Program-made: the position numbers and the translations under genes
Notes under the pieces: model-generated
Told to the model about the DNA's origin: nothing
What the model saw: only the letters and a program-made list of their open reading frames with translations
The model's database searches: none
Shown here: piece after piece, positions 1 to 43,073 of the stretch
Numbering within the stretch: the first letter of the stretch is position 1
Layout of the letters: every line of letters begins with the position of its first letter
Assembly: GCF_000739655.1 (NCBI RefSeq)
Contig: NZ_BATR01000182.1
Span: 1-43,073, forward strand
Source of the DNA: Verrucomicrobium sp. BvORR106
Lineage (GTDB): Bacteria; Verrucomicrobiota; Verrucomicrobiia; Verrucomicrobiales; Verrucomicrobiaceae
Direction of reading: 5' to 3'
Length of the DNA: 43,073 bases

Positions 1-775
1 TGATCAGCTTTTGCAGTACCGGCTCCTGCCGCCACTCCCACGCCTGCCGCCGGTTGGCGAGGATGGTCACATGGTTCTCTGACTTGATTTCCTTGATCCC
101 CTCAGGCTCATCCTGGGAGTTCCTCACCAGGATCAAGGCGGCCTTCTCGTGAATCTCTGGCATGCGGAATACGCCTTCCCCATCGCCTACTGCCAGCACG
201 CCCTTGGACACACGTTCAGGCAGATCCAGCCCCAGATCCTCAAAAGGGATTCTCCACTCCTTCAGCATCTCCCGGAGCCCCGAGACACGCCCGAACACCG
301 CAAGGGATCGCTGGGCCTGGTCGTGGGCCTGCAGGCTCTTCCTGACTTTATTCCGATCTACGAGCTGTACGCGCACCTCTCCCGGATCAACCGGGCTGCC
401 GGGCTGACCTGAACGAATCACGAGTCTGATCCGCCCCCCCTTGACGTCTTCTGGGAGCGAAAACGAGAAGTCACCTTCCAGCAACGCAGGATGCCCAGGC
501 TGCTTGGTCAGCTGGAAGGGGAGATTCTCCAGCAGCAAGGCACCGAATTCGCCACCGTCCAGATACACATTTGCCCTGAGATCGGGCCTCGCACCAGCAG
601 GCGCGAGGAAGGTCATGGGGATGACCATCTTGGGTTCGATGAATTTCTCCAGGCACACCTTAGCATCACGCCCCAGCGGACCGTCCACCGCCAGCAGTTT
701 CACAAGGCCTGAGTCAGGCGCGCCCAGCAAAGGGGCAATGCACCCCGCCCAGAACACCAAGGGCATCAGATTCAT
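1..775 (-). CDS. Secreted protein of unknown function, 3' end cut by window edge
   Basis: The reading frame starts at ATG 775-773 on the minus strand and stays open to base 1, giving at least 258 residues without a stop. The N-terminus (MNLMPLVFWAGCIAPLLGAP) reads as a short signal peptide, so export is inferred. The next part is rich in beta-strand-like alternation, and the last third is more charged. I recognise no domain. The start overlaps the stop of the anti-sigma-like gene in an ATGA, which implies translational coupling and membership of the ECF sigma operon. From context it could be an effector or sensor partner of that sigma/anti-sigma pair, but nothing in the sequence proves this. 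Confidence 0.75.
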   Translation of the reverse strand, partial: MNLMPLVFWAGCIAPLLGAPDSGLVKLLAVDGPLGRDAKVCLEKFIEPKMVIPMTFLAPAGARPDLRANVYLDGGEFGALLLENLPFQLTKQPGHPALLEGDFSFSLPEDVKGGRIRLVIRSGQPGSPVDPGEVRVQLVDRNKVRKSLQAHDQAQRSLAVFGRVSGLREMLKEWRIPFEDLGLDLPERVSKGVLAVGDGEGVFRMPEIHEKAALILVRNSQDEPEGIKEIKSENHVTILANRRQAWEWRQEPVLQKLI

Positions 776-1374
776 GACGCCACCTCCGGCAGAGATTGAG
801 CAGACCAATGGAAACCCGCCAGCGTCGCCTCATCTGGGGACTGCATCACCATCCCATCCGTCACCACCAGCACGGCGCCATCCCCGGTGAGCAGCGGGGT
901 AAAGCATACATGCGCCCCCGCCCTGTCGAGGCAGACCTCGTGACCACTGTAGGTGAACACCTCAATCTTGCGTCCCTTGTCATGTAGGGTGACCAGGATG
1001 CGCTGGTCCGCGGCCGTGTCCCTCGGGCTCTCCAGCAACTCCACATCCACCTTGTCACCATCACGGATCACTGCGTCCAGCTGCCGGGGGAAGAGCTTCT
1101 CCATCTCCGTCAAAAGCTGGGGGCGGCCTGCCGGACCAGACTTCGATTCATGAAACAACAGGGCATCCGCTGCCAGCACCACCAGGGCGACCGCCACGGT
1201 GACGGTGGAGATCAACATCCACGCCTGCACCGGCACATTCCGGGCAGGCTCAGGCCGGTCATCCCCCAAGGCCGCCAGCGCCCGCCGACGTGCCTCACGC
1301 TTCACCTTGGGGTCGGCCGGAGCCGCATGGACCCCGGCCACCACCTCTTTCATCCATTCATCTTGGTTGCTCAT
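772..1374 (-). CDS. Single-pass membrane protein, putative anti-sigma factor
   Basis: A 200-residue protein with a charged cytoplasmic N-terminus of about 48 residues (MSNQDEWMKEVVAGVHAAP and a basic KREARRRAL stretch), one transmembrane segment at about residues 50-70 (AWMLISTVTVAVALVVLAAD) and a periplasmic C-terminal domain of about 130 residues. This is the usual layout of ECF anti-sigma factors. I do not see a clear zinc-binding HxxxCxxC motif, so it is not a typical ZAS anti-sigma factor. The gene directly follows the ECF sigma gene with a 4-base ATGA overlap (1371-1374) and overlaps the next gene the same way (772-775). The assignment rests on topology and position rather than on a recognised domain. 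Confidence 0.7.
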   Translation of the reverse strand: MSNQDEWMKEVVAGVHAAPADPKVKREARRRALAALGDDRPEPARNVPVQAWMLISTVTVAVALVVLAADALLFHESKSGPAGRPQLLTEMEKLFPRQLDAVIRDGDKVDVELLESPRDTAADQRILVTLHDKGRKIEVFTYSGHEVCLDRAGAHVCFTPLLTGDGAVLVVTDGMVMQSPDEATLAGFHWSAQSLPEVAS

Positions 1375-1925
1375 GGGGTCAGTAACTTTTTGAGGGTTCG
1401 TTTGGCCAGGAAGACCCGCCAGGAGATGGTGGACTCAGCACATCCCGCCCGTCTGGCGGCTTCGGCATGGTTGCAGTTTTCAAAATAAACCAGGGCCACC
1501 GCCTCTCGCTGGCGTGGGGAGAGCGCCTGCATGGCCCTGAGCAGCCGGGACTGCCTGTCCGTGGAAGCCTCCTCACCTTCCAGCGAACGATCTCCCCCGC
1601 TGTGCTCCTGATAAGCGGCAAAGGTTCTGGCCCGCTGGGACTGCTGGCGGCGGAGGTAGTCGCGCGCCACATTGGAGGCAATGGTGAAGAGCCAGGAAAG
1701 AAAAGCCACACCTTCCTCCAGGCCCGGAAGCTTGCGTGCCGCGCGGATGAAGGTCTCCTGCGCCACGTCATCTGCCGCGTGATGCTCCAGGACGATCCGG
1801 TAGGCGTACTGGCGGATCCGCTCGTAATACCGGTCGAACAGGCTCTCGAAGCCGTCCTTCTCACCACGACGGGCGCGCTCCACCAGGAGGGAATCTGAAA
1901 GTTCGATTTCATCGAGAGGGAACAT
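1371..1925 (-). CDS. ECF-type RNA polymerase sigma factor
   Basis: Sigma-70 family protein of about 184 residues. Region 2 is seen as FESLFDRYYERIRQYAYRIV..ADDVAQETFIRAARKL, with the DDVAQETF core-binding helix and the FLSWLFTIASNVARDYLRRQ segment. Region 4 is LSPRQREAVALVYFENCNHAEAARRAGCAESTISWRVFLAKRTLKK, a helix-turn-helix for -35 recognition. The ATG at 1925 fits the family N-terminus. A TTG at 1946, in the same frame, has an AAGGAG eight bases upstream and may be the true start, adding seven residues. The stop overlaps the anti-sigma start (ATGA), so sigma, anti-sigma and a secreted protein form one transcription unit. Such operons are commonly autoregulated, but I could not identify a promoter. 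Confidence 0.92.
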   Translation of the reverse strand: MFPLDEIELSDSLLVERARRGEKDGFESLFDRYYERIRQYAYRIVLEHHAADDVAQETFIRAARKLPGLEEGVAFLSWLFTIASNVARDYLRRQQSQRARTFAAYQEHSGGDRSLEGEEASTDRQSRLLRAMQALSPRQREAVALVYFENCNHAEAARRAGCAESTISWRVFLAKRTLKKLLTP

Positions 1926-2062
1926 GCGCGTAAAGAATAACCTCAAGACGCATTCTCCTTCCCGATCCTTGGCCTTTTGAAGGGAAATCGCAAAAATCCC
2001 TTCTCGCCGGTCGCGAGCACAGTTTTTCCCCACCCCGGAGGCTTCCCCTTCAATGCCAGCGG

Positions 2063-3484
2063 TCAGGCAAAAATCTCGCGGACTACGTGACCGTACACGT
2101 CCGTCAGGCGGAAGTCGCGGCCAGCGTAGCGGTAGGTCAGGCGCTCGTGATCAATCCCCATGAGATGCAGCAGGGTGGCGTGCAGATCATGCATGTGGAC
2201 CTTGTCCTTGACCGCGTAGTAGCCAAACTCGTCCGTCTCTCCATGAACGTGGCCGCTCTTCACGCCACCCCCGGCGAGCCACATGGTGAATCCTTGCGGA
2301 TTATGATCCCGGCCATTCACCCCTTGCACAATGGGCGTGCGACCAAACTCTCCGCCCCAAACCACCAGCGTGTCTTCCAGCAACCCCCGCTGCTTAAGGT
2401 CCGCCAGCAGCCCCGCGATCGGCCGGTCCACCCGGGCGCAATTGCTCTCATGCCCCTTCACCAGCCCGGAGTGCTGGTCCCAGGTGTAGCCCGTGGACAC
2501 CTGGATGAAGCGGACCCCGGCCTCCGCAAAACGACGCGCCAGCAGGCACTGACGGCCATAGTTGTCCGTGGGTTCCTTGCCGATGCCATACAGGTCTTTG
2601 ATGTGCTCGGGCTCGCCATCAAGGTTCATCACTTCCGGGGCCTCCTGCTGCATGCGAAACGCCAGCTCCATGGACGCGATCATCCCTTCCACCGGAGCCA
2701 GTCGGGTGCGCTCCAGATTCTCCCGGTTCATGGCCTGCAGCAGTTCCAGTTTGCGGTGCTGTCGCTCCGGAGTGGAACCGGAATCGAGGAAACGAAAGGT
2801 CGCCTCCTTGCCCAGCTTTCCACTTCGCCCCACCGTCGTGCCCTGGTGCGCTGCCGGGAGGAATGCGGAGCCGTAGTTCCGCGGACCACCATGACCGGCC
2901 GGGGGACTGATGCTGACGAAGGCGGGCAGGTTGGCGTTCTCCGTCCCGAGACCGTAGCTCACCCAGGAACCAAGCGAGGGCCGGACAAAGTTGTCCGCAC
3001 CCGTGTGCATCATGCACACCGCCTGACCATGTGACTGCCCCTTGCTCTGCATGGAGCGGATCACGCACAGGTCATCCATGTGTTGCGCGACATTAGGAAA
3101 CAACTCACTGCACCACAGCCCCGACTGACCGTGTTGCTGGAAGGCCCAGGGGGAGCCCATAAGCTTGGCCTGGCTGGCGGCCGCAGGGTCCAGGTTGTCC
3201 GCCGGGGCAAAGGGAAGACGCTTCCCGTCATCGGCCTGCAACCGGGGCTTGTAATCAAACGTGTCTACCTGTGAAGGTCCCCCATGCATGAACAGGAAAA
3301 TCACCCGCCGGGCCCGCGGCGCATGGTGCAGACCGATGGGCAGTGCTCCAGATGCGCCCGCTGCTGCGGCTGAAGCCAGACTGGAAAAAGCCAGCGAGCC
3401 AAAACCGCAAGCGGCCGTCTTCAACGCCGTGCGGCGGCTGAAGGTGGGGGCATCAAATCGATGGCAGGCAGAGACAGAATTCAT
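2063..3484 (-). CDS. DUF1501 (sulfatase-like) Tat-exported protein
   Basis: About 473 residues of the DUF1501 family, which has an alkaline phosphatase/sulfatase-like fold. A twin-arginine signal is visible near the N-terminus ([19 protein letters not shown]), so folded export is likely. Family hallmarks include [29 protein letters not shown] and [16 protein letters not shown], followed by a C-terminal [34 protein letters not shown] block. It follows the PSD1 cytochrome gene on the same strand. These two families are habitually adjacent in Planctomycetes and Verrucomicrobia and are thought to act together in periplasmic polysaccharide degradation, although the biochemistry is poorly defined. 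An in-frame TTG at 3508 overlaps the upstream stop as TTGA and is an alternative start. I chose ATG 3484, but neither site has a strong Shine-Dalgarno. Confidence 0.9.
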
Positions 3485-3504
3485 GACAGGAAGGGCGCAG
3501 GGAT

Positions 3505-6366
3505 TCAATCGAGGAAGAGAAACTCCGTGGAGGCGAGCAGGATGTGAGCGAGATCTGCCAGAGCTTGTTCGCGGTCCGAGCCGCCATCGTTGATGAAGGC
3601 CACGGCACGTTGCAGCTCCGCAGGATGGGGAACGCGACCAAGCACGCTCCGGTACAGATGCTTCACGGCATCTGGGTTATCATGAAGGTAGGCACCGGCT
3701 CCCAGTTCCCTGGCCTGGGCCTGGAGCACCTCACTGTTCAACAGGTAAAGCGCCTGGGTGGGCACGGTGGTGGTGGCTCGTTCCCCCACGGTCACCTCGG
3801 GATTGGCGGCATCAAACACCTCCAGATCAGCTGCCAGATTGTTCCTGGCCATCGGCAGATACACACTGCGAACCGGGAGCTTGGTGGCATCCACCTTCCC
3901 GTCGAGATCCTCACCGTAAGAGCTGGCCGTGGCATTGCCCCTTTCCAGACTGAGCCGCCCTCCCAACAAAAGCAGGCTGTCCCGGAGTTCCTCCGCCGAC
4001 AAGCGTCGTGGCTGATGCCGGCCAAAGAAGCGGTTCTCGGGATCCACTGCGGCCAGCTTCGATTCTGGGGCTGCCGCAAGCCGGTAGGTGCGGCTGAGTA
4101 CCATCTCACGGATGAGTGCTTTCATGGAACCCCCACTGGCGCGGAACTGCTGGGCCAGATGCTCCAGAAGCTCTGGATGCGTCGGTGTCTCCCCTTGGAT
4201 GCCAAAGTTGTCCACGGTGCCCACGATACCCCGTCGGAAAAGTTGCGCCCAGAGGCGGTTCACCATCACCCGGTCCAGCAGGCCGTTTTGTGGCCCGGTG
4301 ATCCAGTTGGCCAGCTCCAGCCGGCCACTGGCACCAGCAGGAATGACCGGCGGCGGCCCGGAATGCAGCACTTGCGGGAAGTTTCGCTTCACCAGTGGCC
4401 CGCGTTGCGCCACCTCCCCACGGATACGCAGGTGGCAATCGCCCGCATCCTCCGCATCGCGAGGGGCCATGGCGAGCTCGGCATCTTTGAGTTCGTCGAT
4501 CTGCTTCGTCAGCGCCTTGGACAGCTCCCCGGCCGACATCTTGAAGAGCGGATCGGTGCCGCCCCCGCTCATCGCCAGCACTTCCGCCTCCCGCTCAATG
4601 TCCTTGACGGCGACGAACTGCACCGCGTCCACCATGACATAGCCACTGGTGCCCCGGTTGCTGAGCATCACATTGGCCCGGGCGCCTTTCTTGAACTCAA
4701 ACCGGCCCACCGGCTGGAACAGCCCGGCCACGGCGGGTTCCTTGGTCTGGTCGAGTGTGATTTCATGAACCCCATCCCCCGCCTCCACCGTGACCGGCAC
4801 CGACCGGCTGCGGTTCCCGCCCGGACTGTAGGCCACCCGTACTTCATACACGCCGCTCTCTGGCAGGCTGCCGCGGAACAGCGCCTGTCTGCCGCCCTTC
4901 TCCTGACGGTCGTCATGGATGTAAGTTTCCCCGAACCGCTTGGGCGAAAGGGTCGAGCTCTTCCATGCCCCCGTGAGCTCCGCGTCGGCCTCATCATACA
5001 CCACACCCGCCAGCGGCAGGTCATCCAGCGTCTTCTTGCCGCCGGATTTCTGTTTGAAGTCCTTCTCCACCTTCAGCCGCATGATCAGCTCCAGCCGGGT
5101 CACCTGCTGTTCCAACTCACCGCGTTGGGGTTCAGGCACAGGCAGCGGAAGCTCCACCCAACTGGCCACATTGACACATCCGTTGCGGGTCCCCATCACC
5201 ACCTGGGTGGAGCGGAAGATGCCCGCCAGCGCGTAGTAGTCCTGCTGGCTCACGGGATCAAACTTGTGGTCATGACACCGGGCACAGCCGAGGGTCAGAC
5301 CGAGGAAGGCGCGGCCGACCGTGTCGATCTGCTCGTCGGCGACATCAAGCCGGATCTTCTCCTTGTCACGCTCGGTGAGCATCTTGGGCCCCAGAGTCAG
5401 GAAGGTGCTGGCGACCAGCTGCTCCCGCCGCTGGGCATCTGTGCTCCAGGGCAGCAGGTCTCCTGCGAGCTGCTCTTTGACGAAGGTGTAGAAGGGCTTG
5501 TCGGCATTGAAGGCATCGATGACATAGTTGCGATACCGCCAGGCCTGATAGTAGGTGTAGTTGCGATCTCCCCCGTTGGAGTCCGCATACCGCGCGAGAT
5601 CCAGCCAGTGCCGCCCCCAGGTCTCACCAAACGACGCGCTGGCGAGCAACCGGTCCACCAGTGTCGTCAAGGCCGACTCCCCTTCTCGGTTCATGGAATC
5701 AACAAAGGCATCCGCCTCCGCCGGGGAGGGAGGGAGCCCCGTCAGATCATAGTACAACCGGCGCACCAGAGCCCGGGCAGGCGCATCAGGGGCTGGTTGA
5801 TGCTCCGCTGCCTCCAGACGGGCCAGGACAAAGCGGTCCATCTCTTCCCGGGGCCAGTCGGTGTTTTTCACGTCAGGCAGAGGCACGGGTGCCGACTGAT
5901 GCTCGCGATAGGCCCACGTCTGGCGGGCTGCAGCGAAGTCGATCTGCTTCTTTTGCGTAGCGGCCGCGAGCGAGTCCCCTCGCGGATCGGGAGCGCCCAT
6001 GGCCACCCACCGCTCCAGCACGGCCACCTCTGCGGCACTGAGGCGTGACTTGGGAGGCATCTGCAGATCAGCCTTCTCGTACCGCACCGAGGTGATCAGG
6101 AGGCTCTCCGCCACCTTGCCAGGCACCACCGCCGGCCCCGCATCCCCGCCCGTGGCCCAGCCTTCACGGCGGTCCAGCAGGAGCCCGCCTTTGGCTTTGC
6201 CAGATTCCTGCGAGTGACATTCGTAGCAGTGCTTCACCAACAGGGGGCGCACCTCATTCTCGAAGAAAGTGGTGCCTCCCGAATCCGCCGAGGCGGCAGG
6301 AGATGCGGACAGCAACGCCACCAGGATGCCTGGTCCAAGAACGCGAATGTAGCAATTCGAGCGCAT
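3505..6366 (-). CDS. PSD1-type secreted cytochrome (PSCyt1-DUF1549-DUF1553) with golvesin-like insert
   Basis: 953 residues with a signal peptide (about residues 1-27, ending PAASA). A planctomycete cytochrome domain follows, carrying one c-type haem motif CYECH (C47, C50, H51) and a later LQMPPK that may supply the axial methionine. Next is the DUF1549 domain ([54 protein letters not shown]). Residues about 484-585 look like a golvesin/CBM-like beta domain ([32 protein letters not shown]). The C-terminal part is DUF1553 ([53 protein letters not shown]). It is predicted to act in the periplasm as an electron-transfer or oxidative partner in glycan breakdown. It is probably co-transcribed with the DUF1501 gene downstream and diverges from the second sigma gene across a gap of about 130 bases. 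Confidence 0.92.
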
Positions 6367-6497
6367 GATTTGCTGAAAAAGGCAAAACCACTACGCATTG
6401 GACACCTCTTTTTCTTCTGGATCTCCCAACAGGATAAAAATCTCCCATGTCCAATGAGGTCGAATTATGCCTTGTTCCAGTAGTCGCGCCCGCTGTC

Positions 6498-7064
6498 ATG
6501 AGCACTCCCTCCACACCCAACCCCACGCCGCCCGAAGACCGGACCGAGGCCTTCCTGCGGCTGCTGACCCAGCATGACCGGCAGCTCGCGCTGTACGTGA
6601 CTGGCCTGGTACCGGCAGCGCAGGACGCGCAGGACATTCTCCAGGAAGGGAAGGTGGTGATGTGGCGGTGCTTTGACCGCTTCGAACTCGGAACGAACTT
6701 CCCGGCCTGGGCCAGAAAGATCCTTTTCCACCAGGTGATCGCCCATCGACGCCGGGTGAAAAAGGAAAACACGGAGGCCATTGGCGAACGCGCGCTGGAA
6801 TTGCTCAGCGATGAAGCGGAATCCGCCACGACCGAAGGGCGCTGGGTGGCCCGCGAGCAGGCTCTGGCCCAGTGCCTGGCCAAACTCAATGCCGACCATC
6901 GTAACATCATCCAGATGCGCTACCGCGACGAGGCCTCGATCGACCGGATCGCCCGCGCCGTGGAACGCACGGAGACCGCCGTCTACCGCCTGCTCAGCCG
7001 GTTGCGGCAGAACCTCTATCAATGCGTGGAACGCACCAGCCAGACTCAAACTCAGACCCCATGA
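6498..7064 (+). CDS. Sigma-70 family factor (Rhodopirellula/Verrucomicrobium type)
   Basis: 188 residues from ATG 6498. Region 2 is seen in FLRLLTQHDRQLALYVTGLVPAAQDAQDILQEGKVVMWRCFDRFELGTNFPAWARKILFHQVIAHRRR, including the D-QDILQE helix. Region 4 is LNADHRNIIQMRYRDEASIDRIARAVERTETAVYRLLSRLRQNLYQCV. This sub-type, found with FecR-like partners, is common in Planctomycetes and Verrucomicrobia. An upstream in-frame ATG at 6447 would add 17 residues. Neither start has a convincing Shine-Dalgarno, and I preferred 6498 because the extension is unlike the family. The stop is shared with the FecR gene start in an ATGA overlap (7061-7064). The divergent arrangement with the PSD1 gene suggests, but does not prove, that this factor controls that pair. 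Confidence 0.9.
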   Translation: MSTPSTPNPTPPEDRTEAFLRLLTQHDRQLALYVTGLVPAAQDAQDILQEGKVVMWRCFDRFELGTNFPAWARKILFHQVIAHRRRVKKENTEAIGERALELLSDEAESATTEGRWVAREQALAQCLAKLNADHRNIIQMRYRDEASIDRIARAVERTETAVYRLLSRLRQNLYQCVERTSQTQTQTP

Positions 7065-8515
7065 CTGACGCCGACCTTCAAAAACTGGCGGACCTCGTGC
7101 ATGCCCACATCGAGGGTCAGCTCACCGCGCCTCAGCGTGAGGCTCTGGAGGCTGCCATTGAGGCCGGCGGTGAATCCCGTCGGATCGTCGCGGACATGCT
7201 GCGCGACCACGCCGTGCTCCATTGGAATCATGTGGCACAGGAAGCCCCGGCAACCGATGGCGTTGAACAGTTCCGCGAAGGAGTGCATCCCCCTGCGGGC
7301 ACGCTCCCAAAGCCGAAGCGTTCACTGTGGCTGCCCATGGCCCTGGCCGCGAGCGTGACCCTGACCGCCCTGGCCGCAGGCCTGCTCATCGGCAAGCAAA
7401 CGGCCCAACCCGCTACCTTTGCCACCCTGGTGCACGCCGATGCCGCCACCTGGGGCGGAGGCAGCCTGCCTACGGCCGTCGGCTCCCGCCTGGCAAAAGG
7501 AAAATTCCGATTGGAAGAGGGATTGGCGACCGTGAAGTTCGACTCCGGAGCCACCGTGACATTAGAGTCCCCGGCCGTGTTTGAGATCGAGGACGCCATG
7601 AATGCCAATCTTGTGGCGGGCACTGCGGTCGCGGATGTGCCGGAGTCGGCACACGGTTTCAGGATCGTGACGCCCTCCGCCCGGGTCATCGATCATGGCA
7701 CCCGGTTTGCCGTCAACGTTGAGTCTGATACGGGAGCCACACGCACCCATGTGTTCGAGGGACTGGTGGAGGTGGAGCACCCCACCACGGACAAAGTCGT
7801 ACAACTGCGCACCGGGCAGAAGAACAGGGTGGAGGGAGACCACTTGGATCCCGTGAGCCCGGGCCCAGTGGAAGAGCGCTGGTCGGCCCAGCCCGCCACG
7901 GTCCTCGAGCGAGGCAGCGGGTGGAGGCTGATCTCCACGCGCGATGGACGCGGCAAAGACGGGTACACCGCCTCCGTCATCAATGAGCACACGTCCAACA
8001 CCCAGTTGCTGGTGAAATCCTCTGAGCAAAAGAGCGGCCCCCGCCGGAAGGCGTACCTGGGTTTTGACCTCTCCACTGTGCCGCGCGAAAAGATCACCAC
8101 GGCCGAGCTCATTCTGACCTTTGAACCCACTGGCTGGGGGCTGGCTTCTGCCGTACCCGACTGCGAATTCGAGGTGTATGGCATCACGAAAGAAGAGCTG
8201 GAAAACTGGGATCCCAACGACCTGCCCTGGGCCAGCGCCCCGGCCAATGTGACCAAGGGCAATGCCGTTGATCTCTCTGCTGCCCGATTGCTGGGAAGCT
8301 TCACGGTGCCGCGCGGCGTTCAGAAGGGTGAGTTCACCCTCCAGAGCGAGGCATTGCGCGACTTTCTCCGGGATGATCCCAATGGTCAGGCGACGCTGAT
8401 GATCTTCCGCAAGACGATTGAGATCAATGACAATGGCCTGGTGCACGGCATGGCTTCCTCCAGACATCCCCACCTGCCGCCCCCCACCCTGGCGCTGAAG
8501 CTGACGGAACCCTGA
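7061..8515 (+). CDS. FecR-domain anti-sigma/sensor protein with C-terminal DNRLRE-like domain
   Basis: 484 residues. The N-terminal 87 residues are cytoplasmic and helical (LQKLADLVHAHIEGQLTAPQ) and probably contact the sigma factor. One transmembrane helix spans about residues 88-111 (LWLPMALAASVTLTALAAGLLIG). The FecR domain follows at roughly 145-245 (VKFDSGATVTLESPAVFEI, FRIVTPSARVIDHGTRFAVNV, VFEGLVEVEHP). The C-terminal 180 or so residues resemble DNRLRE/CBM96-like beta domains (RKAYLGFDLSTVPREKITTAELILTFEP), so it may bind carbohydrate outside the cell. ATG 7061 was chosen because it overlaps the sigma stop. The likely role is to hold the sigma factor inactive until an extracellular ligand is sensed; this is inferred from the family and gene order. 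Confidence 0.87.
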   Translation: MTDADLQKLADLVHAHIEGQLTAPQREALEAAIEAGGESRRIVADMLRDHAVLHWNHVAQEAPATDGVEQFREGVHPPAGTLPKPKRSLWLPMALAASVTLTALAAGLLIGKQTAQPATFATLVHADAATWGGGSLPTAVGSRLAKGKFRLEEGLATVKFDSGATVTLESPAVFEIEDAMNANLVAGTAVADVPESAHGFRIVTPSARVIDHGTRFAVNVESDTGATRTHVFEGLVEVEHPTTDKVVQLRTGQKNRVEGDHLDPVSPGPVEERWSAQPATVLERGSGWRLISTRDGRGKDGYTASVINEHTSNTQLLVKSSEQKSGPRRKAYLGFDLSTVPREKITTAELILTFEPTGWGLASAVPDCEFEVYGITKEELENWDPNDLPWASAPANVTKGNAVDLSAARLLGSFTVPRGVQKGEFTLQSEALRDFLRDDPNGQATLMIFRKTIEINDNGLVHGMASSRHPHLPPPTLALKLTEP

Positions 8516-8554
8516 CCCATTTTTCACCGGCTCAATCGACTGGATTAGCCAAAG

Positions 8555-8571
8555 GTGGAGGGTTCCTCCAC
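8555..8571 (+). terminator. Short perfect stem-loop downstream of the FecR gene
   Basis: GTGGAGG (8555-8561) and CCTCCAC (8565-8571) form a 7-bp perfect stem with a GTT loop, 40 bases after the FecR stop and 64 bases before the oxidoreductase start. There is no T-tract after it, so it is not a classical intrinsic terminator. It could be an RNA-stabilising hairpin or an attenuating structure. The rest of the 8516-8634 gap shows nothing I recognise. Confidence 0.4.
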
Positions 8572-8634
8572 TATACCGTTGTATTTCCGGCGATTATGTG
8601 AGTACGGATGAGGTTCACGCGTTTGGGAGAACCG

Positions 8635-9978
8635 ATGAACCGCCGCCGCTTTCTCAGCAAAGCTACAGCCACCGCCCTCAGTCCTCTGGGATTCCCTGCT
8701 GTTGTCCAGTGCGCAGCCCCCAATTCCCAACTGCAGGTCGCTTCCATTGGCGTAGCGCGGATGGGCGGCAATACCATGCGGAGCGTCTCCACCCATGGCA
8801 AGGTCCAGATTGTTGCACTGTGCGATGTGGATGCGCGCCACCTTGCCCAGGGGGCTCGCGAGTTTCCAAAGGCCAGGAAGTTTCGCGATTGGCGGGATCT
8901 GCTCACCAACCACGCGGACAAGTTTGACGCGGTCACCATCGGTACGCCCGACCATATGCACGCCCCGATGGCCGTCCTGGCTTTGCGGGCCAAGAAGCAC
9001 GTCTATCTCCAGAAACCCCTGGCCCCGACCGTCCATGAGTGCCGGGAGATCGCGAGGGAGGCTGCAAAAGCGGGCGTTGTCACCCAACTGGGCAATCAAG
9101 GGCGCTCCTCGATTGAAAGCCGCATGATGGTTGAGCTGCTGCACACAAAGGCAGTCGGCCCGATCAAAGAAGTGATCTTGTGGGAGAACAAGCCGCTCAA
9201 CTGGTGGCCAGCCAATACCAACCTCCGGAAGCGCCCCGATGCCATCCCGCAAGAGCTGGACTGGGATGCCTGGGTGGGGGTTCGCGAGCCACGCCCGTAT
9301 CACGAAGGCACCTACCACCCCCAGGTGTGGCGCGCGTGGCGCGACTTCGGCGTCGGAGAACTGGGCGACATGGGTTGCCACCACTTCGACAGCACGGTGG
9401 ACGGACTCAACCTGCTGCCCCCCACCCGTGTCCGACAGACCGCCACCGGCGAGTCTGGCGAGGGATTGTGGGCAAAGCATCGCCGGGTGGAGTTCGAGTT
9501 CGGCGGGCAGGCCGCCAACGACCTGATTGACGGCGACACACTGAAACTATCCTGGACCGATGGAGATTTGCCCCCTGACACCTCCCGCATTCCGTTGCCT
9601 CAGGGCATGACCAAGTTTCCCGTTTCCGGCGGGCTCTGGATCGGAACTAAGGGGTCCATTTTCAAGCCCTACACCGTCCGCCCCTTCCTGATGCCGGAGA
9701 GCAGCTACCCTGCAGAGAACTATCCGAAAGACTTCGGCCGCAAGGACCACTACTACGACTGGGTGGATGCCATTTTCCAGAACCGGAAGTCCTGCTCCAA
9801 CTTCGCGCATGCCGCCCGGCTCACCGAGACCGTGCTGGTGGGCACCCTCGCCGAACATATCCCCGGGCAGTGGCTGGAGTGGGATCGCCCCAGCATGTCA
9901 GTGCCCCATCACCCGGAACTGAACGGCCACATCAAGCGCGCCTACCGGGACGGCTGGAAAGTGGAGGGCCTGGGATAA
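8635..9978 (+). CDS. Gfo/Idh/MocA-family oxidoreductase with Tat signal
   Basis: 447 residues from ATG 8635, which is preceded by GGGAGA at good spacing. The protein begins with a twin-arginine signal (MNRRRFLSKATATALSPLGFP), so it is exported folded, probably with bound NAD(P). The Rossmann part is visible as LQVASIGVARMGGNTM, IVALCDVDAR and DAVTIGTPDHMHAPMAVLAL. The catalytic-lysine motif normally written EKP reads QKP here (VYLQKPLAPTVHECREI). A C-terminal DWDAWVGVREPRPYHEGTYHPQVWRAWRDFGVGELGDMGCHHFD stretch is typical of the Planctomycetes/Verrucomicrobia exported branch. The substrate is probably a sugar or sugar derivative but cannot be read from the sequence. It may share expression with the sigma/FecR pair upstream. 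Confidence 0.9.
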   Translation: MNRRRFLSKATATALSPLGFPAVVQCAAPNSQLQVASIGVARMGGNTMRSVSTHGKVQIVALCDVDARHLAQGAREFPKARKFRDWRDLLTNHADKFDAVTIGTPDHMHAPMAVLALRAKKHVYLQKPLAPTVHECREIAREAAKAGVVTQLGNQGRSSIESRMMVELLHTKAVGPIKEVILWENKPLNWWPANTNLRKRPDAIPQELDWDAWVGVREPRPYHEGTYHPQVWRAWRDFGVGELGDMGCHHFDSTVDGLNLLPPTRVRQTATGESGEGLWAKHRRVEFEFGGQAANDLIDGDTLKLSWTDGDLPPDTSRIPLPQGMTKFPVSGGLWIGTKGSIFKPYTVRPFLMPESSYPAENYPKDFGRKDHYYDWVDAIFQNRKSCSNFAHAARLTETVLVGTLAEHIPGQWLEWDRPSMSVPHHPELNGHIKRAYRDGWKVEGLG

Positions 9979-10018
9979 TACGGTGTTGGTATTCGGGACA
10001 CCTGCCCTCCCGATCCGC

Positions 10019-10060
10019 TGATCCCTTGTCCCCCTCCCTTTCCCCTCTCTCCCTACATCC
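10019..10060 (-). repeat. Degenerate 7-bp-period tract at the 3' end of trpD
   Basis: Read on the trpD sense strand, this stretch divides into six 7-base units that are mostly GGG plus A/G (for example GGGAGAG, GGGACAA). The trpD stop codon TAG lies inside the first unit boundary. It is the least convincing of four such tracts in the window, because it is simply purine-rich and has no partner arm nearby. The period and position nevertheless match the tracts at 24141, 25151 and 29687. Confidence 0.45.
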
Positions 10061-11090
10061 AATCGTGAAGCGCCCGCAGCTTGGCGTGAGCGGCCCCACG
10101 ATCGAGGATCTCCTCAGCCATGGCACGACCTTGTTTAAGGTCGGCAGCCTTCCCGACAATGACAAAACCTGCAGCGGCGTTGAGCACCGCGAGATCCCTG
10201 CGGGCCCCCTTGATGGTCCCGGCAAGCACGCCCTCCAGCACGTTCGCGTTCTCTGACGCGACGCCCCCTTCCAGATCATTCAGATTGCCCTTGGGGAAGC
10301 CATAGTCCGCGGCAGTCATCTCGAAGTGACTGATGGTCCCATTCTCAACCTTGGCGATCGTGTTGGAGCCCAGCGTGGAGATCTCGTCCATGCCGCGGCC
10401 ATCCTCCGTCCGCCCATAGACCACCCAAGCCGCCTTGCGACCCAGCCGCTGCAGGATCTCTGCAAATACTGGCACCAGTTTTTCATCAAACACCCCCACC
10501 AGTTGGTAAGGAGGCCTCGCAGGATTCAACAAGGGGCCCAGAATATTAAAGATGCTGCGCTGCCCCTCGGCCGCCAGGAGCTTCCGGGCCTCCAACACCG
10601 CCTTGAACGCGGGATGATAGAGCTGGGCGAAGACGAAGCCGATTCCCACCTCCCTCACACAGCGGGCAAGCTCCGCGGGAGGAAGATCAATCTTGACCCC
10701 CAGCGCCTCCAGCACATCCGCTCCGCCACTCTTCCCAGTGATGCCACGGTTCCCGTGTTTGACGATCGAGACCCCGCCAGCGGCGAGGATGAACATGGCC
10801 GTGCTGGACACGTTGAAAAGATTCAGTTTATCCCCGCCCGTGCCCACGACATCCAGCATCGGCCCGGAGAGCGTGGCCGGATCGATTCCGGGAGACACGG
10901 CATGCTCCAAAAACTCATTCACAAACCCGGCAATCTCAGCAGGCTTCTCCCCTTTCTGGGCCAGAGTACGCAGAAATGACGCCTTGCAGGTGGCTTCAGG
11001 CTCCGGATCAAGGAGGAAGGCTGCAGCTTCTCTCACCTGGGCGGGCGTCAAATCGTTTCCGGCTTTCAGATGTCTCTCCAGTTCTTGCAT
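10053..11090 (-). CDS. trpD: Anthranilate phosphoribosyltransferase
   Basis: 345 residues from ATG 11090; an upstream in-frame start at 11132 would add a non-family extension. The enzyme transfers phosphoribose from PRPP to anthranilate, the second committed step of tryptophan synthesis, in the cytoplasm. The family glycine-rich PRPP motif is seen as VVGTGGDKLNLFNVSS, followed by KHGNRGITGKSGGADVLEALGV, where many relatives read SGSAD, then FVFAQLYHPA and FNILGPLLNPARP. GRGMDEIS replaces the usual DGLDE-type segment. Some departures from consensus leave room for a TrpD paralogue with another substrate. The gene stands alone here, with no other trp genes nearby. Its stop codon lies in a purine-rich heptamer tract. 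Confidence 0.87.
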   Translation of the reverse strand: MQELERHLKAGNDLTPAQVREAAAFLLDPEPEATCKASFLRTLAQKGEKPAEIAGFVNEFLEHAVSPGIDPATLSGPMLDVVGTGGDKLNLFNVSSTAMFILAAGGVSIVKHGNRGITGKSGGADVLEALGVKIDLPPAELARCVREVGIGFVFAQLYHPAFKAVLEARKLLAAEGQRSIFNILGPLLNPARPPYQLVGVFDEKLVPVFAEILQRLGRKAAWVVYGRTEDGRGMDEISTLGSNTIAKVENGTISHFEMTAADYGFPKGNLNDLEGGVASENANVLEGVLAGTIKGARRDLAVLNAAAGFVIVGKAADLKQGRAMAEEILDRGAAHAKLRALHDWM

Positions 11091-11254
11091 GCAAGAATAC
11101 TGGGACAGGGCGGAGGAGCGCTCAAGCCTCAAACATCAAACTTCACGTCATCTCTGACAGTCGTATCCTTGATGTAGATTTACCGGAGGCCTCTTGCCTT
11201 GGCGGTGAATGCACACTATGCTTCCCAAGGGCAACCTTTTTCTGTCATACCATC

Positions 11255-11812
11255 ATGAATCTCGACGACAGCAAGCCTGAGTCTCTGAGTGGTTCGCTGC
11301 TGGTGGCTTCGCCAGCATTACGGGATCCCAATTTCTTTCACACGGTCCTACTACTCGCCTCGCACAACACCGAGGATGGAGCGTTTGGCTACATTCTGAA
11401 CCGCCCGCTGGACAAGCGGGTGGCCGACCTCCTGGAGGACAAGGATCTGGGCCGTTTGGGTGAAGTTCCCGTCTTCCTTGGCGGCCCTGTGGGCACCAAC
11501 AAACTTTCCTTCGCCGCCTTCAACTGGAACTCCAAGAAACGGGAGTTGCGCATGCAGACCCACCTGTCCACGGAGCAAGCCATGAAGGAGCTTGAGAAAG
11601 GCCGCTCCGTGCGGGGCTTCGTCGGCTATTCCGGCTGGTCCGAGGGTCAGCTGGAAGTGGAACTGGAGCAGAACTCCTGGATCACCTGCGCCCCGCTCTC
11701 CAAGATCGTGACGGCCCAGCCGTCTGCCGATCTATGGACGACGGTGCTGGATGACTTGGGACCTTACTACAAGCTCCTGGCCCGCATGCCTGCGGATCCA
11801 TCGTTGAACTGA
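11255..11812 (+). CDS. yqgE: YqgE/AlgH (DUF179) family protein
   Basis: 185 residues from ATG 11255 (MNLDDSKPESLSGSLLVASPALRDPNFFHTV). Family features are seen in order: GSLLVASPALRDPNFFHTVLLL, GAFGYILNRPL, VPVFLGGPVGTNKLSFAAF, and VRGFVGYSGWSEGQLEVELEQNSWITCA, followed by a short helical C-terminus. Length and motifs match the family, which is widespread and cytoplasmic and whose biochemical function is still not firmly established. The reading frame is open upstream to 10976, but that part has no family similarity and overlaps the start of the divergent trpD gene. There is no strong Shine-Dalgarno at the chosen start. Confidence 0.9.
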   Translation: MNLDDSKPESLSGSLLVASPALRDPNFFHTVLLLASHNTEDGAFGYILNRPLDKRVADLLEDKDLGRLGEVPVFLGGPVGTNKLSFAAFNWNSKKRELRMQTHLSTEQAMKELEKGRSVRGFVGYSGWSEGQLEVELEQNSWITCAPLSKIVTAQPSADLWTTVLDDLGPYYKLLARMPADPSLN

Positions 11813-11880
11813 GGCGGGGGTTCCCTCCCTTCCCAGACGCCAGGGGGCGAGGGAGTAACAGCCCGTTGCGACGTTTCTCT

Positions 11881-12145
11881 GGCACCCTTTCAGGGTGCTA
11901 TGAAATATCCGCGAAACCAGGGGCAGGGCTCGTATAACTCGCCCAGCCCCTGGCTACCATCTACTATGCCTTCGGCATGTTCGGAAAAGCCTCTGGGAGT
12001 ACGGAATATTGACTGCGCATGGGCGTTCTTATGTGTCGGGTCAACCTCGCCAACATGCCGAAGGCATTCCAGACGGTAGCCAAGGGTTGAGCGTAGCGAT
12101 ACCCCTGGTGAAAGCGTAAGTTCCCTGCACCCTGAAAGCGGTGCC
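11881..12145. repeat. 265-bp inverted-repeat element (MITE/REP-like) between the YqgE gene and metG
   Basis: The two ends are inverted copies of each other: GGCACCCTTTCAGGGTGC at 11881-11898 and GCACCCTGAAAGCGGTGCC at 12127-12145, and each can also fold on itself. Further in, cccctggctaccatct (11947-11962) matches the complement of 12071-12086 with two differences. The palindrome ATGCCTTCGGCATG (11966-11979) is repeated inverted at 12054-12067. An extra hairpin pairs 11917-11929 with 11941-11953. The whole unit is therefore two imperfect inverted modules around a central stretch of about 75 bases. It contains no transposase. A small minus-strand open frame inside it looks like a by-product of the repeat. 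The remaining gap on either side (11813-11880 and 12146-12253) shows nothing I recognise. Confidence 0.75.
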
Positions 12146-12253
12146 AGAAAGGCGGCCACAGAACGAATGCCCCGCAGCCCGATTCGACTCCGAGACCTTC
12201 ACCCTTTCCCAGCGCTGCTCCCCGTCGGAGAGCAGCATCTAGGTCCCAATACC

Positions 12254-13837
12254 CTACTTGGCCTCCGCTTCCCCGAACTCAATGCGCGGGAACAGGGGCA
12301 CTGGTTGCCCGTGCTGATGCCCTTCCTTCAGGAGCCCCCAGGCGAGATCTGTCACCAGGAACCCTTCGGCAGGCGTCCAACCCAGCTGGGCCTGAAGCTT
12401 CTTGCAAGCCTCGGGCATGATGGGGCTCAACAGAATGCTCACGTGCGCCAGAGCCTCCGCCAGATGGTAGAGCACGCTGTCCAGGCGGGCAGCCTGCTCT
12501 GGATCCTTGGCCAGCTTGAAAGGCTGGGTCAGGTCCACAAACTGGTTGGCATGGGTCACGATCTTCCACGCTTCGGCGATACCGTTGTGGATGGCCCACT
12601 TGTTCATTTCCTCGACATACGCCGCCGGAGCCGCTGCCACCGTCTGGCGCAGTGCCTGATTGATCTCATCGTCATAACCGCCCCCCGTGGAGAGCGCGCC
12701 GGAGCGGTACTTCTGAGACATGTTGAGCGCCCGGTTCAGGAGGTTGCCAAGGCCCTTGGCGAGCTCGTTGTAGGCAATCTGGATGCGCTCCTCGCTGAGG
12801 TCTGCATCATAGCCGGTGGCCATGTCCCTCATGAGATAATAACGCAGAGCTTCCGGAGTATAAACATCCGCCACCTCGTTGGGGTCAACCACGTTCCCGA
12901 GCGTCTTGCTCATCTTCTGACCCTTGATGTTCCACCAGCCGTGAACAATGAGCTTCGGCATTTGTTCATCGGTGAACCCAAGGGCATGCAGCATGATGGG
13001 CCAATAGATGGCATGCGCCGGCCTGAGAATGTCCTTGCCGATGACGTGCGCATCCGCAGGCCACACGTTCTCAAACTTCGGCAATCCTGTGTTCCCCACT
13101 TCCTCTGCCAGATACCCGGCAAAGCTGATGTAGTTCGTCAAGGCATCGAACCAGACGTAGTTCACGTAATTCTCATCGAACGGCAGCGGGATGCCCCAGC
13201 TCATGCGCTTGCTCGGGCGGGAGATGCAAAGGTCCTGCCCCACGGAGTTCTCCAAGGCGTTGAGCACGTCGTTCACACGGAAGGACGGGAAGATGAAATC
13301 AGGGTGCGTCTTGATGAACTCGCGGAGCCAGTCCACGTGGTCGCTGAGTTTGAAGTACCAGTTCTCCTCCTGATACTCCACCACCACACCCCACTCTTCC
13401 CCAAAATTGCCGTCCGGCCCACGCTCTTTGTCGGTGAGGAACTGCTCCTGGCGCTCGCTGTAGAAGCCGCTGTACGGCTGCTTGTAGAGCTGGCCTGCCT
13501 CCAGCAGCTTCTGGAGCATGGCACGCACCACCTTCTTGTGGGGCTCTGCCGTAGTGGCCGCCCATCCATCATACTGCACTCCAAGCTTTTCCCAGAGCGC
13601 AATGAACTTGCCGGAAATCTGATCCACAAACTCCTGGGGGCTGATGCCAGCTTCGTCAGCCTTTTTCTTCACCTTCTGTCCATGCTGGTCCACCCCGGTG
13701 AGGAAGAACACCTCACGCCCGTTCAACCGCTGGAAGCGGGCCATGACGTCCGCCAACACCTTCTCATAAGCATGGCCGATGTGCGGCGGTGCATTGGTGT
13801 AGTCAATGGCGGTCGTGATGTAATAGGGCTTGGGCAT
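12254..13837 (-). CDS. metG: Methionyl-tRNA synthetase
   Basis: 527 residues, class I synthetase charging tRNA-Met and initiator tRNA in the cytoplasm. ATG 13837 is preceded by a perfect AGGAGG at good spacing and starts the family N-terminus MPKPYYITTAIDYTNAPPHIGHAY, which holds the HIGH motif (H19-H22). The second signature KMSKT (GQKMSKTLGNVVDP) lies near residue 308. VNYVWFDALTNYISFAGYL and the helical anticodon-binding domain (WAIHNGIAEAWKIVTHANQFVDLTQPFKLAKD) follow. The connective-peptide region (GFYSERQEQFLTDKE) shows no zinc-binding cysteines, and the C-terminal tRNA-binding (EMAP-like) domain of longer homologues is absent. It is downstream of a small TPR gene and a PpiD-like gene on the same strand. 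Confidence 0.95.
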   Translation of the reverse strand: MPKPYYITTAIDYTNAPPHIGHAYEKVLADVMARFQRLNGREVFFLTGVDQHGQKVKKKADEAGISPQEFVDQISGKFIALWEKLGVQYDGWAATTAEPHKKVVRAMLQKLLEAGQLYKQPYSGFYSERQEQFLTDKERGPDGNFGEEWGVVVEYQEENWYFKLSDHVDWLREFIKTHPDFIFPSFRVNDVLNALENSVGQDLCISRPSKRMSWGIPLPFDENYVNYVWFDALTNYISFAGYLAEEVGNTGLPKFENVWPADAHVIGKDILRPAHAIYWPIMLHALGFTDEQMPKLIVHGWWNIKGQKMSKTLGNVVDPNEVADVYTPEALRYYLMRDMATGYDADLSEERIQIAYNELAKGLGNLLNRALNMSQKYRSGALSTGGGYDDEINQALRQTVAAAPAAYVEEMNKWAIHNGIAEAWKIVTHANQFVDLTQPFKLAKDPEQAARLDSVLYHLAEALAHVSILLSPIMPEACKKLQAQLGWTPAEGFLVTDLAWGLLKEGHQHGQPVPLFPRIEFGEAEAK

Positions 13838-13906
13838 GGACCTCCTTCCATGCTGCAAAAAGCTGCCTCTGTCATGGGGAAAAACGCCCCCCACGGTCGC
13901 TGGCGG

Positions 13907-14263
13907 CTACGCTCCGTCTTTGGGAGTCTGCACGACTTTTCCCCCCAGGGACAAGATCCGCGCCTTGCCCTTGGCGTCCTCCGCCTCGGCGATCTGGCCG
14001 TCCTTCACGTACATCTGCGACAGGGCGGTCCAGGCGAGGAGATCGTTGGGGTGGAGGGTGGTGGCCATCAGTCCTGCACCGATGGCCTCCTTGACCTGTC
14101 CGGACTTCAACAGGGCCATGCCCAGCGCATGCCAGCCGTCAAAGTAAGCCGGATCGAGCTCCACCGAGCGGCGATAGAGGGCCACGGCCCCCTCAATCTC
14201 CCCAATGGCGACGAGGCCGCTGGCCTCATCGTAGAGAGCGTCGCGCTCAGTGTGATCACTCAT
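13907..14263 (-). CDS. Small TPR-repeat protein
   Basis: 118 residues from ATG 14263; a GTG two codons upstream is possible. About three tetratricopeptide units fill the protein: ALYDEASGLVAIGEIEGAVALYRRSVELDP, AYFDGWHALGMALLKSGQVKEAIGAGLMATTLHP and NDLLAWTALSQMYVKDGQIAEAEDAKGKARIL. No signal peptide is seen, so it is probably a cytoplasmic scaffold. It sits 34 bases after the PpiD-like gene and 69 bases before metG on the same strand, so the three are probably co-transcribed. The partner is unknown. Confidence 0.82.
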   Translation of the reverse strand: MSDHTERDALYDEASGLVAIGEIEGAVALYRRSVELDPAYFDGWHALGMALLKSGQVKEAIGAGLMATTLHPNDLLAWTALSQMYVKDGQIAEAEDAKGKARILSLGGKVVQTPKDGA

Positions 14264-14297
14264 ATTCACAAGCGGCGGCTGACGCCGCGCGCATCAA

Positions 14298-15854
14298 TTA
14301 CTGGATACCCAGAAGGCGACGCTGAAGCGGTTCGGCATTTTCCTTGGCTTCATCGCGGCGGCGCTGGAACCAGGCGCGGAAGATGTCGCCCTGCATCATG
14401 CCATCAAGAGACTTTTCAATGTTGGCCTTGGTGGTGGCACCATCGTCACGCTTGCGAAGTTCCTTCGAGATCACGTACACGAGCAACACGCCGTTTTCGG
14501 TTGGCAGGGGCTTTGTGAAGCTGCCAGCGGGAGTCGTGCGGGTCTCAGCAGCGATTTCACGGCCGTTTGTCCGGTCCATCAGCGGATTGGACGGGGAGAA
14601 CTCGGGAAGCTCTTGTGGAGTCAGATTTGCCTCCTTGGCAGCCTCGTCGAACTTCTTGCCGCCCTTGGTGGCTTCTTCGAGCTTCTTGCGGGCCTCACTG
14701 GCGGCCTTCGTCATCAGTTCCTGGGCTTTCTGGGCAGTGAGCAGCTCGGTGATCTTCTCTTTCACCTCTGCCAGCTCCTGCTGCTTCGGCTCCTCTTCCT
14801 GCGTCACGCTGAAGAAGTAGTAGCCCTTGGCACCTTCCACCGGATCGCTCACCGGACGGTTCTTGGGGTCGATGCGGAAGATCTCGGTCAGCAGGCCGAA
14901 CTCTTCTTTGAGAGCCTCAGGAGGAGCCTCCATGGTGAAGAGGGGCTCAGACTTCAATTCTGCCTTGGCATTCTTGGCCGCCACATCAAGCTTTGCTCCC
15001 GGAGCGATCGCTGCGGCACCGAAGTCATTCACCTTGGCCGCGTATTCGTTGCGGGCCTTGACTGTGTCTTCCGCATTGAGCTTCTCCACATCCGGCTTTG
15101 CGAACAGGACATAGGAGATGGCGCGCTTGGGTGCGGTCTTGAAGGAATCCTTCTTCTCTTCGAAGTACTTGGCGACTTCTTCATCCGTCGGCTTCGCGTC
15201 CTTCTTGAAGTCGTCGGTGGCAAAGGGGATGGAAGCAGCTTTGACGGTCTGGAACGTGGAAGCGTAGAGCTGCTTGGAGACGTTGTTGTTCAGCACCGCG
15301 TTGCCAGCCACGATTTCATGCAGGCGCTGGAAACCGATCCAGTCACGCAGCACGTCGAACACGTCGGTGTCACGCAGGCCCAGCGCACCGATGTTGTTTT
15401 GGAACTGTTCTGCAACGTTGCCATCGAAGTTACCTTCCTTGGACTGGAAGATGGGGAGCTTGCGGAAGGCTTCACGAGCCTCCTCGTTGGTGGCCTGCAC
15501 GCCGTTCTTCTCCAGCTCTTCACGGAGCACCAGGAGGTTGAACGCGAAGTCCACAGGAATCGAGCCCTCGCTCTGATACTTTTGCACCACGAAGCCGAGA
15601 GTGCTGGCGAAATCGCCACGGCCGGTGGGAGCCGAGAGCCCCATGCCGTAAGCCAGACGGTACAGACGCTCCAGCCGGGACTGCTCAGCGAAGGTGTGCT
15701 CCTTGCCATAGAGCGTGAAGGCCGTGTCCTCAGCGGAATGCATTCCCGGCTCTTTCCGATTGGTTTGCCCACCCCAGAAGGTGAATGCAATGATGATGAT
15801 CGCGGCGAGCGTGATCATGATAGGCTTGGTCTGGCGGCGAAGAAACTCGAGCAT
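14298..15854 (-). CDS. PpiD/SurA-like periplasmic folding factor
   Basis: 518 residues with a PpiD-type N-terminus: a short cytoplasmic start (MLEFLRRQTKP) and one membrane anchor at about residues 12-30 (IMITLAAIIIIAFTFWGGQ). The rest is periplasmic. A SurA-N-like chaperone region follows (LVLREELEKNGVQATNEEAREAFRKLPIFQS). Then comes a long charged helical section with a degenerate parvulin-like core ending GLLTEIFRIDPKNRPVSDPVEGAKGYYFFSVTQEE, and a C-terminal ..TKPLPTENGVLLVYVISKE. I do not see an intact catalytic PPIase core, so it may act mainly as a chaperone for outer-membrane or periplasmic proteins. It probably leads the TPR-metG unit. Confidence 0.8.
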   Translation of the reverse strand: MLEFLRRQTKPIMITLAAIIIIAFTFWGGQTNRKEPGMHSAEDTAFTLYGKEHTFAEQSRLERLYRLAYGMGLSAPTGRGDFASTLGFVVQKYQSEGSIPVDFAFNLLVLREELEKNGVQATNEEAREAFRKLPIFQSKEGNFDGNVAEQFQNNIGALGLRDTDVFDVLRDWIGFQRLHEIVAGNAVLNNNVSKQLYASTFQTVKAASIPFATDDFKKDAKPTDEEVAKYFEEKKDSFKTAPKRAISYVLFAKPDVEKLNAEDTVKARNEYAAKVNDFGAAAIAPGAKLDVAAKNAKAELKSEPLFTMEAPPEALKEEFGLLTEIFRIDPKNRPVSDPVEGAKGYYFFSVTQEEEPKQQELAEVKEKITELLTAQKAQELMTKAASEARKKLEEATKGGKKFDEAAKEANLTPQELPEFSPSNPLMDRTNGREIAAETRTTPAGSFTKPLPTENGVLLVYVISKELRKRDDGATTKANIEKSLDGMMQGDIFRAWFQRRRDEAKENAEPLQRRLLGIQ

Positions 15855-15964
15855 GGGAAGCGGGGTGTAGAGCGAGCGGCGAAGAAATGCCGCCCGCAGT
15901 CACGGTCAATCAGTTTTTACAGCGAAGCGCAGGCTTGGAGAGGTCAAATGCCCTCCAGAGGCCG

Positions 15965-18900
15965 TTAATAGGGGGCGGTGGCAGCGGTTTCCCGGGTCTG
16001 CACCGCCGGATTGGGGGCTTGGGTGTCGCGCATCAGCTTGTCCATGGTGGGATCAGCCTTCACCCCACGGGCCAGGGCATTTTTGTAATGCTGCCGGGCC
16101 AGCGACCAGTTGGGAGGATTGGAGGTGGCGTAAAGCACCGCGAGGTTGAAGTGGGCATCGCCATAGCCAGGATCGATGGCCAGTGCCCCCTTGAACTCGG
16201 CTTCTGCCTTCGCGCGGTTGCCCATCTTGGTGGCAATGATGCCCATGTAGTGGCGGGAGCGGGCGTTGTCGTTGCTCTTCTCCACGCTCTTGGCGAACAT
16301 GGCATAGGCTTCGTCCATCCGGCTCTGCTGGAAATAGCTCACCCCCAGGCGGTAGAAGGCCACCGGGTTCTCAGGGTCATACACCAGGCACTTCTGCAGC
16401 ATGACCTCTGCCTCTTCATACTTGCCCTCCTGCAGGCGGATCCCGGCCAGACTGGTGAGCGCGGTGATGTTCTTGGGATTGGCGCGAAGCACATCCTGGT
16501 AGGCCACGGCGGCACCCGCATAGTCACTGCGGATGAGCACTTCTTCTGCATGGGCCATGAGGCGCTCCTCCTCTGAGGCATCATACGCAAGCACCCGGCG
16601 CGGGGCGGCAGCGGCAGTGGCGGAGGAAGCCGGGGAGCGGCCGCTGGTGGTCTCGAGCGTCACATTCACCCCGCTGGCTGCAAAGATCTCTTTCAACTGA
16701 GGTTCGCTGAAGAGAGGCTCTTCTTCCACAGTGACCATGATCTTGCCCGCCGTCATCTCCTCCAGGTTCTGCATGAGGGCGATGGAGGAGTTTTCCAGCT
16801 TCTTCATCTCCCCAATGACGATCTCCTTCGCCTGGCGCTGGCGCTCCTGCTGGCGCAACTGACGCATGATGATGTTGCGAAGCATCTCGTTCTCCTGGGT
16901 CAACCGGGCGGACTCTCCAGGGCTCACCGTGCCAGCCACCTGCCGCTTCGGCTGCTGATCCAGCTCCCGGCTCAGCTCTTTGAGTTTGACGGTGAGGTCA
17001 GCCACCTGCGTCTGGTAAACGGTGTTTTCCTGGCGAAGGCGCACCAGTTCCCCCTGGATGCTAGCGACCTGGGTCTTCAGTGCGGTGATTTCCGCGTCCT
17101 TACGCAGCCCTTCGTCCTTGAGGTTGGCGACATGGAGTGCAGCCTCTTCCAGCTGGTCTTTCAGTCGCTGGTTCTCCACCATGAGGCGACGAAGGTCTTC
17201 CGCCTTCGGGGCGTCCTTGGTGGCGGCGGCGAGGGCGGCCTCAAGCTTCTTGTGTGCGGCATCCTTCTCAGCCAGCTGCATGCGGAAGTCGTCACTGCGG
17301 ATGGAATCTTCCAGCTTGGTCTCGGCCAGCTCTTGCTGAAGCTGCTTGTAGAGAGCCTCTTTGTCAGCGAGCTGCTTCTTGAGCTCGTCAGCTTGCTGCG
17401 CCATGCGACGGGCAGCGGCCAGATCGATCTCCATCTTGACCAAGTCCGACTCCAGCTTGGACCGCATAGCCTCCTTGTCGGCGGATAGTTTGGCCATCTC
17501 TTGGGACTGGAATTTCTCCTTCTTGGTGTTCTCCAGATCCGAGCGAACTTTGGCGAGGTCGGCCTCCATCTTCTTCTGGGCGGCATCTTTCTCCACGATC
17601 ATTCGCTTCATCTCTTCCGCCAGCGCCGCCCCACGACGGGCTTCCACGAGTTCCGCCTCCAGGCGGGTGAGCTCATCCTCTAGCTTCTTCTGAAGAGCGT
17701 CCTTGTCCACCATGGCCACGCGCAGCGCTTCAGCCTGAGCTGCGCCTTGCTTGGCCGCAGTGAGTTCAGCCTCCAGTTTCTGCTGGGTGGCCTCCATGGA
17801 GGCGATGCTCTTCTTAAGGTCCGTGGACTTCACCGCGGTGCTGTTCGCGGAAGCGAGTTCCACCCGCAGCTTGGCCAGATCCCCTTCCAGCTTGGATTGC
17901 AGGGCGTCTTTCTCCAGGATCGTCTTCTTCAGCTCCGCGGCCTCTTTGGCACCCTTCTGGGCCACCGCCAAGTCTGCTTCCAGCTTCTTCTGGGCAGATT
18001 CTTTCTCGGTGATGGACTTCCGGAGCGTCGAGGCTGTCCCCGCATCGGTCTTTGCGGTGGTGAGCTCTTTGCGAGCGGAGGCAAGGTCAGCCTTCAGCTT
18101 GGTCAGTTCCGCCGTGAGTTTCTCACTGGCCTCATCCTTCTCTTCAATGGAGGACTTCAGACCGGGCACTTCCTGGGCGGTCTTCTTGGCTGAAGCGAGC
18201 TCCCCTTCCAACTTGGTCTGGAGAGCTTCCTTCTCCTTGATGGTCTTGCGCAGCGCGGAGGCACCAGCGGCATCCGCCTTGGCCGTGGTCAGATCCTTGC
18301 GGGCAGATTCCAGATCCGACTTCACGGTGGCCAGCTCCGTTTCCAGCTTCTTGCTCGCCGCATCTTTGGTGGTGATCGAAGCCTTCAGCTCGTCCACTTC
18401 CTGGGCAAACTTCTTTGCGTCAGCGAGTTCGGTTTCCAACTTCTTCTGAAGCGCTTCCTTCTCCGCGATCGTCCGGCGCAGCTCGGCAGACATCACTACC
18501 CCCTTCTTCGCCTCGGCCAGATCCACTTCCACCCGTGCCAGATCGTTTTCCAGTTTCTGACGTTCAAGATCCTTTTCCGCGAGAGTCTTCTTGAGTTCAT
18601 CCGACAACATGGCGTCGCGGCGGGCCGCGGCGAGCTCGCTTTCCAGACGGCGCTGGGCGACGTCCTTCTCCGCCACCGTCTTCTTCAGATCGTCGTATTC
18701 TCTGGCCTTCAGCTTGGCATCAGCGAGCTCAGACTCCAGTTGCTTCTGGAGCGTCTCCTTCTCTGTGACGTTTTTCTTGAGCTGGGCGGACATGGGCGTT
18801 CCGCTCTTGGCGCTGGTCAACTCCACTTTGAGCGTCTCGATCTCGCCTTCCAGATTCTTCTGAGCGGCTTCCTTTTCCGCAATGGTCTTGCGGAGATCGA

Positions 18901-19840
18901 GCGCTTCCTGCGCGCCTTTGCGGGCCTCGGCAAGATCTGCCTCCAACTTCTTCTGGGCAGTGTCCTTGTCAGCCAGCAGCTTCTTGAACTCCTCAGGCTT
19001 GTCCTTCTTGATGACGTCGATCTCGTTTTCCAGACGACGCTGGGTGTCCTGAAGAGACTCTTTCTCTTTCAGAAGGGAGTCCATCACCTTGGTGGACTCT
19101 GTGAGTTGATTTGTGGTCTTCTCCAGAAGGTCTGAAACCATCTTCACTTCATTGCGAGCCTTCTCGAGTTCCGCCTTGGAGGTCGTGTCGCGGGTCTTGG
19201 TCGCCTGGCTCAGAGACTCGACCTTCTCATTGAGGTCCTTCATCTGGCGCTCCAGCAGCATTTTCTCCTGCTGGGCGCGGTTCTTTTCCTGAAGGGTGGC
19301 GTTGTAGCTCTCGTCGTAAGCCTTGATCTGGGCCGCCATCTCCGCGTTCTTGCGCTGTAGGGCGAGGTACTGCTTGGTGAGGTCTTCCACTGCCATATTG
19401 CCCGGAGGCACGGTAGGCGAGATTTCACCAACTGGAGGACGGGACACACCGCTGGTTCCCGCTGCTCCAGGCGAAACCGTCTTGGGGCTGGCCGGGGCCG
19501 GAGCCTTCGGCGCGGCCGCTACGGCAGCAGCAGGCCTAGCTCCGCCGAGCTTGGCGGAAAGTTGCTCCAGAGACTGCTCAATCGCCTTGAGGCGATAGGT
19601 CACCACTTCCGGCTGCCATTGTGGAAAATTCTGTGAAACCTTGGCGACCAGTTGCCTGGCTTCTTCGTATTTTGCTTGAGCACCAGCCAGATCATTCGAC
19701 TGCTCCAGCTTCTCCGCCTCGTTTTTCAGCATGTAGCCCTTGAAGTAGAGCTCCCCGGCCTCACCACCACCGCTTTGCGCCATGGCGGCAAGCGGGCTCA
19801 TGGCCAGCAAGCACAATATAAGGGAAAGATAAGTGCGCAT
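15965..19840 (-). CDS. Long secreted coiled-coil protein with C-terminal TPR domain
   Basis: 1291 residues from ATG 19840. A signal peptide (cleavage near MAQSGGG, residue 21) is followed by a short helical region and a Pro/Ala linker (about 101-150). A continuous coiled coil runs from about 150 to about 1020. Residues 285-882 consist of 17 repeats with a consensus like LKKTIAEKEALQKKLE-ELA-AK. Their lengths are almost all 31, 38 or 45 residues, one being 32. The C-terminal part, about 1085-1265, carries TPR units (YAGAAVAYQDVLRANPKN, YEEAEVMLQKCLVYDPEN, KAEAEFKGALAIDPGY). It is probably a periplasmic or envelope fibrous scaffold with a TPR docking end. The function is unknown. It lies upstream of the PpiD-like gene, with a gap of about 110 bases. 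Confidence 0.88.
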   Translation of the reverse strand: MRTYLSLILCLLAMSPLAAMAQSGGGEAGELYFKGYMLKNEAEKLEQSNDLAGAQAKYEEARQLVAKVSQNFPQWQPEVVTYRLKAIEQSLEQLSAKLGGARPAAAVAAAPKAPAPASPKTVSPGAAGTSGVSRPPVGEISPTVPPGNMAVEDLTKQYLALQRKNAEMAAQIKAYDESYNATLQEKNRAQQEKMLLERQMKDLNEKVESLSQATKTRDTTSKAELEKARNEVKMVSDLLEKTTNQLTESTKVMDSLLKEKESLQDTQRRLENEIDVIKKDKPEEFKKLLADKDTAQKKLEADLAEARKGAQEALDLRKTIAEKEAAQKNLEGEIETLKVELTSAKSGTPMSAQLKKNVTEKETLQKQLESELADAKLKAREYDDLKKTVAEKDVAQRRLESELAAARRDAMLSDELKKTLAEKDLERQKLENDLARVEVDLAEAKKGVVMSAELRRTIAEKEALQKKLETELADAKKFAQEVDELKASITTKDAASKKLETELATVKSDLESARKDLTTAKADAAGASALRKTIKEKEALQTKLEGELASAKKTAQEVPGLKSSIEEKDEASEKLTAELTKLKADLASARKELTTAKTDAGTASTLRKSITEKESAQKKLEADLAVAQKGAKEAAELKKTILEKDALQSKLEGDLAKLRVELASANSTAVKSTDLKKSIASMEATQQKLEAELTAAKQGAAQAEALRVAMVDKDALQKKLEDELTRLEAELVEARRGAALAEEMKRMIVEKDAAQKKMEADLAKVRSDLENTKKEKFQSQEMAKLSADKEAMRSKLESDLVKMEIDLAAARRMAQQADELKKQLADKEALYKQLQQELAETKLEDSIRSDDFRMQLAEKDAAHKKLEAALAAATKDAPKAEDLRRLMVENQRLKDQLEEAALHVANLKDEGLRKDAEITALKTQVASIQGELVRLRQENTVYQTQVADLTVKLKELSRELDQQPKRQVAGTVSPGESARLTQENEMLRNIIMRQLRQQERQRQAKEIVIGEMKKLENSSIALMQNLEEMTAGKIMVTVEEEPLFSEPQLKEIFAASGVNVTLETTSGRSPASSATAAAAPRRVLAYDASEEERLMAHAEEVLIRSDYAGAAVAYQDVLRANPKNITALTSLAGIRLQEGKYEEAEVMLQKCLVYDPENPVAFYRLGVSYFQQSRMDEAYAMFAKSVEKSNDNARSRHYMGIIATKMGNRAKAEAEFKGALAIDPGYGDAHFNLAVLYATSNPPNWSLARQHYKNALARGVKADPTMDKLMRDTQAPNPAVQTRETAATAPY

Positions 19841-19922
19841 GATGAGGATAGAAGTCGGGATCATAAACTGCCGCCCTCCGCTTGTCTATCAAGCGGAATG
19901 CCACCCGGTCCCTTGAATTTTG

Positions 19923-19953
19923 TGGATTCCGCCGGGAATCCAAGGACTTTTTT
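19923..19953 (+). terminator. Stem-loop with T-tract between the nitroreductase and coiled-coil genes
   Basis: TGGATTCC (19923-19930) and GGAATCCA (19935-19942) form a perfect 8-bp stem with loop GCCG. On the plus strand six T follow at 19948-19953. Both neighbouring genes run on the minus strand, where the stem directly follows the nitroreductase stop but has no U-tract after it. It therefore looks like an intrinsic terminator oriented against antisense transcription, or a hairpin reused for the nitroreductase 3' end. Confidence 0.5.
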
Positions 19954-19973
19954 ACCCTAAAACGCCATGGGGT

Positions 19974-20624
19974 TCAAATGTGCTCGATCACATCTCTGGC
20001 CGCAAACCTCACCTTGGGAAGGTAGGCGTAACGATCATCCTCAGAGCGATAGCCTGCCGGGCAGAGCACGGCCGTGGTGTAGCCACGGGCGGAAAGCCCC
20101 AGCGCCTCGTCCATCTTGGCCGGGACAAAACCTTCCATGGGGCAGGTGTCGATGCCCAGAAGTGCAGCCGCCGCCATGAACTGGCCCAGCGCGATGTAGG
20201 CCTGACATTTGGCCCAATGCATGAGATCCTCCTGTGACATCCCGTTCACCAAGGTTTTCATGACCATGTTTCTAAAGCCCATGAGCGCGTCCGGGGTGCC
20301 GCCCCGCACCTCCGCCATGCGGAAGATGTTCGCGTCCACATCCGCTTCCGCATACCCGTTGCGCACCGCCATCACCACGAGGTGGGACGCGTCCGCCACC
20401 TGGCGCTGACGCCACGCGTGCGGGACCAGAGCCTCCCGTACCACCGGATCCGTGATCACCAGAAACTTCCACGGCTGCAGCCCGTAGGAAGAAGGGGTGA
20501 GCACCAGCGACTCCTCCAGAACGGCCCAAGTCTCAGCCGGGATCTTTTTGGAGGCATCAAACATCTTGGTGGCATAGCGCCACTGAAGGGCCTCGATGAT
20601 GGATGCGGGAGTAATTGGAGTCAT
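19974..20624 (-). CDS. Nitroreductase-family FMN oxidoreductase
   Basis: 216 residues of the nitroreductase fold, close in layout to NfsB/DrgA-type NAD(P)H-dependent enzymes. The FMN-binding N-terminal motif is seen as IIEALQWRYATKMFDASKKIP, followed by ESLVLTPSSYGLQPWKFLVI and, near the C-terminus, ALGQFMAAAALLGIDTCPMEGFVPAKMDEALGL and TTAVLCPAGYRSEDDRYAYLPKVRF. It is cytoplasmic and would reduce nitro compounds, quinones or similar acceptors; the physiological substrate cannot be read from the sequence. No good Shine-Dalgarno precedes ATG 20624. It lies downstream of citrate synthase, but a strong terminator separates them. Confidence 0.9.
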   Translation of the reverse strand: MTPITPASIIEALQWRYATKMFDASKKIPAETWAVLEESLVLTPSSYGLQPWKFLVITDPVVREALVPHAWRQRQVADASHLVVMAVRNGYAEADVDANIFRMAEVRGGTPDALMGFRNMVMKTLVNGMSQEDLMHWAKCQAYIALGQFMAAAALLGIDTCPMEGFVPAKMDEALGLSARGYTTAVLCPAGYRSEDDRYAYLPKVRFAARDVIEHI

Positions 20625-20641
20625 GAACGGGGATACGAAAC

Positions 20642-20677
20642 AAAAAAGAAAGGGCCCAGATCAATTCCGGGCCCTTT
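20642..20677 (-). terminator. Intrinsic terminator of the citrate synthase gene
   Basis: AAAGGGCCC (20649-20657) pairs with GGGCCCTTT (20669-20677) across an 11-base loop. Read on the minus strand, the stem is followed by a run of six T (the A run at 20642-20647). It lies 54 bases beyond the citrate synthase stop and just upstream of the nitroreductase start, so it should end the citrate synthase transcript. Confidence 0.85.
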
Positions 20678-20730
20678 GATTCAAAATGCCCCGGACAATC
20701 CAAGTCCAAGGGCTCTACATCCATCGCGTC

Positions 20731-21855
20731 CTAGCGCTCGTCAATGGGAAGCACTTTCTGACCGTAGGCTTTGCCCACGTACTCGCTCAACGGACGGAAC
20801 AGGCGGTTTTCAGACCACTGCTCCAGCACGTGTGCGGTCCAGCCGCTCATACGGGAGATGGCGAAGATGGGCGTGAACAGGTCCGTCGGGATGCCGAGGC
20901 TGTAGTACACGGTAGCGCTGTAGAAGTCCACGTTGGCATTGAGCCCCTTCTGGTCACGCATGATGGTAGCGATGCGCTCGGACATCTGGATCCACTTGGG
21001 CTCACCCAACTGGTCGCTGAGCTTGATCGCCATCTCCTTGAGGTGAGGCGCACGGGGATCCAGCACCTTGTACACACGGTGGCCGATTCCCATGATCTTC
21101 TTCTTCTGAGCGAGTGCATCATCCACCCAGGCGTCCACCTTGTCCACTTCGCCGATTTCTTCGAGCATGTGAATGACGCCTTCGTTGGCGCCGCCATGAA
21201 GGGCACCCTTGAGGGCACCGATCGCAGCGCTGATCGCCGAGAACATGTCTGAGAGCGTGGAGGCGACCACACGGGCAGTGAAGGTGCTGGCATTGAAGCC
21301 GTGCTCCGCATGCAGCACGTAAGCTACATCGAGCGTCTGCTCAGCTTCCTTGCTGGGCACTTCACCGGTGATGAGATAAAGGAAATGTGCAGCTTCCCCG
21401 AGATCCTTGCGCACGGGCGGCAGGGACAGGCCCTGGCGGGAGCGATGGAAGTAGGCGGCGACAATCCCGATTTGGGAAACGAGCTTGATGGCGGTGGCGA
21501 GTTCCGCCCCCATGTTCAGGTCATGGCGCTGAGTGTCATAACAGCCCAGCATGGACACGGCGGTGCGCATGATGTCGATGGGCTTGGCCGACTTTGGAGC
21601 ATGAACGAGGAAATCGATCACGCCCTGGGGCAACTCACGCTCCGCACGGAGGGCGGTGGTCAGCGCGTCCAGCTCTGTCCGGTTGGGCAGGCGTTGGTGC
21701 CAGAGGAGGTACACCACTTCCTCGTATGAGACTTTGCCAGCCAGCTCATTGATGTCGTACCCGCAATAAAACAGGATGCCTTCCGCACCCTTCACTTCGC
21801 CGAGCCGCGTTTCCGCAGCAACCACACCTTCGAGACCTTTTGATACGACAGCCAT
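20731..21855 (-). CDS. gltA: Citrate synthase
   Basis: 374 residues from ATG 21855; the open frame upstream to 21921 has no family similarity. It condenses oxaloacetate and acetyl-CoA at the entry of the TCA cycle. The catalytic residues are visible: H220 in GALHGGANEG, H259 in MGIGHRVYKV and D310 in NANVDFYSATV. The conserved HAEHGFNAST (182-191) is also present. The length and the absence of an N-terminal regulatory domain place it with the short dimeric type found in Gram-positives and archaea rather than the longer NADH-sensitive hexameric enzymes. It is monocistronic with a clear downstream terminator and is divergent from a secreted-protein gene across about 260 bases. Confidence 0.96.
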   Translation of the reverse strand: MAVVSKGLEGVVAAETRLGEVKGAEGILFYCGYDINELAGKVSYEEVVYLLWHQRLPNRTELDALTTALRAERELPQGVIDFLVHAPKSAKPIDIMRTAVSMLGCYDTQRHDLNMGAELATAIKLVSQIGIVAAYFHRSRQGLSLPPVRKDLGEAAHFLYLITGEVPSKEAEQTLDVAYVLHAEHGFNASTFTARVVASTLSDMFSAISAAIGALKGALHGGANEGVIHMLEEIGEVDKVDAWVDDALAQKKKIMGIGHRVYKVLDPRAPHLKEMAIKLSDQLGEPKWIQMSERIATIMRDQKGLNANVDFYSATVYYSLGIPTDLFTPIFAISRMSGWTAHVLEQWSENRLFRPLSEYVGKAYGQKVLPIDER

Positions 21856-22116
21856 GACAGAGAGTTGGTGAACGTTGAAAAAGTATGCCCATGATGCCTC
21901 CGCTTGGAGATCCTGATCCAAGCGCGGTCACGTCAGGATTGTGTTAACTGCGGGGCGGATTTCACTCAAGCGAAAACCGCGCCATCCGAGCCCCGATTTG
22001 CTCTTATTCCCCCAACTTTCACCTTGGCAAACCTGAAGCATACGGCGGCCTCTACAGACATTCTTCTTACAATTTCCGATTTCCCCTGATTCCCCGGCAA
22101 AGACTACGATAGGATC

Positions 22117-23370
22117 ATGAAAACCTCGATCTTGACCCTGGTGGCAGTCATCGCGGCAAATGCCATCGCCTTGTCGGCCGAAAACTACTACGTCCATGAG
22201 TGGGGAACGATGACCCAAGTCGCGGGATCAGACGGCGCGCCTCTCCAATGGTACCAACCCTCGGCAGATCTCGCTGGGTTACCAATCTTCGTCGGGAACA
22301 ACCCCTTCCAGGGCAAAAGCGTAGCAGGCACTCTGCTGCGCATGGAGACGCCGGTGTTGTACTTTTATCCTCAGGCTCCCATGAAGGCCACGGCCAGCGT
22401 GACCATGGAGAGCGGCCGGATCACCGAGTGGTTCCCCTATCCCGCAGCGTTCCCTTTCGCCCTCACCGCGAAGACGGGCGAGCCAGTCAACCTTGCGACC
22501 CCAGTGGAGTGGCGGTTTGAGCTGCTGCCTCCGGATGACAAGACGGCGCTTGCCCAGATTCCCCCCGCGCCTCGCGGCCGGGGCGATCACTATGCTCACG
22601 CCCGGGAGGTGCCTGACGCCTGGATTGTCCGCTCCACCTACCCCACCGGCTCGACGCAGGCAGACAAGTTCATCTTCTATCGTGGTGCTGCGGACTTGAG
22701 AATCCCCCTGCTCGTCACCGCACCCTCGGATACCAATCTGAGGCTGTTCAACACGTACTCTGAGCCCATCAAGGGAGCGTTCATACTACGGGTAGAGAAC
22801 AACCAGGCCTCGTGGCGCAAATTGGACCCTCTGCCAGTGGCTCCGAAGGACTCCCCCGCCCTGGCGATTGAACGCCCCACCACCTCCGTGGATGAAGCCG
22901 CCCAGTCACTGGCGGAGGCCGTGAAACAGGAACTCACTACCGCTGGCCTCTCACCCGCCGAAGCGGCCGCCATGGTTGCCACCTGGAAAGAGGCGTGGTT
23001 CAAGGAGCCTGGCACCCGTGTCCTGGCGCTGCTGCCGGAGAGCTGGGTCAACACCGTGCTTCCCCTGAAGCTGTCGCCGACGCCAACGAAGGTGAAGCGA
23101 GTCTTTGTCGCGAGGATGGAAGTGTTCACGCCCTCGCAGGAGAAAGCACTCGCCGCCTTGCTGGACCAAGCCGTCACCGAACGGGCCACCCCGGCCCTCA
23201 CGGCGGCTTTCCATAAACTTCAGTTGGGGCGGTTTGGTTCCGCCGGACTGGAACGGGCCGCCGCCATGAAACGACAGGCGCTGCAGTCGGTCTTCTTCGA
23301 TCTGCAGGCTGAAGCCCTGAAACTCCAAGACACTCCCGCTGGAGCCACCCCATCCGTTTCCTCCAGATAA
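22117..23370 (+). CDS. Secreted protein of unknown function (VHEWGT-type)
   Basis: 417 residues with a clear signal peptide (about 1-20, MKTSILTLVAVIAANAIALSAE). The mature protein begins NYYVHEWGTMTQVAGSDGAPLQWYQP, a stretch seen in hypothetical secreted proteins of Planctomycetes and Verrucomicrobia. It is followed by a beta-rich region (LRMETPVLYFYPQAPMKATASV, RITEWFPYPAAFPF) and a more helical C-terminal half (AAQSLAEAVKQELTTAGLSPAEAAAMVATWKEAWF). I recognise no enzymatic motif. It stands alone, 55 bases upstream of a DUF2238 gene on the same strand. The gap before it (21856-22116) holds no gene I can support and no clear promoter. Confidence 0.85.
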   Translation: MKTSILTLVAVIAANAIALSAENYYVHEWGTMTQVAGSDGAPLQWYQPSADLAGLPIFVGNNPFQGKSVAGTLLRMETPVLYFYPQAPMKATASVTMESGRITEWFPYPAAFPFALTAKTGEPVNLATPVEWRFELLPPDDKTALAQIPPAPRGRGDHYAHAREVPDAWIVRSTYPTGSTQADKFIFYRGAADLRIPLLVTAPSDTNLRLFNTYSEPIKGAFILRVENNQASWRKLDPLPVAPKDSPALAIERPTTSVDEAAQSLAEAVKQELTTAGLSPAEAAAMVATWKEAWFKEPGTRVLALLPESWVNTVLPLKLSPTPTKVKRVFVARMEVFTPSQEKALAALLDQAVTERATPALTAAFHKLQLGRFGSAGLERAAAMKRQALQSVFFDLQAEALKLQDTPAGATPSVSSR

Positions 23371-23425
23371 CCGCCGGTCAATTGACAGCTTGACGCCGGG
23401 TCCCGCCTCCTGCCATCCTAGCTCC

Positions 23426-24169
23426 ATGGCAGGAAACGTGGCCACACCACTGCCCTCCAAAAACGGGAGCGCGGCCCTCGCCGCCAACCGGAAGCATCGC
23501 CGGCACGTCCTCCGGCTGGCCGGGATCTTTTTACTGGCGATCCTGCTTTCCGGATGGGGCCCGCATTACCGTCACGACTGGCTGCTGGAGAATGCTCTGG
23601 TCCTGGTCGCCATTCCGGTGCTCTACGCGGTTTACCGGAAGCTCCCATTCTCCCGTCTCTCCTGGACGCTGGTCTGCATCTTCCTTTGCCTGCACGAACT
23701 GGGGGCTCACTACACTTACGCGAAGGTGCCGTATGATGCCTTTTTCCAGAACACGTTCGGCTTCTCACTCAACGAAGTCCTGGGTTGGCAGCGGAACAAC
23801 TTCGACCGCGTGATCCATTTCATGTACGGATTTCTCCTGGCTTACCCGATCCGCGAGATCTTCCTCTCCCTCGCCAACGCCCGCGGCTTCTGGGGGTATT
23901 TTCTTCCCCTGGACCTCACCCTGTCCACCTCCGCCTTGTTTGAACTCATCGAGTGGGCCGCGGCAGAAGTCTTCGGCGGAGACCTCGGAGCGGCTTATTT
24001 GGGCACCCAAGGGGATCCTTGGGATGCCCACAAGGACATGGCACTGGCAGCTTTGGGAGCCCTGATCGCCATGACCGTCACCGCCTTCATCAACTGGCGG
24101 TATCACCGCGACTTCGCCCGCGAGTGGGCGGAGAGTCTGCGGGTGAAGGGAAAGGGCGTTAGAAGTTAA
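23426..24169 (+). CDS. DUF2238 (YjdF-type) integral membrane protein
   Basis: 247 residues from ATG 23426; a TTG at 23390 would extend it without family support. There are about six to seven hydrophobic helices, starting at about residue 29 (LAGIFLLAILLSGWGP). Family signatures are visible: CIFLCLHELGAHYTYAKVPYD, RVIHFMYGFLLAYPIREI, STSALFELIEWAAAEVFGGD and LGTQGDPWDAHKDMALAALGALI. The function of DUF2238 is not established. The last residues (RVKGKGVRS) and the stop codon TAA are encoded by a 7-bp-period repeat tract that continues beyond the gene, so the C-terminal tail may vary between relatives. Confidence 0.9.
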   Translation: MAGNVATPLPSKNGSAALAANRKHRRHVLRLAGIFLLAILLSGWGPHYRHDWLLENALVLVAIPVLYAVYRKLPFSRLSWTLVCIFLCLHELGAHYTYAKVPYDAFFQNTFGFSLNEVLGWQRNNFDRVIHFMYGFLLAYPIREIFLSLANARGFWGYFLPLDLTLSTSALFELIEWAAAEVFGGDLGAAYLGTQGDPWDAHKDMALAALGALIAMTVTAFINWRYHRDFAREWAESLRVKGKGVRS

Positions 24170-24238
24170 GAGTTATGAGAGAAGCCAATTCACCGGCGAT
24201 TCCCTCATAACTTCTAACCCTTAACACCCAACCTTAAT
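24141..24238. repeat. Inverted heptamer-repeat hairpin between convergent DUF2238 and sucD genes
   Basis: The left arm 24141-24182 splits into six 7-base units (such as GGGTGAA, GAAGTTA, AGAGTTA). The right arm 24204-24238 splits into five (such as CTCATAA, CTTCTAA, CCCTTAA). CTCATAACTTCTAAC on the right is complementary to the GTTAGAAGTTA and GTTATGAG segments on the left, so the arms can form a long imperfect hairpin with a loop of about 20 bases. It provides the TAA stop of the DUF2238 gene and reaches the TAA stop of sucD. It may act as a bidirectional terminator. Confidence 0.7.
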
Positions 24239-25146
24239 TACAGCTTCCCCATGGCCCGGAGCAGAGTCACGGCCATGTCCGCAGGAGAGTCGGAGACGGC
24301 GATGCCACACTCAGCCAGGATCTTCTTCTTGGCGGCAGCGGTGTCATCCGCGCCACCCACGATGGCACCAGCGTGGCCCATGCGGCGTCCGGGAGGAGCG
24401 GTGGCTCCGGCGATGAAGCCGGCAATCGGCTTTTTGCAATTCTCCTTGGCCCAGCGGGCGGCCTCAGCCTCGGCCGTACCGCCGATTTCACCGATCATGA
24501 TGATGCCTTCGGTCTCTGGATCTTCGTTGAAGAGCTTCAGCACGTCGAGGTGGGAGGTCCCATTGACCGGGTCACCACCGATGCCGACGCAGGTGCTCTG
24601 GCCGTAGCCACGGGTGGTCAACTGCCAGACCGCCTCATAGGTAAGGGTGCCGGAGCGGGAAACCACGCCGATGTTGCCGCGCTTGTGGATGTAGCCCGGA
24701 GCGATGCCGATGCGGCAACCACCGTAGGATTTATCGCCGGTACCGGGAGTCACCAGACCAGGGCAGTTCGGGCCAATCAGGCGGGTCTTGCTGCCCTGCA
24801 TGACGGACTTCACCTTGATCATGTCATTGACCGGGATGCCTTCGGTGATGCACACCACGAGATCGAGGCCTGCGTCCACACCTTCCAGAATAGCTTCCGC
24901 AGCGAAGGGCGGCGGCACAAAGATCACGCTCACGGTCGCCCCGCTCTGCTTCACCGCTTCATCAACGGTGTCATAAACGGGCACCTTGTGCGTGCCGTGG
25001 TCAAACGTCTGACCACCCTTGCCTGGGGTCACCCCGGCCACGAGTTGAGTGCCATAGTCGAGCGAGGCTTTCGCGTGACGTGAACCAAAGTCGCCAGTGA
25101 TGCCCTGGACGAGAATGCGGGTGGAGGGATCGACTAAGATAGACAT
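24238..25146 (-). CDS. sucD: Succinyl-CoA ligase, alpha subunit
   Basis: 302 residues; with SucC it interconverts succinyl-CoA and succinate with NTP formation in the TCA cycle. The CoA-binding N-terminus is typical ([36 protein letters not shown]). It is followed by the ligase domain with [26 protein letters not shown] and the phosphorylated histidine H258 in [13 protein letters not shown]. It starts at ATG 25146, directly after a pyrimidine-rich heptamer tract (sense strand). Unusually, a VOC-fold gene lies between sucC and sucD on the same strand, while most bacteria have sucCD adjacent. Confidence 0.96.
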
Positions 25147-25150
25147 GAGA

Positions 25151-25180
25151 GGGATAAGGGAAAAGGGTCAAGGGATAAGG
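25151..25180. repeat. Heptamer-repeat tract between the VOC gene and sucD
   Basis: Four perfectly phased 7-base units lie on the plus strand, GGGATAA, GGGAAAA, GGGTCAA and GGGATAA, followed by GG. It is the cleanest example in the window. It occupies most of the 44-base gap and ends four bases before the sucD start, so the sucD leader RNA would carry the pyrimidine-rich complement. No Shine-Dalgarno is visible in that leader. Confidence 0.75.
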
Positions 25181-25190
25181 CCGCGCAGCA

Positions 25191-25568
25191 TTATGAGTGC
25201 CCAGCTTTACGCTTATGGATGCAGATGGAATTGCCGTCGGGATCGCTGATGAGCGCCATGTGGCAGACGGGGGATTCGAAGGGCTCAGAGTAGAACTTCA
25301 CGTCCTTGCTCTTGAGCCATTCGACGGCTTTTTCGAAGTCTTCGACTTCGAGAGCCACACCGCCGCCGTCTTTACTGGGCTTCCAGTCAGCCGCCATGTC
25401 CGTAATGGCCAGGACGTGCGGGCCGACTTCGTACTCAACCCAACCATGACCGTCGTGCTCGAATACGGAGCCGGTGGGCAGGTTGAGCACAGTCTCATAG
25501 AAGGCCCGGGCGCGGGCCAAGTCCGTCACGGCGTACCCCGTGAATGCAAACTCGGTAACCTTCAGCAT
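25191..25568 (-). CDS. VOC-family (glyoxalase-fold) protein
   Basis: 125 residues from ATG 25568, which has AAGGAA about eight bases upstream; the frame is open further but without family similarity. Two beta-alpha-beta-beta-beta modules are visible: FTGYAVTDLARARAFYETVLNLPTG with WVEYEVGPHVLAITDM, and GGGVALEVEDFEKAVEWLKSKDVKF with CHMALISDPDGNSICIHKRK. This matches the glyoxalase/bleomycin-resistance/dioxygenase superfamily. The exact reaction is unknown, and it is shorter than and unlike methylmalonyl-CoA epimerase at the N-terminal histidine motif. It lies 22 bases after sucC and 44 bases before sucD, so it is probably co-expressed with the TCA enzyme. Confidence 0.88.
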   Translation of the reverse strand: MLKVTEFAFTGYAVTDLARARAFYETVLNLPTGSVFEHDGHGWVEYEVGPHVLAITDMAADWKPSKDGGGVALEVEDFEKAVEWLKSKDVKFYSEPFESPVCHMALISDPDGNSICIHKRKAGHS

Positions 25569-25590
25569 GGTGGCGATTCCTTGGAGGGTT

Positions 25591-26778
25591 TTATGCCGCA
25601 GCGACAGCCGCGACGATCTTCTGCGCCGCATCCGTCAGGTCATCTGCGCCAGTGATGGCGAGACCACTGTTGGCGAGCGTTTCCTTGCCAGCCGCCACGT
25701 TGTTTCCTTCAAGCCGGACCACGAGCGGGAGGCTGAGGCCGGTTTCCTGGGCTGCGGCGATGATGCCGGTGGCGATGACGTTGCAGTCCATGATGCCGCC
25801 GAAGATGTTCACCAGAATGCCCTTCACGTTCGGGTCGCCCAGGATGATCTTGAAGGCCGCTGCGACCTGATCCTTGGAGGCACCACCACCCACATCGAGG
25901 AAGTTGGCAGGGTCGCCGCCGTGGAACTTGATGATGTCCATGGTGGCCATGGCCAGGCCCGCGCCGTTCACGAGACAGGCGATGTTGCCGTCCAGGCCGA
26001 TGTAGCTGAGGCCGAACTCGCTGGCCGCCACTTCACGAGGGTCTTCCTCAGAGGTGTCGCGCAGGGCCACGACGTCCTTCTGACGATACAGAGCGTTGTC
26101 GTCAAAGTTGAATTTGGCATCGAGGGCCACCACTTGGTTGTCAGTGGTGATGGCGAGGGGGTTCACCTCCACCAGGGAACAGTCGCTCTGGATGTAGAGC
26201 TTGTAGAGGGCAGTGAAGAGCTTCACGGCCTGGTTCATGAGGGCGCCGCGCAGCCCCAGGGCGGCAGCGATTTTCCGGCACTGGTAGCCCTGCAGGCCGA
26301 GCGTTGGGTGGACGAACTCCTTGATGATCTTCTCCGGGGTCTTTTCGGCCACCTCTTCGATGTTCATCCCGCCTTCGGTGCTGGCGATGATGGCGTGACG
26401 GCTGGTGCTGCGGTCGAAAAGGATGGCAAAATAATGCTCCTTGGCGATGTCCACCGACTTGGCGATGAGGACCTTGCTCACAAGTTTGCCTTCCGGTCCA
26501 GTCTGGTGGGTCACCAGGGTCTGGCCGAGCATTTTCCCGGCGATGTCCTGAGCTTCTTCCGCGGTGTTGATGACGTGCACCCCGCCTTTGAAGCCGTTGG
26601 TGAAGGTCCCCTTGCCGCGGCCACCCGCGTGCACCTGGGCCTTTACCACCAGTCCGGTTCCTCCGATTTCGCGGGCGGCCGCACCGGCCTCCTCCGCGGT
26701 GGCGGCCACTTTCCCTTGCGGGGTGGCGACTCCAAACTTCTCAAAGAGTTCCTTGGCCTGGTATTCGTGAATATTCAT
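25591..26778 (-). CDS. sucC: Succinyl-CoA ligase, beta subunit
   Basis: 395 residues with the ATP-grasp domain at the N-terminus ([36 protein letters not shown] with the nucleotide-binding GGRGKG). The metal and nucleotide site follows at [11 protein letters not shown] and [15 protein letters not shown], then the CoA-ligase C-terminal domain with [33 protein letters not shown] and [17 protein letters not shown]. Length is normal. It heads a sucC-VOC-sucD unit and diverges from the rsbW-like gene across 165 bases. NTP specificity (ATP or GTP) cannot be settled by eye. Confidence 0.96.
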
Positions 26779-26943
26779 GGAAAAATGCCGTTGATTCTGC
26801 GGTGAACTGCACCTTTTACGGGAGACCGCGACTATGGAAACTGGCGCTCAAGCGTCAAGCAAGGAACCCAAGGAACTTCTAGGTGACCCGGCCTCCCTGG
26901 AATGCCTGCTTGCACAAACCCTTAAGCAAGCAATAATTCCGCC

Positions 26944-27381
26944 ATGCGGCCAGGCAGCCTCAGCACCAAGCTCAATGTCCACCTCCGCGAGACGGAACTG
27001 GTGGGCAAAATTGTGCGGGAGTTCGGCCAATGGCACGATGTGCCGGAGCAAACCGTCTTTCTGGTCAAGCTCTCCCTGGATGAACTGGTGACCAATATTG
27101 TGGTCCACTCCGCCGGCCAAGTTCCCTGCGTGCGGGAGATCGTTCTGCGGCTGACGACGAATCAGCACGAACTCTGGGCCGAGGTGGAAGACGACGGCTG
27201 CGCCTTCAATCCGCTGGACCTGCCCATCCCGGACGTCGCCGCCCCGCTGCAAGACCGTTCGCCCGGCGGCCTCGGCATCCACCTCGTCCGCAGCCTGATG
27301 GACCGGGTCAATTACAAGCGCGTGGGCCAGCGCAACCTGCTCGTCCTGTCCAAGAAAGTGACTCAGCCTTCCGCCGCCTAA
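26944..27381 (+). CDS. RsbW/SpoIIAB-like anti-sigma kinase
   Basis: 145 residues of the GHKL ATPase fold used in partner switching. The N-box is LVKLSLDELVTNIVVHSAG (E and N for Mg-ATP). The G1 box is VEDDGCAFNPLDLP and the G2 box is PGGLGIHLVRSLMDRVNY. It would phosphorylate the STAS protein encoded five bases downstream and, when free, bind a sigma factor or another target. No sigma gene of the SigB/SigF type is in the window. The ATG at 26944 has no Shine-Dalgarno. A weak promoter-like pair (TTGCAC 26910-26915, AATAAT 26932-26937) ends only six bases upstream, so leaderless expression is possible but unproven. Confidence 0.9.
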   Translation: MRPGSLSTKLNVHLRETELVGKIVREFGQWHDVPEQTVFLVKLSLDELVTNIVVHSAGQVPCVREIVLRLTTNQHELWAEVEDDGCAFNPLDLPIPDVAAPLQDRSPGGLGIHLVRSLMDRVNYKRVGQRNLLVLSKKVTQPSAA

Positions 27382-27386
27382 TTGCC

Positions 27387-27743
27387 ATGACCCTCGATTC
27401 TGAAATTCTGCCCGACCTGACCCTGGCCAAGCTGAGTGGCCAGGTGGACACCCTGACCGCCACGGAGCTGGAAATGAAGCTGGGGGATCTGGCAGAAGTG
27501 ACGCGCCGCGCCCTGCTGGTGGACTGCTCCGATCTCACCTACATCAACAGTGCCGGCCTGCGGGTTTTCCTCATCGTGGCCAAAAAGTTGGAAACGGCTG
27601 GCGGTCTCTGTGCCTTTTGCGGCCTGACCCCGAACGTGCGGCTCGTGTTCGAGACCATCGGATTCGACCGCATCCTCAAGCTCTACGAAAACCGGGCCGT
27701 GGCGCTTGAGCAGATGGCCCCACCCCAGGCGCAGGCCGCCTAA
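27387..27743 (+). CDS. STAS-domain anti-sigma-factor antagonist
   Basis: 118 residues of the SpoIIAA/RsbV fold. The phosphorylation site is S55 in CSDLTYINSAGLRVFLIVAK, preceded by KLSGQVDTLTATELEMKL. The C-terminal FETIGFDRILKLYENRAVALEQM is also typical. The unphosphorylated form would sequester the kinase encoded just upstream, and phosphorylation by that kinase would release it. It sits five bases after the kinase gene and 18 bases before a PP2C phosphatase gene, which completes the cassette. Confidence 0.92.
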   Translation: MTLDSEILPDLTLAKLSGQVDTLTATELEMKLGDLAEVTRRALLVDCSDLTYINSAGLRVFLIVAKKLETAGGLCAFCGLTPNVRLVFETIGFDRILKLYENRAVALEQMAPPQAQAA

Positions 27744-27761
27744 CACCCTTCTTTTCTCCAG

Positions 27762-29708
27762 GTGTTGTTCAGGCGGCTGCTTCAGGGATCTCTTCAATCG
27801 CGGTTCACGCGGCTGATCGTCATTCCTTCCGCCGCCTTTTTGCTGCTCGTACTGGGTCTGGTGACCGCCCGTATCTTCCGGAGCGCGGTGGAGCAGGCCC
27901 AGGCCGCAGCCCTGAATCTCGCCCGCATCCATGCCACGAAGCTCGATCGAGCCTTGGCTGAAGCGGCCCGCGTGCCGGACATGCACGCCCGACTGCTGGA
28001 AAGCGGTCTCATTCAAAATCAGGAGACCCTCCACCGTTACCTCACGGACGTCGTGTCCCGGACAGGGGGCATCTATGGCAGTTGCCTGGCCTTCCAGCCC
28101 AACACCTTCGCCCCCGAGGAGCGCAACTACTGCCCCTACGCCTACCGTGCGGGAGGGAAGACGGAGTTCTCCCTGCTCACGCCCCCCACCTACGATCACT
28201 TTCTCTGGGACTGGTATCAGCAACCCAAGCGACTGGGGCACCCCATGTGGATCGAGCCCTTTTTTGACGAAGGCGGTGGCAATGTGCTCATGATCACCCG
28301 CGCGGTGCCGTTTTACCACACCAAGCCGGACGGCACGAAGGGCGACTTCAAAGGCGTCGCCACCATCGACATCTCCCTGGACCAAATCACCGCCGGGCTC
28401 AGCTCAGTGAAGGTCGGCGAAACTGGCTACGCCATGCTCCTGAGCACTGAGGGGCGCATCATCGCGTGTCCCGATGCCTCCAAGGTGATGAAGGTGCGTC
28501 TGGAAGACCTCAACCCGGTACTGGCCCACTCCATGATGCCGGGCAGCGAGGGCTTCATCAACACCTTCAACCCGCTCGACCAAAAGGAGGCCTGGGTCGC
28601 CTTTGCCCCCGTGCAGACCGCGAACTTCATGCTCGCCCTCGTTTACCCGGCAGATGAGGTGTTTCGCAACGCCTACCGGTCTTTGGGTGAAATGCTCATC
28701 ATCGTCTTCGTGGCGGTGTCAGGCCTTTTCATCAGCTTGTGGCTGGTGGCCCGCTCCGTGAGCCGCCCCGTGATCAAGCTGGCGGCAGCCGCCCGGAGAA
28801 TCGCCGGGGGCGATCTGGATCACCGGTTCAACGAAGCCGTGAACATCGATGAAGTGCATGACCTCGCGTCGGCCTTCACCAAGATGACGCGGGACCTGAA
28901 GATGCGCATGGAGGAGCTGCGTCACACCTCCGCCCTCCGCGAACGCATGGAGGGCGAGCTCAATGCCGCCCGCCGCATCCAGATGAGCATGCTGCCCAAG
29001 CAGTGGTCCGATCGGGCCGACTGGCCGGAACATGCCTCGATCGCCCTGCACGCCATCATCCAGCCCGCCCGTGAGGTGGGAGGCGACTTCTACGACTATC
29101 GTTTCCTGGATCCCGAAAGGCTCTCCATCCTCATCGGCGATGTCTCAGGCAAAGGCGTGCCCGCCGCCCTCTTCATGGCCATGACGCAGACGCTCTTCCA
29201 GGCTCATGCCAGCCCGGAACGCACGGTGTCCGGCATCATGTCCCGGGTCAATGACGCTCTGTGTGACGAGGCTCACACCGGCATGTTCGTGACCCTCCTC
29301 TACGCCGTGCTCAATGTGCGCACAGGCACGCTGGAGATCTGCAACGCTGGTCACCCCCCACCCTACCGTCTCAGCGCTGCCGGAGAACTCGACACCATCA
29401 AGAGCGACCGCAACCCCGCCCTGGGGCTGGTGCGCAATTTCGACTTCAGCACGGGCAGCTTCCAGCTCACCCCTGGCGACCGGCTCTTCTTCTACACCGA
29501 TGGCGTCACCGAGGCCTTCAACACCGCCAAGGAACTCTACACTCATCAACGCCTGGAAAACCTGCTGGTCGCCAATGCCAACCAAAGCGTGGACCAGCTC
29601 ACCCAGACCGTGATCGCGGATGTGCAACTGCACAGTCTGAACCACGAGGCCTCCGATGACTTGACCGTGCTGGCCGTCGGGTACGTGGGGAGAAAGGAGA
29701 AGGGTTAG
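27762..29708 (+). CDS. Membrane-bound PP2C (SpoIIE/RsbU-type) phosphatase with extracellular Cache sensor and HAMP
   Basis: 648 residues starting at GTG 27762. TM1 is at about residues 20-42 (IPSAAFLLLVLGLVTARIF). A large extracytoplasmic double-Cache-like sensor follows (GGIYGSCLAFQPNTF, NVLMITRAVPFYH, KGVATIDISLDQI, GYAMLLSTEGRII). TM2 is near 310-330 (LIIVFVAVSGLFISLWLVA), then a HAMP linker (RRIAGGDLDHRFNEAVNIDEVHDLASAF). The C-terminal SpoIIE phosphatase carries REVGGDFYDYRFLD, LIGDVSGKGVPAALFMA and SDDLTVLAVGY, the acidic metal ligands. It probably dephosphorylates the STAS protein when an external ligand is sensed. The last residues (GRKEKG) and the stop lie in a heptamer-repeat tract. 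Confidence 0.93.
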   Translation: MLFRRLLQGSLQSRFTRLIVIPSAAFLLLVLGLVTARIFRSAVEQAQAAALNLARIHATKLDRALAEAARVPDMHARLLESGLIQNQETLHRYLTDVVSRTGGIYGSCLAFQPNTFAPEERNYCPYAYRAGGKTEFSLLTPPTYDHFLWDWYQQPKRLGHPMWIEPFFDEGGGNVLMITRAVPFYHTKPDGTKGDFKGVATIDISLDQITAGLSSVKVGETGYAMLLSTEGRIIACPDASKVMKVRLEDLNPVLAHSMMPGSEGFINTFNPLDQKEAWVAFAPVQTANFMLALVYPADEVFRNAYRSLGEMLIIVFVAVSGLFISLWLVARSVSRPVIKLAAAARRIAGGDLDHRFNEAVNIDEVHDLASAFTKMTRDLKMRMEELRHTSALRERMEGELNAARRIQMSMLPKQWSDRADWPEHASIALHAIIQPAREVGGDFYDYRFLDPERLSILIGDVSGKGVPAALFMAMTQTLFQAHASPERTVSGIMSRVNDALCDEAHTGMFVTLLYAVLNVRTGTLEICNAGHPPPYRLSAAGELDTIKSDRNPALGLVRNFDFSTGSFQLTPGDRLFFYTDGVTEAFNTAKELYTHQRLENLLVANANQSVDQLTQTVIADVQLHSLNHEASDDLTVLAVGYVGRKEKG

Positions 29709-29802
29709 GAGGAAAGGGTTAGATGTTTGGTGTTATGAGCTAGCACCTCCACGATGCCGGTCCTTTCCTCATAACTCATAACCCCCACCTTCTAACCCAC
29801 CC
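29687..29802. repeat. Inverted heptamer-repeat hairpin between the PP2C and pseudouridine synthase genes
   Basis: The left arm 29687-29742 splits into eight 7-base units, including AGGGTTA twice (29701 and 29715). The right arm 29761-29802 splits into six, including CTCATAA twice in tandem (29768 and 29775) and CTTCTAA. The arms are broadly complementary (G-rich left, C-rich right). The TAG stop of the phosphatase gene lies inside the left arm, and the pseudouridine synthase ATG begins three bases after the right arm. It may be a terminator or a translation-modulating structure. Confidence 0.72.
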
Positions 29803-29805
29803 TCA

Positions 29806-30498
29806 ATGTTCCTCTCCCGACTGATTGCCAAGCACAAGGGCATGGGGAGGGCGGCCGCGATGCAGGCCATTGCGGGAAAAAGGGTGCGAGTGGAGGATCA
29901 GGTGGTGACGGATGGGCAACATGAGGTGGATCGCTTTTCCACCGTCTCGCTCGATGACACCCTGGTCCAACAGGGCGAGCAGGCCCTGTACATCATGCTG
30001 CACAAACCCGTCGGCTACCTCAGCGCCACGAGTGACCCTCAGCATCCCACGGTCATCGACCTGATCGACCACCCCGCACGGGAAACCCTGCACATTGCCG
30101 GCCGACTGGACCGCAGTTCTTCGGGCCTGCTGCTGCTGACCAACGACGGACGCTGGTCGAAACGCCTTACTGAGCCAGGGGAAAAAGTGGACAAGGTCTA
30201 TCTGGTCGAAACCGCCGAACCCATCGTGCCGGAGGCCGTGGAGCTGTTTGCCAGAGGGTTCTATTTTCACACCGAAGACCTGACCACCCTGCCTGCGGAG
30301 CTGGAGATCCTGGGAGAGCGGCTTGCGAGAGTCACTCTGCATGAAGGACGCTATCACCAGATCAAGCGCATGTTTCACCGGGTGGAGAATCGCGTCATTT
30401 CCTTGCACCGTGAAAGCATTGGATCGCTCGGGCTGTCAGACCTGCCTCCGGGAGCATGGCGGGAACTGCGACGCAATGAGACCCTCACTCCAGGTTGA
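29806..30498 (+). CDS. RsuA/RluB/E/F-family pseudouridine synthase
   Basis: 230 residues. The N-terminus is an S4 RNA-binding domain (MFLSRLIAKHKGMGRAAAMQAIAGKRVRVEDQVV). The catalytic domain contains YIMLHKPVGYLSATSDPQHPTVIDLI and the aspartate motif IAGRLDRSSSGLLLLTNDG, then VYLVETAEPI and VTLHEGRYHQIKRMFHRVENRVISLHR. It isomerises a uridine in ribosomal RNA. An RsuA-like (16S) target is suggested by the length and the lack of a long C-terminal tail, but RluE-like activity is possible. The gene begins directly after a pyrimidine-rich heptamer repeat, without a visible Shine-Dalgarno. Confidence 0.92.
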   Translation: MFLSRLIAKHKGMGRAAAMQAIAGKRVRVEDQVVTDGQHEVDRFSTVSLDDTLVQQGEQALYIMLHKPVGYLSATSDPQHPTVIDLIDHPARETLHIAGRLDRSSSGLLLLTNDGRWSKRLTEPGEKVDKVYLVETAEPIVPEAVELFARGFYFHTEDLTTLPAELEILGERLARVTLHEGRYHQIKRMFHRVENRVISLHRESIGSLGLSDLPPGAWRELRRNETLTPG

Positions 30499-30510
30499 AG
30501 CCGGGAAGCC

Positions 30511-30867
30511 TCAGCGGCCAAAATAGACCTTCCAAGGTGGAGTGCCGGAATCTGGACCGCCACGACCAACCCAAACATCATACTCGATCAGGAAGTTAAA
30601 CTGATCCATCACCACCAGTACGACCAGGAGCGTCACCCAGGATATTCTTGCCCACCGATTCAGCGCGGCGCTTGATGACGAGGCAAGAAATACGCCGCAA
30701 GAAGGTAGCAATGCCCATGCGAACTCTCGCGGCTCGATTCCGACATGGCAGATGGGGTATCTGTCAATAGACTGATAGACGATCACGCTGGACACAATGA
30801 CGCAGACGCTCATCGACAATAGAAGATAAGCTTTACACAATCGATCTCGAAGGGCGGGCGTCAGCAT
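30511..30867 (-). CDS. Small membrane protein of unknown function
   Basis: 118 residues with about three hydrophobic segments: KAYLLLSMSVCVIVSSVIVYQS (about 12-33), FAWALLPSCGVFLASSSSAA (about 49-68) and ISWVTLLVVLVVMDQFNFLI (about 74-93). The C-terminal tail (VWVGRGGPDSGTPPWKVYFGR) is hydrophilic. Base composition is lower in GC than its neighbours, which could mean recent acquisition. It is convergent with the pseudouridine synthase gene, only 12 bases from its stop. I recognise no family. Confidence 0.6.
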   Translation of the reverse strand: MLTPALRDRLCKAYLLLSMSVCVIVSSVIVYQSIDRYPICHVGIEPREFAWALLPSCGVFLASSSSAALNRWARISWVTLLVVLVVMDQFNFLIEYDVWVGRGGPDSGTPPWKVYFGR

Positions 30868-30974
30868 AAGTTATGTGAGGCAGGAGAGATCACTCTTGGT
30901 GCCTCAGCAACCACCGTCGCACTTAGCATCAGCGCCGGGGAGGCGATACCAAGAAGATTCAGGAGGAGGCAACG

Positions 30975-31127
30975 ATGAATGATCCAAGCCGCAAATCCGT
31001 GGACACCATGGAGCCGCTTTTTCCATCCTCAATCAATATCGACCCCGCACCTATGAAAAGTCCGGACGCCTCAGTGGGTGTCATCTTGCCCAAATCAGGC
31101 TCGACGAAGGAGCAATGGCTGTCATGA
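30975..31127 (+). CDS. 50-codon small ORF with perfect Shine-Dalgarno
   Basis: ATG 30975 is preceded by a perfect AGGAGG (30964-30969) five bases away, one of the best ribosome-binding sites in this window, and the frame ends at TGA 31125-31127. The product is hydrophilic, and its middle part MEPLFPSSINIDPAPMK loosely resembles DPLFAPIPEDDTKIDPNAPK from the membrane protein encoded at 36179. The gene for a paralogue of that protein begins 22 bases downstream. It may be a genuine leader peptide or small protein, or the remnant of a duplicated WTIQEQV-family gene. The rest of the gap 30868-30974 shows nothing I recognise. Confidence 0.5.
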   Translation: MNDPSRKSVDTMEPLFPSSINIDPAPMKSPDASVGVILPKSGSTKEQWLS

Positions 31128-31149
31128 TGGACGGTGCCCGACGAATGCC

Positions 31150-31659
31150 ATGAACTCGTTTCCGTTTGTCCTCCTGGCCCTCGCCGCCGCTGGCGTGGCA
31201 GCTCACTTGCTGACAGCATGGATTGCCCATCGCTCCGAGACTCCGGAGTTTCGTGAGTCCCCGAAGGATGAACCCCCATCCCCTCCTCCAGGGTCCAAGA
31301 GCTGGACCATTCAGGAGCAGGTGACGTCCAAGATCCACTGGGACACTCCGGCGGATGAAGTGCGGGCGTGGTTGGAGGAAAAACACTACATCTCCGGAAA
31401 AGACGCTAACCGCATGCTCGCCATTGCCCAGCGAAAGAGAAAACTGGCGGTGCGGGAGAGGGCCGTCTACGGCATGTTGATTTCCGGGGTGGGAATGGTT
31501 GCCACTGGCGTGCCGACCGCTTTCGCCGCAGTGGGAGGGGTGCTCCTGGGAGGGAGGACGCTGGCACTGCTTGCCGTCTTTTGCATCTGTGCCTTCTGGT
31601 TTCTCAAGTGTCTGCTGCGTCTCATCACCGGCAACACCAGTGCCCCGATTGATTCATAA
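31150..31659 (+). CDS. WTIQEQV-motif small membrane protein, copy 1
   Basis: 169 residues from ATG 31150. An N-terminal transmembrane segment (FPFVLLALAAAGVAAHLLTAWIA) is followed by a Pro-rich charged linker and a conserved cytoplasmic-looking module, WTIQEQVTSKIHWDTP with DEVRAWLEEKHYISGKDA. Two more hydrophobic segments follow (ISGVGMVATGVPTAFAAVGGVLL and LALLAVFCICAFWFLKCLL), ending RLITGNTSAPIDS. It is clearly paralogous to the protein encoded at 36179, sharing motif, spacing, topology and tail. I recognise no named family or catalytic residues. The large PVC dehydrogenase gene lies 113 bases downstream on the same strand. Confidence 0.8.
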   Translation: MNSFPFVLLALAAAGVAAHLLTAWIAHRSETPEFRESPKDEPPSPPPGSKSWTIQEQVTSKIHWDTPADEVRAWLEEKHYISGKDANRMLAIAQRKRKLAVRERAVYGMLISGVGMVATGVPTAFAAVGGVLLGGRTLALLAVFCICAFWFLKCLLRLITGNTSAPIDS

Positions 31660-31772
31660 CTCATGGAACGGCAGTGCTCAGCAGCGTGAGCCCAACTGAT
31701 CCAGCATCTTGTGGATTTTGCGAAGGTGCATGTGGATACGCTTTTTGCTCAAGCGCCGTTTTATGAACAGCC

Positions 31773-34700
31773 ATGATACACCCTCTCCGTTCCCTCGGAA
31801 CCTTCCTTCTCGCCGGGCTCTGCGCCCTGCGTCTGCCCGCGGCATCACCTCCCAAGGTGGCCGTGCTGGGCGATGATCCAGCCTTCGTCCAAAGCTTCAA
31901 AAGCGATCTCGCCGCGCGGGGCCTTTCCACATCCGATGAGGCAGGAGCATGGGATGCTGTGCTTTTGCAAGCGTCCCAACCCAAAGAGCTGACGGAGAGT
32001 GAACGAGAAATACTGACGGCAACGGCCAAACGCGGTGGAGGAATCATTCTCATCCATCAGGCCCTTGCAGGTGCAGCCCCTGAATTCATGAAGCCGCTGG
32101 CAGGTGGGGCATGGACTTCCCACAGCCGCAAGTTCAGCAGTCGCATGATGTTCTACACCATGACGGACCAGCACTCCATCATGGCGGGAGCGTCCCCGTT
32201 CGACATCACCGACGACGCCGCTTTTGACCTGGATATAGAGCTTGAGAACAAGGGCCTCACCGTGCTGGGGTCCGCTTTCACGCCCAAGGTATCGTCGAAG
32301 AAAGGATCCGCGCCGACAGACTCCAACCGCGCCAACATCTTCGACATCCAGCCGCAGATGTGGGCCTATGAGGCAGCCGGGCACAAGGCAGTGGTGCTGT
32401 TGCAGGGATCTCCGGAGACCCTGCAACATCCAAGCATGCGCGCCTTTCTCCTGCGCAGCCTGGCCTGGACCACGGGACAGGCAAAGATCGACGCTTATCT
32501 CACACCCCCAGAAGTAACCGCCTTGCGCTACCCCAAGGATGGGGCTCAGCCCGCAGACCAAGTGACCCGGCAGATGGAGTTGCATCCGGACTTTGTCATG
32601 CGTGAAGTGGCCTCCGAGCCGCTGATCAACAAACCGATCGCCATCCAATGGGATGCCTCTGGACGGATGTGGATCGCTGAATCGGTTGAGTATCCCAACG
32701 GGCGCCGGGAGAATGTGGCCGCATCATGGAAGGAAACGGGCGTCCTCCAACCCGGCACCTATGACCGGCCCGCGCGCGACCGCATCAGCATCCTCAGCGC
32801 ACCCGATGTCAGCGGACGCTTTACAAAGAAGACAGTATGGCATGAGGACCTGGAGCTGGTGACCGGATTCTGCATGCACCGGGATGGCGTGATCGCCGTG
32901 CATCAGCCGGACATTGTCTTCATCCGGGACACGGACCAGGATGGCAGGGCGGACAAGGTGGAACGGATCTTCACGGGATTCACCCCAGGGGACTCCCACT
33001 TCGTTGCCAACCATTTCATTCAGGGCATGGATGGCTGGATCTACGCCAACATGGGCGGCGACGCCAATGTGAAGTCACCGGACGGCAACCACTCGTTTGG
33101 CAAAGTTATTTCCGGAGTCTTCCGCTTCAAACCAGATGGGTCCGCCATTGAGCAGGTGTCCAGCAAAGGAGGCAACGGCTTCGGGCTCGATATCACAAGC
33201 GATGGCGAGATCTTCTTCAACCAGGCCACAAGTGGGAACCCCATCCAACATGTGGTGGTGCCAGAGACGGTGCTGGCGAAGGGGCGGATCGGCAATCTTC
33301 TGGGCGCGGAATCCGTGATCAAGCAACGCAAGGTGGTGAGGCGAGAAATGCCAGACCGGGCCGCGCTCATGCAGATCGACGTTGTGGGAGGCTACAGCGC
33401 GGCCTGTAGCTCCCTCATCTACGAGGGCGGGTCGTGGCCCGCGGAGTGGAATCGGAGCGCCTTCACCACGGAGCCCATCCTGAACATCCTGCACCATGAA
33501 GTGCTCAGCCCCACCGGGTCCACGTTTGCAGGAGAGATGGTGCGCAAGGATGCAGAGTACGCCCTCTCTCCAGACTACTGGTTCCGCCCGTTCGACATCG
33601 CCTGCGGCCCTGATGGTGCCGCCTATGTGCTGGATTTCTACTGCCCGGTGGTGGCGCACAGTGACAGTCGCGGCCCTCAGCACAGCAAGTCCGGTGCCTC
33701 GGTGCGTCCGGACCGGGATCACTACTTTGGACGGGTCTATCGCATCGATCACAAGGATGCCATCCGACTCGTGGTGCCGGATCTTGCCAAGGCACGATCA
33801 GATGAACTGGCGCAGGCCCTGAAGCATCCCAACAAGGTGGTGCGGGAAAACGCCCTGCGTCTGCTTTGCGAACAAGGCGGTGCCCACAGCTCCGCCGCCC
33901 TGACCGGCATGATTGCTTCATCGAACCCTACCGCCTCACGCGTGGCCGCCCTCTGGGGATTACATCGACTGGGCACTCTGGACCAGACAGCGCTGGCCGC
34001 TGCGCTCGCCGATCCCGATCCGGCTCTGCGAAAGAATGCCGCGCTGATCATCGAGGCCGGGGCCACACCGCCCCAGGGAAGCGTGGCGCACGCACTCGGT
34101 GACAAAGACATCCGCGTCGCCATCGCCATGTTGCGTGCGCTCGCTGTCACTGGCCTGGATGACGAGGCCGCAAGACAACTCACCAACGTGGTGCCCACCC
34201 TGCCGGACGACTGGGCCCGCTCTGCTGCGGTGGCGGCCGCCTCCCAGAATCCCCTGCCAGTGCTGAAAGTGGCGCTGGAATCTTCCGAACCCCAGGCCCT
34301 CGCCTCGTTCGTCACCGCTGTAGCCAGCAAGCTGCCGGAGGGGCATCAGGCGGGCGACTTAATCCCACTGCTTCAAGCCTGCGCAAACGCGCCAGATCGG
34401 GCCGCTCCGCTGGTGCAGGAGATAGTCTCTGCCGCACGGCTGCTGACTGCGCCAGCGAGTCCATCCACGGAAGTGACCGCCACGCTGCGGGCGCTGCTCA
34501 CCTCCAAGCATCCCTCCATTCGCGCAGCGGCGCTGCCCCTCACGGTGGCCTGGCGTGCTGACGGGCCTCTGCATGAGGTCATCCAGCCCCTGGTTCAGGA
34601 CTTGCTCAAACAATTGGCCTCCGCCGAGGTCCCTCTCCCGCTGCGCATGGACATGGCCACGGCGCTCTGCGGAGCCCGTGCCGCCGATCCCGCCATCCTC

Positions 34701-36056
34701 CCCGCGATGGGGAGCGTGCTTGCCACCAACCACCCGGAGGCGCTCAAGCGTCACGTGCTGACACAGCTGGGCAGCCTCAACGACGCCGCCGCAGGGCAGC
34801 TCATGGTTCTTTCCTTTAACCACCTCGCAGCCTCTCTCCAACCCTCCACCGTGGACTTGCTTCTGACCCGCAGCGACTGGACCATGGCGTTTCTGGATGC
34901 GGTGGAAAAGAAGGAGATCAGCATCAACCTTCTGGGGCCTGCCACGCTCTTCAAGCTGCGCACACACCCAGCGAAGGAGGTCGCCGCCCGTGCCAACCAG
35001 ATGCTTGAGCAGCTCCGGGCGGTCTCCAAGGACAAGGACGCCGCCATCGCCCGGCTGGTGCCCGAGGTGCTCCAACGCGGAGATGCCACCAAAGGGCAGG
35101 CCATCTTTGCCGCCACCTGCGCCATGTGCCACAAGTTCAATGACCTCGGCCACGAAATCGGCCCGGTGCTCACCGGCATCGGTCTGCATGGCCCGGCTGA
35201 CCTCATGGTCCACATCCTGGATCCCAACCGCCAGGTGGATGCGAACTACGAGGTGTGGAGCTTCGAGCTCAATGACGGCAAGTTCCATTCAGGCATCATT
35301 GCCAATGAGAATGCCACGGAGGTTCTCGTTAAGATGCCGGGGGCGGATGTGAAGGTGGCCAAAGCCGACATCAAAACACGCACCAACACCCATCGCTCCC
35401 TGATGCCTGAAGGCTATGAAGCCCTGGGTGGCGAAATCCTGCGCGACCTGCTGGCCTACATCTGTGCCGACACCGGCAAGCACCGGGTGCTCAACCTCAC
35501 CCACGCGTTCACTGCCGACACGCGTCGTGGGCTCTATCAGAGCCAGGAGCAAACCGGTGACACCTTGCCCTTCTTGAAGTTCGGCATCGTGAATGTAGAG
35601 GGCATCCCCTTCGATATCATGGACCCGGAAAAGAGCTCGCTGGGTGGCAATGTCATCGTGCTGAAAGGCGGGCCGCCCGAGTCCTTCGCCAACACACTGC
35701 CCCAGCGTGTGGAGATCCCGGTGGGCTATGCCGCGAAGAAGCTGCACTTCCTGGGCGGCGTGGCCGGCTGGGGAGCGAGCAAAGCCGGAGAACGACGCAC
35801 CGCAATGACCGTGAAACTGACCTACGCGAACGGCAAGGTGGACGAAGTAGACCTTCGTGATGGCATCGTCTTTACGGACTACGCGGGTGATGTGGAAGTG
35901 CCAGGTTCCAAGTTCGCGGATGGCCTGGTCAAGAACAAGGGCCTGCGCTGGTTTACAGTTCCACTTCAGCCCGAATCCCCGCTCACGAAGGTGGAACTCT
36001 CCAGCCCTGGCGGCGGTCCGGCCGCGACCACAGTGGCCGTGACGGCGGAGTTGTAG
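31773..36056 (+). CDS. Large PVC-type membrane-bound dehydrogenase with ThuA-like, HEAT and haem c domains
   Basis: 1427 residues with a signal peptide (about 1-24). Residues about 27-240 are ThuA/GATase1-like (GGGIILIHQALAGAAPEF, DQHSIMAGASPF, AYEAAGHKAVVLLQGSPETLQHPSMRAFLLRSLAWTTG). Next is the PVC dehydrogenase beta-propeller (FVMREVASEPLINKPIAIQWDASGRMWIAESVEYPNG, PDIVFIRDTDQDGRADK, FDIACGPDGAAYVLDFY). Helical HEAT-like repeats follow at about 670-1095. The haem domain has C1116-A-M-C1119-H1120 in the segment CAMCHKFNDLGHEIGPVLTGIG. A C-terminal beta domain of about 200 residues (VEIPVGYAAKKLHFLGGVAGWG) resembles NPCBM-like modules. It is presumably periplasmic and oxidises a sugar-like substrate, passing electrons to the haem. 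The substrate is unknown. Confidence 0.92.
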   Translation: MIHPLRSLGTFLLAGLCALRLPAASPPKVAVLGDDPAFVQSFKSDLAARGLSTSDEAGAWDAVLLQASQPKELTESEREILTATAKRGGGIILIHQALAGAAPEFMKPLAGGAWTSHSRKFSSRMMFYTMTDQHSIMAGASPFDITDDAAFDLDIELENKGLTVLGSAFTPKVSSKKGSAPTDSNRANIFDIQPQMWAYEAAGHKAVVLLQGSPETLQHPSMRAFLLRSLAWTTGQAKIDAYLTPPEVTALRYPKDGAQPADQVTRQMELHPDFVMREVASEPLINKPIAIQWDASGRMWIAESVEYPNGRRENVAASWKETGVLQPGTYDRPARDRISILSAPDVSGRFTKKTVWHEDLELVTGFCMHRDGVIAVHQPDIVFIRDTDQDGRADKVERIFTGFTPGDSHFVANHFIQGMDGWIYANMGGDANVKSPDGNHSFGKVISGVFRFKPDGSAIEQVSSKGGNGFGLDITSDGEIFFNQATSGNPIQHVVVPETVLAKGRIGNLLGAESVIKQRKVVRREMPDRAALMQIDVVGGYSAACSSLIYEGGSWPAEWNRSAFTTEPILNILHHEVLSPTGSTFAGEMVRKDAEYALSPDYWFRPFDIACGPDGAAYVLDFYCPVVAHSDSRGPQHSKSGASVRPDRDHYFGRVYRIDHKDAIRLVVPDLAKARSDELAQALKHPNKVVRENALRLLCEQGGAHSSAALTGMIASSNPTASRVAALWGLHRLGTLDQTALAAALADPDPALRKNAALIIEAGATPPQGSVAHALGDKDIRVAIAMLRALAVTGLDDEAARQLTNVVPTLPDDWARSAAVAAASQNPLPVLKVALESSEPQALASFVTAVASKLPEGHQAGDLIPLLQACANAPDRAAPLVQEIVSAARLLTAPASPSTEVTATLRALLTSKHPSIRAAALPLTVAWRADGPLHEVIQPLVQDLLKQLASAEVPLPLRMDMATALCGARAADPAILPAMGSVLATNHPEALKRHVLTQLGSLNDAAAGQLMVLSFNHLAASLQPSTVDLLLTRSDWTMAFLDAVEKKEISINLLGPATLFKLRTHPAKEVAARANQMLEQLRAVSKDKDAAIARLVPEVLQRGDATKGQAIFAATCAMCHKFNDLGHEIGPVLTGIGLHGPADLMVHILDPNRQVDANYEVWSFELNDGKFHSGIIANENATEVLVKMPGADVKVAKADIKTRTNTHRSLMPEGYEALGGEILRDLLAYICADTGKHRVLNLTHAFTADTRRGLYQSQEQTGDTLPFLKFGIVNVEGIPFDIMDPEKSSLGGNVIVLKGGPPESFANTLPQRVEIPVGYAAKKLHFLGGVAGWGASKAGERRTAMTVKLTYANGKVDEVDLRDGIVFTDYAGDVEVPGSKFADGLVKNKGLRWFTVPLQPESPLTKVELSSPGGGPAATTVAVTAEL

Positions 36057-36178
36057 TAGCCCAGACTTCGAGCCGGTTGTGAGACATCAGAGTGGGCCAT
36101 AACCGGGCTGCGGAATCCCCGGGAGGAGGACGTCTTTCTCCTGGGATTTCGCACGCTCTGTGCTAAGAATTCAGCCAT

Positions 36179-36700
36179 ATGATGCTCATTCTCGGCCTCG
36201 GAGCTTTGGCATTCATCGCCCTCGCGATGGCCAAAGGGGTGACGCGTTGGTTCGTGGACCGACAGATCGATCCCCTCTTCGCGCCGATCCCAGAGGACGA
36301 TACTAAGATTGATCCCAATGCCCCCAAGGCGGCCCCTCATCAATGGACTATTCAGGAGCAGGTGGACAACAAGGTGGACCTGCAGACACCTGAGTTCGAA
36401 ATCCGGGTGTGGCTGGGGGCCAAGCACGGCATCGTGGGAGACGATGCAGCGGCTTACATTGAGAAGGCCAAGAAGAAGCAATCAGGCTCGGTGCGGGGCA
36501 AGTCCGCGCTGGCCATGCTGGCCTGTCTCGCCGTCATGGCTGCCACCGCCCTGCCGGTGGTGAAAGATTTCAAGAATGGGGAGATCGTGCTGGGAAGAGA
36601 TGCCCTGCTCCTCATGGGAATGAGCTTCAGCACGATCCTCTTCGGCCGTTACCTCATCCGCACGATCACCGGGAAGAGTGACGAGCCCGTGCAGTCCTGA
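36179..36700 (+). CDS. WTIQEQV-motif small membrane protein, copy 2
   Basis: 173 residues; a second ATG three bases later is equally possible. An N-terminal TM (MMLILGLGALAFIALAMAKG) is followed by WFVDRQIDPLFAPIPEDDTKIDP, the shared module WTIQEQVDNKVDLQTP with EIRVWLGAKHGIVGDDA, and two further hydrophobic segments (LAMLACLAVMAATALPVV and LLLMGMSFSTILFGRYLI). The tail RTITGKSDEPVQS matches RLITGNTSAPIDS of copy 1. The two copies sit on either side of the PVC dehydrogenase gene in the same orientation. The family is unknown to me. The gap 36057-36178 holds only a weak hairpin. Confidence 0.82.
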   Translation: MMLILGLGALAFIALAMAKGVTRWFVDRQIDPLFAPIPEDDTKIDPNAPKAAPHQWTIQEQVDNKVDLQTPEFEIRVWLGAKHGIVGDDAAAYIEKAKKKQSGSVRGKSALAMLACLAVMAATALPVVKDFKNGEIVLGRDALLLMGMSFSTILFGRYLIRTITGKSDEPVQS

Positions 36701-36722
36701 GAGACAGGGCTGCCCCGTGAGA

Positions 36723-36739
36723 CTTCCCACGTAGGGAAG
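36723..36739 (+). other. Perfect 6-bp stem-loop after the second WTIQEQV gene
   Basis: CTTCCC (36723-36728) and GGGAAG (36734-36739) pair around ACGTA, 22 bases after the stop of the preceding gene. No T-tract follows, so terminator function is uncertain. Confidence 0.35.
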
Positions 36740-36756
36740 GATCCTCCACGCGATGC

Positions 36757-36787
36757 ACGAACGGCACCTGTCGGTGCGTTTGTTCGT
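36757..36787 (+). promoter_or_regulatory. Hairpin immediately upstream of the amidohydrolase start
   Basis: ACGAAC (36757-36762) pairs with GTTCGT (36782-36787), and GCACC (36764-36768) pairs with GGTGC (36773-36777), giving a stem with one asymmetric internal loop that ends two bases before ATG 36790. No Shine-Dalgarno is present, so the hairpin occupies the ribosome-binding region. It could modulate translation or be a protein-binding palindrome. Confidence 0.35.
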
Positions 36788-36789
36788 TC

Positions 36790-38535
36790 ATGCGTCCGCT
36801 TCCCATTCTGCGCTCGGCACTCGCCGTCACGCTGTTGTCAGTCACCCTCAGCCCGTGCTGGGGCCAAAGTACGGCTCCCGCGTTGATCCTTCATCACGGC
36901 AGGGTCCTCACGGTGGATCCAGGCTTCAGCATCCGGGAAGCCCTGGCGGTGGATGCCAAGGGCCGCATCATTGCCTGCGGCAGTGATAGTGAGGTGCTCG
37001 CCCTCAAAGACAACAGCACGCAGTTGATTGATCTGGCGGGGAAAACCCTCATGCCCGGGCTCATGGACTCCCACGTGCACCCCGGCGCCGCCCTCACGGA
37101 GTACGACCATGAGATCCCCATCATGGAGACGATCCAGGACGTGCTCGACTACATCGCCGCCCGGGCCAAAGGCACCCCGGAAGGTTCGTGGATCCACATC
37201 CGGCAGGTCTTCATCACCCGGCTGAAGGAACAGCGTTATCCCACGCGGCAGGAACTGGACACGGCGGCGCCCAAACATGCCGTCAACTTCTCCACCGGAC
37301 CGGACTGCCTGCTGAACAGCCTGGCGCTTCAACTGAGTGGCATCAGCCGCGATTTCAAGATCACCGACGGAGGTCCCGGGAAGGTGGAGATCGATCCCGC
37401 TACGGGTGAGCCCACCGGCCTGCTGCGCGAGATGGGTCGCTTCGTGAAAGTGAAGCAGCAGGTGAAGTCCCCCACTCCCGCTGAGGTCTATGAACGCACG
37501 CGAGCCCTTTTCCAGGACTACAACTCGGTGGGGCTCACTGCCATTGGCGATCGCGGAGCGGGACGCTCCTCCCTGGATCGGTACGAGGAAATGAAGAAGC
37601 GGGGTGAGCTGAGCCTGCGGGTGATGTGCTCGCACACCTTCAACACCGTGGGCATGTGGCGGACCATCGAGCAGGGCATCGACGAGGTCATCGGCCACCC
37701 CTTGTGCAAGGGTGATGACCGTCTCCGCATCATCGGCACCAAGGTCTGGCTGGACGGCGGCATGCTCACGGGCAGCGCCTACATGCGCCAGCCCTGGGGC
37801 ATCAGCCAGGTGTACGGCATTTCCGATCCCAAGTACCAGGGCACACTGAACATCCCGCCGGAGACTCTGCAAAAGATGGTGGACAAAGTGACTGCCGCAG
37901 GGCTGCAATTCACCGCACACAGCGTGGGCGATGGCGCGGTGCACACGCTGCTGGATGCGTATGAAAAGGTCAACACGGCGCACCCGGTGCGCGACACGCG
38001 GGCCTGCATCACCCACAGCAACTTCATGAGTGAGGAGGCCGTCCGCCGTGCTGCAAGTTTGGGGGTGATGATGGATATCCAGCCCATCTGGCTGCACCTG
38101 GATTCCCGCACGCTGCTAGGGCAGTTCGGCCAGGAGCGCACCCGCTGGTTTCAACCGCTCAAGAGCATCTTTGCCGCAGGCGGTGTTGTGGGAGGCGGCA
38201 GTGACCACATGCAGAAGATCGGCTCCTTCCGCTCCGTGAATCCCTACAACCCCTGGCTGGGCATGTGGATCGCCATCACCCGGACGGCCCGCTTTCTCAA
38301 TGAACCCATGCATCCCGAGGAATGCCTGACCCGCGAACAGGCCATCCAGATGTACACGATCAACAACGCGAAGTTGTTGTTCCTTGAGACCCAGACGGGC
38401 TCTCTGGAGACCGGCAAACAAGCGGACATGATTCTCCTGGATCGCGATCCCCTCACCTGCCCGATCAGCGACCTGTCGCAAACCAAGGTGCTCAAGACCT
38501 GGCTGGCTGGCCAGCTGGTCTACCAGGCCCCTTAG
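36790..38535 (+). CDS. Exported amidohydrolase family 3 (YtcJ-like) metal-dependent hydrolase
   Basis: 581 residues with a signal peptide (about 1-26, ending CWGQS). The composite beta domain and barrel entry are visible as ALILHHGRVLTVDPGFSIREALAVDAKGRIIACG and LAGKTLMPGLMDSHVHPG, with metal ligands H95 and H97. Later motifs include GTKVWLDGGMLTGSAYM, GLQFTAHSVGDGAVHTLLDAYE, RACITHSNFMSEEAVRRAASLGVMMDIQPIWLH and VVGGGSDHMQ with the catalytic aspartate. The C-terminus (SLETGKQADMILLDRDPL) closes the beta domain. It hydrolyses an amide or similar C-N bond in an exported location; the substrate is unknown. It precedes an M19 dipeptidase-like gene by 42 bases, and the two are probably co-transcribed. 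Confidence 0.9.
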   Translation: MRPLPILRSALAVTLLSVTLSPCWGQSTAPALILHHGRVLTVDPGFSIREALAVDAKGRIIACGSDSEVLALKDNSTQLIDLAGKTLMPGLMDSHVHPGAALTEYDHEIPIMETIQDVLDYIAARAKGTPEGSWIHIRQVFITRLKEQRYPTRQELDTAAPKHAVNFSTGPDCLLNSLALQLSGISRDFKITDGGPGKVEIDPATGEPTGLLREMGRFVKVKQQVKSPTPAEVYERTRALFQDYNSVGLTAIGDRGAGRSSLDRYEEMKKRGELSLRVMCSHTFNTVGMWRTIEQGIDEVIGHPLCKGDDRLRIIGTKVWLDGGMLTGSAYMRQPWGISQVYGISDPKYQGTLNIPPETLQKMVDKVTAAGLQFTAHSVGDGAVHTLLDAYEKVNTAHPVRDTRACITHSNFMSEEAVRRAASLGVMMDIQPIWLHLDSRTLLGQFGQERTRWFQPLKSIFAAGGVVGGGSDHMQKIGSFRSVNPYNPWLGMWIAITRTARFLNEPMHPEECLTREQAIQMYTINNAKLLFLETQTGSLETGKQADMILLDRDPLTCPISDLSQTKVLKTWLAGQLVYQAP

Positions 38536-38577
38536 TTCTCAACTTCCACTAGCGCTTATCTTGCCCACCCCCGCCCC

Positions 38578-39918
38578 ATGTCACTCTCCCGCCGTCAGTT
38601 GCTTCATCGTACCGTTCAGACTGCCTCAGCCCTCGCCGTCGCCCCGCTGTTCAACATCCATGTCCGGGCCCAGGAAACTGGGAACCTCTGGCGAACCGGA
38701 AACGAAGTGATTGATCGCGCCCGGGAAGTTGCGCTGAGCCTGCTCAAGCCCACCCCGGCCCAGTTGGAACGGGCATGGGAGCTGCATCACAGCGCACTGG
38801 TCCTGGACAGCTACGGGTTCGCGCCACGCGCCGCCCTTGATGGGGAGAAATTCCAGGCTGCCGTCGAATCCGGGGCCAGCCCGGCAGAGCTGGTGGACCT
38901 GCGTGAGGAGATGTCCATGACGCGGAGCGCCACCGATCCTGCTGAAAGAAAGGAGTTTCTGGAAGCCTTCCGAGCCGCCGGAGTCACCTGCATCTTTCAG
39001 AATGCGGGAGAGGAAGGCAATGATCCGCTTCGTCTCCTCAAACGCCTGGCCCGCTTCACCCAGAAGACAGACCTCATGAAGCCGGAGGTCACCAAGGCGG
39101 TGACGGCAGAGGATGTCGTGTTCACCCACAAGTCCAAGGGCATCTGCCTGCTGTTCACCACCAATGGCGTGCCCCTGCGCGGCGAGTGGGAGAGCACCCG
39201 CGATGAGCTCCGTCTCGTGCGGATCTTCCAGCAACTCGGGGTGCGCATGATGCATGTGACCTACAACCGCCGCAATCCGCTGGGCGATGGCGCGGGCGAA
39301 CCCGGCAATGGCGGCCTCAGCGACTTCGGGCAACAGGCCGTGGCGGAGCTTAACCGCGCTGGCGTGATCGTGGATGTAGCTCATTCAGGCTGGCGAACCA
39401 GTCTGGAGGCCGCCAAAGCCTCCTCCAAGCCGATGGTGGCCAGTCACACCTCGTGCGCCAGCCTTTACAGGCACTTCCGCGGCAAGCCGGATGACGTCAT
39501 CCAGGCCATCTGCGACACCGACGGTCTCGTCGGCATCTGCTGCATCTCGCGCTTCCTGGGCGGCAAAGGGGACATCGTCGCGATGATGGATCACCTCGAT
39601 CACCTGCTGAAGAGGTTTGGCCCCACTCACGTGGCCATTGGAACAGATGTGGGCTACCTCTCGAGAAATGACAAGGCCGAGCGCCTGAAGGTGAAACGTC
39701 GCGCCGACGGCAGCTCCCCACTCAGCGCCCCCGGCCCTTCTTGGGAACACCTCTGGCCCAAGGATGACTTTCAAACCACCCTGGAGGCGGAGCAAAGCCT
39801 GGCCTGGACCAACTGGCCCCTCTTCACCCTCGGCCTGGTGATGCGTGGGCACAAGGATGAGGACATTCGCGCGGTTCTAGGGGGGAACATGCTACGAGTG
39901 CTGCGGGCGCAGGCTTGA
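38578..39918 (+). CDS. Tat-exported M19 dipeptidase-like protein lacking several metal ligands
   Basis: 446 residues with a twin-arginine signal (MSLSRRQLLHRTVQTASALAVAPLF). The renal-dipeptidase (M19) fold is recognisable from LGVRMMHVTYNRRNPLGDG, GVIVDVAHSGW (H269), KPMVASHTSC (H290) and HVAIGTDVGYL (D357), plus a C-terminal LGGNMLRVLRA. The first metal motif, normally DGHND, reads DSYGF here (residues 77-81), with Tyr79 and Phe81 in the His and Asp positions. The bridging glutamate region reads LLFTTNGVPL, with no Glu. Three of the usual zinc ligands therefore seem lost. It may be catalytically altered or inactive, or use one metal. It is downstream of the amidohydrolase gene on the same strand. 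Confidence 0.88.
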   Translation: MSLSRRQLLHRTVQTASALAVAPLFNIHVRAQETGNLWRTGNEVIDRAREVALSLLKPTPAQLERAWELHHSALVLDSYGFAPRAALDGEKFQAAVESGASPAELVDLREEMSMTRSATDPAERKEFLEAFRAAGVTCIFQNAGEEGNDPLRLLKRLARFTQKTDLMKPEVTKAVTAEDVVFTHKSKGICLLFTTNGVPLRGEWESTRDELRLVRIFQQLGVRMMHVTYNRRNPLGDGAGEPGNGGLSDFGQQAVAELNRAGVIVDVAHSGWRTSLEAAKASSKPMVASHTSCASLYRHFRGKPDDVIQAICDTDGLVGICCISRFLGGKGDIVAMMDHLDHLLKRFGPTHVAIGTDVGYLSRNDKAERLKVKRRADGSSPLSAPGPSWEHLWPKDDFQTTLEAEQSLAWTNWPLFTLGLVMRGHKDEDIRAVLGGNMLRVLRAQA

Positions 39919-39944
39919 CCGTTGTCTTCGCTCTTGCACCCTCA

Positions 39945-40940
39945 TTACGGCGTCTTCGGCCGATCCAGCCACTTCCCCATCTCATCCGATAGAGGATGCA
40001 CAGCATTCGTCTCCAGTGTTTTGCGGAGGGCTTCTTCCTCCGCGGAACTCAGGCTGCCAAGATCTGCAACCTTAGAGGACGCGGAATAGCGATGAATTAC
40101 TGAGCCGATGGCATTCAGGGAGGCCTCCCTCACCTTTTCATTGGGACATTGAGTCAGTACGGCCAAGCAACGCAAAGACGTGTTTTTGCTGCCCTCCTTC
40201 TCGCTAACATAGAGCAAACGCAGCTCCGCCGCACCAGCCAGCTCCACCAAGATGGCGGAGTTCTGACCATGACGAGGATTCTGCACTTCTCTGGTCAACA
40301 TGCCCATCACTACATCCGGCGAAAGATGGCGGGCATTGAGCACCGCGTACTGAAGTGCAAAGCCGCACACAACTGGATCCGCATCTGCAACTGCCTCTTC
40401 AATCCGTCTTATGGAGTCAACATCCTTCTCCCCATCATAAATCGCGATCAACTTTCGCATCTGGGCAGCCCTGACGGCAGCAGCTTCGGGAGTTCGGTGA
40501 GACCAAACAAAAGCAGCCACGGCCTGCGTTTCCTCTGCATAGACCACTCCGGGGTCCCAGCCCTGTGGTATCACCACACATGTATGTAGTGTGCCAGGTT
40601 TGGTCCAGACGAGATTCTGCCATACAGGGTGAAGCGACCCAGTATAGACGTAGCAATAGGGCAGGCGCACACTTTCCACCGCCGGACCTCGTAGCGTCGA
40701 GTCAACCCGCATCGTTACTATGCCACGCAGGAGGTTGCGGCTCGATGACTCAGGAAAGGGCTCACGTTCCCCTTCGGTGACAAGATAAATTTGCGCCCCA
40801 CGATCAAAGGCTTTGAGCAGGCTCATGCCCATCACATTGCGAGACTGCTGATCGTCTTTGGAAGGCTTGCCCGCGAATAGCGCCGAGCCAGTGATGCACA
40901 GGGCGGCTGAGAGGATGACCATAGCGACGCCCGTTTTCAT
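39945..40940 (-). CDS. Secreted protein of unknown function with HEAT-like helical C-terminus
   Basis: 331 residues from ATG 40940; the frame is open from a TTG at 40976, but the chosen start gives a clean signal peptide (MKTGVAMVILSAALCITGSALFAG). The N-terminal half is beta-rich (GAQIYLVTEGEREPFPES, GIVTMRVDSTLRGPAVESVRLPYCYVYTG). The C-terminal half is helical and repeat-like (DADPVVCGFALQYAVLNARHLSPDVVMGML, SLRCLAVLTQCPNEKVREASLNAIGSVI), similar in texture to HEAT repeats. No catalytic motif is seen. It is convergent with the M19-like gene across 26 bases. The 40941-41181 gap holds no gene I can support. Confidence 0.72.
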   Translation of the reverse strand: MKTGVAMVILSAALCITGSALFAGKPSKDDQQSRNVMGMSLLKAFDRGAQIYLVTEGEREPFPESSSRNLLRGIVTMRVDSTLRGPAVESVRLPYCYVYTGSLHPVWQNLVWTKPGTLHTCVVIPQGWDPGVVYAEETQAVAAFVWSHRTPEAAAVRAAQMRKLIAIYDGEKDVDSIRRIEEAVADADPVVCGFALQYAVLNARHLSPDVVMGMLTREVQNPRHGQNSAILVELAGAAELRLLYVSEKEGSKNTSLRCLAVLTQCPNEKVREASLNAIGSVIHRYSASSKVADLGSLSSAEEEALRKTLETNAVHPLSDEMGKWLDRPKTP

Positions 40941-41181
40941 GGTGAATCGGAGACAGGTTGGGAGCCGTTGCAACACTCAGCCCCTGCTCAGCAAATGATG
41001 CCCAGCACTATCTTCGCTAGGTACGTAAAAAGCACGACGGAGCGGCTGAGGGTTCCTCGGCATGGGGAAGGGAACGGCAGAAGGCCTGCATTGAGAGTGT
41101 GAATTTGCAGCCACTTCGTCAAGGGAAAACGGTTCCTCGGGACGTCCGGCCAAATTGGCAACCCTTGGACACTCGATTCGC

Positions 41182-41919
41182 CTACTCCTCCGCCTTCCCC
41201 GTCATGGGTACGAACCTCACCTCCATCACCTGCTCCTGCTTCAGCCTGCCGTCTTTCTTGCGGATAAGGACCAGGGATTGGTTCCCCAACTCTCCCACTG
41301 GGATGATGAGGCGGCCGCCTTCCTTGAGCTGATCGGTCAGCGGCTGGGGCACGTGATCCGGGGCGCAGGTGACGATGATGGTATCGAAGGGGGCCTGTTC
41401 CGGCCAGCCGGCATAGCCGTCGCCCACGCGCACCTGCACATTGTTATACCCTAGACGCTTGAGGTCCTTCTCCGCCTGCCGGCCAAGGGGTTCCACGATC
41501 TCGATCGTAAACACCTCTTTCACAAGCCGCGCCAGGACCGCAGCCTGATAGCCGGAGCCCGTACCGATCTCCAGCACCCGGTGCATGGGTTGGGGATCGA
41601 GGGCTTCCGACATGAAGGCCACGATGAAGGGCTGGGAGATGGTCTGCCGGTGACCGATGGGCAAGGGCCGATCGTCGTAGGCCTCTGAGCGATACTTGAG
41701 CGGCACAAACTCGTGCCGGGGCACCTCCAGCATGGCCTTCAGCACCCCATCATGCCGGATGCCCCGTTCTGGCACTCTAATCTGGGTCTCCACCATGCGC
41801 TTCCTCTCGATCTCATAGTCTCCGGCCCCGTCCTCCGCCTGACCGGCGGTAGGCAGCACGGGATCACAACCTGCGTTCATGGCCAGGAGACATGCGCAAC
41901 CCATGGGAAGCAGTCGCAT
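41182..41919 (-). CDS. pcm: Exported protein-L-isoaspartate O-methyltransferase
   Basis: 245 residues. The SAM-dependent PCMT core is clear: MVETQIRVPERGIRHDGVLKAMLEVPRHEFVP, YDDRPLPIGHRQTISQPFIVAFMSEAL, RVLEIGTGSGYQAAVLARLV (motif I), VQVRVGDGYAGWPEQAPFDTIIVTCAPDHVPQPL and LKEGGRLIIPVG. It would methylate isoaspartyl residues of damaged proteins for repair. Unlike the cytoplasmic E. coli enzyme, it starts with a signal-like segment (MRLLPMGCACLLAMNAGCDPVLPTAG), which may be a weak lipobox, so a periplasmic or membrane-tethered location is likely. It is divergent from the TetR gene across 118 bases. Confidence 0.92.
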   Translation of the reverse strand: MRLLPMGCACLLAMNAGCDPVLPTAGQAEDGAGDYEIERKRMVETQIRVPERGIRHDGVLKAMLEVPRHEFVPLKYRSEAYDDRPLPIGHRQTISQPFIVAFMSEALDPQPMHRVLEIGTGSGYQAAVLARLVKEVFTIEIVEPLGRQAEKDLKRLGYNNVQVRVGDGYAGWPEQAPFDTIIVTCAPDHVPQPLTDQLKEGGRLIIPVGELGNQSLVLIRKKDGRLKQEQVMEVRFVPMTGKAEE

Positions 41920-42012
41920 AAAGGAGTGGGTGCCAATTCACAGCCCTCCTGTTCAAAATCCGCTGTTCAAATGGTGCCCCAGTGAAAAAACTCACTTTTT
42001 AGTCGGCTGTAT

Positions 42013-42032
42013 AACTATACAGTTGTATAGTT
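42013..42032. promoter_or_regulatory. Palindromic operator just upstream of the TetR gene
   Basis: AACTATAC and GTATAGTT form a perfect 8-bp inverted repeat around AGTT, ending five bases before the TetR start codon. It also overlaps a TATAAC-like -10 element, and there is no Shine-Dalgarno between it and the ATG. This is the usual position for a TetR autorepression site that also controls the overlapping HlyD gene. A second small dyad, AGTGA/TCACT followed by T5, lies at 41981-42000. Confidence 0.65.
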
Positions 42033-42037
42033 CACCC

Positions 42038-42700
42038 ATGCCCCGCCCTTCCTCCCATGTTGACGAGAAACTCCTGGCCGCTGCGCGGGAGCTGCTTCCC
42101 ACGATGGGCTGCCATAAACTCAGCCTCCGCCAGGTGGCCAGCCATGCCGGGGTCAATCTGGGGATGTTTCACTACCACTTTGGGAACAAGGAAGCGTTTC
42201 TGGAGACGCTGATCAGCCGGACGTATGACGAGATCCTGGCCCGGCTTGAGCACACCTCCCAACCGGACGTCACACCTCTGGAAAACCTGCGGACGGCGCT
42301 CAACGCCCTCGGCCGCTGGGCGCGGGACCATCGGGAGCTGCTCATGCGACTCGCCGCGGACGCCATGGCTGGTGAGCAGGTGGTGATCAATGGTTTCGTC
42401 AAGAACCAGCCCCGCATCATTGGCACCATGGTGCCCCGCATGATGGCTGCGCAGGCGGCCGGGCAGCTTCCGGCGATTGCCGTGCCCCAGCTCATTGGCT
42501 TCATTGCCGGCAGCATCACCATGCCCTTTGTGGTGGGGACGGTGATGTCCAAGTTTGACCTCGTACCCGCCCCGCTTCTCGAGGGGCTGGAGAGCGCGGT
42601 TTTCAGTGACGAGGCCATTTCCCAACGCATCGACATGGCGCTCGCAGGGCTGCAATCGGCCCTGCCCCAGGCTGCCATTCCCAACCCGAAACCCACATGA
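42038..42700 (+). CDS. TetR-family transcriptional repressor
   Basis: 220 residues from ATG 42038; the frame is open upstream to 41879 but that part is not family-like. The N-terminal helix-turn-helix is DEKLLAAARELLPTMGCHKLSLRQVASHAGVNLGMFHYHFGNKEAFLETLI. The C-terminal ligand-binding half is helical (LRTALNALGRWARDHRELLMRLAADAM, LIGFIAGSITMPFVVGTVM). The start codon lies five bases after a perfect palindrome, so autoregulation is likely. Its stop overlaps the start of an HlyD-type gene (ATGA 42697-42700), an arrangement like CecR with the ybhG efflux operon in E. coli. It therefore probably represses an efflux system in response to a small hydrophobic ligand. Confidence 0.92.
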   Translation: MPRPSSHVDEKLLAAARELLPTMGCHKLSLRQVASHAGVNLGMFHYHFGNKEAFLETLISRTYDEILARLEHTSQPDVTPLENLRTALNALGRWARDHRELLMRLAADAMAGEQVVINGFVKNQPRIIGTMVPRMMAAQAAGQLPAIAVPQLIGFIAGSITMPFVVGTVMSKFDLVPAPLLEGLESAVFSDEAISQRIDMALAGLQSALPQAAIPNPKPT

Positions 42701-43073
42701 AAACTCCGCTTCCCATGCTCCTGGCCACCCTGCTGGCCCTCCCTGCATGCACCAAGAGCGATCCCAATCTGCTCAACGGCTACGTGGAGGCTGACTACGT
42801 CCGGGTGGCAGCCCCGGTGGCGGGCCGGCTGGTGAAGCGCGACGTCATGCGGGGAGATGCCATCACGACGGGCGCGCCGCTGTTCTCCCTGAACACGGAT
42901 GACGAACTGGCCGCCCGCAACGAGGCCGCCTCCCGGGTGGCCACCGCCGAGGCCCGGCTGGCCGACTTGCTGAAGGGCGATCGCCCTGAGGAACTGGACG
43001 CCAAGGATGCCAGCCTTCGCCAGGCCCAGGCCACCGCCGCCCTCTCGGCGGCAGAGTTAAAGCGCGCCGAGCC
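42697..43073 (+). CDS. HlyD-family periplasmic adaptor lipoprotein, 3' end beyond window
   Basis: At least 125 residues, running off the right edge. The N-terminus is a lipoprotein signal with a lipobox (LALPAC, C18), so it should be anchored in the inner or outer membrane. The mature start NGYVEADYVRVAAPVAGRLVKRDVMRGDAITTGAPLFSLNTDD is the biotinyl-lipoyl-like half-motif of membrane-fusion proteins. It is followed by the first part of the helical hairpin (ARNEAASRVATAEARLADLLKGDRPEEL), which resembles YbhG-type adaptors. ABC transporter subunits would be expected downstream. It is translationally coupled to the TetR gene by ATGA. Confidence 0.88.
   Translation, partial: MKTPLPMLLATLLALPACTKSDPNLLNGYVEADYVRVAAPVAGRLVKRDVMRGDAITTGAPLFSLNTDDELAARNEAASRVATAEARLADLLKGDRPEELDAKDASLRQAQATAALSAAELKRAE

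Follow-up and report, generated by a model that had tools for sequence, protein, structure and literature searches.

Degenerate heptamer arrays at gene boundaries in Verrucomicrobium sp. BvORR106 and other bacteria

Heptamer arrays in the window

The window (the whole 43,073-nucleotide stretch of Verrucomicrobium sp. BvORR106 DNA analyzed here) contains two long, two-armed tracts of seven-base units at gene junctions, both belonging to a family that we describe as GTTADRN. The first separates a DUF2238 membrane protein gene (23390..24169, plus strand) from the convergent gene for the succinyl-CoA ligase alpha subunit (sucD; 24238..25146, minus strand). A plus-strand array of three units (24158..24178; GTTAGAA GTTAAGA GTTATGA) is directed away from the DUF2238 gene, whose TAA stop codon (24167-24169) lies inside a unit, and is followed by a 26-nt spacer (24179..24204) that a junction comparison found to be unlike the spacer of genomes G001 and G003 at the same position. 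Beside the sucD 3' end is the inverted, minus-strand array of four units (24205..24232; TCATAAC TTCTAAC CCTTAAC ACCCAAC, with TAAC on the plus strand), the last of which has one core mismatch. The second tract lies between a dCache-HAMP-SpoIIE phosphatase gene (27762..29708, plus strand) and an RNA pseudouridylate synthase gene (29806..30498, plus strand). Its plus-strand array (29704..29739) has exact GTTA cores at 29704, 29718, and 29732, in seven-base phase and with two weaker units between them, and the TAG stop codon of the phosphatase gene (29706-29708) again falls inside a unit. The spacer (29740..29767) aligns poorly among G000, G001, and G003, and the inverted minus-strand array (29768..29802; CTCATAA CTCATAA CCCCCAC CTTCTAA) ends 3 nt ahead of the first ATG (29806) of the pseudouridine synthase ORF.

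The remaining arrays of the window have other cores. A one-armed AGGG array (25150..25180, plus strand; AGGGATA AGGGAAA AGGGTCA AGGGATA) lies between sucD and its upstream neighbor, a glyoxalase-family gene (25191..25631, minus strand), on the strand that leaves sucD and 3 nt from the sucD start. It contains a four-tract G-quadruplex motif (25151-25174), is well kept in that it is present in both G001 and G003, and has no fold excess over dinucleotide shuffles (z 0.57). A weak AGGG-type array on the minus strand (10019..10060, C-rich on the plus strand) lies beside the 3' end of the minus-strand gene at 10053-11132; it also holds a four-tract motif (minus strand, 10023-10053), and G001 has a clear CCCTTTT-type array at this junction. 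A further lag-7 array (11122..11139, plus strand; TCAAGCC TCAAACA TCAA) is kept in G001 and G003.

These observations bear out much of an earlier sequence-only reading of this DNA. The units, their seven-base phase and their positions are as it described at all four tracts, and the repeats do supply the two stop codons. Gene starts, which it had placed three or four bases from an arm, were found at three bases (25146 and 29806); both are ORF starts rather than annotated ones, and our simple gene caller placed the second at 29889. The imperfect long hairpins that it had proposed are reflected in predicted folds better than those of dinucleotide shuffles, both at 24140-24240 (z -5.3 on the plus and -6.3 on the minus strand) and at 29690-29805 (z -3.45 and -3.33, respectively). 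No Rfam model matched the window at gathering score, and there is no U-tract or terminator-like site at either of the two hairpins.

Intergenic excess, polarity, and placement

The seven-base step is a general property of the intergenic DNA that we sampled (523 intergenic pieces, 193 kb, from 0.95 Mb of the 8.69-Mb genome). A 4-mer recurs three times at lag 7 at 71 intergenic loci, a large excess over shuffled intergenic sequence (5.9 +/- 2.4, maximum 12, in 20 shuffles), and lag 8 comes second as a smaller class (28 vs. 4.75). Lag-7 loci are mainly intergenic (75 noncoding and 16 coding, by a simple gene caller with approximate starts), and the excess extends throughout the sampled 0.95 Mb. 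The single family of the sequence-only reading is thus true to the extent that heptamer arrays do sit at gene boundaries and are in part paired; they comprise several families with different cores that share the seven-base step, alongside the lag-8 class. Among 65 noncoding arrays of at least three units, representing seven cores, we found six pairs, all six facing inward. That several unrelated cores share a step, and that unpaired arrays are so common, is what might be expected of a mutational by-product, in which seven-base slippage of DNA synthesis at gene edges generates arrays that survive in intergenic DNA, being tolerated there, but disappear from coding and promoter sequence, leaving pairs and hairpins without function. 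A polymerase-step idea is attributed to Mrazek 2007, as cited in PMC4692102 and PMC4679880.

Slippage alone, however, yields no head-on pairs of one polarity, and the polarity of the GTTA pairs is pronounced. GTTA...TAAC hairpins occur in seven of 57 related genomes, where 33 face inward and none outward. Across 387 genomes of the phylum there are 108 inward matches (a count that includes overlapping ones) in 25 genomes, as against 11 outward matches in 7, and 20 genomes of other phyla, selected for having an inward pair and with G432 left out, gave 1235 inward and 99 outward; one genome (G449) runs against the polarity, with four inward and five outward. For AGGG hairpins in relatives the question was set aside, the matches being too few (seven inward in 6 genomes, three outward in 3) and the outward and some of the inward ones not heptamer-like. 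Purine content was discarded as a cause because many units of other phyla (for example, GTTATTG) are not rich in purines, and a supply of stop codons in all frames was rejected because the AGGG, GAAT, and AGAC cores contain none and polarity would not result.

The pairs are equally restricted in their placement. All 33 GTTA hairpins lie between tandem or convergent genes and none between divergent genes, compared with 100 divergent junctions among the 523 of our own sample (P 0.0009, or 0.0026 if 28 are counted as independent); elsewhere, 3 of 68 are between divergent genes (P 0.0005). When all lag-7 arrays are pooled, 10 of 68 are so placed, without a significant deficit (P 0.22). A stop codon lies within 37 nt of 32 of the 33 hairpins and at 119 nt from the remaining one, and 56 tandem pairs in other phyla have a median distance to the upstream stop of 6 nt (stop distance and context in these phyla were taken from longest ORFs, after 12 of the 80 hairpins had been excluded for lying at locus edges).

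In 27 of 32 cases (17/19 at stops and 10/13 at starts), arrays with GTTA, AGGG, or GAAT cores, oriented as in the pairs of our own sample, lie closer to the gene behind them than to the one ahead; read 5' to 3', the core strand runs outward from the nearer gene. This pair-based test was devised after we had seen the result for polarity defined by G over C alone, and both are given: the latter follows the rule at 43/68 (P 0.04) or 48/68 (P 0.0009), depending on the choice of start, with the best fit in arrays containing GGG (21 or 22 of 26) and no significance for arrays without GGG. The rule is not followed by CAAG (2/4), AAAC (2/5), and TTGA (2/6) arrays. Those with AGAC (11/14) and CAGT (5/5) cores are closer to the gene behind; their forward strand was picked after seeing the distances, so that these two counts do not serve as tests of the rule.

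For GGGNATC repeats, G-quadruplexes or i-motifs formed by the G-rich strand have been proposed, and the good fit of GGG-containing arrays invites the same explanation here. The four-tract motif occurs in both AGGG arrays of the window and, within the sample, in 8 of 13 arrays with this core, placed as Rehm et al. report (PMC4692102). It is nevertheless absent from all 33 GTTA hairpins, all 12 GTTA arrays, and all 10 GAAT arrays, even though at least one GGG is present in 8 of the 12 and 3 of the 10, respectively. These motif-free cores keep the placement (9/9 for GTTA and 8/10 for GAAT) and the GTTA pairs keep their polarity, and we therefore regard quadruplexes as a highly improbable explanation.

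Kept cores, free triplets, and arm pairing

The unit consists of a kept four-base core and three nearly free bases. Among 24 first units in the genus lying beyond the two that the search pattern demanded, the core is exact in 16, carries a single mismatch in 1, and differs at two or more positions in 7; in the 17 array-like ones, the triplet equals that of the neighboring unit at a rate of 0.29 (random units 0.40). Neighboring triplets in the genus overall match at 0.31, again against 0.40 for random units. The commonest triplets are AGA, TGG, GAA, TGA, and GGA, and TCA is absent among the 18 listed for the genus. (Five orthologous hairpins of the 33 were dropped from the unit counts and the swap test below, giving n = 28, and three were left out of the unit-order, spacer-fold, and triplet-composition sets.) Slippage copies whole units, so neighbors should be alike and cores should decay like triplets, contrary to what the genus shows; in other phyla, neighboring units are indeed alike (0.67 vs. 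0.31), as slippage would have it.

Comparison of orthologous junctions in sister strains shows that whole units are gained or lost. Of 17 compared rows in which a junction has an array, both strains have one at 7 and, at the threshold used, one strain only at 10. Neither outcome that the sequence-only reading had named as refuting it was obtained: lag 7 is in excess, as described above, and strict conservation in relatives was not found for the tracts, although the one-armed array at 25150 is well kept. The candidate view of array junctions as hot spots of turnover was dropped, there being no clear difference in identity from other junctions (0.70 vs. 0.75; 13 vs. 99 comparisons). Gain and loss of units, near-equal divergence, and the arms' lack of co-variation are all congenial to slippage, and we consider it a plausible account of the arrays, if on balance a doubtful one given the kept core and the single polarity.

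An origin as ends of mobile, MITE-like elements with inverted arrays would fit the fixed polarity of the inverted ends, the dispersed repeats seen in long intergenic regions between arrays, the presence of arrays in one strain only, and a GTTA hairpin that genome G170 carries in triplicate, identical down to the spacer. Yet the short spacers are, by eye, mostly unlike one another except between orthologues, the junction rows inspected by eye (among the 17 of 200 that have arrays) showed neither a target duplication nor a clean empty site, and arrays occur in both strains at 7 of the 17 rows; we give this origin very little credence. Of the "mobile or expanding" repeats previously proposed, the expanding part accords with the turnover of units and mobility finds no support in these rows.

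Intrinsic-terminator or REP-like RNA hairpins, working by stem structure alone, would account for the fold excess at the two window hairpins and for the location of arrays at gene 3' ends. Array ends also seldom carry an additional U-tract terminator (2/42 vs. 48/343 at other ends, P 0.14). Against this, runs of four T follow 12.7% of 220 arm ends, compared with 7.5% elsewhere, and the arms do not pair specifically: own arms fold at -16.49 kcal/mol and swapped arms at -16.36 (P 0.42; P 0.31 at variable positions), and a shuffle of unit order leans only weakly to pairing (difference -0.63, se 0.30; 59/101), so arm covariation could not be upheld as proof of a selected stem. Nor do the spacers clearly fold as loops (n 64; mean z -0.24, se 0.15). 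Predicted folds are weaker at array gene ends than at other ends (-25.7 vs. -30.1), the window hairpins lack a U-tract, and the cores remain GTTA and TAAC although any complementary pair would serve a stem. Plain stem function is weakened accordingly and seems very unlikely; the terminators or insulators of the sequence-only reading are possible by position, and find no backing in U-tracts, arm pairing, or fold strength.

A possible boundary element and its published relatives

As our preferred reading, we hypothesize that the arrays are transcribed, sequence-recognized boundary elements acting at the RNA level, within 3' ends and in the gaps between cistrons, and we assign this a probability of about 0.4. 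GTTA pairs have tandem or convergent neighbors, a setting in which transcription is expected, and few or none lie at divergent junctions. In any transcript across a pair, GUUA units would make up the 5' arm and UAAC units the 3' arm. A putative reader may recognize the core at its 7-nt step through its sequence rather than through stem pairing alone, and could thereby bring about termination, pausing, or protection of the RNA. More speculatively, and in our view improbably, there may be a general bacterial boundary code common to Verrucomicrobiota, Cyanobacteria, Bacteroidota, and others, in which 7-nt units with a kept four-base core and free triplets are laid down or read outward from the gene edge by one factor or enzyme class accepting lineage-specific cores (GTTA, CAAT, AGGG, GAAT, perhaps AGAC). 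Such a factor could be a protein that binds single-stranded RNA or DNA with a 7-nt footprint, or else an activity that synthesizes DNA repeats onto 3' ends. That motif-free cores follow the strand rule, and that the core is kept while the other three bases vary freely, narrows the search to some factor that may read or write, from the gene outward, a four-base core at seven-base intervals; close relatives with shared junctions but differing arrays make the idea testable.

The tracts fall within a published class of degenerate intergenic heptamers (STRR, GGGNATC, TAACTGA) that has no accepted function. The STRR of cyanobacteria, to which the sequence-only reading had likened the tracts and to which they are akin, were reportedly described by Mazel in 1990 as heptamers repeated in tandem and scattered over the genome in near-perfect copies, unlike the degenerate units here. 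Our literature search found no paper on intergenic heptanucleotide repeats, or on intergenic terminator or repeat elements, in Verrucomicrobia.

In Nostoc, the P6b stem of the trnL intron is built of degenerate heptanucleotides (TDNGATT or NNTGAGT) and, as here, changes length by whole units, but it sits in a group I intron rather than at gene boundaries (Kaasalainen et al. 2015; PMC4476775). The intergenic TAACTGA direct repeats of Beggiatoaceae, Cyanobacteria, and Bacteroidetes are closer: their complement can be phased as GTTATCA, and they mostly adjoin starts in the main genome with TAAC on the sense strand, the same polarity as the GTTA arrays (MacGregor 2015; PMC4679880). According to that paper, related heptamers are rare as direct repeats and the Maribeggiatoa genome has a single inverted repeat; the TAACTGA repeats are mostly one-armed copies of one exact unit, in contrast to the degenerate GTTA pairs, which lie at gene ends.

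The nearest relatives are the intergenic G-rich heptamers of Xanthomonas and Nostoc (GGGNATC and GGGGA(C/T)T), which lie nearer the 5' neighboring ORF whatever its orientation, are rare between divergent genes, form convergent pairs, differ in length and sequence between species at shared junctions, and are proposed to form quadruplexes (Rehm et al. 2015; PMC4692102). Our arrays share the seven-base unit with conserved and free positions, the intergenic placement, the position nearer the 5' neighbor (for the GTTA, AGGG, and GAAT cores), the convergent pairs, and the variation at shared junctions; they differ in the phylum, in their saturated triplets, and in that GTTA, the two-armed core of the window, lacks a four-tract motif. 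Because GTTA and GAAT arrays lack the quadruplex motif, the GTTA tracts are filed only under the wider kind, intergenic degenerate heptamer repeats, and not under GGGNATC quadruplex repeats. What is new is that cores without the motif obey the placement rule, and that conservation of the core goes with saturated triplets and with arms that show no co-variation, which together weaken the quadruplex, slippage-only, and plain-stem explanations. The fullest published study of the strand rule concerns quadruplex-forming units (PMC4692102); here the same rule holds with cores that are free of the motif.

Seven-base repeats in the window and across the genome

Every heptamer tract that the sequence-only reading had placed at gene boundaries was found in the sequence of the window, which is contig C28 of the 8.69-Mb genome (G000). 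Between the convergent genes DUF2238 and sucD (24158–24232), an array of three GTTADRN units (a GTTA core followed by a triplet) is separated by a 26-nt spacer from an inverted array of four units, and a similar pair lies between the tandem genes for a SpoIIE-type phosphatase and a pseudouridine synthase (29704–29802). A single AGGG array (25150–25180) stands 3 nt from the sucD start, and an eroded C-rich tract (10019–10060) corresponds to a clear array at the same junction in G001, a relative of the same genus. The genomes of G001 (8.6 Mb) and of a second relative, G003 (8,220,857 bases, one contig), both carry sucD at 97% identity.

We sampled approximately 0.95 Mb of G000 (523 intergenic pieces, 193 kb), scoring as a locus any 4-mer present three times at a given lag, with dinucleotide shuffles (20 runs) as the null. 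Lag 7 gave 71 intergenic loci versus 5.9 ± 2.4 in shuffles (maximum 12); the outcome that the sequence-only reading had named as refuting it, absence of a seven-base excess, did not arise. Other lags gave 9 (lag 5), 15 (lag 6), 28 (lag 8), 15 (lag 9), 5 (lag 10), 13 (lag 11), 9 (lag 12), 5 (lag 13), and 21 (lag 14) loci, with shuffle means of 4.5–5.4. The lag-7 excess is noncoding (75 noncoding versus 16 coding loci) and draws on the cores GTTA, AGGG, GAAT, AGAC, CAGT, AAAC, and CAAG; GTTA itself accounts for 12 noncoding lag-7 arrays, against no more than one at any of lags 5, 6, and 8–11.

The lag-8 loci (4.75 in shuffles) form a second class of degenerate repeats (TTACYGAW, ACTCCATC, CGGTGCGT; G000 loci L012, L051, L060, and L021, contigs C48 and C170). 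Long, near-perfect heptamer microsatellites, unlike the degenerate GTTADRN arrays, occur at three sites: GTTTGAA in approximately 23 copies (L041, 7025–7187), GTTCTTG in 7 (L016, 4121–4169), and CCAAGAA in 6–7 (L020, 11348–11394).

Polarity of paired arrays

Whole genomes were searched with the inward pattern GTTANNNGTTA-N(10-40)-TAACNNNTAAC, in which GTTA and TAAC arrays meet head-on across a spacer. It matched in 7 of 57 related genomes and on reading resolved into 33 distinct hairpins (six each in G000 and G001, five in G003, and three, eight, one, and four in the related genomes G004, G007, G016, and G042); the outward order, TAAC...GTTA, had no match in the same 57. Across the phylum's 387 searched genomes, a set that includes G000 and G001, 108 inward matches in 25 genomes stand against 11 outward matches in 7 (overlapping matches counted). 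A three-unit version recovered at least 119 stretches in public genomes, and the 80 listed belong to Cyanobacteria, Bacteroidota, Chloroflexota, Nitrospirota, Desulfobacterota, one Verrucomicrobiales MAG, and others. In 20 genomes from these listed stretches, for which only the inward-to-outward ratio is informative because each was picked for at least one inward pair, inward matches total 1915 versus 539 outward and predominate in 19 (the exception, G449, has 4 versus 5). A single genome, G432, holds 440 of the 539, those shown being mostly GTTAAC units that can be read both ways; without it, the totals are 1235 versus 99.

The search pattern read backwards (CAAT...ATTG), our control, proved unsuitable as a null. 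It is common and mostly inward in the phylum (148 versus 43 matches), and CAAT thus seems a further core; the 20 genomes picked above show no inward bias for it (71 inward, 92 outward), and ATTG inside GTTATTG units may explain part of these counts. In the phylum search, inward-to-outward ratios for this pattern are 30:0 in G128, 23:2 in G278, 15:0 in G290, 20:0 in G308, and 13:0 in G384, lineages that may use a CAAT core, and weaker (10:7) in G185. Genome G170 carries one GTTA hairpin, spacer included, in three identical copies (C1: 11118, 22629, and 3059236), a pattern consistent with a copied element or a repeated neighborhood. Contigs C119 and C187 of G350 hold three outward pairs of regular build, TAACACTTAAC-N-GTTAAGTGTTA, each 57 bases long, that probably represent an element distinct from the arrays.

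A kept core with free triplets

Among the 12 hairpins (24 arms) of the genus, the 24 first units beyond those demanded by the pattern have an exact core in 16 cases, one mismatch in 1, and two or more in 7. For the 17 array-like units, core identity is 0.99, a value partly set by the one-mismatch cut and for which the 16-to-1 split is fairer, and triplets match those of the neighboring unit at 0.29, not above random units (0.40). Within the genus, position 5 is A, G, or T and position 6 is G or A, with rare exceptions. Orthologous junctions differ by gain or loss of whole units and by triplet changes; the spacer is kept at C53 (G000 versus G003) and C71 (G001 versus G003) and differs at the sucD junction (G000 versus G001/G003) and at 29709, a site of poor alignment among the three strains. 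Of the orthologous junctions compared between strains (200 comparisons), 17 carry an array in at least one strain at the threshold used: both strains in 7 and a single strain in 10. The core is not immune, since at the sucD junction G003 differs from G001 by three core changes (TAAC versus CAAC).

A plain stem under selection would predict complementary triplets, or cores that drift yet stay paired, and neither is observed; arms pair no better within one element than when swapped, unit order has at most a weak effect, and the spacers are not clearly folded. Slippage followed by decay would predict alike neighbors and equal decay at all seven positions, whereas in this genus neighbors are not alike and decay is unequal; in the other phyla, neighboring units are alike (0.67 versus 0.31), indicating that units do duplicate. 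The AGGG tracts match a G-quadruplex reading, with a motif in 8 of 13 AGGG arrays and four-tract motifs at 25151–25174 and 10023–10053 (minus strand), but none of the 33 GTTA hairpins, 12 GTTA arrays, or 10 GAAT arrays contains one.

Placement at gene boundaries and known relatives

The 33 hairpins lie between convergent (10) or tandem (23) genes and never between divergent ones; the closest stop codon is at most 37 nt from 32 of them and 119 nt from the remaining one. With divergent junctions making up 100 of 523 in the G000 sample, this depletion has P = 0.0009, or 0.0026 for 28 independent hairpins. Among the 80 hairpins listed from other phyla, tandem genes flank 56, convergent genes 9, and divergent genes 3, none lies within a gene, and 12 lie at locus edges; divergent gaps are depleted (P = 0.0005 versus 63/332 junctions), and in tandem pairs the upstream stop lies at a median of 6 nt and the next start at approximately 30.

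Single GTTA, AGGG, and GAAT arrays, with their forward strand set from pairs in the G000 sample, lie nearer the gene they point away from than the gene ahead in 27 of 32 cases (17/19 where the gene behind ends, 10/13 where it begins). AGAC (11/14) and CAGT (5/5) seem to follow this rule, their strand having been chosen after the distances were seen; CAAG (2/4), AAAC (2/5), and TTGA (2/6) do not. Polarity by G over C alone gives a weaker rule (43/68 or 48/68, depending on starts), carried by GGG-containing arrays; lag-8 arrays so oriented are nearer the gene behind in 22/28 or 20/28. Pooled lag-7 arrays are over-represented at convergent junctions (24/68, P = 0.00009) but show no depletion at divergent ones (10/68, P = 0.22). 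AGAC arrays follow a GC-rich inverted repeat (e.g. CCCGCTGCGCGGG, then AGACACAAGAC) and flank longer intergenic regions, with small dispersed repeats common to other intergenic regions (e.g. GTAGTCCGACGGTCCCCGTCGGCT); they occur in G000 at C170 (33000–33460, 58290–58500, 9110–9760), C48 (31070–31400), and L018 (17550–17920).

Against a terminator role, both window hairpins lack a U-tract, and predicted folds are weaker at gene ends with arrays (−25.7 versus −30.1 kcal/mol elsewhere). Canonical terminators occur at 50/385 gene ends versus 13/385 control stretches; array-bearing ends, with 2/42, do not differ significantly from the others (P = 0.14). Weighing the stem, slippage, and quadruplex readings leaves a 4-base core that is read or written in a sequence-specific way at a 7-base step. 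Because GTTA pairs sit where RNA is expected and avoid divergent gaps, we favor, inferring function from place, an RNA-level boundary element that would act at 3′ ends and between cistrons.

Published heptamer relatives place these repeats in an already known kind. Relatives include the repeats of Rehm et al. (2015; PMC4692102), the degenerate seven-base motifs forming the Nostoc trnL P6b stem (PMC4476775), and the TAACTGA repeats of MacGregor (2015; PMC4679880), which in the main genome mostly read TAAC on the sense strand, beside starts; TAACTGA is the complement phase of GTTATCA, and its polarity agrees with that of our GTTA arrays. A search of open-licence papers found no literature on such repeats in Verrucomicrobia. 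Beyond these known systems, the present case brings a further host phylum, shows that cores lacking quadruplex motifs also obey the placement rule published for G-rich heptamers (PMC4692102), measures the polarity of GTTA pairs in several phyla, and sets a kept core against free triplets.
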